DNA from: Rothia kristinae NBRC 15354
Lineage (GTDB): Bacteria; Actinomycetota; Actinomycetes; Actinomycetales; Micrococcaceae
Direction: 5' to 3'
Length of the DNA stretch: 64,000 bases
Assembly: GCF_001570865.1 (NCBI RefSeq)
Contig: NZ_BCSM01000004.1
Location: 62,001 to 126,000, forward strand
Numbering within the stretch: position 1 is the first letter of the stretch; the number at the start of each line of letters is the position of its first letter. The position numbers were made by a program, and so were the translations under genes. The notes under the pieces were generated by a model. That model saw nothing but the letters and a program-made list of their open reading frames with translations. It was not told the DNA's origin and did no database searches. Positions 1 through 64,000 of the stretch are shown in pieces.

Positions 1-1
1 G

Positions 2-1441
2 CGCCCGCCGCAGGAGGGCGTGCTCTCCTTCCCCGGCAAGATCACGGCCCTGCCCCCCGAGCTAGCCGCCCCGGACGCGCAGGGCCCCACCTGGCTGGTC
101 ACGGACACGGGCCGGCACCGCGTCGTCGAGCTGGACGACACCCTGGAGACCGTGCTGCGCTCCTGGGGCGGGCCGGAGAAGGGCCACGCCGACGGCGGCC
201 CGGGGGACGCCCGCTTCGACGAGCCGCAGGGCCTGGCCGTGCTGCCGCCGGCCATCCGCGAGGCCGCCGGGTACGACGTGCTCGTGGCGGATTCCGTGAA
301 CCACCGGCTGCGCGGGATCCGGCTGGCCGACGGCGCGGTCAGCACCGTCGCCGGCAGCGGCGTGCAGCGCCTGCTCGACGCCGAGGGCGTGCGCACCGGG
401 GACCCGAACCGCATCGACCCCGCAGCCGATCCGCTGGGCGTGTCCCTGTCCTCCCCGTGGGATGTGCTCTGGTCCGAGGCGGCCGGGCTGGTGCTCGTGG
501 CGATGGCCGGAACCCACCAGATCTTCTCCTTCGACCCCGTCACCGGCTCCGTGCAGGTCTTCGCCGGCACGGGAGCCGAGGGCCTGCTGGACGGGCCCGC
601 CCACGAGGCCTGGTTCGCCCAGACCTCCGGCCTGGCCGCGGCCGCCGACGGCACCGTGTGGCTGGCGGATTCGGAGACCTCCGCCCTGCGCCGCCTGCGC
701 TTCGACGCCGGCGAGCAGGTCCGCGCGGAGACCGCGGTGGGCGAGGGCCTGTTCGACTTCGGCTTCCGCGACGGCGACGCCGCGACCGCGCGCCTGCAGC
801 ACTGCCTGGGGGTCGCGGTGCTGCCGGACGGCTCGGTGGCTGTGGCCGACACCTACAACGGGGCGGTGCGCCGCTGGGACCCGGCCTCGGGGCAGCTGAG
901 CACCCTGGCCCGGGGCCTGGCCGAGCCCTCCGACGTGCTGCTGGAGCAGCGCGGGCAGGACCAGGAGCCGCTGCTGCTGGTCGTGGAGACCAACGCCCAC
1001 CGCATCACCCGCCTGCCGATCCCCGCCGAGGCCCAGCGGGTGGACGAGGGCGCGGCGCGAAGCCAGCGCGCGGTCTCCCAGATCGCCGGGGGCACGCTGA
1101 CCCTGCGCTCGCGCTTCACCGCCCCCACGGGGCAGAAGCTGGATGACCGGTGGGGGGATCCCACCCAGCTGAAGGTCTCCGCGACCCCGCCGGAGTTCCT
1201 CCTCGACGGCGCCGGGGCCGCCCAGGGCCTGGAGCGCACGCTGCGGCTGAACCCGGAGATCACCGAGGCCGTGCTGCACGTGACGGCGCGGGCGGCCGCC
1301 TGCGACGGCGAGCCCGGCGGCGAGATCCCGGACCACGCGGCCTGCCACCTGTACCAGCAGGACTGGGGCATCCCCGTCGTCGTCACCGGGGATCCGGCGG
1401 ACGAGGCGGAGATGGTCCTGGACCTGCGCGGCGTGAACTGA
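2..1441 (+). CDS. NHL-repeat protein, 5' end outside window
   Basis: The reading frame is open to the first bases of the window, and the residues before the first GTG (position 20) read naturally into FPGKITAL, so the true start lies upstream. At least five NHL-type beta-propeller blades are visible, each with a V/L-A-D-x-x-x-x-R/L core: about residues 22-38, 87-110, 158-185, 213-230, 275-300 and 322-340. The C-terminal ~110 residues form a separate beta-rich segment. Family knowledge: bacterial NHLRC2-like proteins have an N-terminal thioredoxin domain before such a propeller and this C-terminal segment; here that domain would be off-window. Function unknown, possibly redox-linked. The stop is followed 11 bases later by the next gene. 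Confidence 0.8.
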   Translation, partial: RPPQEGVLSFPGKITALPPELAAPDAQGPTWLVTDTGRHRVVELDDTLETVLRSWGGPEKGHADGGPGDARFDEPQGLAVLPPAIREAAGYDVLVADSVNHRLRGIRLADGAVSTVAGSGVQRLLDAEGVRTGDPNRIDPAADPLGVSLSSPWDVLWSEAAGLVLVAMAGTHQIFSFDPVTGSVQVFAGTGAEGLLDGPAHEAWFAQTSGLAAAADGTVWLADSETSALRRLRFDAGEQVRAETAVGEGLFDFGFRDGDAATARLQHCLGVAVLPDGSVAVADTYNGAVRRWDPASGQLSTLARGLAEPSDVLLEQRGQDQEPLLLVVETNAHRITRLPIPAEAQRVDEGAARSQRAVSQIAGGTLTLRSRFTAPTGQKLDDRWGDPTQLKVSATPPEFLLDGAGAAQGLERTLRLNPEITEAVLHVTARAAACDGEPGGEIPDHAACHLYQQDWGIPVVVTGDPADEAEMVLDLRGVN

Positions 1442-1451
1442 GGGCCTCCCG

Positions 1452-2141
1452 ATGGCGGAGAACACCCGGGACATCCCCGAGCGGTACGGGAAGCTCGTGC
1501 AGGGCTTCCACCCGCGCATCGGCTCCTACGGGCGCAGGCTGCTGGCCGTGGCCCCCAACCTCCTGCTGGCGGCGCTCCTGCTGGCCTACCTGGCGTACAA
1601 GCGTCCGGCGGCGACCATCACCGTGATCGCGGTGCTGCTGATCGCGGGGTCGGCGGCCGCCTGCTACTCGGTGCTGCGCCCGGCCACCGCGGCCCTGACC
1701 GAGACGCACCTGCTCAAAGCCCGGCTGATCGGATGGACGGCGGTGCCCCGGGAGCGGATCGCGGGCACGGTGTTCGTCGCCCGGCTGCGTCCGGCGGGCG
1801 CGGATGCCGCCCGCGGGCCCTTCGCCCGGCTGCGGTCCCGCGGGGTCCCGGCCCTGTGGTTCACGGACGCGCAGGGACGCCGGCTGATGCGCTTCGATGG
1901 GCGGATCTGGGATGCGAAGACCCTGCGGGGGCTGTCGGGGAAGCTGACCCCCAGCACCGAGGTGTACGAGCTGGCCGACGTCGAGCAGATCGACGCCGCC
2001 CACCCGCACCTGATCACCTTCGCCGAGCGCCACCCTCGGTTCCGCTCCACGGTGCTGACCGTGCTCGGGGTGCTCATCCTGGTGCTCGTGCTGCTGCTGG
2101 CCTTCTGGCCGGAGCTGCTGCACGCCCAGCGCCTCGTCTGA
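1452..2141 (+). CDS. membrane protein of unknown function
   Basis: A 229-residue protein with two adjacent hydrophobic helices (about residues 30-48 and 52-75), a ~120-residue soluble middle, and a third hydrophobic helix near the C terminus (about 198-220). The middle has the alternating beta pattern (LTETHLLKARL, ALWFTDAQGRRLMRFDGRIW) typical of PH-like bacterial membrane proteins. That assignment is inference from pattern only. It follows the NHL gene after 10 bases and probably shares its transcript. No catalytic motif is visible. Confidence 0.65.
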   Translation: MAENTRDIPERYGKLVQGFHPRIGSYGRRLLAVAPNLLLAALLLAYLAYKRPAATITVIAVLLIAGSAAACYSVLRPATAALTETHLLKARLIGWTAVPRERIAGTVFVARLRPAGADAARGPFARLRSRGVPALWFTDAQGRRLMRFDGRIWDAKTLRGLSGKLTPSTEVYELADVEQIDAAHPHLITFAERHPRFRSTVLTVLGVLILVLVLLLAFWPELLHAQRLV

Positions 2142-2198
2142 TCCCCGCAGGCCCTGCCCGAGGGGCGCCGCCCGACGCGGGCCCCGGCGGCGGGCTCC

Positions 2199-2204
2199 TA
2201 GACT
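2199..2204 (+). promoter_or_regulatory. -10 box of leaderless methyltransferase gene
   Basis: TAGACT lies exactly 6 bases before the ATG at 2211, with no Shine-Dalgarno between. This places the transcription start at or next to the start codon. Confidence 0.6.
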
Positions 2205-2210
2205 GGCCCC

Positions 2211-2861
2211 ATGCGTGAACCGTCTCTGTGGGAGCAGCAGGTCCAGCGGAATCCCGAGCACTCCCGGTGGTACATCCAGCGCTTCGAGGCCATGCGCGCC
2301 GCGGGCGCGGACCTGGCCGGGGAGGCCCGGACCATGGACGCCCTGCTGCCGCGCGCGGCTCTCGTGCTCGACGCCGGCGCCGGGCCCGGCCGGGTTGGCG
2401 GGCAGCTGCTGGCGCTCGGGCACCGCGTGGTCGGGGTGGATGTGGACCCGGTGCTGGTCGAGCAGGCGCGGGCGGATCATCCCGGGGCTCAGTGGCTGGT
2501 CGGGGACCTGGCGCAGCTCGGCGCGGTCCTGCCCGCGGGTTACCTCGGGTCCTTCGACGGGATCGTGTGCGCGGGCAACGTGATGACCTTCCTGGCGCCC
2601 TCGACCCGGCGGGACGTGCTGGCCGGATTCGCCGCCGCCCTGAAGCCGGGGGCCCGGGCGGCGGTCGGCTTCGGCGCGGGGCGCGGCTACGGCTTCGGGG
2701 AGTTCCTCGACGACGCCCGCGCCGTCGGTCTGGAGCCGGCGACCCTGCTGGGCACGTGGGATCTGGAGCCGCTCACCCCGGACTCGGACTTCCTGGTGGC
2801 CCTGCTGCGTCGCCCGCAGGATCCGGCCCGCGACGCCGGATCGCGCACGAGCCTCCTCTGA
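2211..2861 (+). CDS. class I SAM-dependent methyltransferase
   Basis: 216 residues with the Rossmann methyltransferase fold. Motif [13 protein letters not shown] is at residues 52-63, the acidic ribose-binding end of strand 2 is GVDVD (75-79), and GDL follows at 98-100. CAGNVMTFL (about 120-128) matches the post-motif III strand. The substrate cannot be read from sequence; related small cytosolic enzymes are usually annotated only as class I methyltransferases. The start is set by the ATG just after a TAGACT box, so translation is probably leaderless. The gene ends convergent to tRNA-Gly, with a palindromic repeat element between them. Confidence 0.8.
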   Translation: MREPSLWEQQVQRNPEHSRWYIQRFEAMRAAGADLAGEARTMDALLPRAALVLDAGAGPGRVGGQLLALGHRVVGVDVDPVLVEQARADHPGAQWLVGDLAQLGAVLPAGYLGSFDGIVCAGNVMTFLAPSTRRDVLAGFAAALKPGARAAVGFGAGRGYGFGEFLDDARAVGLEPATLLGTWDLEPLTPDSDFLVALLRRPQDPARDAGSRTSLL

Positions 2862-2875
2862 GGGCCGGCGCCCCG

Positions 2876-2961
2876 CGAGACCGCACAGAAAAGCCGAGAC
2901 CGCACAGAAAAGCCGAGACCGCACCCGGCGGGTGCGGTCTCGGCATCTTCGTGCGGTCTCG
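2876..2961. repeat. palindromic repeat element, 19-nt period
   Basis: Three forward copies of CGAGACCGCAC start at 2876, 2895 and 2914 (exact 19-nt period, spacer AGAAAAGC twice). Inverted copies GTGCGGTCTCG start at 2932 and 2951 (again 19 nt). The inner pair forms a perfect 14-bp stem with a 3-base loop (CCGAGACCGCACCC/GGC/GGGTGCGGTCTCGG). It fills the gap between the convergent methyltransferase and tRNA-Gly genes and could act as a bidirectional terminator. No T-run follows. Confidence 0.85.
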
Positions 2962-2976
2962 ACGTCGTCGAGACGA

Positions 2977-3050
2977 TGGAGCGGCTGACGGGAATCGAAC
3001 CCGCGTATCAGGCTTGGGAAGCGTGCGCTCTACCATTGAGCTACAGCCGC
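2977..3050 (-). tRNA. tRNA-Gly (anticodon CCC)
   Basis: On the minus strand the 5' acceptor strand GCGGCTG pairs with CAGCCGC at the 3' end, followed by T and encoded CCA (2977-2979). The D-arm GCTCAATGGTAGAGC and the T-arm GGGTTCGATTCCC are canonical. The anticodon loop TTCCCAA places CCC at 3016-3018. Odd: the anticodon stem CACGC/GCCTG has a C:C opposition at its middle pair (positions 29:41 in standard numbering). All other stem pairs hold. Confidence 0.95.
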
Positions 3051-3135
3051 ATGCGCCGTTCCGGCACCCCATGACTCTACCCCACGATCCGGAGGCGGCA
3101 CAAACCGCACCCGCGGCGCGCCGGCGCCCGTGCTC

Positions 3136-3141
3136 TACAGT
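3136..3141 (+). promoter_or_regulatory. -10 box of leaderless dcd
   Basis: TACAGT is 6 bases before the GTG at 3148. It supports that GTG over the earlier in-frame GTG at 3130, which lies upstream of the box. Confidence 0.6.
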
Positions 3142-3147
3142 GGAACC

Positions 3148-3753
3148 GTGCTGATATCGGACCGTGACATCCGCCGGGAGATCGACGAGGGCCGCATCGG
3201 CCTGGACCCCTACGATCCCGCCATGCTCCAGCCCGCGAGCATCGACGTGCGCCTGGACCGCTTCTTCCGGCTGTTCGACAACCACAAGTACCCCCACATC
3301 GACCCGTCCCAGGACCAGTCCGAGCTGACTCGGCTGGTGCAGACCCGGGCCGACGAGCCGTTCATCCTGCATCCGGGGGAGTTCGTGCTCGGGGCGACCT
3401 ACGAGAAGGTCACCCTGCCCGACGACGTCGCCGCCCGCCTGGAGGGCAAGTCCTCCCTGGGCCGGCTCGGGCTGCTCACCCACTCCACCGCGGGCTTCAT
3501 CGACCCCGGGTTCTCCGGTCACGTGACCCTCGAGCTGTCCAACATGGCAACCCTGCCGATCATGCTGTGGCCGGGCTCCAAGGTCGGGCAGCTGTGCTTC
3601 TTCCGACTGAGCTCTCCCACCGAGCACCCCTACGGCACCGGCGAGTACGGCAACCGCTACCAGGGTCAGCGCGGGCCCACCGCCTCCCGCGGCTACCTGA
3701 ACTTCCACCGCACCCGCATCCCGGAATCCTCCGAGCCGAGTCCGCGGGCATGA
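3148..3753 (+). CDS. dcd: dCTP deaminase, probably bifunctional dCTP deaminase/dUTPase
   Basis: Converts dCTP towards dUMP for thymidylate synthesis in the cytosol. 201 residues from GTG 3148; an upstream in-frame GTG at 3130 is less likely because the family N terminus is M-L-x-S-D-R-D-I and a TACAGT box sits 6 bases before 3148. The trimeric dUTPase-fold signatures are present: EGKSSLGR at residues 99-106 (Ser102/Arg106) and [13 protein letters not shown] at 112-124, with Ala115 and Glu129. This arrangement closely follows the Mycobacterium tuberculosis enzyme, which both deaminates dCTP and hydrolyses the resulting dUTP. Bifunctionality here is inferred from that likeness. Its stop overlaps the start of the next gene (ATGA). 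Confidence 0.95.
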
Positions 3754-5129
3754 CCCCGCCGCGCGTGTTCACCCTGCGCGCCATGGGTCGGCGCGTGCAG
3801 GTGTGGGCCGAGCCGGGCGTGCCGGAGGCGTTCCTCGAGCGGCTGCGTGTGTCCTGGGCGGACTGCCTGGAGCCCGATGACGCGGTGTCCGACGACGCCG
3901 AACCGGCGGGGACCGAGTCCCCGGGCGCCGATGCCGTGCTCCGGCTGGTCGGCCCGGACCTCCCGCCCGCCGATCCCGCATCCGCTGCAGCCGCCGATGC
4001 CGAGCCCGCCCCCTCCCGCCCGGAGGGCGCCGACGCCCCCGAACCCGCCCGCCTCGTGGTCGGCCCGGAGTCCACCTGGCCCGGCGCGGAGCAGTCCTTC
4101 ACGACCCTGGTCACCACCACCCTGCTGGGGCTGCTGGTGGGGCGGGTCCACCTGCTGCACGCCGCGGCCCTCACGCCCCCCGAGGACGCCGTCGGGGAGG
4201 GGCCGTCGTCGGCCCTGGTGCTGGTCGGCCCCTCCGGGCGCGGCAAGACCACCGCCTCCCTGGCGCTGGCCCGGGCCGGGTGGGGCTACCTCTCGGATGA
4301 GACCGCGGTGATCGACCCCGCGGATCGGGCGGTGGCCCCCTATCCCAAGCCGCTGTCCGTGATCGAGGAGGCCGGGCGCCCCAAGGTCCAGCGCGCCGTC
4401 GGCGGAATGGGGCTGGCCGTGCGCCGCCGGGGTGCGCCGCTGGGCGGACTCGTCCTGCTGCATCGGCTCGGCCAGGAGGAGGACCCGGGCGGCCCGGTGC
4501 CGCGCATCGAGCCCCTGCCGCTGGCCGAGGGGCTGCAGGCCCTGGCCGAGCAGTCCTCCGGGCTGGAGCGGATGCCCGACGGCGTGGTCCAGCTGGCCCG
4601 GCTCGTGCAGGACACCGGCGGGGTGCGTCGGGTCCTGTACCGGGAGGCCGCGACCCTGGACCCGGTGTTGCGGGGCCTCGCCCGGGACCCTGAGGCCACC
4701 GCGGTCCGCGAGCCCTGGACCCGCATCGCCGAGGAGGAGGGGGCGCCCCGATCCGGGCGGGAGGGCCGATGGCGCCGGGCCCCCGAGACCCACGGGATCG
4801 ACACCGAGCAGGCGGCCCTCGTGCTGCGCCCCGGGCACAGCTACGTGCTCACCCGAGCCGCGGCCGACGCCTGGCTGCTGCTGGAGGGCCCCGGGCGCAC
4901 CGCGACCGACCTGCGCGGCGCACTGGAGCGCCGCCACGGCCCGGCCCCCGACGGGGCGGTGGAGGACATCCTGGCCACGCTGGCCGAGGAGGGACTCCTC
5001 CGGGACCCCGGGCAGAGCGCCGACCCCGCGGTGACCAACACTGCCGCCCCAGTCAGCACCGCCCCGGCCGCAGGCCCCCGGCCATCCGCAGAAGCACCCC
5101 GTCCCGTCGAAGAGGAACCCGCCCCATGA
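3750..5129 (+). CDS. HPr-kinase-like P-loop protein with C-terminal PqqD-like domain
   Basis: 459 residues starting at the ATG that overlaps the dcd stop. After an acidic, Pro/Ala-rich linker (about 42-110) comes a HprK-like core: [17 protein letters not shown] (Walker A, 157-173) followed by the [11 protein letters not shown] strand (179-189), as in HPr kinases and lasso-peptide tailoring kinases. Residues ~345-425 have a winged-helix pattern ([20 protein letters not shown], then GLLRDPG) like PqqD, a peptide-binding RiPP recognition element. A kinase fused to a recognition element would fit phosphorylation of a ribosomal peptide, but no precursor gene is visible. The stop overlaps the next ATG, so the two products are probably co-produced. 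Role uncertain; domain calls are by eye. Confidence 0.65.
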
Positions 5130-6238
5130 TCACCGCCGCTCTGGCCCTGCCCCTGATCCTCGCCGTCGTCCTGGTGCTCAGTGGGATCGCCAAGCTGCGC
5201 GCCCCGCAGACCGTCGCCGCGGGCTTCCGGGACCTGCGTGTGCCCGCCGCCCTGGACCGGGCCTGGCTGCGCGCTCTCCTGCCGTGGGGGGAGCTGGTTC
5301 TGGCCGCGGCCCTGCTCGCCGCCCCCGGGGCGCTGGCCCCGGTGGCCGCCATCGCTGCGGCCCTGCTGTTCCTGGCCTACTGGGTGCTGATCCGCCGGGC
5401 CCTGTCCTTCGAGGAGCCGGTCAGCTGCGGTTGCTTCGGGGAGGCCAGCGCGGAGCCGGTCAGCGGGTGGACCCTGGCCCGCAACACCGTCCTGGCCCTG
5501 GTGGCCCTGGGCTGGGTCGCCTGCTCCTTCGTCACCTCGGGCCCCGGGCTGATCGCGGCCCTGCGCGGGGCGGATGCCCTGTGGCTGCTCGGCGGGGCGC
5601 TGGGCGCGCTGACCCTGTGGCTGAGCATGCCGCGCGGTGCGGCCGCCCCCGCCGCCGTCGACCCCGCGGCGGGCGCGGGGACCCTCGGCGCGCCGCGCCC
5701 CGCGGGCGCCCCGGGTGAGGCGAGCGCCGATCAGGAGGCCGAGGACTACGTGCGCCGCCCGACCCCGGGCATGCTGCTGCGCGATGCCTCCGGCGAGCTG
5801 ATCTCTCTGCGCAGCCTCGCCTCGCAGGGGGCACGGCTGCTGCTGCTGGTCTCCCCGGGGTGCGGCTCGTGCACCATCACCATGGCCGACGCCGTGCAGT
5901 GGCGGGGGAACCTGGGCCCGGTCACGCTGCACCTGATGACCCAGGCCCCGCAGGAGTCCCTGGAGGCCCAGACGGACGCATCCCTGCACGAGGACGCGCT
6001 GTACGACGTCGGCGGCTTCGCCTACGAGCTGCTGGGCATGGCCGGCACGCCCACGGCCGTGCTGGTGGGGGCCGACGGCGCCCTGGCCGGGGGACCGGTC
6101 GGCGGCTACGAGGCGATCCGCGAGTTCGTGGCCCAGATCCGGGACCAGCTGGCCGAGGCGGAGCAGCTCGACCCCGCCCAGGACGACACCGGGCAGGCCG
6201 ATGCCGATCAGAGCGGTGAGGCCCGCCCTGCGAGCTGA
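5126..6238 (+). CDS. MauE-like membrane protein fused to thioredoxin-like domain
   Basis: 370 residues starting in the ATGA overlap. The N-terminal half has four hydrophobic helices (about 3-20, 52-72, 75-90, 118-136) plus a fifth at 152-168. The Cys-x-Cys of EEPVSCGCFGE (Cys101, Cys103) is typical of MauE/DoxX-type redox membrane proteins. After a linker, residues ~212-355 form a thioredoxin/MauD-like domain with active-site motif CGSC (246-249) and the cis-Pro region GTPTAVLV. Such pairs move electrons across the membrane to reduce or isomerise disulfides of exported proteins. The fusion puts both steps in one chain. Operonic with dcd and the kinase/PqqD gene. The client is unknown. Confidence 0.75.
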   Translation: MITAALALPLILAVVLVLSGIAKLRAPQTVAAGFRDLRVPAALDRAWLRALLPWGELVLAAALLAAPGALAPVAAIAAALLFLAYWVLIRRALSFEEPVSCGCFGEASAEPVSGWTLARNTVLALVALGWVACSFVTSGPGLIAALRGADALWLLGGALGALTLWLSMPRGAAAPAAVDPAAGAGTLGAPRPAGAPGEASADQEAEDYVRRPTPGMLLRDASGELISLRSLASQGARLLLLVSPGCGSCTITMADAVQWRGNLGPVTLHLMTQAPQESLEAQTDASLHEDALYDVGGFAYELLGMAGTPTAVLVGADGALAGGPVGGYEAIREFVAQIRDQLAEAEQLDPAQDDTGQADADQSGEARPAS

Positions 6239-6244
6239 GCCCGG

Positions 6245-6258
6245 GCCCCCGCGGGGGC
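6245..6258. terminator. GC palindrome between convergent genes
   Basis: A perfect 14-bp palindrome GCCCCCGCGGGGGC lies in the 20-base gap between the convergent MauE/thioredoxin gene and the MFS gene. It may serve as a bidirectional terminator; there is no T-run. Confidence 0.4.
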
Positions 6259-7578
6259 TCAGCCCTCGCGCACCCGCAGGCCGTCGGCGTCGGCCTCCGC
6301 GGCCGGCTGCTGGGCACCGCCGACCCGCGGCAGGGTCAGGGCGAGGATCAGCCCCGCGGCGAGCACCAGGATGATCCCGGCCACCCCCCAGATCTGCTGC
6401 CCCGTGATCGCCACGAACAGGGAGAACAGGGCCGGGGCGAGGAAGCTCATCGCCCGTCCGGTGGTCGAGTACAGCCCGAAGTACTCGCCCTCCTTCCCCG
6501 GCGTCGTGATCCGGGAGAGGTAGGTGCGCGCCGCGGACTGGGCCGGCCCGACGAAGCCGCACAGGATCAGCCCGCACACCCAGAACGCCGCCTGCCCGCG
6601 CAGGAGCAGCAGGGGGCTTGCCGCGGCGATCAGACAGACCAGCGAGATCACGATGACGCGCTTGGGTCCCAGCAGATCGTCCAGGCGCCCGCCCAGCAGC
6701 GCCCCGGCCCCGGCCACCAGGTTGCCGGCGATCGCGAAGACGATGACCTGGTTGGTCGAGAAGCCGAAGGTCCCGGCGGCCAGCACCCCGCCGAAGGTGA
6801 AGATCCCGGCCAGCCCGTCCCGGAACACCGCCGAGGCGATGAGGAAGCGCAGCGTCGCCGGCTCCTCGCGCAGCAGCCGCAGGAGGGTCCTGCCGAGGCG
6901 CCGGTAGGAGTCCCGGATGGACTCGCGCGCGGCCTGCGGGGCGAGGTCCTCCACCGCGGTCTCGGGGAAGCGCACCAGGATCGGCAGGGAGAGTGCTGCC
7001 AGCCACACCGCGGAGAACACCGCGACGCCGCGCAGGTTCAGCGCCTCCTCCTCCGGCAGGCCCAACAGGCCGGGGGAGATGAACCCCAGCAGCACGATCA
7101 GCAGCGCCAGGATCCCGCCGAAGTAGCCGAAGGACCACCCGATCCCGCTGACCCGCCCCACCGTCTTCGGGGTGGAGATCACCGGCAGCAGGGCGTTGTA
7201 GTGCACCGTGGCGATCTCGCTGAAGATGTTCGCCAGCCCCAGCAGCCCCACCCCCAGGTACAGGTAGGCCGGCTCCGGGCGCACGAAGAAGCACGCGGCC
7301 ACGCACACCGCCACCAGGGCGGTGTTCAGCCCCAGCGCCCGACGTCGGGACCCAGCCCGATCCGCCCGCTGCCCCACGACCGGGGCGCTGAGGGCGACGA
7401 CCAGCCCCGCGATGGCCAGCCCGGTGGAGAGCACCCGGGAGGTGTGCGCCTCGTCGCCGAAGGAGGCGCTGGTCAGATACACGGAGAAGACGAAGGTGGT
7501 CATCACGGCGTTGAAGCTCGCCGAACCGGCGTCCCAGAGGGCCCAGGCCAGCGTCGGACGGCGGCGGGGTGTGATCAT
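6259..7578 (-). CDS. MFS transporter, UMF1/Atg22-like family
   Basis: 439 residues with about 12 hydrophobic segments. The N terminus (AWALWDAGSASFNAVMTTFVFSVYLT) is the hallmark of the UMF1 family of major facilitator proteins. The cytoplasmic loop 2-3 motif appears as GQRADRAGSRR. Substrate is not predictable; eukaryotic Atg22 relatives export amino acids from vacuoles. The ATG at 7578 is chosen because a TACCCT box lies 6 bases upstream on the minus strand (leaderless). It is convergent with the preceding redox gene and divergent from the Mrp operon. Confidence 0.85.
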   Translation of the reverse strand: MITPRRRPTLAWALWDAGSASFNAVMTTFVFSVYLTSASFGDEAHTSRVLSTGLAIAGLVVALSAPVVGQRADRAGSRRRALGLNTALVAVCVAACFFVRPEPAYLYLGVGLLGLANIFSEIATVHYNALLPVISTPKTVGRVSGIGWSFGYFGGILALLIVLLGFISPGLLGLPEEEALNLRGVAVFSAVWLAALSLPILVRFPETAVEDLAPQAARESIRDSYRRLGRTLLRLLREEPATLRFLIASAVFRDGLAGIFTFGGVLAAGTFGFSTNQVIVFAIAGNLVAGAGALLGGRLDDLLGPKRVIVISLVCLIAAASPLLLLRGQAAFWVCGLILCGFVGPAQSAARTYLSRITTPGKEGEYFGLYSTTGRAMSFLAPALFSLFVAITGQQIWGVAGIILVLAAGLILALTLPRVGGAQQPAAEADADGLRVREG

Positions 7579-7584
7579 GCCTAC

Positions 7585-7590
7585 AGGGTA
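7585..7590 (-). promoter_or_regulatory. -10 box of leaderless UMF1-type MFS gene
   Basis: Minus-strand TACCCT ends 6 bases before the ATG at 7578; no Shine-Dalgarno is present. Confidence 0.55.
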
Positions 7591-7707
7591 CAGCCCGGGC
7601 GGTGCACCGCTCCGGGGATCGGCGTTCGGCGGCCCCCGGGCGGGTTGCGGGCTTTTGGTATCCTGGGGAGGACCTGCTCCCCGGGCCATGTTAAGGAGTT
7701 CACCCGT

Positions 7708-10700
7708 TTGACCGCCGTGATCCTCGCCCACGGGATCGCCGCCCTGGTCTGCCCGTTCTTCTTCCGGCGCTGGGGTCGCACCTGCTTCTACGTCCTGTCC
7801 CTCGTCCCCGCCGTCTGCTTCGTCTGGCTGTGCACCCTGGCCCCGGCCGTGCTGGGCCGCGGCGAGCAGCTGAGCACCTCCCTGCCCTGGATCCCGTCCC
7901 TGGGGATCTCCCTGACCTTCCGCATGGACGCGCTGTCCTGGATCCTCTCCGCGATGGTCCTCGGCGTCGGCGCCCTGGTCCTGTTCTACTGCGCCCAGTA
8001 CTTCCGCCACACCAACCAGCACTCCGGGCGCTTCGCGGCGGAACTGGTGGCCTTCGCCGGGGTCATGTTCGGCCTGGTCACCGCGGATGACCTCATGGTC
8101 ATGTTCGTGTTCTGGGAGGTCACCAGCGTCCTGTCCTACCTGCTGATCGGGTACTCCAACGCCCGCCAGTCCGCGCGACGGGCGGCCCTGCAGGCGCTGA
8201 TCGTGACGACGGCGGGCGGGCTGGCGATGTTCATCGGCCTGGTCATGCTCGGCAACCTCGCCGGGACCTACCTGATCTCGCAGATCGTGGACACCGCGCC
8301 CACCTGGCTGGTCGGTGCGGACCCGGGCTATCTGGCCGCGGTCGTCGTGCTGGTGCTGGTGGGGGCCGGGTCCAAGTCCGCGCTGTTCCCGCTGCACTTC
8401 TGGCTGCCCGGCGCCATGGCCGCCCCGACGCCGGTCAGCGCCTTCCTGCATGCCGCGGCCATGGTCAAGGCCGGCATCTACCTCATCGCCCGCCTGGCCC
8501 CCGTGCTCGCCCCCGTGCAGCCGTGGCTGCCCATGGTGCTCGGGCTGGGGCTGTTCACCATGCTGTTCGGCGGCTACGCGGCGCTGAAGCAGCACGACCT
8601 CAAGCTGATCCTCGCCTACGGGACCATCAGCCAGCTGGGGTTCCTCGCCGCCGTCGTGGGCCTGGGCACCCCGGACTCGCTGTACGCGGGGCTGGCGATG
8701 ATGGTGGCCCACTCCCTGTTCAAGTCCACCCTGTTCCTGCTCACCGGGGTCATCGACCACCAGGCCGGCACCCGGGACATCCGGCGCCTGTCCGGGATCC
8801 GGCACCGGGCCCCGTGGCTGTTCGCGATGGCCGTGGTGGCCTCCGCCTCGATGGCGGGCATCCCGCCGCTGCTGGGCTTCGTCGCCAAGGAGGCCGTGGT
8901 GGAGGTCGGGCTGGACGCCTCCCACGGGGAGGTGGCCGGGCTCGGCGCCGGGGTCGGCTGGCTGGTCCTGCTGGGCATCGCCGTCGGCTCGGTGCTGACC
9001 CTCGCGTACACCGCCCGCTTCCTGTGGGGCGCCTTCGCGGACAAGCGGCCCTCGGACGTGCTGGCCGAGGTGCGGGACGAGGACGGCGCGGTGCGTCCCA
9101 CCGGCTTCCACCGCATCTCCCCGGCCTTCGCCGTCGCCCCGGCCGTGCTCGCGGTGCTGTGCCTGGGCCTGGGGCTGTGGCCGGAGCCGGTCTCCGCCGC
9201 GGTGCACGCCTACACCGAGCAGTTCGGCCACGGCCACCTGCACCTGGCCCTGTGGCACGGACTCACCCCGGCACTGGGGGTCTCCGCCCTGATCATCGCG
9301 GCCGGTCTCGGCCTGTTCGCCGCGCGCCGGCCCGTGCAGTCCTTCCAGCTGGCCCTGCCGCAGTGGCCCGCCGCCGACGCCGTGTACCGCGCCGTCGTCG
9401 GGGCGATCGACTGGGCGGCGGTGCGCGTGACGGGTGCGACCCAGCGGGGTTCGCTGAGCTTCTACCTGGCCGTCATCATGGTCACCGCCGTGCTGGTGCC
9501 CACGGTGGGGCTGTTCCTGGTGGACACCCCGCCGCTGAACCCGCTGCGCTGGACCGATTCCCCGGCCCAGTGGGCCACCGTGATCATCATGATCGCCGCG
9601 GCGCTGATCGCTCAGCGGGCCCGCAAGCGCTTCCTGGCGATCCTGATGGTCTCCGTCACCGGCTACGGCATCTCCCTGCTGTTCGCCCTGCGCGGGGCCC
9701 CGGACCTGGCCCTGACCCAGATGCTCGTGGAGACGATCTCCCTGATCGCCTTCGTCCTGGCGCTGCGCATGCTGCCCTCCGGGCTGTGGAACCGCTTGGG
9801 CGCTCGGGTGCGCCATCGGGCCGCCCGGGTGGCCATCAGCATCGGCTTCGGCGCGTTCATGATGGTGCTGGCCGCCTTCGCCCTGTCCTCCCGGATCACC
9901 GACCCGATCTCCCTGGCGATGCCGCAGGCCGCCTACGAGATCGGGCACGGCAAGAACGTCGTCAACGTGATCCTCGTGGACATGCGCGCCTGGGACACCT
10001 TCGGGGAGACCTCCGTGCTGGCCCTGGCGGCCACGGGCGTGGCCTCCCTGATCTTCATCGCCGGGCGCCAGGACCTCTCCCGGGCCCGCAAGCGCCTGGA
10101 CACCCAGGGGCTGCGCACCGTGACCCGGCGCTACGCCGGGCGCACCGACCTGTCACCCGGGGCACAGGTGGCCAACGACTTCATGGACGTGCAGCGGGAC
10201 CCGTTCCTGGTGGCCGGGCGGACCCTGGCCCCGGAGAACCGCTCGCTGATGCTGGAAGTCGTGACCCGACTGATTTTCCACAGCATCCTCATCGTCTCCC
10301 TCTATCTGCTGCTGGCCGGGCACAACCTGCCCGGCGGCGGCTTCGCCGGGGGGCTGCTGGCCGGGCTCGCCCTGGCCCTGCGCTACCTGGCCGGCGGGCG
10401 CTACGAGCTGTCCGAGGCCTCCCCGGTCAACGCCGGGGTGCTGCTGGGTTCGGGCCTGCTGATCTCCGGAGCCTACGCCCTGTCCCCGCTGCTGTGGGGC
10501 GGGGACGTGTTCACCTCCTACGCCTTCGACCTGCACCTGCCCGTGTTCGGGGAGGTCCACCTGGTCACGGCCCTGATCTTCGACATCGGGGTGTACCTCG
10601 TGGTGGTCGGGCTGATCCTGGACGTGCTGCGCTCCCTCGGCGGGAAGATCGACGAGAACCTCGAGCAGGAGCGGGAGGCCTCGGCGCGTCGGGCCCGCGG

Positions 10701-10839
10701 GCCGCGGCGCATCCAGGTGCGCCGTTCCTCCACCGTCGCAGCCACCCCCTCCGGCCCGGTCACCGCGACCCCGGTGGACGAGGACGGCGAGGCGACCGCG
10801 GACACCGCCGCCGTCGCCGGGGAAGGAGGCCGAGCATGA
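7708..10839 (+). CDS. mrpA: Na+/H+ antiporter subunit A with fused B part
   Basis: Largest membrane subunit of the Mrp (MrpABCDEFG) cation/proton antiporter. It is homologous to complex I antiporter subunits, and the N-terminal ~700 residues carry their signatures: an FWEVTSVLSYLLIGY helix with the conserved Glu, then GAGSKSALFPLHFWLPGAM and AAAMVKAGIYLIARLAP with the conserved lysines. The C-terminal part (ILIVSLYLLLAGHNLPGGGFAGGLLAG) is MrpB, so A and B are one polypeptide of 1043 residues. The start is a TTG at 7708, preceded 9 bases upstream by AAGGAG; the frame is open further upstream but that region lacks a ribosome site. The 3' end overlaps mrpC by ATGA. Confidence 0.93.
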   Translation: MTAVILAHGIAALVCPFFFRRWGRTCFYVLSLVPAVCFVWLCTLAPAVLGRGEQLSTSLPWIPSLGISLTFRMDALSWILSAMVLGVGALVLFYCAQYFRHTNQHSGRFAAELVAFAGVMFGLVTADDLMVMFVFWEVTSVLSYLLIGYSNARQSARRAALQALIVTTAGGLAMFIGLVMLGNLAGTYLISQIVDTAPTWLVGADPGYLAAVVVLVLVGAGSKSALFPLHFWLPGAMAAPTPVSAFLHAAAMVKAGIYLIARLAPVLAPVQPWLPMVLGLGLFTMLFGGYAALKQHDLKLILAYGTISQLGFLAAVVGLGTPDSLYAGLAMMVAHSLFKSTLFLLTGVIDHQAGTRDIRRLSGIRHRAPWLFAMAVVASASMAGIPPLLGFVAKEAVVEVGLDASHGEVAGLGAGVGWLVLLGIAVGSVLTLAYTARFLWGAFADKRPSDVLAEVRDEDGAVRPTGFHRISPAFAVAPAVLAVLCLGLGLWPEPVSAAVHAYTEQFGHGHLHLALWHGLTPALGVSALIIAAGLGLFAARRPVQSFQLALPQWPAADAVYRAVVGAIDWAAVRVTGATQRGSLSFYLAVIMVTAVLVPTVGLFLVDTPPLNPLRWTDSPAQWATVIIMIAAALIAQRARKRFLAILMVSVTGYGISLLFALRGAPDLALTQMLVETISLIAFVLALRMLPSGLWNRLGARVRHRAARVAISIGFGAFMMVLAAFALSSRITDPISLAMPQAAYEIGHGKNVVNVILVDMRAWDTFGETSVLALAATGVASLIFIAGRQDLSRARKRLDTQGLRTVTRRYAGRTDLSPGAQVANDFMDVQRDPFLVAGRTLAPENRSLMLEVVTRLIFHSILIVSLYLLLAGHNLPGGGFAGGLLAGLALALRYLAGGRYELSEASPVNAGVLLGSGLLISGAYALSPLLWGGDVFTSYAFDLHLPVFGEVHLVTALIFDIGVYLVVVGLILDVLRSLGGKIDENLEQEREASARRARGPRRIQVRRSSTVAATPSGPVTATPVDEDGEATADTAAVAGEGGRA

Positions 10840-11354
10840 TCGACGCCGCGCTGCTGCTGGTGATGGGCGTGCTCTACGCCGTCGGGGTCTACCTGATCCT
10901 GGAGAAGGCCCTGACCAAGGTCCTGCTGGGGCTGATGCTGATCACCAACGCCACCAACATCTTCATCCTGCACGCCGGAGGCCTGCCGGGCCGGGCCGCC
11001 TTCTGGGACGGCACCACGGATCCGGCGGATTACACCGACCCCCTGCCGCAGGCGCTGATCCTCACCGCGATCGTCATCTCCTTCGCCGTCACCGCGCTGA
11101 TGCTCGGGATGATCTACCGCAGCTGGGTCCTCTCCCGCAAGGACGACATCCAGGACGACGCCGAGGACCGGCGCGTGGCCGCCCAGTCCGACTACGACCC
11201 GGAGGACGACGACGCCGCCCCGATCGAGCCCTCCGAGTTCGAGGGCTCCGAGGAGGAGCGCGAAGCCGAGTACCGACGGCGCAAGGAGCGCCAGGCCGCC
11301 GCGGGTGGAACCCGCGATGAGGCACGACGAGCACGGAAGGAGCGCCGCCGATGA
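10836..11354 (+). CDS. mrpC: Na+/H+ antiporter subunit C
   Basis: 172 residues, NuoK-like, with three membrane helices (about 4-24, 28-46 and 68-92) and the conserved GVYLILEKALTKVLLGLMLITNATNIFIL block. It forms part of the Mrp membrane complex next to MrpA and MrpD. The C-terminal ~75 residues are a highly charged cytosolic tail ending in Arg/Lys-rich sequence, longer than in typical ~115-residue MrpC. GGAAGGAGG lies 6-7 bases before the ATG. Overlaps both neighbours through ATGA junctions, implying translational coupling. Confidence 0.93.
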   Translation: MIDAALLLVMGVLYAVGVYLILEKALTKVLLGLMLITNATNIFILHAGGLPGRAAFWDGTTDPADYTDPLPQALILTAIVISFAVTALMLGMIYRSWVLSRKDDIQDDAEDRRVAAQSDYDPEDDDAAPIEPSEFEGSEEEREAEYRRRKERQAAAGGTRDEARRARKERRR

Positions 11355-12958
11355 CCATCTTCGATCTGGCCCCGGCGGCGGTGATCCTGCCGCTGATGAC
11401 CGCCGGCTTGGACTTCGTCTTCTACCGCCGCCCCAACGTGCAGCGGGTGGTCTCCCTGGCCGCCGTCGTCGCGGTGCTGGTCCTGGAGATCGGGCTGCTG
11501 GCGGCCAGCTGGTCCTCCGGGCCGGTCTCGGTCTCCCTGGGCGGGTGGGGCGCGCCGCTGGGGATCGTGCTGGTCGTGGATCGGCTGGCCTCCCTGATGC
11601 TGGTGGTCTCCTCCACCGTGTCCCTGGCGGTGCTGGTCTACGCGACCGGCCAGGGCCTGGCCGACGGCGACGACGACTCCCCGATCTCCGTCTTCCACCC
11701 CACCTACCTGGTGCTGCTGGCCGGGGTCTCCAACGCGTTCCTGGCCGGGGACCTGTTCAACCTGTACGTGGGCTTCGAGATCCTGCTGACCGCCAGCTAC
11801 GTGCTGCTGACGATGTCCGGCTCGGCCCCGCGCATCCGCGCCGGGGTCACCTACACGGTGGTCTCGGTGGTCTCCTCGATGCTGTTCCTCATCGCCATCG
11901 GGATGGTCTATGCCGCGGTGGGCACCGTGAACATGGCCGACGTCGCCGCGAAGATCCCGGATCTGCCGGAGGGCACCCAGACCCAGCTGCACCTCCTGCT
12001 GCTCGTGGCCTTCGGGATCAAGGCCGCCGTGTTCCCGCTGTCCCTGTGGCTGCCGGACTCCTACCCGACGGCCCCCGCCCCGGTCACCGCGGTGTTCGCG
12101 GGTCTGCTGACCAAGGTCGGGGTGTACGCGATCATCCGCACGGAGACGCTGCTGTTCCCCGGCAACCCGGTCAGCGACCTGCTGACCTGGGTCGCGATCC
12201 TCACCCTCGTGGTCGGGATCCTGGGTGCGCTGACCCAGACGGACATCAAGCGCACCCTGTCCTTCATCCTCATCAGCCACATCGGGTACATGATCTGGGG
12301 CATCGCCCTGGACACCGAGGCCGGGCTGATGGCGGTGGTGTTCTACGTCGCCCACCACATCGTCATCCAGACCAGCCTGTTCATGGTCGTGGGCCTGCTG
12401 GAGCGGCGCGGCGGCACCGCCAACATGGATCGCCTGGCCGGGCTGGCGAAGATCGCCCCGGTCCTGGCGGTGCTGTACTTCATCCCGGCGATGAACCTGG
12501 GCGGCATCCCCCCGTTCTCCGGCTTCCTCGGCAAGGTCGCCCTGATCGACGCGAGCGTGCAGAAGGGCGGCTGGGAGGCCTACACGATGGCCGGCGTCGG
12601 GGTGTTCGTCTCCCTGCTGACCCTGATGGTCCTGGCCCGGGTGTGGAACCGCGTGTTCTGGCGCCGTCCGGAGGACGCCGAGTTCCCGGACCCGATCCTG
12701 CTGGCCCGGACCGGCGACGGGGACTACGGGGTGCTGACCTCCGGTCAGACGGCCTCCGGGGCCTACTCGGAGAAGGACGTGACCCTCCTGCCGCGCACCA
12801 TGGTCGGGTCCACGGCGGCCCTGGTGGCCGTGGGGGTCGCTCTCACGGTGTTCGCCGGGCCCATCTTCGACTTCTCGGGTGCGGCCGCCCACAGCCTGGA
12901 TGACCAGCAGACCTACATCCGCGCCGTGCTGGGCGAAGCGGCGGAAGGAGGCCGGTGA
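11351..12958 (+). CDS. mrpD: Na+/H+ antiporter subunit D
   Basis: 535 residues, NuoM/NuoN-like proton-translocating subunit. Visible signatures are LFNLYVGFEILLTASYVLL with the key helix-5 Glu, FGIKAAVFPLSLWLPDSY with its Lys, the broken-helix segment APAPVTAVFAGLLTKVGVY, and the TDIKRTLSFILISHIGYM motif. About 14 hydrophobic segments are present. The ATG overlaps the mrpC stop, and its own stop overlaps the mrpE start. It sits in the usual Mrp position and should form the second proton channel of the complex. Confidence 0.94.
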   Translation: MTIFDLAPAAVILPLMTAGLDFVFYRRPNVQRVVSLAAVVAVLVLEIGLLAASWSSGPVSVSLGGWGAPLGIVLVVDRLASLMLVVSSTVSLAVLVYATGQGLADGDDDSPISVFHPTYLVLLAGVSNAFLAGDLFNLYVGFEILLTASYVLLTMSGSAPRIRAGVTYTVVSVVSSMLFLIAIGMVYAAVGTVNMADVAAKIPDLPEGTQTQLHLLLLVAFGIKAAVFPLSLWLPDSYPTAPAPVTAVFAGLLTKVGVYAIIRTETLLFPGNPVSDLLTWVAILTLVVGILGALTQTDIKRTLSFILISHIGYMIWGIALDTEAGLMAVVFYVAHHIVIQTSLFMVVGLLERRGGTANMDRLAGLAKIAPVLAVLYFIPAMNLGGIPPFSGFLGKVALIDASVQKGGWEAYTMAGVGVFVSLLTLMVLARVWNRVFWRRPEDAEFPDPILLARTGDGDYGVLTSGQTASGAYSEKDVTLLPRTMVGSTAALVAVGVALTVFAGPIFDFSGAAAHSLDDQQTYIRAVLGEAAEGGR

Positions 12959-13641
12959 TGAACGAGCCGACCGGGCGCCTGCCCACCACCCGCCCCTCGG
13001 GGGCGCACCTGACCGAGGTCGTGCTGATCCTGTGGCTGGTGGTGCTGTGGGGCGCGCTGTGGCAGGACTACGGCATCGGGAACCTGGTCTTCGGGCTGGT
13101 GCTCGCGGTGCTGGTGGTGCGCGTGTTCAAGCTGCCGCCGGTGCGCTCCTCGGGCCGGTTCAACGCGCTGCGGGCCCTGGAGTTCCTGGCGAAGTTCCTC
13201 TGGTGGGTCTTCCTCGGCTCGGTGCAGGTGCTGTGGCTGGCCGTGCGTCCGGGACCGCAGCCGAGCAACGCCGTGGTCTCGGTGCGCTTGCGCTCCACGG
13301 ATGACCTGATCATGACCGCGGTGGGCCAGGTGGTCTCCCTGATCCCCGGTTCGGTGGTGGTGGAGGTGGACCGGCGCAGCGCGACCATCTACTTCCACGC
13401 CATCGACGTCGCCACCGACGAGGACGTCCGCCGCTTCCGGGACCGGGTGTTCGCGGTGGAGCGGCTCGTGGTCGAGGTGATGGGCAGCCGGGAGCACCTG
13501 GCCGAGGTCCGCGGGCGGACCGGCGGACGCACCCGGGTGCGCCGATTCGAGAACACCGGGCCGGAGCGGGCCGTGCAGCGCCCGGAGGCCGCGGCGTCGT
13601 CGCCGGGGCCCGGCGCGGGCAGCGAGGAGGAGAGGCAGTGA
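12958..13641 (+). CDS. mrpE: Na+/H+ antiporter subunit E
   Basis: 227 residues with two or three N-terminal helices (about 20-38, 40-55, 78-98) followed by the MrpE soluble domain (VVSVRLRSTDDLIMTAVGQVVSLIPGSVVVEVD). The C-terminal ~55 residues are charged and low-complexity. An ATG at 12958 and a GTG at 12955 are adjacent in frame; AGGAGG at 12946-12951 gives better spacing (6 bases) to the ATG. Needed for assembly of the Mrp complex in studied bacteria. The stop overlaps mrpF. Confidence 0.92.
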   Translation: MNEPTGRLPTTRPSGAHLTEVVLILWLVVLWGALWQDYGIGNLVFGLVLAVLVVRVFKLPPVRSSGRFNALRALEFLAKFLWWVFLGSVQVLWLAVRPGPQPSNAVVSVRLRSTDDLIMTAVGQVVSLIPGSVVVEVDRRSATIYFHAIDVATDEDVRRFRDRVFAVERLVVEVMGSREHLAEVRGRTGGRTRVRRFENTGPERAVQRPEAAASSPGPGAGSEEERQ

Positions 13642-13961
13642 TGGAGGGCTTCGTCGTCGTGTGCGGGGTGATCCTGGTGGCCGCGACCCTGTGCACCATC
13701 TACCGGCTGGCCAAGGGTCCCACCCTGCTGGACCGGGTGGTGGCCTCGGATGTGCTGCTGGCGATCGTGGGGGCCGCGGTGGCCGTGGACATGGTCTACC
13801 GGCGCAGCTACGAGAACATGACCCTGGTGCTCATCGTCTCGCTGGTGGGCTTCCTGGGCTCGGTGACGGTGGCGCGCTTCGCCAACAACCAGAAGCCCGC
13901 GGAGGAGACCCCGGCCTCCGAGGTGCCGACCACGGCCGGGGACCCGGGGGTGGATCGATGA
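13641..13961 (+). CDS. mrpF: Na+/H+ antiporter subunit F
   Basis: 106 residues with three helices (about 4-22, 36-52, 60-80) and the family core RLAKGPTLLDRVVASDVLLA. A hydrophobic Mrp subunit, placed between E and G as usual. The start overlaps the mrpE stop; an in-frame GTG three bases earlier (13638) is an alternative. AGGAGGAGAGG precedes it. Its stop overlaps mrpG (ATGA). Confidence 0.92.
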   Translation: MEGFVVVCGVILVAATLCTIYRLAKGPTLLDRVVASDVLLAIVGAAVAVDMVYRRSYENMTLVLIVSLVGFLGSVTVARFANNQKPAEETPASEVPTTAGDPGVDR

Positions 13962-14419
13962 GCGGGATGGACGTCGCGGCCGGAATCTGCCTGATCATCG
14001 GGTGCCTGATGTCCCTGGGAGCGGGGATCGGCATCGTGCGCTTCCCGGACGTGCTGACCCGTCTGCATGCCGGGGCCAAGCCCCAGGTCTTCGGGCTGTT
14101 CATGCTGCTGCTGGGGGTGGGGCTGGCCGCGCGCTCCTGGGCGCTGGTGCCCCTGCTGGTGTTCGTGTGGGTGCTGCAGCTGGTGGTGATCCCCGTGTCC
14201 TCGCACATGGTGAGCCGTTCCGGGTTCCGCAACAAGCACTTCCGGCCCGAGTCCCTGTCCCACAACGAGCTGGCGGACCTGGTGCAGCGGATGTCCGAGG
14301 AGGACGCCCAGCGAGCGGACGCCGGAAACGCCCCGCAGACCGGGGCGGATGATGCGGGGGTGCGCGAACCCGGCGCGGACGCCGACGCCGACGCCGCGCG
14401 GACCGGTCGATCGGACTGA
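13958..14419 (+). CDS. mrpG: Na+/H+ antiporter subunit G
   Basis: 153 residues; three helices in the first ~85 and the family signature GIVRFPDVLTRLHAGAKPQVFG (about 24-45). The C-terminal 60 residues form an acidic Asp/Ala-rich tail that is longer than in most MrpG. Last gene of the operon. Convergent with the DUF4235 gene 34 bases away; no clear terminator between. Confidence 0.92.
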   Translation: MSGMDVAAGICLIIGCLMSLGAGIGIVRFPDVLTRLHAGAKPQVFGLFMLLLGVGLAARSWALVPLLVFVWVLQLVVIPVSSHMVSRSGFRNKHFRPESLSHNELADLVQRMSEEDAQRADAGNAPQTGADDAGVREPGADADADAARTGRSD

Positions 14420-14453
14420 CCCGCCCGCGCGGCGTCGGCGGGGCCGGTGCGGC

Positions 14454-14726
14454 TCAGACCTCCCGCTGGCCGCCGCGCTGCACCTGATCCTTCCGGTCGG
14501 CCTTGTTGGCCGCGCGGGTGATGCCCACCTTGATGAGGGTGCCCACCAGGCCGGTGATCAGGGACCACACGATGATGTCGCGCAGCGACTCCTCGGGATC
14601 CGCGTTGTCCTCGGGCGGCTCGTTGCCGGTGACCTTCCGCCACCCGGCGCTGAGCACCTTGTTGGCCAGGGCGACCCCGCCGAGGGAGGCCACCGTGGAA
14701 CCGATCTTGATCAGGGGATTGCTCAT
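14454..14726 (-). CDS. DUF4235 small membrane protein
   Basis: 90 residues. An N-terminal hydrophobic stretch (about 7-24, ending ANKVLSAGWRKVTG) and a second at ~50-68 (IIVWSLITGLVGTLIKVGIT) match the DUF4235 family of small actinobacterial membrane proteins with unknown role. AAGGAG lies 6 bases before the ATG on the minus strand. The C terminus is basic (RAANKADRKDQVQRGG). Confidence 0.85.
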   Translation of the reverse strand: MSNPLIKIGSTVASLGGVALANKVLSAGWRKVTGNEPPEDNADPEESLRDIIVWSLITGLVGTLIKVGITRAANKADRKDQVQRGGQREV

Positions 14727-14824
14727 TCCTGCTCCTTAGCTTTCGTGGTTCGCCGGCGCGGGCACCCGGCGTCGTCGAGTGATCTCCCGCGCATCCACCT
14801 CAGCTTACGGCCCGCTCGGCCCCG

Positions 14825-14842
14825 CCGCACCCGCCGGTGCGG
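14825..14842. repeat. short hairpin in the DUF4235/ykoE divergent region
   Basis: CCGCACC and GGTGCGG (7-bp arms) enclose CGCC. The arms reuse the GCAC/GTGC word seen in the element at 2876-2961. It lies upstream of the larger palindrome at 14860. Confidence 0.5.
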
Positions 14843-14859
14843 GAGGGGGCGCCCCGATG

Positions 14860-14920
14860 CGGGAGCCTTCCGGTGGTTTGGGAGCACTCGGAGGGCTCCC
14901 GAAACACCGGAAGGCTCCCG
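14860..14920. repeat. palindromic repeat element, 19-nt period
   Basis: Two forward GGGAGC copies (units starting 14860 and 14879) and two inverted GGCTCCC copies (14894 and 14913) each keep an exact 19-nt period. The outer arms form a perfect 16-bp stem (14860-14875 with 14905-14920). The element lies between divergent genes, 35 bases upstream of the TPP riboswitch, so here it cannot be simply a 3'-end terminator. Confidence 0.85.
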
Positions 14921-14934
14921 AACCGCCGCTGCGC

Positions 14935-14940
14935 TAGGGT
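14935..14940 (+). promoter_or_regulatory. candidate -10 box of the ykoEDC transcript
   Basis: TAGGGT lies 14 bases before the start of the TPP riboswitch core, giving a transcript that begins just ahead of the aptamer. No convincing -35 box is visible. Confidence 0.45.
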
Positions 14941-14954
14941 GGGGACGTCCACTA

Positions 14955-15040
14955 CGACAGGGGAGCCCCGACCGGGGCTGAGAGTGCACACCGGTGCAGA
15001 CCCTCGAACCTGACGCGGTTCATACCGCCGGAGGAAGTCG
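14955..15040 (+). promoter_or_regulatory. TPP riboswitch (THI element)
   Basis: The conserved aptamer blocks appear in order: P1 strand CGAC, GGGAGCCCC-GACC-GGGGCTGAGAG (P2/P3 with the invariant CTGAGAG at 14978-14984), ACCCTCGAACCTGA (15000-15013), CATACCGCCGGAGGAAG (15021-15037), and GTCG closing P1. Binding of thiamine pyrophosphate should reduce expression of the downstream ykoEDC transporter. A GC hairpin (CCCGGC/GCCGGG, 15064-15080) just after the aptamer is a candidate part of the expression platform. With no T-run and the ykoE Shine-Dalgarno at 15114-15120, control may be translational. Confidence 0.95.
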
Positions 15041-15126
15041 AGTTCTCGGACCCCGCGGCCCATCCCGGCCCCTCGCCGGGCGACGTCGCGGCGTCTCCCC
15101 TCCTGCCATCCCCAGGAGGAGCCCTC

Positions 15127-15747
15127 ATGAACACCACCACGAGCACCCGACGCCGCAGCTGGCGGGTCGTGGACATCGTCATCGCCTCGGTCATCGCCGC
15201 GGCCTGCTCGCTGATCTTCTTCGTCTGGAACAACGCCGTGTACCCGGCCAGCAGCGCCGCGACCGCCGGGTTCCCGCCGCTGGGCGGGCTGATCGGCGGC
15301 GCCTGGCTGATCGCCGGCCCCCTGGGCGGGCTGATCATCCGCAAGCCCGGGGCCGCCCTGTACTGCGAGCTGGTCGCCGCGATCATCTCCGCCCTGCTGG
15401 GCTCCAGCTTCGGGCTGACCGTCATCTGGTCGGGGCTGTACCAGGGCGTCGGGGCGGAGCTGGTGTTCCTGCTGTTCGCCTACCGCCGCTTCGACCTGCC
15501 GGTGGCCCTGCTCTCCGGTCTCGCCTCCGGGGTGGTCATGGCCGTCATGGAGAACATCATCTACAACCCCGAGTGGACCATGGACTACAAGCTGGTCTAC
15601 GTGCTGTGCGGCGCCGTCTCCGGGCTGGTCCTCGCGGGTCTCGGCGCCTGGGCGCTGACCCGCGGGCTGGTGGCCACCGGCGTCCTGGACTCCGTGGCCG
15701 CCGGTCGGGACGCCCGGCGCGCCGCTTCCCGACGTCGCCCGGCCTGA
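15127..15747 (+). CDS. ykoE: thiamine-precursor ECF transporter S component (YkoE)
   Basis: 206 residues, six hydrophobic segments, with the YkoE motif VWNNAVYP in the second helix region. It is the membrane substrate-binding S component of an energy-coupling-factor importer for hydroxymethylpyrimidine or thiamine. The TPP riboswitch immediately upstream fixes the pathway. AGGAGGAG lies 6 bases before the ATG. The C-terminal 15 residues are Arg/Ala-rich. Followed after 5 bases by the ATPase gene. Confidence 0.92.
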   Translation: MNTTTSTRRRSWRVVDIVIASVIAAACSLIFFVWNNAVYPASSAATAGFPPLGGLIGGAWLIAGPLGGLIIRKPGAALYCELVAAIISALLGSSFGLTVIWSGLYQGVGAELVFLLFAYRRFDLPVALLSGLASGVVMAVMENIIYNPEWTMDYKLVYVLCGAVSGLVLAGLGAWALTRGLVATGVLDSVAAGRDARRAASRRRPA

Positions 15748-15752
15748 CCCCG

Positions 15753-17483
15753 ATGCGGACCCGACCGATGGCGTCTCGCGCGGCCGCCGTCACCACCGAG
15801 GGCTTCGGCTGGCACTACCCCAACCGGTCCGAGCCGGCCTTCCGCGACGTCACCCTGGAGATCCCGCCGGGGCAGAAGGTGCTGCTGCTGGGGCCCTCCG
15901 GCGCCGGGAAGTCCACGCTCCTGCACGCCCTGGCCGGGGTGCTGGACCAGGAGGAGGACCCGGCGCTGGGCACCGCCCTGATCGACGGGTTCCCCGCCGC
16001 CCGGGCTCGGGGCCGGGTGGGGCTGATGCAGCAGGACCCGGAGGCCTCGATCGTGCTCTCCCGGGTGGGTCAGGACCTCGCCTTCGGGCCGGAGAACCTC
16101 GGGGTGCCCCGCGAGGAGATCCGCCCTCGCTGCGAGGAGGCCCTGGCGGCGGTGGGCCTGGACCTGGACTGGGAGCGTCCGACGTCGGCGCTGTCCGGCG
16201 GGCAGAAGCAGCGCCTGGGACTGGCCGGGATCCTCGCGATGCGCCCGGGTCTGCTGCTGCTGGATGAACCCACCGCCAACCTGGACCCGGCCGGGGTGGA
16301 GGAGGTGCGCGACGCGGTGCTGCGCGCCGTGCGGGAGTACGGCTCCACGCTGGTCGTGGTGGAGCATCGCGTGGGGGTGTGGGCCCCGCACGTGGACCGG
16401 GTGATCGTGCTGCGCCCGGCCGGCGGCATCAGCCACGACGGCGCCCCCGAGAAGGTCCTCGGCGCCGCCCGTCGGGAGCTGATCGACGCCGGGGTGTGGG
16501 TGCCCGGGCACGTCCCGGTGGGTCCGGGGGAGGCCGACGGCGTCGCAGGAGGCGGGTCGAGGCCCGCCGTGCCCGGGACCGAGGAGGCGGGGACCGCCGA
16601 TGCCGGGAGCACCGGGCGGGACTCCGGCGATGCCGAAACCCCCGCGGGAGGCGAGAGGCTGCTGGCGGCCCGGGATCTGGCGGTGACCCGGACCCATCCG
16701 CAGCGGCGCTGGGCCCGGGCCCGACGCCGCGCCGCGGCGTCGTCCACCGAGGCGCCTCCGGCCGCGGCGGCCGAGCGGGAGCCGTGGGCCCGGACGGCCC
16801 CGGTGGCCTCCCGCGGCATCGACCTGACGCTGCGCGCCGGGCAGCACCTGGCCGTGGTGGGCCCCAACGGCGCGGGGAAGTCCACCCTGGCCCTGACCCT
16901 GGCCGGTCTGCAGTGGCCGGCCGCCGGGCTCGTCGTCGCCGCCGGGGGGCTGCGCGGGGATTCGGGGGTGTCCTGGGACCCGATGTGCTGGTCCTCACCG
17001 GAGCTGATCCGGCGCATCGGCACCGTGTTCCAGGAGCCCGAGCACCAGTTCGTCAAGGCCACGGTGGCCGAGGAGCTGGAGCTGGGGGCGCGGCTGAGCG
17101 GGGCCGAGGATCCGGGCGCCCGGGCCGAGGACCTGCTGGAGCGGCTGCGCCTGGACCGGGTGGCCGAGGCCAACCCCTTCACCCTCTCCGGCGGGGAGAA
17201 GCGCCGGCTGTCCGTGGGCACGGCCCTGGCCGCCCGCCCGCGGGTGCTGGTCCTGGACGAGCCGACCTTCGGGCAGGACGCGATCACCTGGGCCCGGCTC
17301 GTGCGGCTGCTGGGAGAGCTGATGGCCGAGGGCACCGCCGTCGTGTCCGTGACCCACGACCTGGACTTCGCGGCCGCCCTCGGCGGGCGGCGCCTGGACC
17401 TGGGTGCGCGCGAGCACCGCCCCCGGAAGGCCGACGACGACGGGGGCGCCCGCCGCGCCGTCGGGCTCGGGGAGGTGGGCTGA
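15753..17483 (+). CDS. ykoD: ECF transporter duplicated ATPase (YkoD)
   Basis: 576 residues holding two ABC ATPase domains in one chain. The first has Walker A GPSGAGKST (47-55), signature LSGGQKQRL and Walker B LLLLDEPTANLD. The second has Walker A GPNGAGKST (from residue 370), signature LSGGEKRRL and LVLDEPTFGQD. They are joined by a ~100-residue Gly/Ala/Glu- and Arg-rich linker. It powers the YkoE/YkoC membrane pair. ATG 15753 is used; an in-frame ATG at 15768 is an alternative, and neither has a strong Shine-Dalgarno, so coupling to ykoE is likely. Confidence 0.92.
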   Translation: MRTRPMASRAAAVTTEGFGWHYPNRSEPAFRDVTLEIPPGQKVLLLGPSGAGKSTLLHALAGVLDQEEDPALGTALIDGFPAARARGRVGLMQQDPEASIVLSRVGQDLAFGPENLGVPREEIRPRCEEALAAVGLDLDWERPTSALSGGQKQRLGLAGILAMRPGLLLLDEPTANLDPAGVEEVRDAVLRAVREYGSTLVVVEHRVGVWAPHVDRVIVLRPAGGISHDGAPEKVLGAARRELIDAGVWVPGHVPVGPGEADGVAGGGSRPAVPGTEEAGTADAGSTGRDSGDAETPAGGERLLAARDLAVTRTHPQRRWARARRRAAASSTEAPPAAAAEREPWARTAPVASRGIDLTLRAGQHLAVVGPNGAGKSTLALTLAGLQWPAAGLVVAAGGLRGDSGVSWDPMCWSSPELIRRIGTVFQEPEHQFVKATVAEELELGARLSGAEDPGARAEDLLERLRLDRVAEANPFTLSGGEKRRLSVGTALAARPRVLVLDEPTFGQDAITWARLVRLLGELMAEGTAVVSVTHDLDFAAALGGRRLDLGAREHRPRKADDDGGARRAVGLGEVG

Positions 17484-17484
17484 G

Positions 17485-18276
17485 GTGGAGCTGATGGATC
17501 CGGTCTTCGCCCGGGCCAGCGCCCTGGGCCGCACCAACGCCGCCACCAAGATCGTCGTGGCCACCCTGCAGACCCTCGTCTTCGTGGTGAGCCTGGATTG
17601 GGTGACATCCAGCCTGGGGCTCGTCCTGCTCCTCGCGGCGATGACGGCGGCCGGGATGCGCCCGTGGGCGGTGGCCCGGAAGCTGTGGTTCATCTTCGCG
17701 GCCGCGGTGCTCTCCGGGTGGGCCACGGCCCTGATGGCGGAGAAGTCGGGGCGCCTGCTGCTGGATCTGGGGCCGTGGCAGGTCAGCACCGGCTCCCTCG
17801 ACTCCGGGATCGCCATCATGCTGCGCGGCTGCGCGCTGGCCCTGATCTCGGTGATGTTCCTGGCCAGCACCGACGCCCACGAGCTGGGGGAGTCCCTGGC
17901 CCAGACCTTCCGGCTGCCCGCCCGCTTCGTGCTCTCCGCGGTGGCGGCCTTCCGTCTCATGGGTCTGCTGGCCGCGGAGTGGCAGACCCTGGCCGCCGCC
18001 CGGCGGGCCCGCGGCATCGGCTCCCGCTCCGCGCTGGTCGCGCTCACCACGGGCTTCGCCCAGCAGGCCTTCGCCCTCATGGTCCAGGCCCTGCGCCGCG
18101 CCTCGCGGCTGGCGGTGACGATGGAGGCCCGCGGCTTCGGCGCCGGGCCGCGCACCTGGCTGAACCCGCCGACCTACCACCGGGTCGACGTCGTGGTGCT
18201 GATCCTCGGGCTGCTGATCCCGGTGATCGCGGTCGGCGCCTCCCTCGCCCTGGGCTCCTACCGCACGATCTTCTGA
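17485..18276 (+). CDS. ykoC: ECF transporter T component (YkoC)
   Basis: 263 residues, EcfT/CbiQ-type transmembrane coupling protein with about six helices. The two coupling-helix Ala-Arg-Gly motifs are visible in AARRARGIG and TMEARGFG, which dock onto the ATPase. GTG at 17485 is chosen because GGGGAGG lies 9 bases upstream; ATG 17494 is an in-frame alternative. It completes the ykoEDC importer. Followed by a palindromic repeat element. Confidence 0.9.
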   Translation: MELMDPVFARASALGRTNAATKIVVATLQTLVFVVSLDWVTSSLGLVLLLAAMTAAGMRPWAVARKLWFIFAAAVLSGWATALMAEKSGRLLLDLGPWQVSTGSLDSGIAIMLRGCALALISVMFLASTDAHELGESLAQTFRLPARFVLSAVAAFRLMGLLAAEWQTLAAARRARGIGSRSALVALTTGFAQQAFALMVQALRRASRLAVTMEARGFGAGPRTWLNPPTYHRVDVVVLILGLLIPVIAVGASLALGSYRTIF

Positions 18277-18310
18277 CCCGCCCGGGATCCGGCCCGTTCC
18301 GTTCGGTTCC

Positions 18311-18409
18311 GCGACCCGGCGCATTCGTTCCCATCCCTCTCCTTCCTTCTCGCGAGGCGGCGCATTCGTTCCCGAAAATGCGGATTCTGGGTACGGATGC
18401 GCCGGGTCG
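18311..18409. repeat. CGTTCCC palindromic element, copy 1
   Basis: Forward copies ending ATTCGTTCCC finish at 18332 and 18373 (41 nt apart). A 15-nt centre (18374-18388) is followed by one inverted copy starting GGGTACGGATGCGCC at 18389. The inverted copy matches the first forward copy (CGACCCGGCGC...) better than the second, with two mismatches in 21. It lies 35 bases after the ykoC stop. The rest of the gap to 18564 shows nothing recognisable. Confidence 0.85.
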
Positions 18410-18564
18410 TGGGGGACGGACGTCATGTGAGGGCTGGCGGGGAGGGGAACAGTGGAGCCAGGTCTACCCCGGATCAGATCTGGGGCCACTGACTCCAGCC
18501 CCGCGCTTCACGAGAGTGGAGGGTGACAGAAAACGTCCCCGATCCCCCGAGGAGCGATCCCACC

Positions 18565-19422
<858 letters not shown>

Positions 19423-19426
19423 CACC

Positions 19427-20866
19427 ATGGCCAAGACCGTCAGGAACGCCGTCCGCGAGATCGCCCGCGAGCCCCGCCAGCACCTCTCGACCCTGCTGAT
19501 CTGCGCCGTCGCCGCCTTCTTCGGGGCCGCCATGATCGCGGGGACCCAGCTGCTCGCCCACCTTATCGCCGGTCCGGAAGGCGCGGACGGAGCGGAGGGT
19601 GGGATCGCGCTGATGCTCGGCCTGCTCGGCACCGTCTTCTTCGGCATCGCGATCTTCGTGGCCGCGATCGTCGTCGTGAACACCTTCTCGATCGTCGTCG
19701 CCGGACGCACCCGCACCATCGCCCTGCTGCGCCTGCTCGGCGCCTCGGCTCCCTCCCTGCGCCGCGGGATCGGCGTGGAAGGGCTGATCGTGGGCGGGGT
19801 CGGCGCGGTGCTGGGCACGGTCCTGGCCGACGTCGCCGCCCTCGGCGCGGCCGCCTGGCTCGAGCACCGGCCCGACGCCGCGCCCCTGGGCTTCGCGATC
19901 ATCCCCGGCACCGCAGTGCCCGGTGCGGTCGTGGTGCTGATGGCCTGGTGGGCAGCCTGGCGCGGGGCCCGCCCGGTGCTCGCCGTCTCCCCGATCGAGG
20001 GGACCCGGCGCACCGTGGAACCCGCCCTGAAGACCCTGCGCCGCGGCAGCCGGGCGCTGCTGGTCCTGGCGCTGCTCGGCATCGTCCTCGGTGCGGGCCT
20101 GCTGGGTCTGGGCGTGCTGGTGGGCTTCGCCTCCTCGGCGGGGGTGCTCCTCGGCTTCCTCGGCGGCATCGTCTCCTTCACCGGGATCGCGCTGGGCTCG
20201 GCGTGGATCATGCCCGCGTTCCTGGGGCTGGCGGGCCTGCCGCTGCGGGCCTCGGCCGCGGGGCGACTGGCCGCCGGCAGCGCCCGACGGCACCCGCTGC
20301 GCGCCTCGCGCACCTCGATGGGCCTGGTCATCGGGATCACCCTCATCATGATGTTCGCGACCCTGGGGCAGACGTTCCAGACGGTCATGACGCGGTGGAG
20401 TCGGGAGCTGGGGATCGCGGAGGATCAGACCAGTTCGGTCATGCGCAGCATCGACGACGTGCTGTGGTTCCTCACCGCGATGCTGGTGTTTTCCCTGGTC
20501 ATCGCCGCGATCGGGGTGGTCAACAACATGCAGGCCTCAGTCATGCAGCGCACCCGCGAGCTGGGGATGCTGCGCACCATCGGCCTGTCCACCGCGGGGC
20601 TGTGGCGGATGATCCTCGCGGAGACGGCGCAGCTGACGCTGGCCGCGGCCCTGTTCGCGATCCCGCTGGGCATCCTCTACGGCTGGTGCGGCGCGCTGTC
20701 CATGCTGGCCAGCGTGGACGGGATCGGGTTCTTCCTCCCCACGCCGCCGTGGGCGATGATCGGGCTGGTGCTGCTGGGGTGCGCGGTGATCACCGGGATC
20801 GCCGCCGCGCTGCCGGCCCGCCGGGTCACCCGGGTCTCCCCGGTGGCCGCCCTGGCCGCGGACTGA
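19427..20866 (+). CDS. FtsX-like ABC permease
   Basis: 479 residues with about eight to ten hydrophobic segments in two halves. Each half ends in the FtsX-domain pattern: VAAIVVVNTFSIVVAGRTRTIALLRLLGAS in the first, IGVVNNMQASVMQRTRELGMLRTIGLS in the second. Two FtsX domains in one chain is the usual actinobacterial form. With the preceding ATPase it forms an exporter or mechanotransmission complex; the substrate (drug, lipid or peptide) cannot be told. Followed by the largest palindromic repeat element of the window. Confidence 0.9.
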   Translation: MAKTVRNAVREIAREPRQHLSTLLICAVAAFFGAAMIAGTQLLAHLIAGPEGADGAEGGIALMLGLLGTVFFGIAIFVAAIVVVNTFSIVVAGRTRTIALLRLLGASAPSLRRGIGVEGLIVGGVGAVLGTVLADVAALGAAAWLEHRPDAAPLGFAIIPGTAVPGAVVVLMAWWAAWRGARPVLAVSPIEGTRRTVEPALKTLRRGSRALLVLALLGIVLGAGLLGLGVLVGFASSAGVLLGFLGGIVSFTGIALGSAWIMPAFLGLAGLPLRASAAGRLAAGSARRHPLRASRTSMGLVIGITLIMMFATLGQTFQTVMTRWSRELGIAEDQTSSVMRSIDDVLWFLTAMLVFSLVIAAIGVVNNMQASVMQRTRELGMLRTIGLSTAGLWRMILAETAQLTLAAALFAIPLGILYGWCGALSMLASVDGIGFFLPTPPWAMIGLVLLGCAVITGIAAALPARRVTRVSPVAALAAD

Positions 20867-20884
20867 GCCGACGCCGTGCCCCGG

Positions 20885-21087
20885 CGGCCCGGTGCTCTCG
20901 TTCCCGACCCCTCGCGACCCGGCGCTCTCGTTCCCGGTCTCTCGCGAGACGGCGCATCCGTTCCCATAATCGCGGTTTTCGGGAACGAGAGTGCCGTTTC
21001 GGCGAGGGATGGCCTCCCGTGTGGGAACGGGAGCGCCGACTCGGCGAGGGGTGGCCTCCTGTGTGGGAACGAAAGCGCCGGCCCGGC
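20885..21087. repeat. CGTTCCC palindromic element, copy 2 (three forward, three inverted)
   Basis: Forward copies end at 20905, 20935 and 20965 (exact 30-nt period). A 15-nt centre (20966-20980) separates them from inverted copies starting GGGAACG at 20981, 21023 and 21065 (exact 42-nt period, with similar GGCCTCCYGTGT spacers). The element fills the gap between the convergent permease and aminotransferase genes. Confidence 0.9.
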
Positions 21088-21112
21088 GGGGAGATCGCCG
21101 GGCGGCCGGTGC

Positions 21113-22024
21113 TCAGGCCGTGAGGAAGGAGGTCAGGAGGCGGGTCAGCTCCCGATCCACGGGCAGGACCTGGTGGTCCAGGTGGGTCACGGGGGCGAGC
21201 AGACGCACCGAGGAAGCCAGCCACACGCCGTCGGACTCCAGCAGGTCCACCGGGTACAGGGGGCCGTAGCCCAGCTCCCAGCCGCGCTCGCGCGCCGCCG
21301 CGAAGATCGCCCCCTGGGTGGTGCCGGGCAGGATGCCGTGGTTCGGCTCCGGAGTGAGCAGGGTGATCCGGTCCCCGGTGCGCCGGGCCGCGATCACCGA
21401 GCTGGTGGCCCCCTCCAGGATCCGGCGATCCGACGCCGTCCAGATCGCGTCCTGCGCGCCGAGGGAGCGGACGTGGCGCAGCACCGCCATATTCACCGCA
21501 TAGGAGAGGGTCTTGGCGCCGGTCAGCAGCCACGGGTAGGCGGCGTCCTCGGCGGGATCGTGCCCGCGGGGCAGCAGCAGCGCCCGCACCCCCTGCTCAC
21601 GGGCGGCGAGGGTGGATTCCGGCACCGGGGAGACGATGACGAGGCCGTAGGCCCCGCGCGTCGGGTCTCCCCGGCTGACCAGCAGCTTCACCACGGTCTC
21701 CTCGCCGAGGTCGGTGGCGGTGCCGATGCCCTCCCGGGCGGCCACCCGCAGGACCGTGGCGACGGCGGCGCGCCACCGGTCCTCGTCCGGGGCCGGCAGC
21801 TGCAGGAGCCGGGCGGAGTGGGCCAGGCGGGCCAGGTGCCGGGGCAGCTTCCGCACCGCGCCGTCGACGGCGAGCATGGTCTCGAAGACCCCGTCCCCGC
21901 GGGTGTACCCCTCGTCCTCGATGCCGATCAGGGGCGCGGCGGCGTCGAGCACCTCGCCGTCCGGGTGCGCGTCATCCACTCGGACGACGACGGGCGGCCT
22001 GCGGTCTGCGGGAAGCTCACTCAT
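21113..22024 (-). CDS. pabC: class IV aminotransferase, probable aminodeoxychorismate lyase
   Basis: 303 residues, fold-type IV PLP enzyme. Visible are the GDGVFETMLA N-terminal strand, the catalytic Lys in LLTGAKTLSYAVNMAVLRHVRSLGAQDAIW, and the PLP-phosphate loop EGATSSVIA with GILPGTTQGAI. The TLSYAVNM context and lone position favour 4-amino-4-deoxychorismate lyase (folate synthesis) over branched-chain aminotransferase, but the family is hard to split by eye. Start at 22024: a CAGAAT box lies 6 bases upstream on the minus strand, so it is probably leaderless. Confidence 0.8.
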   Translation of the reverse strand: MSELPADRRPPVVVRVDDAHPDGEVLDAAAPLIGIEDEGYTRGDGVFETMLAVDGAVRKLPRHLARLAHSARLLQLPAPDEDRWRAAVATVLRVAAREGIGTATDLGEETVVKLLVSRGDPTRGAYGLVIVSPVPESTLAAREQGVRALLLPRGHDPAEDAAYPWLLTGAKTLSYAVNMAVLRHVRSLGAQDAIWTASDRRILEGATSSVIAARRTGDRITLLTPEPNHGILPGTTQGAIFAAARERGWELGYGPLYPVDLLESDGVWLASSVRLLAPVTHLDHQVLPVDRELTRLLTSFLTA

Positions 22025-22030
22025 GCCCCC

Positions 22031-22036
22031 ATTCTG
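22031..22036 (-). promoter_or_regulatory. -10 box of leaderless pabC-like gene
   Basis: Minus-strand CAGAAT ends 6 bases before the ATG at 22024 and fits nAnnnT. Confidence 0.45.
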
Positions 22037-22060
22037 CCCACCCCGCCGCAGCATCCCCTG

Positions 22061-22138
22061 CGCCCTGGCGCCCAGTCATCGATTCCGACGGATTTTCAGG
22101 CGAAAAGTCGTCGGAATCGATGACTCGGCGCCAGGGCG
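22061..22138. repeat. long perfect hairpin with TCATCGATTCCGACG arms
   Basis: Outer 11-bp arms (CGCCCTGGCGC at 22061-22071, GCGCCAGGGCG at 22128-22138) enclose perfect 17-bp inner arms (22074-22090 and 22109-22125, AGTCATCGATTCCGACG and its complement). The 18-nt loop itself contains TTTTC-AGGC-GAAAA. It lies after the 3' end of the minus-strand MFS gene and before the start of pabC, so a terminator role is plausible. Confidence 0.9.
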
Positions 22139-22187
22139 GGCGTCGGGGGCGGGGCGTCGGGCCGGGCGTCAGAGAGGGGGCGTCGCA

Positions 22188-23405
22188 TCAGGTGGTCTGG
22201 GGGTGGGTGGCGGTGCGGGCGCGGGTCGTCAGGAACACCGTCAGGGCCGCGAGGGCGCAGATGCTCATGCTGATCGCCATCGGGGCGACGGCGTGGTCCC
22301 CGCCGAGCCCGACCAGCGGGGAGACGAGCCCGCCCATGCCGAACTGCAGGCACCCCAGCAGGGCCGACGCCGCCCCGGCGTAGTCCCGGCCCTGGCTCAG
22401 GGCCAGCGACGTGATGTTGCCGAAGATCAGGCCCTGGCAGCCGGCGCACAGGAACAGCAGCACCAGCACCACGGGCAGCGAGAGGGCCCCGGCGAGGGTC
22501 AGGCCCAGCAGGGTCAGGGCCGAGACCGCGACGATGCTCAGCCCCACCGGGGCGATCCGCTCCGGGACGGTGCGGCTCAGCAGCGCGTTGGACAGGACGG
22601 AGAAGAGGAGGATCCCCAGGGAGTTCGCCCCGAAGGCCAGGGCGTAGGCGGTGGAGCTCATCCCCAGGACGTTCTGCAGGACGTAGGTGGACCCGGAGAT
22701 GTAGGAGAACAGGGTGCCGAAGGAGAGGACGAAGGCGATCACGAACCCCACGTATCGGGGGCGGCGCACCATCGCGGCCACCCCGCGGCCCACCGTCCGC
22801 AGGCCCCCGGAGTGGCGGCGCTCGGCAGGCAGGCTCTCCGGGACCAGGACGAACACCGCCGCCGCCATCAGCAGGGTCACCGCGGTGAGCACCCAGAACA
22901 CGGTGCGCCAGGTGGACACCGCCAGGATCAGCCCGCCCACGGTGGGTGCCAGCACCGGGGCCAGGCCGTTGATCATCATCATGTAGTTCATGTACCGGGT
23001 GGTCTGGGTGCCCACGGTCAGATCCGCGATCATCGAGCGGGCCAGCACGATGCCGGCCGCCCCGGACAGCCCCATCAGCAGCCGGAAGCCGATGAGCACC
23101 TCCACGGTGGGGGCCAGGGCGCAGCCCAGGGAGGCCAGGAAGCACACCGCCGAGCCGATCATCAGGGGGCGGCGTCGGCCCCACTGGTCCGAGAGCGGGC
23201 CGATGAGCAGCTGCCCCAGGGCCAGCCCCAGCATGCACGCGGAGAGGGTGAGCTGGATCGTGGAGGCCTGGGTGTCCAGGTCCTCGGACATCCGGGGGAA
23301 GGCCGCGAGGTACATGTCCGTGGCCAGCGGTCCGATCCCGGAGAGGGTGCCGAACACGATCAGCAGGGGGACGCTCACGCGGGGAGCGGTGCTCTGGTGG
23401 CCCAT
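22188..23405 (-). CDS. Bcr/CflA-family MFS drug exporter
   Basis: 405 residues, 12 hydrophobic segments. The first helix LLIVFGTLSGIGPLATDMYLAAFP with its Asp, and the loop motif GPLSDQWGRRRPL, are diagnostic of the Bcr/CflA group of proton-driven multidrug exporters. The motif C-like segment of helix 5 is MMMINGLAPVLAPTVGG. Start at ATG 23405. A minus-strand TACCAT (23489-23494) could be its -10, giving a leader of about 75 bases. Confidence 0.9.
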   Translation of the reverse strand: MGHQSTAPRVSVPLLIVFGTLSGIGPLATDMYLAAFPRMSEDLDTQASTIQLTLSACMLGLALGQLLIGPLSDQWGRRRPLMIGSAVCFLASLGCALAPTVEVLIGFRLLMGLSGAAGIVLARSMIADLTVGTQTTRYMNYMMMINGLAPVLAPTVGGLILAVSTWRTVFWVLTAVTLLMAAAVFVLVPESLPAERRHSGGLRTVGRGVAAMVRRPRYVGFVIAFVLSFGTLFSYISGSTYVLQNVLGMSSTAYALAFGANSLGILLFSVLSNALLSRTVPERIAPVGLSIVAVSALTLLGLTLAGALSLPVVLVLLFLCAGCQGLIFGNITSLALSQGRDYAGAASALLGCLQFGMGGLVSPLVGLGGDHAVAPMAISMSICALAALTVFLTTRARTATHPQTT

Positions 23406-23518
23406 GGGCGAGGAGGTCCCTTCCTGGGGAGCGCGGACCGGTCGAGGCGGTCGGCGGGGAGTCCGGCGTCGCGCCGGCTGACGGGACGATGGTAGAGGAA
23501 AAGCGGGCGCCCCCGTAA

Positions 23519-26773
<3,255 letters not shown>

Positions 26774-26778
26774 GGGAT

Positions 26779-27375
26779 ATGGCTGAGAACACCACCGAGA
26801 ACCCGCAGGACGGGGACCCGCTGGAGGAGGCCTTCCACGCCCCCGACGCGGAATCCGCCTCGGAGGCCGAGGGCGCCGAGGCCACCGCGCAGAGCGCTGC
26901 GGACGAGCAGGAGGCCGCGGAGGAGCCCGCGGACTCCGAGTCCGCGGCCCAGGACGGGCACCGGCTGGCCGAGGAGCGTTTGGAGGATCTGCGCCGCCTG
27001 CAGGCGGAGTTCCAGAACTTCCGGAACCGCTCGGCCAAGGAGAAGGACGGTCTGCGCGAGTACGTGGTGGGCGACGTCGTCACGGCCCTGCTGCCGGTGA
27101 TCGACGACATCGACGCCGCGCGCCGGCACGGGGACCTGGCGGAGGGACCCTTCGCCTCGATCGCCCGGAAGCTCGAGGAGGCGCTGACCCGTCAGGGCCT
27201 GGAGCGCTTCGGCGAGGTCGGGGAGGCCTTCGACCCGCACGTGCACGAGGCGGTCATGCAGCAGCCCACCGAGGAGGTGGAGCCGGACCGGCTGGCCATG
27301 GTCATGCGCAACGGCTACCGCATCGGCGAGCGGGTGCTGCGCCCGGCCCAGGTGGCCGTGGCCGTGGCCCCGTGA
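26779..27375 (+). CDS. grpE: nucleotide exchange factor GrpE
   Basis: 198 residues. A long acidic, Ala/Glu-rich N-terminal region (1-60) leads to the coiled coil EERLEDLRRLQAEFQNFRNRSAKEK, followed by the beta-domain with the signature GEAFDPHVHEAVM. Accelerates ADP release from DnaK. The ATG is 5 bases after the dnaK stop; TAAGGGA is a weak ribosome site, so coupling to dnaK is likely. Confidence 0.96.
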   Translation: MAENTTENPQDGDPLEEAFHAPDAESASEAEGAEATAQSAADEQEAAEEPADSESAAQDGHRLAEERLEDLRRLQAEFQNFRNRSAKEKDGLREYVVGDVVTALLPVIDDIDAARRHGDLAEGPFASIARKLEEALTRQGLERFGEVGEAFDPHVHEAVMQQPTEEVEPDRLAMVMRNGYRIGERVLRPAQVAVAVAP

Positions 27376-27423
27376 CCCAGGGGTAGGCAGGATCCCCGGA
27401 CCCCGCGCTTGCGGAGGTCAGTT

Positions 27424-27496
27424 GCGACGCCGGGTCCCCGCGCCGTCGTTCCCGTCCGAAAATGGGCGGGCGCGGCGGGTGCGGACCCGGCGTCGC
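27424..27496. repeat. palindrome inside the dnaK operon (grpE-dnaJ gap)
   Basis: Perfect 14-bp outer arms GCGACGCCGGGTCC (27424-27437) and its complement (27483-27496) enclose CCGCGCC...GGCGCGG and the segment GTCGTTCCCGTCCGAAAATGGGC, which resembles the CGTTCCC word and AT-richer centre of the five repeat elements. It could attenuate transcription or be a processing site between grpE and dnaJ. The remaining gap to 27597 shows only the dnaJ ribosome site. Confidence 0.8.
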
Positions 27497-27597
27497 TTCT
27501 CATCTGCGCAACCGCCCCGGGCGCGCCCCGCCCGGGCGCACAACAGAACATCAGCAGACGGAAACGAGCACAGCGAGACTGTGGGAAGGAGGCGTCG

Positions 27598-28614
27598 ATG
27601 GCGAGCGAGAACTGGCTGGAGAAGGACTTCTACAAGGTGCTGGGCGTCTCCAAGGACGCCAGTGACGAGGACATCAAGAAGGCGTATCGGAAGCTGGCCC
27701 GGAAGTACCACCCGGACCAGAACCCCGGGGATGAGGCCGCCGAGCGGCGGTTCAAGGAGATCTCCGAGGCGCACACCGTGCTGGCGGACCCGGAGCAGCG
27801 CAAGCAGTACGACGCGATCCGCGCGATGGGCTCCGGGGCCCGGTTCAGCGCCGGCGCCGGCGGGGCCGGCGGCCCCGGGGCGGGAGGCTCGGCCGGCTTC
27901 GAGGACCTGCTGGGCGACCTGTTCGGCGGCGGGGCACGCCGCTCCCGGGGCGGCTTCGGCGGCGCTGGGGGACCCCGGATGCAGTACACCAGCACCGGCG
28001 GCGGCGATCCGTTCGCGGACCTGTTCGGCGGGGCCGGCGGGGCCAGCCCCTTCGGGCAGCCGCGCCAGCCGGCCCCGGCCGACGTCGAGACCAGCGTGAC
28101 CATCGACTTCGCCGAGGCGCTGGAGGGCACCCAGCTGCGGGTCAGCCAGCAGGACGGGCGCAGCGTCACCATGCGGATTCCGCAGGGGGTGCGCGACGGG
28201 CAGAAGGTGCGTCTGCGCGGCAAGGGCCAGACCGGCCCCGGCGGGTCCTCGGACCTGATCGTGACCGTGCACGTGCGCCCGGATCCGGTGTTCACCCGGG
28301 AAGGCGATGACCTCACGGTGCATGTGCCGGTGACCGTGGAGGAGGCCGCCCTGGGCGCGGTGATCACGGCCCCCGCCCCCGGCGGGAAGATCGTGAAGCT
28401 GCGGCTGAAGGCCGGTCAGGAGCCCGGCACCCGGATGCGGGTCAAGGGCCGCGGGGTGACGACGAAGAAGCACACCGGCAACCTGTACGTGATCCCGCAG
28501 GTCCAGGTGCCCTCGGAGCTGTCCGAGGAGGCCGTCGAGGCGCTGCGCCGGTTCACGGAACTGGCGCACCAGCCGGATGTGCGGGCGGATCTGCTGCGGG
28601 AAGCGGGGGTGTAG
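27598..28614 (+). CDS. dnaJ: DnaJ-type co-chaperone lacking zinc finger
   Basis: 338 residues. J domain at about 10-75 with the HPD motif in [12 protein letters not shown], a Gly/Phe/Ala-rich linker (~80-155), then directly the two C-terminal substrate-binding domains ([17 protein letters not shown]..., [16 protein letters not shown]). The four CxxCxGxG zinc motifs of classic DnaJ are absent, making it CbpA/DnaJ2-like in build. It stimulates DnaK ATP hydrolysis. The ATG is preceded by GAAGGAGG. A second, zinc-containing DnaJ probably exists elsewhere (inference). Confidence 0.95.
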
Positions 28615-28617
28615 ACC

Positions 28618-29043
28618 ATGGCCTTCGGCAACGCGGACCAGCCCCTGTTCGTGATCTCGGTGGCCGCCGAGCTGGCCGAGATGCACCCCCAGACCCTGCG
28701 CCAGTACGACCGGCTGGGTCTGGTCACCCCCTCCCGGCTGCCCGGGAAGGCCCGGCGGTATTCGCAGCGGGATGTGGAGAAGCTACGCCAGATCCAGCAG
28801 CTGTCCTCCGAGGGGGTCTCGCTGGAGGGGATCCGGCGGATCATCCAGCTGGAGAACCAGGTCCAGGCCCTGCAGCACCGGGTCCGGGAGCTGACCGAGC
28901 AGCTGCAGGAGAGCCAGGATCGGATCCAGGAGTCCCGGCGGGTGTTCGCGGCCGGGCTGCGCGGCGACGTCGTGCGGCTGGGCCGCGGGCAGCGCCCCGA
29001 GCGCTTCTCGACGAGCCGGGCGCTGACCCTGTACCGGGGGTGA
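28618..29043 (+). CDS. hspR: heat-shock repressor HspR (MerR family)
   Basis: 141 residues. The N-terminal MerR winged helix is visible: ISVAAELAEMHPQTLRQYDRLGLVTPSR, then RRYSQRDVEKLRQIQQL and EGVSLEGIRRII. A heptad coiled coil follows (about 80-110, QALQHRVRELTEQLQESQDRIQ) for dimerisation. It binds the HAIR palindromes before dnaK and clpB in this window and so autoregulates. The start is 3 bases after the dnaJ stop. Confidence 0.96.
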   Translation: MAFGNADQPLFVISVAAELAEMHPQTLRQYDRLGLVTPSRLPGKARRYSQRDVEKLRQIQQLSSEGVSLEGIRRIIQLENQVQALQHRVRELTEQLQESQDRIQESRRVFAAGLRGDVVRLGRGQRPERFSTSRALTLYRG

Positions 29044-29184
29044 GGCTGTTGCTGGGAGACTCTGTGCTGGGGTGAGCGAGCCGGGTCCGCGGGCGGGGGT
29101 CGGCGGGTTTTCCGGGCGGAAACACGGGTGTGGCATGATGATCCGCATCACTTCTCAACCGCACCGATCCGTGGGGGCCACCGC

Positions 29185-30648
29185 ATGCTCGAGACCCTGG
29201 ACTCCGTCCTCTCCGCCATCGACAAGGTCCTCTGGGGCCCGTTCATCCTCATCCCGCTGCTGCTGGGCACGGGCCTGTACCTGACCATCCGCCTCGGCGG
29301 GATCCAGCTGACCAAGCTCTTCCAGGCCCTGCGCCTGGCCTTCTTCACCCGCAAGGACGAGGGCGCCCAGGGCGGGGACATCTCCCAGTTCCAGGCGCTG
29401 ACCACCGCGATGGCCGCGACCGTGGGAACCGGCAACATCGTCGGGGTGGCCACCGCGATCGGCACCGGCGGTCCCGGGTCCCTGTTCTGGATGTGGATCA
29501 CCGCGATCTTCGGCATGGCCTCCAAGTACTCGGAGGCCTTCCTGGCGGTGCGCTTCCGCACCACGGACGCCAAGGGCGAGATCTCCGGCGGCCCGCAGTA
29601 CTACCTGCAGCGCGGCATCCGCGGCGGCTTCGGGAAGTTCCTGGCCCTGTTCTTCTGCGTGGCCGCGATCATCGCCTCCTTCGGCATCGGGAACACCACC
29701 CAGGGCAACTCCATCTCCGTGAACATGGTGGACTCCTTCCACGTGCCGGAGTGGATCACCGGGCTGGTGCTGGCCGTGCTGACCCTGCTGGTGCTGGTCG
29801 GCGGCATCAAGTCCATCGGGCGGGTCACCTCCAACCTGGTGCCGATCATGATCGTCTTCTACGTCGTCGGGGCGATCTACATCCTGTGCGTGAACGTCGG
29901 GGGGATCCCGGAGGCCTTCGCGACGATCTTCGAGTCCGCGTTCACCGGGCACGCCGCCGTCGGCGGGTTCCTGGGCTCCACCATCATCCTGGCGGTGCAG
30001 ATGGGTGTGGCCCGCGGCATCTTCTCCAACGAGTCCGGGATGGGCTCGGCGGCCATCGCCGCGGCGGCCGCGCAGACCACCCACCCGGTGCGTCAGGGCC
30101 TGGTGTCCATGACCCAGACCTTCATCGACACGATCATCGTGGTCACCTGCACCGGGCTGGTCATCATCACCACCGGGCAGTGGACCGCCGGGGCCGACGC
30201 CGCCGGCACCATGACCTCCCGCGCCTTCTCCACCGGGCTGCCGGGCAGCTGGGGCGGGTGGATCGTGACGATCGGCCTGGTGCTGTTCGCCTACTCCACG
30301 ATCCTCGGCTGGGCCTACTACGGCGAGCGGTGCATCGAGCGGCTGTTCGGGCGGCGCGGGGTGCCGGCCTACCGGGTGCTCTTCTCCGTGATCGTCTACG
30401 TCGGCTGCACCGTCCCGCTGTCGCTGGTGTGGACCTTCGCGGACATCGCCAACGGCCTGATGGCCATCCCCAACCTGATCGGCCTGCTGATCCTCTCCGG
30501 TCTGATCGCCCGGGAGACCCGTCACTACCTGCGCAACGACCCCTCCGTCACGGCGGACAAGGATGAGGTGGACGAGTTCATGAAGGGCCACCCCGGGGCG
30601 ATCGACACCTACGAGACCCAGTCCATCCCCCAGGTGGACCGCCGCTGA
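29185..30648 (+). CDS. alanine/glycine:cation symporter (AGCS), copy 1
   Basis: 487 residues, about 11 helices. AGCS signatures: GTGNIVGVATAIGTGGPGSLFWMW near residue 78, SNESGMGSAAIAAAAAQT and the SMTQTFIDT segment. Imports alanine or glycine with Na+ or H+. The start is ATG 29185 (MLETLDSV), which aligns with the family N terminus; an upstream in-frame ATG at 29128 would add an atypical His-rich leader. A minus-10-like CATGAT occurs at 29134-29139. A paralogue lies at 32.2-33.7 kb in opposite orientation. Confidence 0.93.
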   Translation: MLETLDSVLSAIDKVLWGPFILIPLLLGTGLYLTIRLGGIQLTKLFQALRLAFFTRKDEGAQGGDISQFQALTTAMAATVGTGNIVGVATAIGTGGPGSLFWMWITAIFGMASKYSEAFLAVRFRTTDAKGEISGGPQYYLQRGIRGGFGKFLALFFCVAAIIASFGIGNTTQGNSISVNMVDSFHVPEWITGLVLAVLTLLVLVGGIKSIGRVTSNLVPIMIVFYVVGAIYILCVNVGGIPEAFATIFESAFTGHAAVGGFLGSTIILAVQMGVARGIFSNESGMGSAAIAAAAAQTTHPVRQGLVSMTQTFIDTIIVVTCTGLVIITTGQWTAGADAAGTMTSRAFSTGLPGSWGGWIVTIGLVLFAYSTILGWAYYGERCIERLFGRRGVPAYRVLFSVIVYVGCTVPLSLVWTFADIANGLMAIPNLIGLLILSGLIARETRHYLRNDPSVTADKDEVDEFMKGHPGAIDTYETQSIPQVDRR

Positions 30649-30672
30649 AGCTAGGTGGGGGGTGTCCGGCGT

Positions 30673-30730
30673 CGACCCGGCGCTCTCGTTCCCGAAAACG
30701 CGGAAAGTGGGAACGGATGCGCCGTCTCGC
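30673..30730. repeat. CGTTCCC palindromic element, copy 3 (simple form)
   Basis: One forward copy (CGACCCGGCGCTCTCGTTCCC, ending 30693), a 15-nt centre GAAAACGCGGAAAGT (30694-30708) and one inverted copy GGGAACGGATGCGCCGTCTCGC (30709-30730 region). It starts 24 bases after the AGCS stop and lies upstream of a same-strand gene. Confidence 0.85.
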
Positions 30731-30791
30731 GGGAGGGGATGCCTCGGGGGGACGGGGCACCGGTGTGCGGATGAAGAGAAGGAGAGCAGAC

Positions 30792-31208
30792 GTGAGCAGC
30801 GATGCGAGCGACCGTGAATCTGAGCAGAACGGTCAGTTCGGGGCCGAGAAGGAGACGACGCCCGTCGTCGAGATGGTGAGGTTCCGCGTGATCGCGGGCC
30901 AGGAGGCGGCGGCGCGGGAATGGGTGGCGTACCTGCGGGACCATCCCACACAGTTCCGGGAGACGATGATCCCGGAGCGGATGCAGGTGGAGACCATTCT
31001 CAGCGATGAGCAGGAGGGCCGGCTCCATCTCACCTGGTTCTCTGTGCAGCTGCCTGGGGGAGCGCCGGTGCAGGACTCCGAACACGAGCTGGACCGGATC
31101 CACCTGGACTACTGGCGTCGGTGCATCGACCCTGACTGGGGGCCGCAGCGGCTCACCCCGGAAATCTTCATGACCTCCGAGCCTGTCCAGAGGGCCTTCG
31201 AGCAGTAG
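30792..31208 (+). CDS. DUF6176 family protein
   Basis: 138 residues. Matches the DUF6176 pattern: a ferredoxin-like start VEMVRFRVIAGQEAAAREWVAYL, MQVETILSDEQEGRLHLTWFSVQ, the diagnostic VQDSEHELDRIHLDYWRRCIDP, and LTPEIFM. Function unknown, cytosolic, no catalytic motif known. GTG 30792 is chosen because GAAGGAG lies 8 bases upstream; other in-frame starts further upstream lack a ribosome site. It is flanked on both sides by CGTTCCC palindromic elements. Confidence 0.85.
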   Translation: MSSDASDRESEQNGQFGAEKETTPVVEMVRFRVIAGQEAAAREWVAYLRDHPTQFRETMIPERMQVETILSDEQEGRLHLTWFSVQLPGGAPVQDSEHELDRIHLDYWRRCIDPDWGPQRLTPEIFMTSEPVQRAFEQ

Positions 31209-31236
31209 TCGAGAACTGCCCGGCTGCGTCATCATC

Positions 31237-31326
31237 GACTCGGCGCTCCCGTTCCCGCCCCTCCGCCGAGACGGCGCACCCGTTCCCGGAAACGCGGAAA
31301 GTGGGTACGAATGCGCCGGGTCGCGG
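31237..31326. repeat. CGTTCCC palindromic element, copy 4
   Basis: Forward copies end at 31256 and 31287 (31 nt apart). A 15-nt centre GGAAACGCGGAAAGT (31288-31302) is followed by one inverted copy starting GGGTACGAATGCGCC. The centre is almost the same as in copy 3. It lies between the convergent DUF6176 and trmB genes. Confidence 0.85.
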
Positions 31327-31371
31327 GTGCTCCGAAATCCCAGCTCCGAACCCTGGCCGCCCCGCCCGGGG

Positions 31372-32127
31372 TCAGGCCCGGCGGTAGGTGAGGTCCCAGG
31401 GGTGGCGTCCTGCCTCCCCGGCCTTGCGCTCGAAGCTGGTGAGGATCCGGCCCTCCCAGCGCGGGGCCCAACCGCCGGTCGGGTCCTCCTCGGTGGCGCC
31501 GCGCCCCGGGTTCTCGTTGCTGAAGTCCTCGGAGGCCTCCAGCACCTCGCGCATCACCAGGGCGTACTCCTCCCAATCCGTGGCCAGGCGCCACAGTCCG
31601 CCGGGCCGGATCACCCGGGCGGCCAGCCGCGCGAAGTCCGGGGAGACCAGGCGGCGCTTGTGGTGGCGGGTCTTGTGCCACGGGTCCGGGAAGAACACCC
31701 ACAGCTCCTCCACGCTGGCCGGCTCCAGCAGGTTCTCCAGCACCTCCGGGGCGTTGGCCTGCACCACCCGCACGTTCTGCACACCGGCCTGACCCATCTT
31801 CATCAGCAGGTCCGCGATGCCGGGGGTGTAGACCTCCACCGCCAGGTAGTCGTTCTCCGGGTGCTCGGAGGCCGCATGCACGATGGCCTCACCGAGCCCG
31901 GAGCCCACCTCCACCACCAGCGGCGCCCCCTCCCGGCCGAAGACCTCGGCCTGGTCGAAGCGGGCCTCGGGGGCCACCGAGGTGTCGGTGACCAGCCGGG
32001 GGACGTCCAGCACGTGGGTGGAGGAGAACTCGTCCCAGGCCTTCTGGCGCCGTGCGGTCAGCCGATCCCCCCGGCGCACGAAGGAGTACGGCTGACGGTG
32101 GAACTGCTGGGGGACGTCCTCGGACAT
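31372..32127 (-). CDS. trmB: tRNA (guanine-N7)-methyltransferase
   Basis: 251 residues. Makes m7G46 in tRNA. SAM motif VEVGSGLGEAIVHAAS, then YLAVEVYTPGIADLL, and the TrmB signatures ELWVFFPDPWHKTRHHKRRLV and LATDWEEYA. ATG 32127 (MSEDVPQQFHRQPYSFVRRG) is chosen because GAAGGGAAG precedes it; a frame from 32166 would begin at the likely transcription start. Convergent with the DUF6176 gene. Confidence 0.95.
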   Translation of the reverse strand: MSEDVPQQFHRQPYSFVRRGDRLTARRQKAWDEFSSTHVLDVPRLVTDTSVAPEARFDQAEVFGREGAPLVVEVGSGLGEAIVHAASEHPENDYLAVEVYTPGIADLLMKMGQAGVQNVRVVQANAPEVLENLLEPASVEELWVFFPDPWHKTRHHKRRLVSPDFARLAARVIRPGGLWRLATDWEEYALVMREVLEASEDFSNENPGRGATEEDPTGGWAPRWEGRILTSFERKAGEAGRHPWDLTYRRA

Positions 32128-32164
32128 GGGCTCTTCCCTTCGGGTGGTGGCGGTCCAACCCGTC

Positions 32165-32170
32165 ATCGTA
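32165..32170 (-). promoter_or_regulatory. candidate -10 box of trmB
   Basis: Minus-strand TACGAT gives a transcription start near 32158 and a leader of about 30 bases with a Shine-Dalgarno before ATG 32127. Confidence 0.45.
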
Positions 32171-32179
32171 CCCGGTGCC

Positions 32180-33736
32180 TCAGGCGGAGGGCCGCCCGGC
32201 GGCGTCGCGCACGGCGGCGGCTCGGCGCACCTCCTCCTCGCGCAGCACCCGCATCCGGGTGGTGTCCGGGTGCTCCAGCACCGGGTGCGGCCGGGTGAGG
32301 TCCACCTGGTGGTCGATCTGGGCGTCCAGGCTGCCCGGGTGCTCGCCCATGAACGCGTCGATCTCCTCGGCGGTGGCCGTGAAGTGCGGATCGTGGCGCA
32401 GGTACCGCCGGGTCTCGCGCACCACCAGCCCGGAGAGGATCAGCAGCCCGATGAGGTTGGGGATGGCCATGATCCCGTTGATCACGTCGGAGAAGGTCCA
32501 CACCATCGTCAGCGGGGCGACGGCGCCCAAGCCGCAGGCCACCGCGAACACGATCCGGTAGATCAGGATGCCCCGGTGCCCGCCGCCCAGGCGCTCGATG
32601 CAGCGCTCGCCGTAGTACGCCCAGCCCAGCACCGTGGAGTAGCCGAGCAGGATCAGGCAGATGGTGACGATGATCCCGCCCCAGCTGCCGGGCAGCCCCG
32701 TGGCGAAGGCGGTGGAGGTCATGGTGGCCGGTTCGCCGTTCTCCCACACGCCGGTGGTGATGACCAGCAGCCCGGTGATGGAGATGACCACGAGGGTGTC
32801 GATGAAGGTCTGGGTCATGGACACCAGGCCCTGGCGCACGGGGTGGGCGGTCTGGGCGATGGAGGAGGGGATGGAGGCGGTGCCCATCCCGGATTCGTTG
32901 GAGAACAGGGAGCGGGCCACGCCGATCTGCATGGTCATCAGCAGGGAGCCCGCGGCCCCGCCGGCCGCCCCGGAGGGGGTGAAGGCGTTGCCGAAGATCA
33001 GCGCCAGCGCGTGCGGGATGCCGGCCCAGTTCACGGCGAGGATGTACAGTCCGCCGCCCACGTACAGCGCGATCATCAGCGGCACGCAGAACACGGTGAC
33101 CTTGGAGATGGACTTGATGCCGCCCACCAGCGCCCCCAGGGTCAGCACCCCGATGACGACGGCGGTGATCGTCGGGGCCACGTGGAAGGTGGACTCCATG
33201 TTGGAGGCGATGGCGTTGGACTGGGTGGTGTTGCCGACGCCGAAGGTCGCGACGACGGCGCAGGCGGCGAAGGCCACGGAGAGGAACCAGCCGAAGCGGT
33301 TGGGGATGCCGCGCACCAGGTACACCTGGGGCCCGCCGGTCAGCTCCCCGTTCTTGTCCCGGGTGCGGAAGCGCACCCCGAGGAAGCACTCGGCGTACTT
33401 GGAGGCCATGCCGATCAGTGCGGTGATCCACATCCAGAACAGGGCCCCGGGCCCGCCGAGGTGGATGGACAGGGCCACGCCCACGATGTTGCCGGTGCCC
33501 ACGGTGGCTCCGAGGGCGGTGGCCATCGCCTGGTAGGAGGAGATCTCGCCCTTCTGGCCCGGCTGTCGGGAGCGGCGCCCGAAGGCCAGGGACATGGCCT
33601 TGCCGAACAGGCGGAACTGCAGCCCGCCCAGGCGCACGGTGAGGAACAGGCCGGTGAGCAGCAGCAGCGGCAGGATCAGCCACGGTCCCCACACGATCGC
33701 GTCGGCCCGGTCCAGGATGGTCTGCAGGGTGTCCAT
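32180..33736 (-). CDS. alanine/glycine:cation symporter (AGCS), copy 2
   Basis: 518 residues, about 11 helices, clear paralogue of the gene at 29.2 kb. Shared signatures: GTGNIVGVALSIHLGGPGALFWMW, FSNESGMGTASIPSSIAQT and SMTQTFIDT. The C-terminal ~60 residues add a charged tail (DLTRPHPVLEHPDTTRMRV...). GAGGAG lies 3-5 bases before ATG 33736. Substrate within Ala/Gly or glutamine is not resolvable. Confidence 0.93.
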   Translation of the reverse strand: MDTLQTILDRADAIVWGPWLILPLLLLTGLFLTVRLGGLQFRLFGKAMSLAFGRRSRQPGQKGEISSYQAMATALGATVGTGNIVGVALSIHLGGPGALFWMWITALIGMASKYAECFLGVRFRTRDKNGELTGGPQVYLVRGIPNRFGWFLSVAFAACAVVATFGVGNTTQSNAIASNMESTFHVAPTITAVVIGVLTLGALVGGIKSISKVTVFCVPLMIALYVGGGLYILAVNWAGIPHALALIFGNAFTPSGAAGGAAGSLLMTMQIGVARSLFSNESGMGTASIPSSIAQTAHPVRQGLVSMTQTFIDTLVVISITGLLVITTGVWENGEPATMTSTAFATGLPGSWGGIIVTICLILLGYSTVLGWAYYGERCIERLGGGHRGILIYRIVFAVACGLGAVAPLTMVWTFSDVINGIMAIPNLIGLLILSGLVVRETRRYLRHDPHFTATAEEIDAFMGEHPGSLDAQIDHQVDLTRPHPVLEHPDTTRMRVLREEEVRRAAAVRDAAGRPSA

Positions 33737-33784
33737 GTCTCCTCGTTCCCGCGCTCGCGCGTCAGGCGGTCACCGGAAGACGCG

Positions 33785-33818
33785 GACGCCCGCTCACCGG
33801 GGCTGGTGGGCGGGCGTC
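33785..33818 (-). terminator. hairpin after the DoxX-like gene
   Basis: 14-bp arms (33785-33798 and 33805-33818, GACGCCCGC... and its complement with one wobble) around GGGGCT, 33 bases after the minus-strand stop at 33851. Confidence 0.6.
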
Positions 33819-33850
33819 GTCGTCATGCGGGAAAGCCGAAGCGCGGTGCG

Positions 33851-34312
33851 CTACTTCTTGCTGCTCTTCGCAGCCTTCTTGGCGGCCTTCTTCGCCTTCT
33901 TCTTGTCGCTCTTGGACTGCAGGATCAGGGCCGCGGCGATGGCGGCGAGCCAGGAGTCCTTGGCGACGGCGGTGCCGGCCTGGGAGGGGCGGATGCCGTC
34001 CTCCTCGGTCATCTCGTCGGTGTTGAAGTACATCGCGAGCAGTCCGGCGGAGAAGGCGCCGAGGGCCAGCCCGGCCAGGCGGCGCGGGACGATGGGGGTC
34101 AGCAGGGCGGCGCCGACGGCGATCTCGGAGCCGGCCAGGACCTTGCCGAAGGTCTGGGGGCTCAGGCTGCCGAGGGCGGGGACGCCGTTGACGGCCATGC
34201 CCTGGAGGGTCTTGGCGGTGTCCTCGTCGAGGTTGAGCTTGCCGAGGCCGGAGTTGAGGATGAAGGCGCCGGGCACGGCGCGCAGGGCGGCGTTGGCGAG
34301 GTGGAAGGCCAT
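33851..34312 (-). CDS. DoxX-like membrane protein with lysine-rich tail
   Basis: 153 residues. Four hydrophobic segments (about 6-20, 50-75, 78-95, 117-130) and the GAFILNSGLGKL start suggest a small DoxX-type membrane protein of actinobacteria. The last 20 residues are Lys/Ala-rich (DKKKAKKAAKKAAKSSKK), like histone-type tails, and could contact nucleic acid or phospholipid. ATG 34312 is chosen with AAAGGA upstream; the longer frame from 34390 lacks a ribosome site. Function unknown. Confidence 0.65.
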   Translation of the reverse strand: MAFHLANAALRAVPGAFILNSGLGKLNLDEDTAKTLQGMAVNGVPALGSLSPQTFGKVLAGSEIAVGAALLTPIVPRRLAGLALGAFSAGLLAMYFNTDEMTEEDGIRPSQAGTAVAKDSWLAAIAAALILQSKSDKKKAKKAAKKAAKSSKK

Positions 34313-34445
34313 AGGTGATCCTTTCGTGGAGATCCGGTGGTGTTCGGTCGGGTCGGAGCGGGCTCCGGGGGACCGATCGTCCTGCTCCACCCTAACCCTC
34401 GGGGGGCGTCGGGCAGGTGTCGGTCGTGTTACCGGGAGACGCGAA

Positions 34446-34498
34446 GGCCCCGGATTCTCGCCACCAGCGAAATGCCGGTGCGGCGGGAAGCCGGGGCC
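34446..34498 (-). terminator. hairpin after dps
   Basis: GGCCCCGG (34446-34453) pairs with CCGGGGCC (34491-34498), extended by TT/AA after one mismatch. The loop holds a smaller CACC/GGTG hairpin. It lies 26 bases after the dps stop (minus strand). Confidence 0.55.
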
Positions 34499-34523
34499 GT
34501 CGTCGTGGAGCCGGGAGGCGGGG

Positions 34524-35030
34524 TCAGCTCAGCTGGCCGTCGGCGTCCTCCAGGTGGGCGCGCATGAACCACTGGAACTTCTCCAGCTCGGTGGTCTGCT
34601 GGATGAGGATGTCCTCGGTGATGGGATCCACGTCCCCGACCTTGGCGATCGCGGCGCGGTGGTCCTCGATCAGGCCGGTGTAGACCTCGTCCAGCGCGCG
34701 CAGGTGATCCATGGCCGAGGCGCGCCCCAGCTTGTAGTCCTCCCAGTCGCGGGTCTGGACCAGGTCCCCGGGCAGCCCGTTGGGGGCCACCCCGAGGGCG
34801 GACATGCGCTCGGCGAGCTCGTCGGCGTAGCCGCGCACCAGCTCGATCTGCGGGTCCAGCATCTCGTGCACGCCGATGAAGTTGCGCCCGACCACGTTCC
34901 AGTGGGCGTGCTTGAGGGTCAGCTGCAGGTCGTTCAGGGCGTGCAGGCGCGGCTGCAGGATCTCGGCGACCTGGTGACCGCCGTCCACGGACAGGCCGGG
35001 GACGGTGTACGGGGCGTTCTTCTCAGACAT
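34524..35030 (-). CDS. dps: Dps-type ferritin-like DNA-protection protein
   Basis: 168 residues, four-helix ferritin fold. Ferroxidase residues are visible in LTLKHAHWNVVGRNFIGVHEMLDPQIELVRGYADELAERM (His, His, Asp, Glu positions of Dps). Stores iron and protects DNA from peroxide as a dodecamer. AGGAA lies before the ATG. A long AT-richer palindrome stands in the promoter, unlike any other upstream region here, so expression is probably under a specific repressor or activator. Confidence 0.93.
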   Translation of the reverse strand: MSEKNAPYTVPGLSVDGGHQVAEILQPRLHALNDLQLTLKHAHWNVVGRNFIGVHEMLDPQIELVRGYADELAERMSALGVAPNGLPGDLVQTRDWEDYKLGRASAMDHLRALDEVYTGLIEDHRAAIAKVGDVDPITEDILIQQTTELEKFQWFMRAHLEDADGQLS

Positions 35031-35101
35031 GGCGTTCCTTCCTGTGTGCGCGGGCCCGGTGTGTGATGCGGTGTGTGTGATGCGATGGGCCCGCGGACGT
35101 T

Positions 35102-35142
35102 GTTATGAGTGACTCATAACTGCGTTGTTATGAGTCAATCAA
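35102..35142 (-). promoter_or_regulatory. dps promoter with palindromic operator
   Basis: A perfect palindrome GTTATGAGT-G-ACTCATAAC (35102-35120) is followed 25 bases on by a third half-site GTTATGAGT (35127-35135). On the minus strand a candidate promoter has -35 TTGATT (35142-35137) and -10 TTATGA (35119-35114) with a 17-base spacer. The palindrome covers the -10, and the third half-site lies in the spacer. It does not look like the IdeR/DtxR iron box. The ligand is unknown. Confidence 0.75.
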
Positions 35143-35188
35143 AATAGCGCGGGCGGGTCAAGGACCTGCGGAGGTGCCATCGATCGCC

Positions 35189-35881
35189 TCAGGCGAACAC
35201 CGAGCGCAGCGTCGCCAGGCTCAGCTGCTCGTGCTCCGCTCGGGCGTCCCCCGCGCCGTCGGGCACCGGCTGCATCCCCGGCACGACGACGACGCGCGCG
35301 CCCGCCGCGTGAGCCGCGGCCACCCCGGAGGGGGAGTCCTCCACGACGACGCAGCGGGTGATGTCCACGCCGAGCCGCTCGGCGGCCAGCAGGTACGGCT
35401 GCGGATCCGGCTTGGGTCGCTGCACATCCTCATCCCCGATCACCGTGCGGAACAGACCCTCCGGGGCGCGGGAGGCGGTGACCCGGGCGATCTCCGTGGT
35501 GGCGTTGGTGACGATGGCCGCCGGGATCCCGGCGTCGGCGACCTCGCGCAGCAGCGGCTCGATCCCCGGCAGGAAGCCGATGCCCTCCTGCGCCACCACC
35601 TGCTGGCCGGTGGCGGCCAGGCGGCGCACGATCTCCTCGGGGGAGAGCCGCACCCCCAGCTCTCGCAGCCGATTCACCGTCATGGACATCGGCTGGCCCA
35701 AGCAGGCCAGGGTGTCCTGCTCGGTCCACACGGCGTCGAACTCCGCGGCCACCTCCTCCTTGGTGCGGGCCCAGACGGGCTCGGTGTCCACGAGGGTGCC
35801 ATCGTGGTCGAACAGGACGGCCTCGGGCAGGGCGGTGCTGGGAGCGGGGGAGTCGGAGACGGAGCGGCGCTGATCGGTCAT
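35189..35881 (-). CDS. HAD-superfamily phosphatase, phosphoglucomutase-like subfamily
   Basis: 230 residues. HAD motif I VLFDHDGTLVDTEP (nucleophile D, acid D of DHD), a helical cap (about 35-95), motif II IVTNAT, motif III Lys in RPKPDPQPYLLAAERLGV, and motif IV VVEDSPSGVAAA. This is the beta-phosphoglucomutase/small sugar-phosphatase subgroup; substrate unknown. A TACGCT box 6 bases before ATG 35881 suggests a leaderless transcript. Divergent from the membrane-protein gene at 35963. Confidence 0.9.
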   Translation of the reverse strand: MTDQRRSVSDSPAPSTALPEAVLFDHDGTLVDTEPVWARTKEEVAAEFDAVWTEQDTLACLGQPMSMTVNRLRELGVRLSPEEIVRRLAATGQQVVAQEGIGFLPGIEPLLREVADAGIPAAIVTNATTEIARVTASRAPEGLFRTVIGDEDVQRPKPDPQPYLLAAERLGVDITRCVVVEDSPSGVAAAHAAGARVVVVPGMQPVPDGAGDARAEHEQLSLATLRSVFA

Positions 35882-35887
35882 GGTCCC

Positions 35888-35893
35888 AGCGTA
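35888..35893 (-). promoter_or_regulatory. -10 box of leaderless HAD phosphatase gene
   Basis: Minus-strand TACGCT ends 6 bases before the ATG at 35881. Confidence 0.5.
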
Positions 35894-35948
35894 TCGGCCG
35901 GCGCCCGGATCGCGGGCCCGGCTCCCCGCGGTCGGGCGGGGCGCGTCC

Positions 35949-35954
35949 TAGACT
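35949..35954 (+). promoter_or_regulatory. -10 box of leaderless membrane-protein gene
   Basis: TAGACT lies 8 bases before the GTG at 35963; no Shine-Dalgarno is present. Confidence 0.5.
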
Positions 35955-35962
35955 GGCTTTCC

Positions 35963-36526
35963 GTGAGCAGCACCTCCCCGATGACCCCTCCCGTTCGCGC
36001 CGCCTCCCCTTCGGCCGCGGTGCGCCTGTGCACCGGCGCGGCCCTGCCGATGGCCGTGCTGACGGGGCTGTGGATCACGGCCGGACGCGCCCTGTTCGGG
36101 GCGGGCGGGCTGCTCGTCGGCGTCTTCGCGGTGACCGTCCTGCCGGTGTACCTGGCGGTGCTGGGCCTGGCCTGCTGGCGCCTGCTGCGCGATGCCCGAC
36201 GCCGCCCGGGCGGGGCCACGACCCCGGCGATCGCCGGCGCGCTGGTGTGCACCTGGGTCCTGGCGCTGATCTTCGGCTTCCTCGTCCCGGACCGGGTGGA
36301 GGGGCGGGTGGTCTCGGCGGCCTCGGCGGTGCTGGGCCCGGACGTCGTCGGGCTCTCCGCCGGCTTCGGCAACACCTTCGGCATCCTGACCTTCGTCGCG
36401 GCCTTCGCGACCCTGGGGCTGGCGATCGCCCAGGATCGGCGCGGGTGCCGCGCGGCCGACGGGCGCCCGGCCACGGAGGACGAGATCCTCGACGCCGCCG
36501 GGTACGACGGCGGCCGGCTGGACTGA
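35963..36526 (+). CDS. four-helix membrane protein of unknown function
   Basis: 187 residues with four hydrophobic segments (about 22-42, 46-72, 88-108, 133-155) and charged ends. I do not recognise the family. GTG 35963 is chosen from its position just after a TAGACT box; the frame is open much further upstream but that part is antisense to the HAD gene. The next gene is clpB, behind its own promoter. Confidence 0.65.
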   Translation: MSSTSPMTPPVRAASPSAAVRLCTGAALPMAVLTGLWITAGRALFGAGGLLVGVFAVTVLPVYLAVLGLACWRLLRDARRRPGGATTPAIAGALVCTWVLALIFGFLVPDRVEGRVVSAASAVLGPDVVGLSAGFGNTFGILTFVAAFATLGLAIAQDRRGCRAADGRPATEDEILDAAGYDGGRLD

Positions 36527-36635
36527 ACGGCCGGGCCGATCTGCGGGGCCGTTCCGTCGGCCCCGTCGGCTTCCGGGGGCCGCCCGATCCCCGCCATCGT
36601 GCGGAAGAACCTGTGGAAAACTCCTGCGGAACCCC

Positions 36636-36664
36636 TTGCCCCCTCAAGTTGAGCGGAGTAGACT
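36636..36664 (+). promoter_or_regulatory. clpB promoter
   Basis: -35 TTGCCC (36636-36641) and -10 TAGACT (36659-36664), spacer 17 bases. The -10 is identical to that of dnaK and is likewise embedded in a HAIR site. Confidence 0.8.
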
Positions 36665-36668
36665 CAAG
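36648..36668. promoter_or_regulatory. HAIR operator of clpB (HspR site)
   Basis: GTTGAGC-N7-ACTCAAG. The right half is perfect and the left half deviates at both ends. It overlaps the -10, as at dnaK, so clpB should belong to the same HspR regulon. Confidence 0.85.
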
Positions 36669-36745
36669 GTAGTTGATACAGACGTGGGCAGATCGGCGGG
36701 CGTAGCGGCCCGCCCCTCGCCCTGTAACCACCGTGAGGAGCCGCC

Positions 36746-39352
36746 ATGGACACCCGATTCACCACCCAGAGCCAAGAGGCTTTCAACGCCGCGAACATGA
36801 ACGCGCAGACCGCGGGCAACCCGCAGATCGAACCCGCGCACCTGCTCAAGGCCCTGCTGGACCAGCGCCAGTCCGTGGCCGTGGCCGTCCTGAAGTCCCT
36901 CGAGGTGGACGTGGACGCCCTGTCCGAGCGGGCCTCGGCCGCGATCAAGGCCCTGCCCGCCGCCTCCGGGTCCTCGGTGGGCCAGGCCCAGTTCTCCCGC
37001 CAGTCCCTGCGCGTCGTGCAGGGCGCGCAGCAGGCCGCGCAGCAGCTCGGGGACCAGTTCGTCTCCACCGAGGTGCTGCTGCTGGGCATCGCCCGGCTGG
37101 GCTCGGAGGACCCGGCCGCCGCGGCCCTGTCCCGGGCCGGGGCGGGGGCCGTGGCCATCGAACAGACCATCCCCGACGTCAGAGGAGGACGCACCGTGGA
37201 CACCCCCGATCCGGAGGGCACCTTCCAGTCCCTGGAGAAGTACGGCACGGACCTGACCGCCGTCGCCCGCGAGGGCAAGCTGGACCCGGTCATCGGCCGG
37301 GATGCGGAGATCCGCCGCGTCATCCAGGTGCTCTCCCGGCGCACCAAGAACAACCCGGTGCTGATCGGCGAGCCCGGCGTCGGCAAGACCTCCGTGGTGG
37401 AGGGCCTGGCCCAGCGCATCGTCTCCGGGGACGTCCCGGAGACCCTGCGCGGCAAGACCCTCATCAGCCTGGACCTCGGCTCGATGGTCGCCGGCGCCAA
37501 GTACCGCGGCGAGTTCGAGGAGCGGCTCAAGGCCGTGCTGGACGAGATCAAGAAGTCCGAGGGGCAGGTCATCACCTTCATCGACGAGCTGCACACCCTC
37601 GTCGGGGCCGGTGGCGGCTCCGATGGGTCCATGGACGCGGGCAACATGCTCAAGCCCATGCTGGCCCGCGGCGAGCTGCGGATGATCGGGGCGACCACCC
37701 TGAACGAGTACCGCGAGAACATCGAGAAGGACGCCGCCCTGGAGCGCCGCTTCCAGCAGGTCTACGTCGGCGAGCCCTCCGTGGAGGACACCGTCGCGAT
37801 CCTGCGCGGACTGAAGGAGCGCTACGAGGCGCACCACAAGGTGCAGATCGCCGACTCCGCACTGGTGGCCGCAGCCAATCTCTCCAACCGCTACATCCAG
37901 GGTCGCCAGCTGCCGGACAAGGCCATCGACCTCGTGGACGAGGCCGCCTCGCGCCTGCGCATGGAGATCGACTCCGCCCCGGAGGAGATCGACGCGCTGC
38001 GCCGCCAGGTGGACCGGATGACCATGGAGGAGCTGGCCCTGAAGAATGAGACCGACGCCGCCTCCCAGGACCGGCTGGCCACCCTGCAGCAGGAACTGGC
38101 CGACCGGCGCGAGGAGCTGGACGCCCTGAACGCCCGCTGGGAGGCGGAGAAGGCCGGGCTGAACCGCGTCGGGGAGATCAAGAAGCAGGTGGACGAGCTG
38201 CGCTCGGCGGCCGAGGTCGCCCAGCGCGAGGGCAACCTCGGGGAGGCTTCACGACTGCTCTACGGGGAGATCCCCGCCAAGCAGCGGGAGCTGGAGGAGG
38301 CCCAGCGGGCTGAGGAGCAGACCGAGGCCGAGGACACCATGGTCTCCGAGGAGGTCACCGCCGATGAGATCGCGGACGTCATCTCCGCCTGGACGGGGAT
38401 CCCCGCCGGGAAGATGCTGCAGGGCGAGAACGAGAAGCTGCTGCACATGGAGGCCGAACTCGGCAAGCGCCTGATCGGCCAGCACCGCGCGGTGCAGGCC
38501 GTGGCCGACGCCGTGCGCCGCTCCCGCGCGGGGGTCTCGGACCCGGATCGGCCCATCGGCTCCTTCCTGTTCCTGGGCCCCACCGGCGTCGGGAAGACCG
38601 AGCTGGCCAAGTCCCTCGCGGAGTTCCAGTTCGACGACGAGCACGCGATGATCCGCATCGACATGTCCGAGTACGGCGAGAAGCACACCGTCTCCCGGCT
38701 GGTCGGCGCCCCTCCCGGGTACGTCGGCTACGACGAGGGCGGACAGCTGACCGAGGCCGTGCGGCGTCGGCCCTACTCCGTGGTGCTGCTGGATGAGGTG
38801 GAGAAGGCTCACCCGGACGTCTTCGACATCCTCCTGCAGGTCCTGGACGACGGCCGCCTGACCGACGGGCAGGGGCGGACCGTGGACTTCCGCAACGTCA
38901 TTCTGATCATGACCTCCAACCTGGGCTCGCAGTTCCTGGTGGATCAGACCCAGGAGGAGCAGAAGAAGCGCGAGGCCGTGATGAACGTGGTCAACGCCTC
39001 CTTCAAGCCCGAGTTCCTCAACCGGCTGGACGACATCATCATGTTCGACCCGCTGACCACCGAGGATCTGGGGCGGATCGTGGAGCTGATGATCGAGGCG
39101 ATGGCTCAGCGCCTGCAGCAGCGGCGCCTGACCCTGGACGTCACCCCCGCGGCCAAGGAGTGGCTGGGCCTGACCGGCTACGACCCGGCCTTCGGCGCCC
39201 GCCCCCTGCGCCGCCTGGTGCAGAAGGAGGTCGGCGACCGCCTGGCCAAGGGCATCCTCGCCGGGCAGATCTGGGACGGGGACACCGTGCGGGTGGACGT
39301 GAACCCGGACGTCGCCGAGGACGGCCTGACGGTCACCTCCGAGCGCGCCTGA
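36746..39352 (+). CDS. clpB: disaggregase ClpB
   Basis: 868 residues, AAA+ unfoldase that rescues aggregates with DnaK. Order: Clp N domain (1-145), AAA-1 with Walker [10 protein letters not shown] near 208 and Walker [13 protein letters not shown], the long middle coiled coil (about 405-530) that identifies ClpB rather than ClpC/A, then AAA-2 with [12 protein letters not shown] near 610, [16 protein letters not shown], and the sensor region NLGSQFL. GAGGAG precedes the ATG. HAIR-controlled, followed by a palindromic repeat element. Confidence 0.98.
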
Positions 39353-39366
39353 CCCCCGGAGGCCCC

Positions 39367-39498
39367 GCGAGACGGCGCTCTCGTTCCCACCTCTCACCGA
39401 GACGGCGCTTTCGTTCCCAGAAATCGGATTCTTGGGAACGAAAGCGCCGCCTCGGTGCAGGTGGGCGGGGGAATGGGAACGGGAGCGCCGTCTCGGTG
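39367..39498. repeat. CGTTCCC palindromic element, copy 5 (two forward, two inverted)
   Basis: Forward copies end at 39388 and 39418 (30 nt). A 15-nt centre AGAAATCGGATTCTT (39419-39433) leads to inverted copies starting GGGAACG at 39434 and 39475 (41 nt). The inner pair (CGAGACGGCGCTTTCGTTCCC with GGGAACGAAAGCGCCGCCTCGG) is near-perfect. It begins 14 bases after the clpB stop and lies before a convergent gene. Confidence 0.9.
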
Positions 39499-39561
39499 CA
39501 CCCGAGGGCCGGACGTGCCCGGGAATCCCCGGACATGCCGGCCCCGGGACGCCCGCCGGCC

Positions 39562-40953
39562 CTACGCCCCCGGCGTCGCCGGGTTGTTGCCGCGGCCGCG
39601 GGCCAGGACCATGGCGGCCACGGTCACCGCGAAGCACACGCCCATATACCCGGCGGCCGGGCCGACGGCGCCGTCCGCGGTCTGCAGCAGCCAGGCCACG
39701 ATCATCGGGGTGAAGCCCGCGACCAGCGCCCCGCTGGTCTCCCGGGCCAGGGCGGTGCCGGTGAAGCGGGTCTCGGTGGGGAACAGGTTCGCCACGAACG
39801 CGCCCTGCGGGCCCGAGGTGCAGGAGAGCACCACGCCGTAGGACACGCACAGCACGCCCAGGCTCGCCGCCCAGCTGCCCGAGGTCAGGCCCAGGAACAG
39901 CGGCACGGCGAACAGCGCGCCGGCCACCGCCCCGAAGCCCATGACCTTCGCCGCGCTGAACCGGTCCGCGGCCAGACCCGCCACCGGGGAGAGCAGGACC
40001 CCCAGGATCGAGGCCAGCAGCACCGCCGTCAGCGCCTGCTGGCGTTCCAGTCCGCCGTAGGTGGTCATGACGGTGATGGAGACGATGGAGATGATGTAGT
40101 TGTTGGCGTTGTGTCCGGTCACGGCCATGAAGCCCAGCACCACGCCCTTCCAGTCCGTGCGCAGCACCTCGCCCAGCGGGGTGCGTCGGGCTTCGCGGCG
40201 CTGCCGCTGAGCGGCCATCGCCGCCCGGTACTCGGGGGACTCCTCCAGGCGGGTGCGGATCCAGATGGCCAGGGCGAACAGCACCACCGAGACCAGGAAC
40301 GGCAGCCGCCAGCCCCACCCGAGGAACGCCTCCTGCCCCAGCCCGGCCACGGCCAGGAAGCTCAGGATCGCGATCGCCGAGCCCGCGGCCGGCATCGAGA
40401 GCACCAGGGAGGTCCAGAAGCCGCGTCGGGCCGGCGGGGTGTACTCCGCGACGAGGGTCAGCGCCCCGGTCAGCTCGGCCCCGGCTCCCAGCCCCTGGGT
40501 GAAGCGCAGCAGGATCAGCAGCACCACCGCCCACACCCCGAGGCTCTGGTGGGTGGGCAGCAGCCCGATCCCCACCGTGGAGACCCCCATGATGAGGATG
40601 GTCAGCAGCATCGCCGGCTTGCGTCCGCGCCGGTCCCCGAGGTGCGCGATGAGCACTCCGCCCAGCGGCCGGGCGACGAAGCCCACCGCGAAGGTCGCGA
40701 AGGCCGCCACCGCCTGCCCGCCCTCCAGGCCCCCGAAGAACAGCGGGCCGATGACCAGGGACGCCGCCGCCCCGTACAGCGCGTAGTCGTACCACTCCAC
40801 GAGCGTGCCGATCATGGACGCGATCAGCGCCCGCCCGGCCCCGGGGCGCAGCCCCGTTCGTCCCACCTGCTCGACGCCCGCTCCAGTGCCACCGCCAGCG
40901 CTCACGTCCGCCCCCGCCCCGGGTGCGGGCCCTCCTCCGACGACGCGGCTCAT
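39562..40953 (-). CDS. MHS-family MFS metabolite:H+ symporter
   Basis: 463 residues with a ~40-residue Gly-rich leader. MHS hallmarks are the first helix SMIGTLVEWYDYALYG, HLGDRRGRKPAMLLTILIMG in loop 2-3, and RFTQGLGAGAELTGAL in helix 4. Family members import organic acids, betaine or shikimate with protons. Its ATG overlaps the stop of the lactate-dehydrogenase-type gene by 4 bases, which suggests it carries that enzyme's hydroxy-acid substrate (inference). Confidence 0.9.
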   Translation of the reverse strand: MSRVVGGGPAPGAGADVSAGGGTGAGVEQVGRTGLRPGAGRALIASMIGTLVEWYDYALYGAAASLVIGPLFFGGLEGGQAVAAFATFAVGFVARPLGGVLIAHLGDRRGRKPAMLLTILIMGVSTVGIGLLPTHQSLGVWAVVLLILLRFTQGLGAGAELTGALTLVAEYTPPARRGFWTSLVLSMPAAGSAIAILSFLAVAGLGQEAFLGWGWRLPFLVSVVLFALAIWIRTRLEESPEYRAAMAAQRQRREARRTPLGEVLRTDWKGVVLGFMAVTGHNANNYIISIVSITVMTTYGGLERQQALTAVLLASILGVLLSPVAGLAADRFSAAKVMGFGAVAGALFAVPLFLGLTSGSWAASLGVLCVSYGVVLSCTSGPQGAFVANLFPTETRFTGTALARETSGALVAGFTPMIVAWLLQTADGAVGPAAGYMGVCFAVTVAAMVLARGRGNNPATPGA

Positions 40954-42200
40954 GCGCTCCTCCAATCCAGGGCCACCATCTCCGGGGTCAGCTCTTCCAT
41001 CCGGGCCACGCCCATCAGCTGCATCGTGCGCACCATCTCGGAGCGGAAGATCTCCAGGGCCCGGGCCACGCCCTCCCCGCCGCCGGCCATCAGCCCGTAC
41101 AGGTAGGCCCGCCCGATCATCGCCGCATCCGCGCCCAGGGCCACCGCCGCGACGACGTCGGCCCCGGACATGATCCCGGTGTCCACCAGCACGGTCGGCT
41201 CCGGCCCCAGCCGACGGCGCACCTCCGGCAGGGTCAGCAGCGGCACCGGCGCCCGGTCCAGCTGGCGCCCGCCGTGGTTGGACAGCACGACGCCGTCGGC
41301 CCCGGCGGCCACGGACCGCTCGGCGTCCTCGGGGGTCTGCACGCCCTTGATCAGCAGGGTCCCGGGCCACTGCTCGCGCAGCCAGGCCAGGTCCCGGAAG
41401 GCCAGGGTGGGGTCGAACAGGGACCCGATCGCCTGGATGGACTGGGACCCGGAGCCGAAGTTCGTGAAGCCCAGGGGCTCGGTGGTCAGGAAGTTGATCC
41501 ACCACTCCGGGCGCCAGGCCGCATCCAGGAACGTCTTGGCGGTCAGCTGCGGTGGGAAGGTCATGCCGTTGCGGGTGTCCCGGTGCCGGGCCCCGGTCAC
41601 GGGGGTGTCCACGGTGACCATCAGCGTGTCGTACCCGGCGGCGTGGGCCCGGGCCACGAGGTCCTCGGCGATCCCGCGGTCCTGTCCGGCCAGGTACAGC
41701 TGGAACCAGCGGCGCCCGTCGGGCCCGGCCTCGGCCACCTCCTCGATGGTCGCGGTGCCCATGGTGGACAGGGTGAAGGGGATGCCCGCGGCGTGGGCGG
41801 CCCGCACCCCGGCGGTCTCGCCCTCGCTGTGCATCATCCGGGTGAAGCCGGTTGGGGCGATGACCAGCGGCATCGCGCTCGCCGCGCCGGCCACGGTGGT
41901 CTGCGGGGTCACGGAGCCGACGTCGCGCAGCACCTGCGGGCGGAAGGCCAGCTCGTCGTAGACCTGCCGGGCACGGCCCAGGGAGATCTCCCGCTCCGCG
42001 GCGCCGTCGACGTAGTCGAAGGGCCCGGTGGGGGTGCGACGCTTGGCGATGCGCCGCAGGTCCCACAGGTCCGCGGCCTTGGCCAGGCGCGCGGCCCGGC
42101 GGTCCAGGGTGGGCTTCTGCAGGTGCAGGTAGTCCCGCAGGGTCGGCAGATCGGGCAGGCGACGGCGCAGGGGCGCCAGGCGCGGGCTGTGCAGGGGCAC
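40950..42200 (-). CDS. lldD: FMN-dependent alpha-hydroxy-acid dehydrogenase, L-lactate type
   Basis: 416 residues, TIM-barrel flavoenzyme. Visible: substrate/FMN N-terminal motif FDYVDGAAEREISLGRAR, PLVIAPTGFTRMMHSEGE, FQLYLAGQDRG, the catalytic His and Arg in SNHGGRQLDRAP, and phosphate-binding VDTGIMSGADVVAAVALGADAAMIGRAYLYG. Oxidises L-lactate (or a related 2-hydroxy acid) to the keto acid, passing electrons to quinone. GTG 42200 with AAAGG upstream; minus-strand TACAGT (42239-42244) is a candidate -10. Co-transcribed with the MHS carrier. Confidence 0.88.
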   Translation of the reverse strand: MPLHSPRLAPLRRRLPDLPTLRDYLHLQKPTLDRRAARLAKAADLWDLRRIAKRRTPTGPFDYVDGAAEREISLGRARQVYDELAFRPQVLRDVGSVTPQTTVAGAASAMPLVIAPTGFTRMMHSEGETAGVRAAHAAGIPFTLSTMGTATIEEVAEAGPDGRRWFQLYLAGQDRGIAEDLVARAHAAGYDTLMVTVDTPVTGARHRDTRNGMTFPPQLTAKTFLDAAWRPEWWINFLTTEPLGFTNFGSGSQSIQAIGSLFDPTLAFRDLAWLREQWPGTLLIKGVQTPEDAERSVAAGADGVVLSNHGGRQLDRAPVPLLTLPEVRRRLGPEPTVLVDTGIMSGADVVAAVALGADAAMIGRAYLYGLMAGGGEGVARALEIFRSEMVRTMQLMGVARMEELTPEMVALDWRSA

Positions 42201-42238
42201 GGTGGGGCCTTTCCGGGATGGCGATCGGGTTGTCCCCG

Positions 42239-42244
42239 ACTGTA
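42239..42244 (-). promoter_or_regulatory. candidate -10 box of lldD
   Basis: Minus-strand TACAGT gives a short leader of about 30 bases containing AAAGG before GTG 42200. Confidence 0.45.
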
Positions 42245-42329
42245 GTGATCCGCGAGATATCCGCCCATTCGTTGCGTCGCGTCGCCCAGATGACGCAGGA
42301 TCCCGACGTCGCGGTGCGGCCGGTCTGCG

Positions 42330-42335
42330 TAGGCT
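42330..42335 (+). promoter_or_regulatory. -10 box of leaderless sirtuin gene
   Basis: TAGGCT ends 6 bases before the GTG at 42342. Confidence 0.55.
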
Positions 42336-42341
42336 GGGCCC

Positions 42342-43277
42342 GTGACCTCCTCCTTCCCCGCCGCTGCGGGGGCCGCCCACCGGGCCGCCCTGCGCTCGAT
42401 CGCCCGCGTGGTCGAGGAGACGGCCCGCCCCACGGAGCCCGCGGCCGCGCTGGCCGGGATCGTCGGGCTGCTGCGGGCCGGCGGGGTGCTGGTGCTCACC
42501 GGGGCGGGGGTCTCCACCGACTCCGGGATCCCGGACTACCGGGGACCGCGCGGCTCGCTGCGGCGGCACCGGCCGATGACGTACCAGGAGTTCCTGCACG
42601 ATCCCGACGCCTCCCACCGGTACTGGGCCCGCTCCTTCGTGGGCTGGCGGATCATGGACCGGGCTCGTCCGAATCCCGTGCACCACGCCCTGGTGGAGCT
42701 GGAGCGGGCGGGCATGCTCAGCGGGATCATCACCCAGAACGTGGACGGGCTGCACCGGGCCGCAGGCTCCCGGACCGTGCTCCAGCTGCACGGCGGGCTG
42801 GATGCGGTGGCCTGCCTGGACTGCGGGCACCGCGAGGACCGTCGGGCGCTGGATGAGCGCCTGGCGGCGGCGAACCCGGGGTACCTGGAGCGGATCCGGC
42901 TGGATCCGCGCGCGGTGAACCCTGACGGGGACGTGGAGCTGTCCGAGCAGCAGATCGCGGGCTTCCGGATGGTCGGGTGCCCGGTGTGCGGCTCCGTGCG
43001 GCTGAAGCCCGACGTCGTGTACTTCGGCGAGTCCGTGCCGCCCGAGCGCAAGGCGCGGGCGCGCCAGATGGTCCGGGAGGCCCGGGCGCTGCTGGTGGCC
43101 GGGTCCTCCCTGGCGGTGATGAGCGGGTACCGTCCCGTCCTGGACGGGCTGGCCCGCGGTCTGCCGCTGGCGGTGATCAACGGCGGACCGGGGCGGGCCG
43201 ATGCCCGGGCGGACATCCTGTGGCGCACCCGGGTGGGGGAGGCCTTCGGCGAGATCCTGGACGCCCTGCAGCTGTGA
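42342..43277 (+). CDS. NAD-dependent protein deacylase, sirtuin
   Basis: 311 residues, Sir2 family. NAD-binding GAGVSTDSGIPDYRG (54-68), catalytic His in QNVDGLHRAAGSR with VLQLHGGL, and the zinc pairs CLDCG and CPVCG, with a longer insertion between the pairs than usual. PDVVYFGESVPPE is the class II-type signature. Removes acyl groups from lysines in the cytosol. GTG 42342 lies 6 bases after TAGGCT, so it is probably leaderless. The N-terminal ~35 residues precede the fold and may be disordered. Confidence 0.93.
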   Translation: MTSSFPAAAGAAHRAALRSIARVVEETARPTEPAAALAGIVGLLRAGGVLVLTGAGVSTDSGIPDYRGPRGSLRRHRPMTYQEFLHDPDASHRYWARSFVGWRIMDRARPNPVHHALVELERAGMLSGIITQNVDGLHRAAGSRTVLQLHGGLDAVACLDCGHREDRRALDERLAAANPGYLERIRLDPRAVNPDGDVELSEQQIAGFRMVGCPVCGSVRLKPDVVYFGESVPPERKARARQMVREARALLVAGSSLAVMSGYRPVLDGLARGLPLAVINGGPGRADARADILWRTRVGEAFGEILDALQL

Positions 43278-43418
43278 GCCGCGGCGCCTCGTCGCGCGTG
43301 GGCACGGGCTGGACAAACCATGTACCCTGGGATCACGACAGAACTGACAGGGATCCGGGGTCGCAGTGTGCGCTCAGCGTGGCTGCGCCCGGAGTGAGCG
43401 ATAAGAGGGGGTCACGCC

Positions 43419-43625
43419 ATGGGGCGCGGCCGTCAGAAGGCTAAGGCAACCAGGCAGGCGCGGGAGATGAAGTACTACTCCCCGCAGACCGACTACACGG
43501 CGCTGGAGCGGGAGCTGACCGGTGCCAAGAAGTCCGACCGATCCGCGGACCGCTCCGGCGGCGCGCGCGAGGAGTTCGCCGACTACGAGGATCCGTACGC
43601 CGAGGAGTACGACGAGCGCGGCTGA
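43419..43625 (+). CDS. DUF3073 small basic/acidic protein
   Basis: 68 residues. The N terminus MGRGRQKAKATRQAREMKYYSP is the constant core of DUF3073, an actinobacterial family of unknown role; the C terminus is strongly acidic (EEFADYEDPYAEEYDERG). The charge split suggests nucleic-acid or ribosome contact, but this is speculation. A TACCCT box occurs at 43322-43327, about 90 bases upstream. Confidence 0.92.
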   Translation: MGRGRQKAKATRQAREMKYYSPQTDYTALERELTGAKKSDRSADRSGGAREEFADYEDPYAEEYDERG

Positions 43626-43699
43626 GCGCCCGTCACCCCCGGCCAGCGGGCGACGTCCCCGGCAGCACGGACGTCACACCCCGCAGCCGCATCGGCAGC

Positions 43700-43739
43700 G
43701 CGAGGGCCCTGGAACCGAGCAGGTTCCGGGGCCCTCGCG
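43700..43739. terminator. bidirectional terminator between DUF3073 gene and purM
   Basis: GCGAGGGCCC-T-GGAACC pairs with GGTTCC-G-GGGCCCTCGC around GAGCA: 16 bp with one bulged mismatch, between convergent genes. Confidence 0.75.
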
Positions 43740-43792
43740 CGTCGTTCGCGGGTTCGGCACGCTGCGCGTCGGCAGGTGCCGGATCGATGGGC

Positions 43793-44953
43793 TTACGCGT
43801 ACTCGCCGAGCAGGCGCACCGCGCCGCCGTCCACGCCCTTCGCGCCCTGCACATAGTCCGGGTCCTCCAGGTCCGCAGCGGCAGGGGCCTCGCCCTGCTC
43901 CACGGTGCCCATGACCCAGGCGTCCACGCCGCGCTCGCCCAGGTGCGCCACCGCCTGATCCGCGACGGACGGGTCCACCACGGCCACCATGCCCACGCCC
44001 AGGTTCAGGGTGCGCTCCAGGTCCGCCTGCGGGACCTTGCCCAGCTGCCCGATGACCCGGAAGATCGGCGGGACCCGCCAGCTGCCGCGGTCCACCCGGG
44101 CCTCCAGGCCCTGCGGCAGCACGCGCGCCAGGTTCGCGGCCAGTCCGCCGCCGGTCACGTGGCTGAAGGCCCGCACCCCGGTGCCCAGCCCGCCGTCCTC
44201 ATCCAGCACGGGGAAGGTGCGGGCCAGGTCCAGCACGTCCGCGGCGTAGACCCGGGTGGGCTCCAGCAGCTCCTCGCCGAGGGTGCGGCCGAACTCGGAG
44301 ACCTCCCGGTCCAGGGACCACCCGGCCACGTTCACGACCTTGCGCACCAGGGAGTACCCGTTGGAGTGCAGCCCGGAGGAGGCCATCCCGATCAGCACGT
44401 CGCCGGCCCGCACCCGGTCCGGGCCGAGCAGCTCGTCGGCCTCCACGATGCCGGTCGCGGCCCCGGCGACGTCGTACTCCTGCGGGCCCAGCAGCCCCGG
44501 GTGCTCGGCGGTCTCCCCGCCCACCAGGGCCGTGTCCGCCGCGGAGCAGGCCGCGGCGATCCCGCGCACGATCCCGGCGATCCGCTCCGGGACCACCTTC
44601 CCGCAGGCGATGTAGTCGGTCATGTACAGCGGATTCGCGCCGACCACCACGATGTCGTCCACGACCATGCCCACCAGGTCCCAGCCGATGGTGTCGTGGA
44701 TCTCCAGGGTCTGGGCGATCGCGACCTTGGTGCCCACCCCGTCCGTGGAGGTCGCCAGGTAGGGCTTGCGGTAGCCGCGCAGCGCGGAGAGGTCGTACAG
44801 CCCCGCGAAGCCGCCGACCCCGCCGACCACCCCGGGCCCGTGCGTGGCCTTCACGGCCTCCTTCATGAGGTCGACGGCGCGGTCCCCGGCCTCGACGTCC
44901 ACGCCGGACTCGGCGTAGGTCAGGCCGGTCTCGGGCTGCTGGGTGTCTGCCAT
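43793..44953 (-). CDS. purM: phosphoribosylformylglycinamidine cyclo-ligase
   Basis: 386 residues. Fifth step of purine synthesis (FGAM to AIR). Signatures: ATSTDGVGTKVAIAQ, DLVGMVVDDIVVVGANPLYMTDYI, the Gly-rich LVGGETAEHPG, MASSGLHSNGYSLVR, and AFSHVTGGGLAANLARVLP. GAAGGA lies before the ATG. Downstream of purF, the asparaginase and two small genes on the same strand; a 76-base gap separates it from the gene before. Confidence 0.97.
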   Translation of the reverse strand: MADTQQPETGLTYAESGVDVEAGDRAVDLMKEAVKATHGPGVVGGVGGFAGLYDLSALRGYRKPYLATSTDGVGTKVAIAQTLEIHDTIGWDLVGMVVDDIVVVGANPLYMTDYIACGKVVPERIAGIVRGIAAACSAADTALVGGETAEHPGLLGPQEYDVAGAATGIVEADELLGPDRVRAGDVLIGMASSGLHSNGYSLVRKVVNVAGWSLDREVSEFGRTLGEELLEPTRVYAADVLDLARTFPVLDEDGGLGTGVRAFSHVTGGGLAANLARVLPQGLEARVDRGSWRVPPIFRVIGQLGKVPQADLERTLNLGVGMVAVVDPSVADQAVAHLGERGVDAWVMGTVEQGEAPAAADLEDPDYVQGAKGVDGGAVRLLGEYA

Positions 44954-45029
44954 GTGGTGTCCTTCGGGTCGGTCCTCCCCGCGCGGGGGAGGGGCGTGGA
45001 TCGGATCCGGTCGTCGGGAGGGGGGGATG

Positions 45030-45452
45030 TCAGTTCAGGGGCTGGCCGTGCTCGTCCACGGGCACCGCCCGGTAGCGGCGCACCCTCTTCTTGGAGCGCC
45101 GGTCCAGGATCAGGCCGATGATCGCGCCCACCAGGGCGCCGGCGGTCCCGAAGATCACGGCCATCATGCCGAAGATCGCGCCCAGGGTGTAGGCCTGGTC
45201 CACCGGGCCCAGCAGCGTGGAGAACAGGGCCACGACCAGCCCCACGGCCACCCCGACCAGCAGGAACGCGATCACCGACGGGGCCCGGCGCACCTCGAAG
45301 GCCTCCACCGGCTCGGCCCCCGCGCGCTCGGGGGTCGCCTCATCATCCGGGGCGGGGCGGACGGTCTCGACGTCGTTCGCGGCGTCGGCGTCCGGGGAGC
45401 CCGCGGGGGAGGAGGACTGCGGGGAACGGGGGGCGGAAGGGTGCTGACTCAT
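45030..45452 (-). CDS. small membrane protein in the purF-purM cluster
   Basis: 140 residues. An acidic, Ser/Pro-rich N-terminal 50 residues, then two long hydrophobic segments (about 58-80 and 88-115) and a basic tail RRSKKRVRRYR. Unknown function; the same kind of gene is common near purF/purM in actinobacteria, I believe, but I cannot verify the family. The ATG directly abuts the upstream stop (TAGATG), so translation is coupled. Confidence 0.7.
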   Translation of the reverse strand: MSQHPSAPRSPQSSSPAGSPDADAANDVETVRPAPDDEATPERAGAEPVEAFEVRRAPSVIAFLLVGVAVGLVVALFSTLLGPVDQAYTLGAIFGMMAVIFGTAGALVGAIIGLILDRRSKKRVRRYRAVPVDEHGQPLN

Positions 45453-45857
45453 CTACCCCAGGGTACCTTTCCGGGCCCGCCGCGCGGCGGTGCGGGTCGC
45501 GAACAGCGGCAGCAGGGCGGAGAGGTCGCTGCGGTTGCCGGAGGCGTCCACCGCGTGCTCGGCGCGGGCCTGCCCCCAGGTCAGGGAGCCGGTGGCCAGA
45601 CCCAGCCACACCGGGGCCGGCATCTCCACGACGTTGGGCGGGGTCCCGCGGGTGTGCCGCGGACCCTCGATGGCCTGGGTGACCCCGAAGGGCGGGACCC
45701 GGACCTCCACCGAGTTGCCCGGGGCGCGGTGGGCCAGCTCCTCCAGGGCGTAGCGCACGGCCGTGGCCACCGTGGAGCGCCCGGCCCCCTCCGGGTCGGC
45801 CTCCCAGGCGCGCACCGCCGCCAGCCCGGTCTCGTCCGAGATCCGCCGGGCCGCCAT
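45453..45857 (-). CDS. sterol-carrier-like protein
   Basis: 134 residues. The pattern VEVRVPPFGVTQAIEGPRHTRGTPPNVVEMPAPVWLGLATGSLTWGQA is the core of the actinobacterial sterol carrier-like family (SCP2-related fold) found next to purF. Presumably binds a hydrophobic ligand; the role in this cluster is not known. The ATG overlaps the asparaginase stop (TGATG). Confidence 0.75.
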   Translation of the reverse strand: MAARRISDETGLAAVRAWEADPEGAGRSTVATAVRYALEELAHRAPGNSVEVRVPPFGVTQAIEGPRHTRGTPPNVVEMPAPVWLGLATGSLTWGQARAEHAVDASGNRSDLSALLPLFATRTAARRARKGTLG

Positions 45858-46939
45858 CAGGCCTCCTGTCCCGCGTCGTCGGCGGCCTGGCCGGCATCCG
45901 CGAAGCCCTGGTCGGCGTCGCCTGAGCCCTGCTCGGCGTCGTCGAAGGCCGCACCCAGGCGGATCGCGCCCACGGGCTCACCGCCGCCGGTGATCGGATG
46001 CAGAATCTTCCCCAGCACGGCCTCCACCGCCGCCCCGGGCAGGTGCCCGGCACCGGCCAGCAGGGTCAGGGCCGTCAGGGTGGCCGGGCGGGAGGAGCCG
46101 TCCAGGACCTTCACGGCAGCCGCCGCCCCCTGCGGGGTGGCCACGCACAGCACCCCCTCGGCGCCGAGCTTCGCGATGACGTCCAGCCCCTCGATGACCA
46201 CCGTGTTGGGCTCCCCGTGGCCCTGGACCATCTCCGGGTAGTCCACCATCGCGGTGGCCAGGGTCGCGGTGCGGGCGTCCTCCCCGATGTTGCGGATCGC
46301 GGCACCCAGGCGGGCGTAGCCGCGGGCCAGCCCGGCCAGGGTGATCGCAGGCAGCGGCGCACCGCACCCGTCCACCCCCACCAGCGCCGGGGCGTCCCCG
46401 GTGAACTCCTGCACGGTCTCCAGGACCAGCCGCTGCAGCGGGTGGTCCTGGTCCAGGTAGGAGGCGGTGTCCCAGCCCTGCACCGCGCACGCCCACAGGA
46501 ACGCCGCGTGCTTGCCCGAGCAGTTCATCGCCAGGGCCTGCTTCCCCTCGCCCCGCTCGCGCAGCCGGTCCCGGGCGTCCTCGTCCTTCGGCCAGGCCGG
46601 CGGGCAGCGCAGATCCTCCGGGGACAGCCCGGCCGCGGCGAGCATCCCCGCCGCGGTGCGCATATGCTCCAGGGAGCCGGTGTGCGACCCCGCCGCGATC
46701 GCCACCTGCGCGCCGACCAGCGGCGCACCGGCCTTCATCGCCGCGATCGCCTGGAAGGGCTTGAGCGTGGAGCGGGGGAACAGCAGGGCGTCGGGATCGC
46801 CCAGGCGGCGCGAGACCGCGCCGTCGGGCTCCACCACCACGGCCGAGCCCACGTGCCGGGACTCCACGAAGCCGCTGCGGGTGACCACCGCCAGCTCGGC
46901 CGCCGCAGCGGGCTCGACGGTCTCCAGGGGCTGGCTCAT
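45857..46939 (-). CDS. asparaginase II family protein
   Basis: 360 residues, PF06089-type asparaginase. Signatures: RSGFVESRHVGSAVVV, FPRSTLKPFQAIAAM, AAGSHTGSLEHM, MNCSGKHAAFLWAC, and GVDGCGAPLPAITLAGLARG. Unlike the E. coli AnsA/B fold, it resembles the Rhizobium AspA group of serine beta-lactamase-like hydrolases (family knowledge). An Asp/Ala-rich C-terminal tail (~35 residues) is low-complexity. The ATG follows the purF stop by one base (TGAGATG), tying it to purine operon expression. Confidence 0.9.
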   Translation of the reverse strand: MSQPLETVEPAAAAELAVVTRSGFVESRHVGSAVVVEPDGAVSRRLGDPDALLFPRSTLKPFQAIAAMKAGAPLVGAQVAIAAGSHTGSLEHMRTAAGMLAAAGLSPEDLRCPPAWPKDEDARDRLRERGEGKQALAMNCSGKHAAFLWACAVQGWDTASYLDQDHPLQRLVLETVQEFTGDAPALVGVDGCGAPLPAITLAGLARGYARLGAAIRNIGEDARTATLATAMVDYPEMVQGHGEPNTVVIEGLDVIAKLGAEGVLCVATPQGAAAAVKVLDGSSRPATLTALTLLAGAGHLPGAAVEAVLGKILHPITGGGEPVGAIRLGAAFDDAEQGSGDADQGFADAGQAADDAGQEA

Positions 46940-46940
46940 C

Positions 46941-48455
46941 TCAGGACTCCTGTTCGGCGGCGACGTAGTCGAGGTACTCCGTGGTGATGTCCCCGGTGAT
47001 GTACTCCCCGGTGAAGCAGGACATCTCCAGGTCCGCGATGTCCGTGGACTCGGTGATCGCCGTGCGCATGTCCTCCACCCCCAGGTACACCAGGTGATCG
47101 CAGCCCAGGATCTGCCGGATCTGCTCGATCGAGCGGTCATGGGCCACCAGCTCGCCCGCGGTGGGCATGTTGATCCCGTACACGTGCGGGTAGCGCACCG
47201 GCGGGGCCGCGGAGGCGAAGGTGACCTTCTCCGCGCCCGCCGCGTACGCCATCTCCACGATCTCCTTGGACGTGGTCCCGCGCACGATCGAATCGTCCAC
47301 GATGAGGATCCGCTTGCCGGCGAACTCGCTGGGCAGGGCGTTGAGCTTCTGCCGCACGGACTTCCGGCGCACCTCCTGCCCGGGCATGATGAACGTCCGG
47401 CCCACGTACCGGTTCTTGTAGAAGCCCTCCCGGTACTCCTTACCCAGGGAGTGGGCCACCTCCAGGGCGGCCGGGCGCGCCGAATCCGGGATCGGCATCA
47501 CGACGTCGAAATCCTCGTCCGGGACCTGGCTGCGGATGGTCTGGGCGAGCTTCTCGCCCATGCGCAGCCGCGCCTCGTACACCGAGATCCCGTTCATCAC
47601 CGAATCCGGGCGGGCCAGGTAGACGTACTCGAAGGCGCACGGCACCAGGGTGGTCTCGCGGGCGCACTGGCGCGAGTGCAGCGTGCCGGACTCGTCGATG
47701 AACACCGCCTCGCCCGGTTCGATCTCCCGCACGATCTCGTACCCCCCGGCATCGAGCACCAGGGACTCCGAGGCCACGACCCACTCCTGCTCCGGCAGCC
47801 GCTGATCCATCCCGTAGGTCTCGCGGTAGGTGCGCGCGGCCTGCGCCGTCTGCTCCGTGACCGGCCGGCGGCCCAGCACCAGCGGGCGGATGCCGTGCGG
47901 GTCCCGGAAGGCCAGCAGCCCGTGACCGGCGATCAGGGCGATCACCACGTAGGCCCCGCGGATCCGGGCGTGGGTCTTCATCACGGCGTCGAAGATCCCG
48001 GAGGCGTCCAGGTGGCGCCGGCCCACGTTCTCCTGCAGGGAGGCCGCCAGCACGTTGAGCAGCAGCTCCGTGTCCGAAGAGGAGTTCAGGTGCCGGAAGT
48101 CCCGGCGCTTCATCTCATCGGTCAGCTCCCGGGTGTTGGTCAGGTTCCCGTTGTGCACCAGCACGATGCCGTACGGGGCGTTGACGTAGAACGGCTGCGC
48201 CTCATCCAGGTTCACCGCGCTGCCCTTGGTCGCGTACCGGACGTGGCCCAGGCCGATGTTGCCCACCAGCTCCCGCATGTCCCGGGTGCGGTAGGCCTCC
48301 CGGACCTGGCCCACCTTCTTCTGCAGGTGCAGGGTGCGGTCCTCCGCGGTGGCGATGCCGGTGGAGTCCTGCCCGCGGTGCTGCAGCAGCAGCAGCGAGT
48401 CGTAGACCTGCTGGTTGACGGGACCGGCCGAGAAATGGCCGACGATTCCACACAC
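46941..48455 (-). CDS. purF: amidophosphoribosyltransferase
   Basis: 504 residues, first committed step of purine synthesis (PRPP + Gln to phosphoribosylamine). The product begins MCGIVGHFS: after removal of the first residue, Cys is the N-terminal glutaminase nucleophile, with no propeptide. HRGQDSTGIA, HNGNLTNTREL and SSSDTELLL complete the glutaminase half. The PRPP loop ILIVDDSIVRGTTSKEIVEMA lies in the C-terminal half, and cysteines near CDHLVYLGVEDM and MSCFTGEY could bind a [4Fe-4S] cluster. The start is GTG 48455. Divergent from purD. Confidence 0.97.
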   Translation of the reverse strand: MCGIVGHFSAGPVNQQVYDSLLLLQHRGQDSTGIATAEDRTLHLQKKVGQVREAYRTRDMRELVGNIGLGHVRYATKGSAVNLDEAQPFYVNAPYGIVLVHNGNLTNTRELTDEMKRRDFRHLNSSSDTELLLNVLAASLQENVGRRHLDASGIFDAVMKTHARIRGAYVVIALIAGHGLLAFRDPHGIRPLVLGRRPVTEQTAQAARTYRETYGMDQRLPEQEWVVASESLVLDAGGYEIVREIEPGEAVFIDESGTLHSRQCARETTLVPCAFEYVYLARPDSVMNGISVYEARLRMGEKLAQTIRSQVPDEDFDVVMPIPDSARPAALEVAHSLGKEYREGFYKNRYVGRTFIMPGQEVRRKSVRQKLNALPSEFAGKRILIVDDSIVRGTTSKEIVEMAYAAGAEKVTFASAAPPVRYPHVYGINMPTAGELVAHDRSIEQIRQILGCDHLVYLGVEDMRTAITESTDIADLEMSCFTGEYITGDITTEYLDYVAAEQES

Positions 48456-48530
48456 GGGCGCTTCGCTCCTGGGGTTCGCGGTGAGGGGGTGCGGCGTCCC
48501 GGCCGGGGTGTGATCCGTGACGCCGCAACG

Positions 48531-48536
48531 AGTATC
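48531..48536 (-). promoter_or_regulatory. candidate -10 box of purF
   Basis: Minus-strand GATACT gives a leader of about 70 bases to GTG 48455. No clear -35 box or PurR-type operator is visible. Confidence 0.35.
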
Positions 48537-48638
48537 CCACCTGCGCGGGGCGGATGCGATTCGCGTCGCGCGGTGGTCGTTCCGTGGTCGAGGCGCGGCC
48601 GTGGGCGGCGGGCGTCCTGCGCACCGTTATCGATTCGT

Positions 48639-48644
48639 TACCAT
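48639..48644 (+). promoter_or_regulatory. -10 box of leaderless purD
   Basis: TACCAT ends 6 bases before the ATG at 48651. Confidence 0.6.
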
Positions 48645-48650
48645 TGGGCC

Positions 48651-49943
48651 ATGAAGGTTCTGGTCCTCGGCGCCGGCGGGCGCGAACACGCGATCATCAC
48701 CGCGCTGCTGCGCGATCCTGCCGTCACCGAGGTGCACGCCGCCCCCGGCAACGCCGGGATCGCCCGCGTCGTGCCCGTGCACCGCATCGACCCGTCCTCC
48801 CCCGAGCAGGCCACCGGACTGGCCGAGGACCTCGACGCGGACCTCGTCGTCATCGGCCCCGAGGCCCCGCTGGTCGCCGGGGCGGCCGACGCCCTGCGCG
48901 AGGCCGGGATCCCCGTGTTCGGTCCCGACGCCGCCGCGGCCCGGCTGGAATCCTCCAAGGCCTTCGCCAAGGAGGTCATGGTCGAGGCCGGGGTGCCCAC
49001 CGCCGAGGCTGCCGTCGCCCGCGACCTCGAGGAGACCCGCGCGGCCATGGACCGCTTCGGCGCCCCCTACGTCATCAAGGACGACGGGCTGGCCGGCGGC
49101 AAGGGCGTGGTGGTCACGGAGGACCCCGCCGCGGCCGAGGCCCACGCCGCCGCCTGCTTCGAGGCCGGCTCCGCCGTGGTCATCGAGGAGTACCTGGACG
49201 GCCCGGAGGTCTCCCTGTTCGTCCTGTGCGACGGCGTCCACACCGTTCCGCTGAGCCCCGCCCAGGACTTCAAGCGCATCGGAGACGACGACGCCGGACC
49301 CAACACCGGCGGCATGGGCGCCTACACCCCGCTGCCCTGGCTGCCGGAGGGCTTCACCGACGAGGTCGTGGCCGCGGTGGCCCAGCCCGTCGTGGACGCG
49401 ATGGCCCGGCGGGCCACCCCCTTCGTCGGCGTCCTGTACTGCGGGCTGGCCGTCACCGCCCGCGGCGTGCGGGTCATCGAGTTCAACGCCCGCTTCGGGG
49501 ACCCCGAGACCCAGGCTGTCCTGGCCCGGCTGCGCACCCCGCTGGGGCAGCTGCTGCTCAGCGCCGCCGAGGGGGAACTGGACCCGGACCAGAAGCTGCG
49601 CTGGGACCTGCGCCCGGCCGTCGACGTCGTGATGGCCGCCGAGAACTACCCCGGAACCCCCCGCACCGGGGATGAGATCACCGGGCTGGCTGACGCCGAG
49701 CAGCTGCCCGACGTCACCGTCCTGCACGCCGGAACCGCCGAGCAGCCCGACGGCGTCGGGAACACCCGCGTCGTGACCGCCGGTGGGCGGGTGCTGGCCG
49801 TCGTCGCCCTCGGGGAGGACCTGGCCGACGCCCGCGCCCGCGCCTACGCCGGGGTGGAGGCGATCTCCTGGCCCGGCGAGCAGCACCGCACCGACATCGC
49901 CCGCCGCGCCGCCGAGGGACGGATCACCATCCCCGCACCCTGA
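48651..49943 (+). CDS. purD: phosphoribosylamine-glycine ligase
   Basis: 430 residues, ATP-grasp enzyme, second step of purine synthesis. N-terminal [15 protein letters not shown], glycine-rich ATP loop [38 protein letters not shown], and metal ligands in [23 protein letters not shown] lies 6 bases upstream (leaderless). The next gene, purC, follows after a hairpin. Confidence 0.97.
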
Positions 49944-49952
49944 CCCGAACCG

Positions 49953-49981
49953 CCGCCCCGCTCGATCCCCGAGCGGGGCGG
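49953..49981 (+). terminator. hairpin between purD and purC
   Basis: A perfect 12-bp stem CCGCCCCGCTCG/CGAGCGGGGCGG with a 5-base loop, 10 bases after the purD stop, followed by TCTCC. It may attenuate or separate purC expression; no strong promoter for purC is seen in the 50 bases after it. Confidence 0.65.
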
Positions 49982-50033
49982 TCTCCGCATCCGCACCCCG
50001 CATCCCACGCCCCCACGCACAGGAGTCCACCGC

Positions 50034-50957
50034 ATGACCGCTGAGTCCATCGCCGTCCCCGGCTGGCGACACATCTACTCCGGCAAGGTCCGGGACCTCT
50101 ACGTCCCCGAAGACGGCGCCGACCTGTCCGGCTCCTCCTTCTCCGACACCGCCGAGATCCGCGCCGGGGCGGTGATGGTCGTGGCCTCGGACCGCATCAG
50201 CGCCTTCGACCACGTGCTGCCCACCCTCATCCCGGACAAGGGCAAGATCCTCACTCAGATGTCCGCCTGGTGGTTCGAGCAGCTCGCGGACATCCCCAAC
50301 CACGTGCTGACCCTGGACGTTCCGGAGCAGGTGGCCGGGCGAGCCATGATCTGCAAGTCCCTGTCCATGTTCCCGGTGGAGTGCATCGCCCGCGGCTACC
50401 TCACCGGCTCCGGGCTCAAGGAGTACCAGGCCCATGGGGCCCTGTGGGGCCGGCCCCTCCCCGAGGGTCTGGCCGACGGCTCGCGCCTGGAGACCCCGGT
50501 GTTCACCCCCACCGGCAAGGCGGAGGTCGGCGAGCACGACGAGCCGATCAGCATCGAGCAGGTCAACGAGGCCGTGGGGCAGGCCATGGGGGACCGGCTG
50601 CACGAGCTGACCCTGCAGATCTACACCACGGCCGAGCGGATCGCCCGGGAGCAGGGGATCATCCTCGCGGACACCAAGGTGGAGTTCGGCCTGGATTCCT
50701 ACCGGGGGGAGGTGACCCTCGGCGACGAGGTGCTCACCCCCGATTCCTCCCGCTTCTGGGACGGGGCCCAGTGGGAGCCGGGCCGCCCGCAGGCCAGCTT
50801 CGATAAGCAGTTCGTCCGGGACTGGCTGACCTCCCCGGAGTCCGGCTGGGATCGGCAGGGTCCGCCGCCGGAGCTGCCGGGCGACGTCGTGGAGATGACC
50901 CGCGGCCGCTACGTCGAGGCCTTCGAGCGCCTGACCGGCACCGAGTTCACCCCGTAG
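50034..50957 (+). CDS. purC: phosphoribosylaminoimidazole-succinocarboxamide synthase
   Basis: 307 residues. Joins CAIR and aspartate to SAICAR. Signatures: IYSGKVRDLYVP, VVASDRISAFDHVLPTLIPDKGKILTQMS, MFPVECIARGYLTGSGLKEY, and the ATP/metal segment LADTKVEFGLD with DEVLTPDSSRFW. This is the longer (~300-residue) form. AGGAG lies 9 bases before the ATG. Confidence 0.97.
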   Translation: MTAESIAVPGWRHIYSGKVRDLYVPEDGADLSGSSFSDTAEIRAGAVMVVASDRISAFDHVLPTLIPDKGKILTQMSAWWFEQLADIPNHVLTLDVPEQVAGRAMICKSLSMFPVECIARGYLTGSGLKEYQAHGALWGRPLPEGLADGSRLETPVFTPTGKAEVGEHDEPISIEQVNEAVGQAMGDRLHELTLQIYTTAERIAREQGIILADTKVEFGLDSYRGEVTLGDEVLTPDSSRFWDGAQWEPGRPQASFDKQFVRDWLTSPESGWDRQGPPPELPGDVVEMTRGRYVEAFERLTGTEFTP

Positions 50958-50996
50958 GGGAGGCGGGGCGCCCGTCCTGCGCTCCGCCGCGCTCTG

Positions 50997-51034
50997 CCCC
51001 TCCCCGCGCCCCCTTCCGGCGCGTTGGGGAGGGG
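50997..51034 (+). terminator. terminator after purC
   Basis: CCCCTCCCC (50997-51005) pairs with GGGGAGGGG (51026-51034), with a nested GCGCC/GGCGC stem and a TTT after it. It is 40 bases after the purC stop. Confidence 0.7.
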
Positions 51035-51044
51035 TTTCGGTGTG

Positions 51045-51086
51045 TGGGAGCGTTCTCGTGGCTCCCAGACGTCGGAAACGCTCCCA
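51045..51086. repeat. palindromic repeat element, 19-nt period
   Basis: A forward TGGGAGCGTT (51045-51054) pairs with AACGCTCCCA (51077-51086). The inverted word GCTCCC occurs twice at an exact 19-nt period (units 51060 and 51079). The order and the GGAA spacer resemble the element at 14860-14920. It lies between the convergent purC and lldR genes. Confidence 0.75.
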
Positions 51087-51116
51087 AACCCGGGGGAGAG
51101 GGCGGCGGGGCTTGTG

Positions 51117-51893
51117 TCAGGCGGGGGTCGGCCAGGCGGTGGCGTGGAACCAGGAGATGTGCTCGGCGACGGCGGCCGCGGCCTCCTCCGGGCGGGCCCG
51201 CTCCACCGCGGCCAGGATCCGGCGGTGCTGTACCTGCAGCCGACGCCGCACCCCCGGCCAGTCGTCCAGGCGCAGCACCCCCTCCTGCACGTAGCCGACG
51301 GTGGCCTGGCGCAGGGAATCCAGGATCGTGGTGACCACGATGTTCCCGCCCAGCGAGCTGATCAGCAGGTGGAAGGCGGCGTCCTGCGCGTGGAAGCGCT
51401 CATCCGGAAGTCCAGGATCGTCCAGCTCCGCCAGCAGGTCCGATGCCTCCGCCAGCAGGGCCGTGGTCCGGGCGAGCCGCTCCTGGTCGGCGGCCCCGTC
51501 CTCGACGGCGTCGGTGGCCTCACCATCGCGGGCGACACCGACGGTGCGGGCGGCGTCGGCGGCCGCGCGGGATTCCAGGGTGATGCGGGTGGCCACCACG
51601 TCCGGCACGGGCAGGGATCGGGAGGCCAGGTGCATCCGCAGCCCCCACCCCAGCGCGGCCGAAGGCTCGGAGATCACCACGGCCCCCGCGTTCGGACCGG
51701 AGCCCACCCCGGAGCGCACCAGACCCATCGCGTCCAGCACCCGGATGGCCTCGCGCACCGAGCCGCGGGAGATGCCGAAGCGCTCGGCCAGGCTGCGCTC
51801 GGAGGGCAGCCGCTGCCCCACCCGCAGCTGCCCGGTGCGCAGCCCGGTCTCGAGCCAGGTCAGCACGACGTCGTAGGTGCGGCTGGCGGGCAT
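51117..51893 (-). CDS. lldR: GntR/FadR-subfamily regulator, probable lactate regulator
   Basis: 258 residues. N-terminal winged helix (RVGQRLPSERSLAERFGISRGSVREAIRVLDAMGLV, about 23-60) and an all-helical FCD effector domain (with FHAQDAAFHLLISSLGGN and QHRRILAAVERARPEEA carrying the metal-binding His/Asp pattern). Its place behind lldP and opposite lutABC points to a lactate-responsive repressor. GGAGG lies just before the ATG. A dyad fitting FadR-type sites occurs in the lldP/lutA gap. Confidence 0.85.
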   Translation of the reverse strand: MPASRTYDVVLTWLETGLRTGQLRVGQRLPSERSLAERFGISRGSVREAIRVLDAMGLVRSGVGSGPNAGAVVISEPSAALGWGLRMHLASRSLPVPDVVATRITLESRAAADAARTVGVARDGEATDAVEDGAADQERLARTTALLAEASDLLAELDDPGLPDERFHAQDAAFHLLISSLGGNIVVTTILDSLRQATVGYVQEGVLRLDDWPGVRRRLQVQHRRILAAVERARPEEAAAAVAEHISWFHATAWPTPA

Positions 51894-52148
51894 CTGCCGC
51901 CTCCTCTCCGGATCGGTTGGTCGATGGGATCAGTGGGACCGGCTGGTCGGCGGGGCCGGCCACGGCGGCCGACCGGCTGGATCGGAGGCACCGGCAGCTC
52001 CGCCGGACCGGCGAGCCCGCCCGGACCAGCGAAGCCCGGCTGGGACGCGGGCGCCCCGCCCGACCCACCACCCCGGCCGAAGCCGGAGGGTCGGGGCCGG
52101 TGCGGGGCGCTGGCAACGGGGCGCGCGCGGCGGGGGCCCGGCGTCGGC

Positions 52149-53813
52149 TTACGGGATCATCCAGGCCAGGGCGTGGGACTGCAGGAACACCAGGACGCAG
52201 ATGATCAGCAGCAGGCCCACGGACCACGGGAACACGGCCTTGAAGATCTCCGACTCCTTGCCCTCCATCTTCACGGAGGTGGCCGCGATCGCCAGGGACT
52301 GCGGGGAGATCATCTTGCCGACCACACCGCCGGTGGTGTTGGCCGCGACCAGCAGGTTCGGGTCGATCCCGGCGTTGGTGGCCGCCGTGTGCTGCAGGTT
52401 GGCGAACAGCGCATTGGCGGAGGTGTCCGAGCCGGTCACGGCGGTGCCCAGCCACCCGAGGATCGGGGACAGGAAGGCGAAGGCCCCGCCGAGGGAGGCC
52501 AGGTACACGCCCACGGAGACGGTCTGCCCGGAGAAGTTCATGACGTAGGCCAGGGCCAGCACCGCGATGATGGTCAGCGCGGACCAGCGCATCCGGTGGA
52601 AGCACACCCCGATCTGGGCGAGGGCCGGGCCCATCCCGAGGCGGTAGCGGCCGTTCTCGGTCCAGATCGTGTAGATGATCGCCACGAGGATCCCGGAGAT
52701 CAGCAGCATGGTGCCGGGGCTGGAGAGCCAGCTGAAGGTGTAGGTGGTCCCGGAGATCGGCTCCCCGGCGGAGGTGAGGATGCGCTCGTGGATCACGGGC
52801 CAGTGGATCTTCAGGTCCGTGGCCGTCAGGGCCGCGGGCACGTCCACCCCGAGCTTCCACATCTTGCCGATCGCGAAGACGACGACGACCAGCAGGTACG
52901 GCAGCAGCGCCATCCACACGCGCACCGGGCGCAGGGTGGTGTCCTGCGCGGCCGGGCCCACGCCCAGGCGCTCGCGGAAGGCCTCCGCGCCGCGGGGCTT
53001 CCAGATCTTGAGGAACAGCACGGCCACGCCGAGGGAGACGAGGCAGGCGACGATGTCGGTCAGCTCGTAGGAGAAGTGGGTCGCGGACCACCACTGGGCC
53101 ACGGAGAAGGACAGCCCGATGACGACGGCGGCCGGCCAGCCGTCCTTCACGCCCTTGAACCCGTCCAGCAGCAGCAGGAGGATCAGCGGCACGAAGAACG
53201 CGACGAAGGGGGCCTGGTGTCCGACGATCGCGCCGATCACGGCCGGGTCCTCGTTGGTGAGGGTCCCCGCGGTGGTGATGGGGATGGCCAGGGCGCCGAA
53301 GGCGACGGGGGCGGTGTTGGCCAGCAGCACGACGACGGCGGCCTTCAGGGGCTTGACCCCCAGCGCCATGATCATGGTCGCGGTGATGGCCACGGGTGCG
53401 CCGAAGCCGGCCAGGGCCTCCAGCAGGCCGCCGAAGCAGAAGGCGATGAGGATGGCCTGGATGCGCAGGTCCCCGCCGCCGATGCGGTCGAAGGTCAGGC
53501 GCAGGTCCTCGAAGCGCCCGGACTTCACCGTGAGCTCGTAGAACCACAGGGCCATGACGATGATCCACACGATGGGGAACGCGCCGAAGGCTCCGCCCTG
53601 GGTCGCGGTGATCAGGGCCAGGTCCAGGGGCATGCCGAAGCCGAGCCAGGCGACCAGCAGGGCCGCCAGCAGCGCGGTGAGCGCGGAGGTGTGGGCCCGG
53701 GCCTTCACGCCCAGCAGCATGATGAAGAAGGTCAGCAGCGGGATCAGCGCCACGAGGGCGGACAGCCCGGGGGAGCCGCCGACGGCGTCGGTGGCGGCGG
53801 TGAAGGTGTTCAC
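52149..53813 (-). CDS. lldP: L-lactate permease
   Basis: 554 residues, about 14 helices, LctP family. Visible family blocks: VALIPLLTFFIMLLGVKARAHTSAL, FCFGGLLEALAGFGAPVAITATMI, and LGWLGTAVTGSDTSANALFANLQHTAATNAGI near the C terminus. Imports lactate with protons across the cytoplasmic membrane. GTG 53813 is chosen with AAGGAG 6 bases upstream. lldR follows 255 bases downstream on the same strand; that gap holds GC-rich dyads (GGTCGGC/GCCGACC near 51940-51975) but no gene. Confidence 0.95.
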   Translation of the reverse strand: MNTFTAATDAVGGSPGLSALVALIPLLTFFIMLLGVKARAHTSALTALLAALLVAWLGFGMPLDLALITATQGGAFGAFPIVWIIVMALWFYELTVKSGRFEDLRLTFDRIGGGDLRIQAILIAFCFGGLLEALAGFGAPVAITATMIMALGVKPLKAAVVVLLANTAPVAFGALAIPITTAGTLTNEDPAVIGAIVGHQAPFVAFFVPLILLLLLDGFKGVKDGWPAAVVIGLSFSVAQWWSATHFSYELTDIVACLVSLGVAVLFLKIWKPRGAEAFRERLGVGPAAQDTTLRPVRVWMALLPYLLVVVVFAIGKMWKLGVDVPAALTATDLKIHWPVIHERILTSAGEPISGTTYTFSWLSSPGTMLLISGILVAIIYTIWTENGRYRLGMGPALAQIGVCFHRMRWSALTIIAVLALAYVMNFSGQTVSVGVYLASLGGAFAFLSPILGWLGTAVTGSDTSANALFANLQHTAATNAGIDPNLLVAANTTGGVVGKMISPQSLAIAATSVKMEGKESEIFKAVFPWSVGLLLIICVLVFLQSHALAWMIP

Positions 53814-54224
53814 GCGGACTCCTTGGGTCTGGATCGGAGGTCGCGAGCGCACCGGGACGGGCGGCGTGGCCGCAGCGTCGCTGGTGCGGTCGGTGGACTG
53901 GAAGGGCCGTCACGGTGGATTGTGTCTCACCTAACAGCCAGTGGTCGGACCACAGCTTACTCGATCACGCCGCCCGGGCCAACTCCGGTGCGCGCGGATG
54001 ACCTCGGGCCCGCTCCGACCGCACGGGAGACGCGCATCCCGGAATTAGGCAAAGAAAAGCTGATCTAATGTCGCCGGTGAATTTCCCGAGAAATCGCACA
54101 CAGAGTTTCCGACGGCGACACACCGTCACTATCGTGTTAAGGGACAAGCCCCATCCCGCCGCCTGCCGCGCGCCGCCGTCGACGCCCCGCCGGCCCCGGG
54201 AGATCCACCGGAAACGGAGAGACC
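53814..54224. promoter_or_regulatory. divergent lldP / lutABC regulatory region
   Basis: 411 bases without a gene. It contains the 53941-53953 operator, an AT-richer tract (54045-54110) with the dyad ATTTC-CCGA-GAAAT, a long-range CGCCG/CGGCG pair, and a candidate lutA promoter (TTTCCG at 54106, 18-base spacer, TATCGT at 54130-54135). A minus-strand CACAAT (53919-53924) could be the lldP -10. Confidence 0.6.
53941..53953. promoter_or_regulatory. candidate LldR operator
   Basis: A perfect dyad GTGGT-CGG-ACCAC. Its core TGGTCGGACCA fits the FadR-subfamily consensus TNGTNNNACNA. It lies 128 bases before the lldP start and 272 bases before lutA. Confidence 0.65.
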
Positions 54225-55025
54225 ATGCGGATCGCCCTCTTCTCCACGTGCATCGTCGACGCGATGTATCCCCGCGTCGCCCGCGCCACCGTGGACATCC
54301 TCGAACGCCTCGGCCACGAGGTCGTCTTCCCCCCGGGGCAGACCTGCTGCTCCCAGATGCACGTCAACAGCGGCTACTTCGATGACGCCTACCCCGTGGT
54401 GAAGAACCACGTGAAGGCCTTCTCCGCCGCGGACTACGACGTCGCCGTCGCCCCCTCGGCCTCCTGCGTGGTCTCCCTGAACCACCAGCAGGGCATGGTC
54501 GCCCGCCACGCCGGGGACGAGGAGACCGCGCAGCGGGCGGAGGAGATCGCCGGACGCACCTTCGAGCTGTCCAAGCTGCTCATCGACGTCCTGGGCATCA
54601 CCGACGCCGCCGAGCAGCTGGGTTCGTACTTCCCGCACGAGGTCACCTTCCACTCCTCCTGCCACGGGATGCGGCTGATGAAGCTCGGCTCCCGGCAGTC
54701 GGACCTGATCAAGACCGTGGAGGGGGTGCAGTTCAAGGAGCTGCCCAACCTGGAGGAGTGCTGCGGCTTCGGCGGGACCTTCTCCTTCAAGAACGCGGAC
54801 ACCTCCGGGGCCATGGCCGCGGACAAGCTCAAGAACATCGAGAAGACCGGCGCCTCGATCTGCGCCGGCGGGGACGTGTCCTGCCTGATGAACATCGGCG
54901 GGGCGGCCCTGAAGGAGAACAAAGACATCACCACCGTGCACTTCGCGGAGATCCTGGCCAGCACCCGGGAGCACCCGCTGGAGGTCACCGGACGCGTCGC
55001 GATGCAGGGCGCAGGGAGGAACTGA
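54225..55025 (+). CDS. lutA: lactate utilisation protein A (LutA/LldE)
   Basis: 266 residues, Cys-rich domain protein of the LutABC L-lactate oxidation complex. Two CCG-type clusters: PPGQTCCSQMHVNSGY with HSSCHGMR, and EECCGFGGTFS with CAGGDVSCLMNIGG, which in the family bind Fe-S. TTCIVD at the start is replaced by STCIVDAMYP. First gene of lutABC, downstream of the lactate regulatory region. The B gene follows after 7 bases. Confidence 0.95.
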   Translation: MRIALFSTCIVDAMYPRVARATVDILERLGHEVVFPPGQTCCSQMHVNSGYFDDAYPVVKNHVKAFSAADYDVAVAPSASCVVSLNHQQGMVARHAGDEETAQRAEEIAGRTFELSKLLIDVLGITDAAEQLGSYFPHEVTFHSSCHGMRLMKLGSRQSDLIKTVEGVQFKELPNLEECCGFGGTFSFKNADTSGAMAADKLKNIEKTGASICAGGDVSCLMNIGGAALKENKDITTVHFAEILASTREHPLEVTGRVAMQGAGRN

Positions 55026-55032
55026 AAACACC

Positions 55033-56757
55033 ATGACCGTCACCCAGCTCGGCATGCCCACCGTGCCCCCGCACGGGCAGGGCAACATCTTCGCCGAGGA
55101 GTCCTTCACCCACCACGCCGCCCGGGATCTGCACGATGAGACCATGCGCGGGAATCTCAACTTCGCGATGAGCAAGATCCGCACCAAGCGGGCCACCGTC
55201 GTCTCTGAGATGCCGGACTGGCAGCACCTGCGCACCGCCGGATCCGAGATCAAGCAGAACGTGCTGGCCCGCCTGCCGGAGCTGCTGGAGCAGTTCGAGG
55301 AGAACTTCACCGCCCGCGGCGGGCACGTGCACTGGGCGCGCGACGCCGAGGAGGCCAACCGCATCGCCCTGGACCTGATCCGCGAGCAGGGGGTTACGGA
55401 GGTCTCCAAGATCAAGTCCATGGCCACCCAGGAGACCGGGCTGAACGAGTACCTGGAGGCCCACGGGATCGAGGCCGTGGAGACAGACCTGGCCGAGGAG
55501 ATCGTGCAGCTGGGCCATGACAAGCCCTCGCACATCGTCGTCCCCGCGATCCACCGCAACCGCAGCGAGATCCGGGACATCTTCAAGAAGGAGATCCCCG
55601 GGGTCCGGAAGGACCTCTCGGACGATCCGGCCGAGCTGGCCGAAGCCTCCCGCAAGAGGCTGCGCCGGAAGTTCTTCGAGAACAAGGTCGCCGTCTCCGG
55701 GACCAACTTCGGGGTGGCCGAGTCCGGGACCCTGACCATCGTGGAGTCCGAGGGCAACGGGCGCATGTGCCTGACCCTGCCGGACACCCTGATCACCTTC
55801 ATGGGCATCGAGAAGGTCATCCCGCGCTTCGAGGACCTCGAGGTGTTCCTGCAGCTGCTGCCGCGCTCCTCCACCGGGGAGCGGATGAACCCGTACACCT
55901 CCCTGTGGACCGGGGTGACCCCCGGGGACGGCCCGCAGAACATGCACGTGATCCTCATCGACAACGGCCGCACCGCGGTGCTCAAGGACGAGCTGGGCCG
56001 CCAGGCCCTGCACTGCATCCGCTGCTCCGCGTGCCTGAACGTGTGCCCGGTGTACCAGCGGGCCGGCGGACACTCCTACGGCTCCGTGTACCCCGGACCC
56101 ATCGGGGCGATCCTGTCCCCGCAGCTGGGCGGCATCGAGGCGGAGGCCAACAACTCCCTGCCCTACGCCTCCTCCCTGTGCGGGGCCTGCTACGAGGTGT
56201 GCCCGGTGAAGATCAACATCCCGGACATCCTGGTGCACCTGCGCGGCAAGGACATCGACGCCCAGCACGGCAAGGGCGAGGAGGGCACCAAGCGCGGCCT
56301 GCCCACCCAGATGGACGGCATGATGGCCGGGGCCCGGGTGGCCTTCGGCTCCGGGAAGGTGCTGGGTCTGGCGGAGAAGGCGCTGCCGGCCGGGCGCGTC
56401 GTCGCCGGGAAGGACCACCGGATCGACAAGCTGCCCGGGCTGGTCGGCGGCTGGACCAAGTACCGCGACATCGACACCCCGCCGAAGGAGTCCTTCCGGT
56501 CCTGGTGGAAGAAGAACCGCGGCAAGGCCGCGGCCCCGCGTCCGGCCTCGGAGCGGGTGGACGTGGAGGAGCTGATCCGCGCCAACCGCGGCAAGGCCGA
56601 GGCCCTGCACGAGCAGCAGGCGAAGCGCTACGCCAAGGACCAGGATGACTACACCCGCCTGATGGCCTCCGAGCGGGTGGCCATCCAGCGCTCGCAGGCG
56701 AAGGGGGATACCGTGGCCGACTACGCCCGCGGCACCGAGGAAGACTACGAGGCCTAG
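55033..56757 (+). CDS. lutB: lactate utilisation iron-sulfur protein B (LutB/LldF)
   Basis: 574 residues. An N-terminal LUD domain (to ~330, with MATQETGLNEYL and VSGTNFGVAESGTLTIVESEGN) is followed by two [4Fe-4S] motifs, CIRCSACLNVCP and CGACYEVCP, and a ~150-residue C-terminal region ending in a Lys/Arg-rich helix (longer than in Bacillus LutB, ~475). It relays electrons from lactate. Located between lutA and lutC. Confidence 0.95.
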   Translation: MTVTQLGMPTVPPHGQGNIFAEESFTHHAARDLHDETMRGNLNFAMSKIRTKRATVVSEMPDWQHLRTAGSEIKQNVLARLPELLEQFEENFTARGGHVHWARDAEEANRIALDLIREQGVTEVSKIKSMATQETGLNEYLEAHGIEAVETDLAEEIVQLGHDKPSHIVVPAIHRNRSEIRDIFKKEIPGVRKDLSDDPAELAEASRKRLRRKFFENKVAVSGTNFGVAESGTLTIVESEGNGRMCLTLPDTLITFMGIEKVIPRFEDLEVFLQLLPRSSTGERMNPYTSLWTGVTPGDGPQNMHVILIDNGRTAVLKDELGRQALHCIRCSACLNVCPVYQRAGGHSYGSVYPGPIGAILSPQLGGIEAEANNSLPYASSLCGACYEVCPVKINIPDILVHLRGKDIDAQHGKGEEGTKRGLPTQMDGMMAGARVAFGSGKVLGLAEKALPAGRVVAGKDHRIDKLPGLVGGWTKYRDIDTPPKESFRSWWKKNRGKAAAPRPASERVDVEELIRANRGKAEALHEQQAKRYAKDQDDYTRLMASERVAIQRSQAKGDTVADYARGTEEDYEA

Positions 56758-56763
56758 GAGGAC

Positions 56764-57417
56764 ATGGTGAGCGACGCGAAGAGCGAGATCCTGGCGCGGA
56801 TCCGCACGGCCCTGGCGGACAACCCGACCCCGCCAGAGCCCACCCGGGACTACCGGCACACCTCCTCGGCGAGCCTGAAGGACCGCCGGGAGCTGCTGGC
56901 GGACCGGCTGATCGACTACAAGGCGCAGGTGCACGAGGCCACCGAGGACACCATCGCGACGACGATCGCGGACCTGCTCGGGGACCGGGCCCGGTACGTG
57001 GTGCCCACCGGGCTGAAATCCGAGTGGCTGCCGGAGGACACGGCCACCCGCACCCGCTTCGTGGACTCCGGGAACACCGAGAAGTCCGGGGCGCTGAGCA
57101 ACAAGGAGCTGGACGCGATGGATGCGGTGGTGACCTCCTCCACCGTCGCCTGCGCGGAGACCGGCACCGTGTTCCTGAACTCCAACCCGGACGAGGGGCG
57201 TCGGGCGATCTCCCTGATCCCGGACCACCACATCTGCGTGGTCCCGGAGGAGACCATCGTGGAGATCGTCCCGGAGGCCCTGGCCCGGGTGGATCGGGCA
57301 CACCCGGTGACGATGTTCTCCGGGCCCTCGGCGACCTCGGACATCGAGCTGCAGCGCGTGGAGGGCGTGCACGGCCCGCGGCGCCTGGACGTGATCCTGC
57401 TCGGCGCGAAGAGCTGA
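56764..57417 (+). CDS. lutC: lactate utilisation protein C (LutC/LldG)
   Basis: 217 residues, LUD domain. The diagnostic strand pattern CAETGTVFLNSNPDEGRRAISLIPDHHICVV and the C-terminal FSGPSATSDIELQRVEGVHGPRRLDVILL are complete. Third component of the LutABC complex. GGAGG lies just before the ATG (overlapping the end of lutB). The 3' end is tandem-duplicated into the gap. Confidence 0.95.
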   Translation: MVSDAKSEILARIRTALADNPTPPEPTRDYRHTSSASLKDRRELLADRLIDYKAQVHEATEDTIATTIADLLGDRARYVVPTGLKSEWLPEDTATRTRFVDSGNTEKSGALSNKELDAMDAVVTSSTVACAETGTVFLNSNPDEGRRAISLIPDHHICVVPEETIVEIVPEALARVDRAHPVTMFSGPSATSDIELQRVEGVHGPRRLDVILLGAKS

Positions 57418-57448
57418 GCCGACGGGCTGACGCGAAGGGCTGAGCCGA
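57406..57448. repeat. 26-nt tandem duplication over the lutC stop
   Basis: GCGAAGAGCTGAGCCGA (57406-57422) is repeated as GCGAAGGGCTGAGCCGA (57432-57448), offset 26 bases, one mismatch. The first copy contains the lutC stop; the second is non-coding. Confidence 0.8.
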
Positions 57449-57449
57449 T

Positions 57450-57483
57450 GACGGTGCGGTGACCGACCGGTCGCCGCACCGTC
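57450..57483 (+). terminator. terminator after lutC
   Basis: GACGGTGCGG (57450-57459) pairs with CCGCACCGTC (57474-57483), with an inner ACC/GGT extension, followed by TCCTTCTGT. Confidence 0.75.
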
Positions 57484-57612
57484 TCCTTCTGTCCCCGAGC
57501 CGGTGGATCTCGCCCCGGCTGTCGCCGGAGCATCCACAGCCGCCCCGTCAGCACGCGGGTCCGCGCAGGAGAGCCTTCGACGCCGTCCACCCGGTGCTGC
57601 TGGTATGGGCCC

Positions 57613-58374
57613 ATGGGACGCCATCGCACGCCGCGGCCGATGCCCGCACCACGGCCGGCACTCTCGCGCCGGGCCGCTTCGGTCCCGGTGCTGCTGGCCG
57701 CCGTCGTCCTGCTGGTCTTCGGCTTGTGGTGGCGCGGCCTGCTGAGCCCGCCGTGGTCCGGGGGACTGGGCGGGTGGGGTGCGCCCCGTGAGGTGGTGCT
57801 CTCGGAGGCCACCGCCCGGGAGCTGGCGGCGATCCCGGTGCGGGAGAAGACGACGAGCCCCGCCTACCGGCGGGAGGCCTTCGGCCAGGCGTGGGCGGAC
57901 ACGGATCGCAACGGGTGCGACACCCGCAACGACATCCTGGCCCGGGACCTCACCGAGGTGTCCTACAAGAACGCCCAGCGGTGCGCGGTGGCCGGCGGCC
58001 TGCTCGCGGATCCGTACGCGGGGCGGCAGATCGCGTTCACGGCCGGGGCCCGGTCTCGGCAGGTGCAGATCGACCACGTCGTCGCGCTGGCCGACGCCTG
58101 GGCCTCGGGCGCCTCCGCCTGGGAGCCCCGGCGTCGCACCGAGTACGCGAACGACCCGGAGAATCTGCTGGCCGTGGACGGCCCGGCCAACGAGGACAAG
58201 GGCGCGCAGGACGCCGCCTCCTGGCTGCCGCCGCAGGAGGGCTACCGCTGCGCGTATGCGGCCCGGCAGATCCGCGTGAAGGCCAAGTACGGGCTCAGCG
58301 TGAGCCCACCCGAGCGGGCCGCGCTGCTGGAGGTGCTGGGGGACTGCCCGGGGTTCCAGCTGGGGGGCCCGTGA
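57613..58374 (+). CDS. secreted or membrane-anchored HNH-family (DUF1524) nuclease
   Basis: 253 residues. A basic N terminus and a hydrophobic helix at about 22-42 (VPVLLAAVVLLVFGLWWRGLL) form a signal or anchor. The outside domain carries the HNH/GmrSD-C-type motif QIDHVVALADAW (His-nucleophile region) and NDPENLLAVDGPANEDKG, with Cys pairs (GCDTRND, RCAVAGG, YRCAYAARQ) that could form disulfides. Probably a non-specific extracellular nuclease for nutrient scavenging. No immunity gene is visible. ATG 57613; upstream GTG/ATG choices in other frames are not supported. Confidence 0.82.
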   Translation: MGRHRTPRPMPAPRPALSRRAASVPVLLAAVVLLVFGLWWRGLLSPPWSGGLGGWGAPREVVLSEATARELAAIPVREKTTSPAYRREAFGQAWADTDRNGCDTRNDILARDLTEVSYKNAQRCAVAGGLLADPYAGRQIAFTAGARSRQVQIDHVVALADAWASGASAWEPRRRTEYANDPENLLAVDGPANEDKGAQDAASWLPPQEGYRCAYAARQIRVKAKYGLSVSPPERAALLEVLGDCPGFQLGGP

Positions 58375-58386
58375 CTCTCAGCGGGC

Positions 58387-59028
58387 TCAGGCGCCGTCGA
58401 GCTGGCGCTGGACGCGGTGCACCAGCATGTCCAGGGCCACCAGGTTGCCCCCGCCCTCCGGGATGATCAGATCCGCCTTCCGTTTGGAGGGCTCCACGTA
58501 CAGCTCGTGCATGGGCTTGACGGTGGACAGGTACTGGGCCTCCACGGACTCCACCGAGCGACCCCGCTCCAGCACGTCCCGCTTGATCCGGCGCAGGATG
58601 CGCACGTCCGCGTCCGTGTCCACGAAGATCTTGATGTCGCAGCGGCGGCAGATCGCCTCGGAGGCGAACAGCAGGATCCCCTCCACGATGATGATCGGCT
58701 GGGCCTCGATGAACAGGGTCTCCTCGGAGCGGTTGTGATCCGCGTAGTCGTAGACCGGGCACTCGATGGACCCGCCGGCGATCAGGGTGTCCAGCTGCCG
58801 GACCATGAGCTCGTCGTCGAAGGCCTCCGGCGCGTCGTAGTTCAGCCGGCAGCGCTGCTCGAAGGTCAGGTCATCGTGGCGCTTGTAGTAGTTGTCGTGG
58901 TAGACGACGGCGACCCGCTCGCGCACCGCCTCGATCAGCTCGCGGGTCAGGGTGGTCTTCCCGGAGCCGGTGCCCCCGGCGATCCCGATGACCAGGGGCT
59001 TGGTCCGGCTGTGCTGCTCCAGGGGCAT
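58387..59028 (-). CDS. udk: uridine kinase
   Basis: 213 residues. P-loop IGIAGGTGSGKTTLTRELIE, VVYHDNYYKRHDDL, the uridine-binding NYDAPEAFDDELMV, PVYDYADHNRSEET, IIIVEGILLFA and the lid RRIKRDVLERGRSVESVEAQYL. Phosphorylates uridine/cytidine in salvage. ATG 59028 with GAGGAG upstream; an in-frame start at 59046 is possible. Convergent with the nuclease gene (12-base gap). Confidence 0.95.
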   Translation of the reverse strand: MPLEQHSRTKPLVIGIAGGTGSGKTTLTRELIEAVRERVAVVYHDNYYKRHDDLTFEQRCRLNYDAPEAFDDELMVRQLDTLIAGGSIECPVYDYADHNRSEETLFIEAQPIIIVEGILLFASEAICRRCDIKIFVDTDADVRILRRIKRDVLERGRSVESVEAQYLSTVKPMHELYVEPSKRKADLIIPEGGGNLVALDMLVHRVQRQLDGA

Positions 59029-59072
59029 GGGTGGCCCGCTCCTCACGACGTCGGCGATATGCGGCTCCCCCC

Positions 59073-59078
59073 ATTATG
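59073..59078 (-). promoter_or_regulatory. candidate -10 box of udk
   Basis: Minus-strand CATAAT with a leader of about 40 bases to ATG 59028, which has its own Shine-Dalgarno. Confidence 0.5.
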
Positions 59079-59113
59079 GCCGCTGCCGCCAGCCCCGCCT
59101 CCCTGCGCAGGCC

Positions 59114-60856
59114 TCAGGCCGCGGCACCCGCGCGCAGCGGCCGCGGTATCGCCGCGATCAGCTCCCGCGTGTACTCCTGCTGCGGGGCGCGGAAGATCCG
59201 GGAGACCGGGCCGGCCTCCACGATCCGGCCCTCGCGCATCACCAGCACGTCCTCGCACAGCCACCGCACCACCGCCAGGTCGTGGGTGATGAACAGCAGG
59301 GACAGCCCGCGCTCGTCGCGCAGCCGCTGCAGCAGCCGCAGCACCTGGGCCTGCACCGAGGCGTCCAGGGCGCTGACCGCCTCATCGCAGACCAGCACAT
59401 CCGGGGACACGCTCAGCGCCCGGGCGATCGCCGCGCGCTGCAGCTGACCGCCGGACAGCTCCCGCGGGCGGCGCGCGGCCAGCCGGCGGTCCAGCCCGAC
59501 GTCGTCGAACAGCCGCCCCAGCAGCTCCCGCCGCTCGGCCCGGCCCACCGAGCCCAGGGCCCGCACCGGCTCCAGCACGGACCAGCCCACCGAGTGCGAG
59601 GGATCGAAGGAGGAGTGCGGGTTCTGGAACACCGGCTGCACCGTACGGCGGAATGACCGGTCCCGGCGGGTCACCTCCGCCCCGCGCAGGGTGATCCGAC
59701 CGGCGTCGGCCCGCTCCAGGCCCAGCAGGATCCGGGCCAGCGTGGTCTTGCCGGACCCGGACTCTCCGACCACGGCCAGGCTGCCGCCCTCGGCCAGGCT
59801 GAACGCGGCCTCGCGCAGCGCGTGCACCGGTTCGCGTCGGGAGCCGAAGGCGCGGGACAGCCCCTCACCGGTCAGCACCGGGGTGCGCGCGCCGTCGACG
59901 CCGACCGGCGCCTCTGCTCCGGCGTCGGTCCGTGCCGCAGGGGAATCCGCCGGGTTCTGGTCGGCCCAGGGGGCAGCCTTGCCGTCGACCGCGGTCCTGC
60001 CGGCCCCCTCGCCGTCGACCCCGAGGCCGTCGGTGTCGACGGCGTCGGCGGTCAGCGCCATCGCCTCCGCCAGGGCCCGGCCCTGCGGGGTGCTCGGGTG
60101 CAGCAGCACCTGCTCGCTGGGGCCCTGCTCCACGGCCTGGCCCCGGCTCATTAGCACCACCCGGTCGGTGCGCTCGGCGGCCACCGCGAGGTCGTGGGTG
60201 ATCATCAGCAGGGCCGTGCCGCGCTCGCGCACCAGCTCCTGCAGCCGATCCAGGATCCGCTTCTGCACCGTGACGTCCAGGGCGCTGGTGGGCTCATCGG
60301 CCAGGATCAGATCCGGGTCCGTCACGATCGCCGCGGCGATCAGGACCCGCTGCCGCTGCCCGCCGGAGAGCTCATGGGGCCAGCGCCGGGCCAGGGACTC
60401 CGGGTCCGGCAGGCCCGCCTCCCGCATCGCGGCCAGAGCCCGTTCCCGATGGGTGTCCGGGTCCCCGATGCCGTGGATGCGCAGCGGCTCGACCACCTGC
60501 TCCAGCACCCGCAGCAGCGGATCCAGGGAGGTTCCCGGATCCTGCGGAACGTAGCCGATGCGCCGGCCCACCAGCCGGCGCCGCCCGGTAGCATCCAGCG
60601 CGTCCAGGTCCTGCCCGGCCAGCCGGAGGCTCCCCTCCCGGCGGGTGCCGGAAGGCAGCAGGCCCAGCACGCTGCGGACCAGGGTGGTCTTGCCGGAGCC
60701 GGATTCCCCGACCACGGCCACGGACTCGCCGCGCCCGACGCTCAGGCCGACGCCGTCGACCGCCGGGGTCGAGACCGCGCCGCGCCGGCCCGGGTAGGCC
60801 ACGCGCAGCCCGGACAGCTCCAGGACGGGGGCGGGGGAGGAGGAAGCGGTGTTCAT
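59114..60856 (-). CDS. peptide/nickel-type ABC importer, duplicated ATPase
   Basis: 580 residues with two complete nucleotide-binding domains, as if DppD and DppF were fused. First: GESGSGKTTLVRS, HELSGGQRQRVLIA, LILADEPTSALD. Second: GESGSGKTTLARI, RELSGGQLQRAAIA, VLVCDEAVSALDAS. The linker (about 275-325) is Asp/Ala-rich. Powers the two permeases encoded upstream. ATG 60856, 2 bases after the permease stop. Confidence 0.93.
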   Translation of the reverse strand: MNTASSSPAPVLELSGLRVAYPGRRGAVSTPAVDGVGLSVGRGESVAVVGESGSGKTTLVRSVLGLLPSGTRREGSLRLAGQDLDALDATGRRRLVGRRIGYVPQDPGTSLDPLLRVLEQVVEPLRIHGIGDPDTHRERALAAMREAGLPDPESLARRWPHELSGGQRQRVLIAAAIVTDPDLILADEPTSALDVTVQKRILDRLQELVRERGTALLMITHDLAVAAERTDRVVLMSRGQAVEQGPSEQVLLHPSTPQGRALAEAMALTADAVDTDGLGVDGEGAGRTAVDGKAAPWADQNPADSPAARTDAGAEAPVGVDGARTPVLTGEGLSRAFGSRREPVHALREAAFSLAEGGSLAVVGESGSGKTTLARILLGLERADAGRITLRGAEVTRRDRSFRRTVQPVFQNPHSSFDPSHSVGWSVLEPVRALGSVGRAERRELLGRLFDDVGLDRRLAARRPRELSGGQLQRAAIARALSVSPDVLVCDEAVSALDASVQAQVLRLLQRLRDERGLSLLFITHDLAVVRWLCEDVLVMREGRIVEAGPVSRIFRAPQQEYTRELIAAIPRPLRAGAAA

Positions 60857-60858
60857 GG

Positions 60859-61776
60859 TCAGACCTCTCGGGTGCCGATGCTGCGGGTCAGGCGGTTGGC
60901 GCTGAGCACGGTCAGCGCGACGATGATCGCGGGGCAGATGCTCCACCACCAGGCGCTGGCCACGTACAGCCGGCCCTCGTTGATCTGCGAGCCCCACTCC
61001 GCGGTGGGCGGCACCGCCCCGAAGCCGAGGAAGCTCAGGGCGGCGATCGACAGGATCGCCCCGCCCAGGTCGATCCCGGCGACCACCGCGACCGGCCCGG
61101 CCGCGTTGGGCACCACGTGGCTGAACAGGCCGAGGAAGCGGCGGGTGCCGCTGGTGCGGGCCGCGTCCATGTACGGCATCGCGCTCACGCGCAGGGTCTC
61201 GGCCCGGGCGATGCGCACGAATCCGGGGATCCCGGAGATGCCCACCGCGATGGCGACCTTGGTGACCCCGAAGCCCAGCACGGAGATCAGCGCGAGGGAC
61301 AGCAGCAGCCCGGGGATGGAGACGATGACCTCCACGGACCGGGAGATCACCGCATCCACCCAGCCGCCCACGGACCCGGCGAGCATGCCCAGCAGGCCCC
61401 CGACCACCAGGGAGATCGTGATCGCCAGGACCCCGGCGCGCAGGGAGACCCGGGCGCCGTAGACCACCCGGGAGTACACGTCCCGCCCGTTCAGATCCGT
61501 GCCGAACCAGTGCTGCCAGCTCGGGGCGGCAAGGGAGTCCCCGACGATCTCCGTCGGGTCGGCGGTGGCGAACAGCCCCGGGAAGAGCACCCAGCCGATC
61601 ATCAGCAGCACGAACAGCCCGGCCAGCACGGTGCCGGGGCGGCGCAGCAGGGCCGCACCCGTCCGGGCCCCGGGGCGACGGGCCCGCGTCCGGGCGTCGG
61701 AGAGCGGGGGCCCGGGCCGCTCGGCGTCGGGGGCGCCCGCTGCGGCGGGGGAGGAGGTGATGTCCGTCGAGCTCAT
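60859..61776 (-). CDS. peptide/nickel-type ABC permease, DppC-like
   Basis: 305 residues, six helices. N-terminal Arg-rich leader (~45), first helix AGLFVLLMIGWVLFPGL, the HWFGTDLNGRDVYSRVVYGARVSL block typical of DppC, and the EAA loop in VRIARAETLRVSAMPYMDAARTSGTRRF. Its start overlaps the stop of the DppB-like gene by 4 bases (61773-61776). Confidence 0.93.
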   Translation of the reverse strand: MSSTDITSSPAAAGAPDAERPGPPLSDARTRARRPGARTGAALLRRPGTVLAGLFVLLMIGWVLFPGLFATADPTEIVGDSLAAPSWQHWFGTDLNGRDVYSRVVYGARVSLRAGVLAITISLVVGGLLGMLAGSVGGWVDAVISRSVEVIVSIPGLLLSLALISVLGFGVTKVAIAVGISGIPGFVRIARAETLRVSAMPYMDAARTSGTRRFLGLFSHVVPNAAGPVAVVAGIDLGGAILSIAALSFLGFGAVPPTAEWGSQINEGRLYVASAWWWSICPAIIVALTVLSANRLTRSIGTREV

Positions 61777-62738
61777 GCTCGGCTCCTTCCGGCCGCGGGG
61801 GAGGCCACCCGCGGGTCGATCAGGGGGTAGGTGAGGTCCACGATCAGGGTCACCAGCACGTACAGGCCGCCGGTGAGCACGATCAGCGCCTGGATCAGCG
61901 GGAAGTCCCGGCCCTGCACCGCCGTGACGTAGAGGTTGCCGATGCCGGGGCGGCCGAAGATCGTCTCGATGATCGCCGCCCCGGAGACCACCCCGCCCAC
62001 GAGCATCCCGACGATCGTGTACACGGGCAGGCTGGCCTGGCGCAGCACGTGCCGGGTGACGACCTTGCGCGGGGCCAGGCCCCGCACGCGGGCCACCTGC
62101 ACGTGCTCCTGGGCCCGGACCTCCCGGATGCTGCGGGCGTAGACCTGGGACAGGGTCCCGGCCCCCAGCAGGGCGATGGTCACCGCCGGCAGGATCAGCG
62201 AGTCCAGGCCGCCGGCCCCGAACGCCGGGAACCAGCCCAGCCGGAACGCGAAGATCTGCAGCAGCAGGATCGCCATGACGAAGCTGGGCACCGCGATGCC
62301 CAGGACGGTGAAGCCCTCGAAGACCGAGCGCAGGAAGCGGTTCGGCAGCAGCACCGAGCCCAGGGCGAACACGACGCCGAGCACCACCATGATCAGCAGG
62401 CTCGCCAGCCCCAGCTGCACCGTGGACCCCAGCCCGTCCCGGATCACCTCCAGCACGGGCTGGCGCTGCTTGGAGTAGGCGGTGCCCCAGTCCAGGGTCA
62501 CCACCCGCCACAGGTATCCGAAGTACTGGGCCAGCAGCGGCTGGTCCAGGCCCATCTCGTGGCGCAGCTGGGCCAGCTGGGCGTCGTCGGCCGCCCCGGC
62601 GTCCCCCGCGTCGGAGCCGGCCATCAGCAGGCGGGCCGGATCCCCGGGGGTGGCTTGGACGATGAGGAAGGACAGGGTGATCGCACCCCACAGCACGATC
62701 AGCGCGTGCGCGAGGCGGCGCAGGACGTAACGGGTCAC
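61773..62738 (-). CDS. peptide/nickel-type ABC permease, DppB-like
   Basis: 321 residues, six helices. Starts VTRYVLRRLAHALIVLWGAITLSFLIVQATPGDPA (DppB N terminus), with LDWGTAYSKQRQPV and the EAA-type loop VYARSIREVRAQEHVQVARVRGLAPRKV, and GRPGIGNLYVTAVQGRDFPLIQ near the end. GTG 62738 with AGGAG 7 bases upstream; the longer frame from 62849 is not supported. 64 bases separate it from the binding-protein gene. Confidence 0.93.
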   Translation of the reverse strand: MTRYVLRRLAHALIVLWGAITLSFLIVQATPGDPARLLMAGSDAGDAGAADDAQLAQLRHEMGLDQPLLAQYFGYLWRVVTLDWGTAYSKQRQPVLEVIRDGLGSTVQLGLASLLIMVVLGVVFALGSVLLPNRFLRSVFEGFTVLGIAVPSFVMAILLLQIFAFRLGWFPAFGAGGLDSLILPAVTIALLGAGTLSQVYARSIREVRAQEHVQVARVRGLAPRKVVTRHVLRQASLPVYTIVGMLVGGVVSGAAIIETIFGRPGIGNLYVTAVQGRDFPLIQALIVLTGGLYVLVTLIVDLTYPLIDPRVASPAAGRSRA

Positions 62739-62802
62739 GGCGGGACTCCTGGGCAGGTGGCGGGCGGGAAGGGCGGATGCGGTCGGTTCAGCGGGGCCGG
62801 GC

Positions 62803-64000
62803 TCACCCGGACAGGGCGACGTCGGCGGCCACCAGCTTGTTCTCCGCATCCAGCGGGATCCCGGCCAGGCGCATCGAGGCGGCCGTGGAGGTGTAGGCGT
62901 CCACCAGCGGGAAGGAGTACCCGCCCTCCAGCAGCAGCCGCTGCGCGTCCTCGCTGGCCTGCTGGCGCTTCGCGGGGTCCGTGGTGGACTGCAGATTCAG
63001 CAGCGCCTCGTCCACCTCCTTGATCGGGTGGCCGAAGAAGAAGGACTGGTTCTCGTAGAAGGAGGAGTACACCACCCGCAGCACGTCCGGGTCCGCCCGG
63101 CCCTGGGACCAGGTGGACAGGTCGTAGGGGGCGTCGTAGAGGGTGTAGTCGCTCAGCTGCGCCTCGGTGCGCGGCTGCAGGTCGAAGCGGATGCCGACCT
63201 TCTTCCACTGGTTCTGCAGCAGCTGCAGCATCTGCTCCTTGGTGGTCCCGGAGCCGGTGTACATGAACACGATCGTCAGCGGCTCCCCGGTGTCCTCGTG
63301 GTGCCGGTAGCCGTCTGCATCCACCCGGGTGTACCCGGCCTGCTCCAGCTCGGCCACCGCCCGGTCCGGGTCGTGGCGCAGCAGATCGGACAGGTCCGCG
63401 GAGCCGGGGGTCGCGGCGGTGAGCAGGCCCGTGGCGGCCTTGGCGTTGCCCTGGTAGATCCGGTCCGCGATCTCCTGGCGGTCCGTGGCCGCGTTGATGG
63501 CCCGGCGCACGTGCGCGTCCTGGAAGATCGGGCGGTAGATGAAGGGGATCAGCGGGGTGGAGATGCCCTTGCCGGGGACCTGGGACAGGTGCAGGTCCGC
63601 CGTCTTGATCCCGGCGAGGGTGGACACGTCCAGCATCGTGCCGATGTCCACCTGCCCGGAGGTCACCGCCCCGGCCAGGGTCGTGGGGTCCGGGATGAAC
63701 TGGGCGCGCACCGTGCGGAAGTGGGCCGGTCCCTTGTTGCGTCGGGCATCCGAGCCCCAGGCGTAGTCCTCCCGGCGGGTCAGCAGCACGTACTGGCCCT
63801 GCCGGTACTCGCTGAACACGTACGGCCCGGAGCCGATGACGTCCCCGCGGGCCACGTCCTTGGGGTCCTTGCCCAGGGTCGCGTCCGCGAGCATCCCGAG
63901 GGTCTGGGTGGTCGCGGCTTGCAGGAACTGGGCGTTGGGCCCGTCGAAGACGACGACGGCGGTGTGGGCATCCGGGGTCTCGGTGCGCTGGTAGCCGCGC
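62803..64000 (-). CDS. solute-binding protein of peptide-type ABC importer, 5' end outside window
   Basis: At least 399 residues of a family 5 extracellular solute-binding protein; the frame runs to the window edge. The C-terminal two-thirds show GDVIGSGPYVFSEYRQGQYVLLTRREDYAWGSD, the VRRAINAATDRQEIADRIYQGNAKAA segment, and YTRVDADGYRHHEDTGEPLTIVFMYTGSGTTKEQMLQLLQNQWKKVGIRFDLQPRTEAQL. The signal/lipoprotein sequence would be off-window. It is upstream of the two permeases and ATPase on the minus strand, in standard importer order. Confidence 0.92.
   Translation of the reverse strand, partial: RGYQRTETPDAHTAVVVFDGPNAQFLQAATTQTLGMLADATLGKDPKDVARGDVIGSGPYVFSEYRQGQYVLLTRREDYAWGSDARRNKGPAHFRTVRAQFIPDPTTLAGAVTSGQVDIGTMLDVSTLAGIKTADLHLSQVPGKGISTPLIPFIYRPIFQDAHVRRAINAATDRQEIADRIYQGNAKAATGLLTAATPGSADLSDLLRHDPDRAVAELEQAGYTRVDADGYRHHEDTGEPLTIVFMYTGSGTTKEQMLQLLQNQWKKVGIRFDLQPRTEAQLSDYTLYDAPYDLSTWSQGRADPDVLRVVYSSFYENQSFFFGHPIKEVDEALLNLQSTTDPAKRQQASEDAQRLLLEGGYSFPLVDAYTSTAASMRLAGIPLDAENKLVAADVALSG

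Follow-up and report, generated by a model that had tools for sequence, protein, structure and literature searches.

Five intergenic gaps of the window, by which we mean the whole stretch of 64,000 nucleotides that was analyzed, carry the same construction, as the first-pass annotation had described. In all five, forward copies of a word are followed by a center of exactly 15 nt and by inverted copies. Array 1 (18312..18409; order >><) consists of forward words at 18312-18332 and 18353-18373, a center at 18374-18388 and an inverted word at 18389-18409. It is located in a tandem gap, 35 nt past the stop codon of a CbiQ-like cobalt transport gene. Array 2 (20885..21085; >>><<<) contains forward words at 20885-20905, 20915-20935 and 20945-20965, a center at 20966-20980 and inverted words at 20981-21001, 21023-21043 and 21065-21085. 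The gap is convergent and is flanked by the genes of an FtsX-like permease and a class IV aminotransferase. Array 3 (30673..30729; ><) is the minimal core of 57 bp, with a forward word at 30673-30693, a center at 30694-30708 and an inverted word at 30709-30729. Array 4 (31236..31323; >><) has forward words at 31236-31256 and 31267-31287, a center at 31288-31302 and an inverted word at 31303-31323. The centers of arrays 3 and 4 have 14 of 15 bases in common, and a DUF6176 gene (30792..31208, plus strand) lies between these arrays. No tblastn match to this gene was found in the syntenic stretches taken from the relatives G204 and G211. Array 5 (39368..39495; >><<) comprises forward words at 39368-39388 and 39398-39418, a center at 39419-39433 and inverted words at 39434-39454 and 39475-39495, and is located in a convergent gap 3' of a ClpB-like gene.

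The annotation had also placed the arrays shortly after plus-strand stop codons, three of them in convergent gaps. Indeed, arrays 1 to 5 begin 35, 18, 24, 27 and 15 nt past such a codon, and a simple gene caller (a GC3 script) confirmed the three convergent gaps. At the Rfam gathering score no array was matched; the only matches in the window were a tRNA and a TPP riboswitch (RF00059, 14949-15053, 64.8 bits).

Copy number and architecture

The genome of the window (G000; 2.36 Mb in 36 contigs) was analyzed by seeding with exact words and scoring the surrounding stretches with a position matrix. This revealed 31 arrays that together comprise 127 words and 34 cores, a count that fully degenerate arrays would escape owing to the exact seeds. 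The core consists of two convergent 21-bp words (CGASNCGGCGCWYYCGTTCCC) flanking a 15-bp center with A/T triplets. The center measures 15 nt in 33 of the 34 cores and 14 nt in the other, and its composition is symmetric (purines, A/T triplet, G/C middle, A/T triplet, pyrimidines). A pattern search yielded 81 exact copies of GCGCHYYCGTTCCC and none of the reversed pattern, which is far above chance. Among the 127 words the blocks CGA, CGGCGC and CGTWCCC are conserved with degenerate positions between them, a conservation that is flattered, partly by construction, by the word matrix built from the 81 exact words. A resemblance to an ECF sigma -35 element or to LexA was considered and dropped.

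Each array contains 2 to 8 words, the largest being composed of two adjoining groups. In 30 of the 31 arrays every group consists of forward words, one center and inverted words, and the order reverses only between adjoining groups. In the exception (L031:3148-3323), the last two words are forward ones and lack inverted partners. Decayed words were rare, with one single word above 14 bits across 320 kb of sampled stretches. A search allowing two mismatches was too noisy to be useful (2460 matches versus 1983 for the control). Most of this excess reflects base composition, since element-free stretches gave the same excess (330 versus 271), and weak extra copies are possible. The family amounts to far more than a few copies and its center is constant. 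These findings support the proposal of structured, selected-looking extragenic palindromes; the argument from covarying arms, which had been part of that proposal, found no support (see below).

Spacing of the words

Same-strand spacings of less than 60 bp (n = 58) fell into two main classes, with 26 at 30-32 bp and 31 at 41-42 bp, and one spacing of 53 bp. The first-pass annotation had assigned periods of 30-31 nt to the forward and of 41-42 nt to the inverted words. Genome-wide this assignment does not hold, as both sides use both periods: forward spacings were 30 (eight times), 31 (four), 41 (13) and 42 bp (four), and inverted spacings were 30 (four), 31 (eight), 32 (two), 41 (eight), 42 (six) and 53 bp (one). 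The mean difference between the two main classes is 10.7 bp, which is close to one turn of DNA. None of 2000 random spacing sets (25-55 bp) was as periodic. When one spacing was taken per array, 25 of 25 fell at 30-32 or 41 bp.

Linkers of equal length are mostly unlike in sequence. Consequently, the length of the linker is kept and its sequence is not. Words that follow each other on the same strand of an array resemble each other more than shuffled words do (P 0.004 and 0.008). A few linkers are clear duplicates, and array 2 has a pair of 21-bp linkers that hardly differ. Part of the fixed spacing could have been inherited through tandem duplication of units of one or two lengths.

Placement relative to genes

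According to the simple gene caller, 12 array gaps are convergent, 16 are tandem and two are divergent, and one array lies at a contig edge. Compared with other gaps of at least 60 bases, divergent gaps are avoided (2/30 versus 63/233; P 0.008) and convergent gaps are favored (12/30 versus 34/233; P 0.002). Of 15 usable tandem gaps, 14 have the array closer to the stop codon upstream than to the start codon downstream. For 26 of the 31 arrays, a set without the two divergent gaps, the contig edge and two arrays with overlapping gene calls, the closest stop codon is at a median of 28.5 nt. The flanking genes code for ordinary transporters, enzymes and a few regulators. A Pfam search of 30 flanking genes, 28 of which matched some family, revealed no transposase.

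Pairing of the arms and RNA structure

It had been claimed that the bases between the conserved parts vary but keep pairing. In three tests, however, the arms paired no better than shuffled arms. At the five variable word positions of the inner arms, 93 of 170 cells agree while 83.8 are expected (P 0.10). Without the core that has the 14-nt center (33 of 34 cores), 89.0% of the cells are paired compared to 88.3% after shuffling; 107 of 500 shuffles were as high in pair count, 48 of 500 reached the covariation score, and six pairs are changed on both sides versus 5.4 expected. All combinations of forward and inverted words gave 4.01 of 7 versus 3.86 for shuffled arms (P 0.18). This result weakens the case for an RNA structure. 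Because the blocks are conserved while the arms do not covary, the words look as if they were kept word by word and not as paired arms.

RNA folds of four of the five window arrays were more stable than those of shuffled sequences (z -2.9, -3.8, -4.8 and -13.0), which palindromes must show anyway. In one array on contig C2 (L031:7820-7876), changes in one arm are matched by changes in the other. Given this array and the fold stability, a role as a hairpin is possible. A T-run following the hairpin was observed at none of the 34 cores and none of the 31 whole arrays on either strand; a separate terminator scan admits only loops of 3-8 and could not judge these hairpins.

Distribution among relatives

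The word GCGCNNNCGTTCCC occurs 86 times in G000 versus six matches of the reversed control. In 34 congeners it amounts to background, with 101 matches in total versus 96 for the control and at most nine per genome. A short core pattern of 14 bases was found 21 times in G000 and not at all in the 12 congeners of the family search. In other genera it gave one to three matches in 33 of 184 genomes, with centers unlike those of G000, and its reversed control matched in 13 genomes. A stricter core pattern detected one locus, in Actinorugispora, among 84,980 GTDB genomes, a set that may leave out records close to the window's own genome. This locus was rejected as a family member: its perfect palindrome is a different one, and 8 kb of sequence contained no other word scoring above 8 bits.

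No comparable arrays were detected in 218 kb of G204 and 68 kb of G211. Three terminator-like hairpins of G204 have a 9-mer in common with the family. Several inspected orthologous gaps in G204 and G211 contain unrelated GC-rich hairpins instead, and the orthologous gaps of the relatives appear by eye too diverged for a base-level definition of empty sites. An intergenic run of about 30 C was noticed in G204 (L059, between 4480 and 5000). A plasmid or phage origin was also considered and rejected: array 2 with its flanks (231 bases) gave no blastn match in a plasmid or phage collection, and viral contigs did not contain the core pattern. As judged from these genome comparisons, the array family is species-specific. 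No title or abstract in our literature search describes it, a statement limited to that search.

Position on the chromosome

As the genome is fragmented, contigs were positioned through fragments of one to three marker genes each, which were matched to complete congeners and their distances counted from dnaA; the congener G206 matched 15 of 19 fragments and then five of nine. Contigs C11, C18-C21 and the fourteen smallest (C23-C36) were not placed. Placed contigs carry 29 arrays. All but one of these (28) belong to contigs with markers no more than about 0.41 Mb from dnaA; a marker stands here for a whole contig, and single arrays may be up to about 100 kb nearer or farther. C2 carries dnaA itself. 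The distances in G206 are 56 kb for C15, 161 and 311 kb for C5, 231 kb for C8, 282 kb for C14, 291 kb for C4 and 315 kb for C22, all of which bear arrays. Contigs without the exact word are mostly more distant: C9 (440 kb), C13 (598 kb), C3 (637 kb), C16 (777 kb), C1 (814 and 919 kb), C6 (992 kb), C10 (1010 kb) and C7 (1113 kb), in addition to the small C17 at 58 kb. One far array was found on C12, adjoining der, 709 kb from dnaA, and two arrays are on the unplaced contigs C11 and C21.

In the congeners G201 and G197, the matched markers of the array contigs except C12 are up to about 0.41 Mb from dnaA, and the array-free C9 is at 0.56-0.59 Mb. The matched markers in G207 agree with the origin-proximal placement. 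Origin-proximal contigs make up 43% of the placed bases, which corresponds to a binomial P of about 1e-9 for the arrays; with neighboring arrays combined into groups assigned by hand (14 versus 1), P is 8e-5. The array on C12 and the small, origin-proximal C17 without arrays count against a domain around the origin.

Three further observations concern these contigs. A glycosidase marker of C2 is far from dnaA in G206 and G207 (70-72% identity) and about 52 kb from it in G000. Besides dnaA on C2, another, partial match to the Bac_DnaA domain was found at C8:12554-12862 (49.5 bits in a 331-aa frame). Inside the array cluster of C2, a parS-like 16-mer (L031:6263) shows two differences from the consensus.

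Spread of the arrays and a second palindrome family

Arrays within 12 kb of each other have on average 8.7 of 15 center bases in common (25 pairs) versus 6.6 in 536 other pairs, and none of 5000 permutations was as high. The sharing of centers among neighbors suggests local copying. One 412-nt array gap corresponds to a 33-nt gap in G204. A RAYT-type transposase gene, which the first-pass annotation had suggested to look for, was not detected in G000 by PF01797; five of 14 control genomes matched.

Recombination sites or gene-capture cassettes were considered on account of the gene between arrays 3 and 4, a two-gene block on C2 and an inverted segment on C8. On C2, genes for an MmyB-like regulator and a hydrolase are located between two similar arrays (L031:8503-10986), and neither was matched in the corresponding syntenic sequence of G204 and G211. 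On C8, the genes between two arrays stand in the opposite order in G204 and G211, and the ends of this segment coincide with the arrays (L037:5789-10408). The idea was rejected and the supporting cases are regarded as anecdotes, for synteny breaks are not enriched at array gaps. Over six loci, the genes adjoining an array gap are neighbors in G204 as well in 7 of 16 cases; for other gaps of at least 50 bases, this applies to 17 of 34 (Fisher P 0.46).

G000 contains a second, unrelated and likewise species-specific palindrome family, which is absent from the window. Its word GGGTTCGTCGNTTCGGGAC occurs in 17 copies (at most one mismatch) at nine loci: three on C2 (L068; 130243, 141622 and 143389), three on C15 (L098, 14684; L099, 52896 and 55143), two on C11 (L097, 27.3 kb; L077, 42.6 kb) and one on C7 (L096, 28665). 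Six of the nine loci are on origin-proximal contigs, one is far (C7) and two are unplaced. The architecture is always one inverted pair with an 11-nt loop, located 25-36 nt past a stop codon in eight of nine loci. The word was absent from 33 of 34 congeners, and in G205 it occurs once, singly and with one mismatch. The presence of two unrelated palindromes in the same niche is in favor of palindromes spreading in this species by some general process.

Possible role of the arrays

The first-pass annotation had offered three candidate roles: a 3'-end terminator or stabilizer, a REP-like mobile palindrome and a nucleoid-protein site. The last is the best of the three because of the helical-repeat spacings and the near-origin concentration, with a protein that is still hypothetical. 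We therefore lean, tentatively, toward a REP/BIME-like species-specific family in which the words are putative protein sites and the arrays would serve as boundaries where genes end close to the origin. Our reasons are the nesting of the words, their helical register, the independence of the arms and the concentration in one chromosome domain. The 21-bp word would be the DNA site of a putative sequence-specific protein, and two convergent words around the AT-flanked center would form the core. Further words would have been added on either side, partly by tandem duplication, each held 3, 4 or 5 helix turns from its neighbor. Several protein copies might then bind one face of the helix cooperatively and assemble into a single complex. 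The arrays would spread locally and persist where they are harmless, just behind stop codons; nearly all of those placed lie in the chromosome region close to the origin. The bound complex might act as a boundary at gene ends, either by blocking the passage of transcription or supercoils or by organizing a chromosome domain.

A rather doubtful alternative is that the arrays are selfish mobile palindromes without a host role, that is, short non-autonomous elements copied by an unspecified enzyme, inserted locally and tolerated behind genes. The location, the species-specificity and the shared centers of neighbors agree with such mobility, as do the 33-nt counterpart of the 412-nt gap and the second discrete palindrome family with the same placement in the same genome. 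However, no Y1/RAYT domain was detectable in the genome, and transposases were absent from the 30 flanking genes. A simple MITE would not be expected to vary in word count, to lack fixed ends or to keep a helical register, and few decayed words were seen.

It is unlikely that the arrays function at the RNA level, as bidirectional terminators or mRNA 3'-end stabilizers in the form of long hairpins. The short distance to stop codons, the excess of convergent gaps, the stable folds of the window arrays and the GC-rich hairpins in several inspected gaps of relatives would fit such elements. The arm covariation, on the other hand, did not exceed the control, and the T-run expected of a terminator was lacking on both strands at all cores and arrays. 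Helical spacing has no reason in a terminator, and neither has origin confinement, since gene ends exist everywhere.

The reading as protein sites could be carried further, to a version that we consider quite improbable. In it, the arrays would be landing sites of an unrecognized, putative origin-domain organizer that bridges phased multi-word platforms behind genes. This would be an origin-side counterpart of terminus organizers whose sites arose and spread in one species.

Comparison with known systems

Extragenic palindromes are commonly treated as either selfish REPs or terminators. The present family helps to separate these options, with no arm covariation seen, spacing that follows the helix and concentration in one domain. 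It also shows that a single species can have a repeat system of several words with no recognizable RAYT transposase, next to a second, unrelated palindrome family.

The REP/BIME sequences treated in PMC2817692 and PMC12306157 are extragenic palindromic words near gene ends, present in many copies and in composite arrays with conserved spacings. A repeated palindromic word, extragenic and near gene ends, is found in G000 too. In contrast to BIMEs, its words do not alternate in orientation but are nested (>>><<<) around one fixed center, and the arrays are helically spaced, origin-proximal and without a detected RAYT gene. A table of predicted REPs includes an Arthrobacter genome (PMC12306157); thus, predicted REPs in the wider group are not new. 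REPINs are described as two inverted words that form a hairpin and are tied to RAYT transposases (PMC3116915). The 34 cores resemble them in that an inverted word pair able to form a hairpin is the basic unit, but G000 has no RAYT, and multi-word nesting replaces tandem REPIN repeats. REPs tagged with CGTC or GTAG comprise many small families, the CGTC type lacking a dedicated transposase like the present family, with stems of 5-13 bp (GTAG) or 8-9 bp (CGTC) and the tag at one end (PMC3733652). The main text of that article does not contain Micrococc-, Actinobacteria, Kocuria, Arthrobacter or Streptomyces. The words of G000 differ in their length of 21 bp; they contain no GTAG, and CGTC only in GAGAC-type words, inside the stem. 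An unpaired terminal GTAG or CGTC tag was not found in the word columns. The arrangement of H-NS sites (PMC5418058) serves as background only.

The arrays also invite comparison with chromosome sites that are confined to one domain, tens of copies of one word being present in only part of the chromosome. Known domain-specific sites, such as matS/MatP, Noc sites and parS, are single short palindromes. The family in G000 differs from them by its arrays, their location at gene 3' ends near the origin and a protein that is putative, and a role in DNA-protein binding is directly testable with a 57-bp probe.
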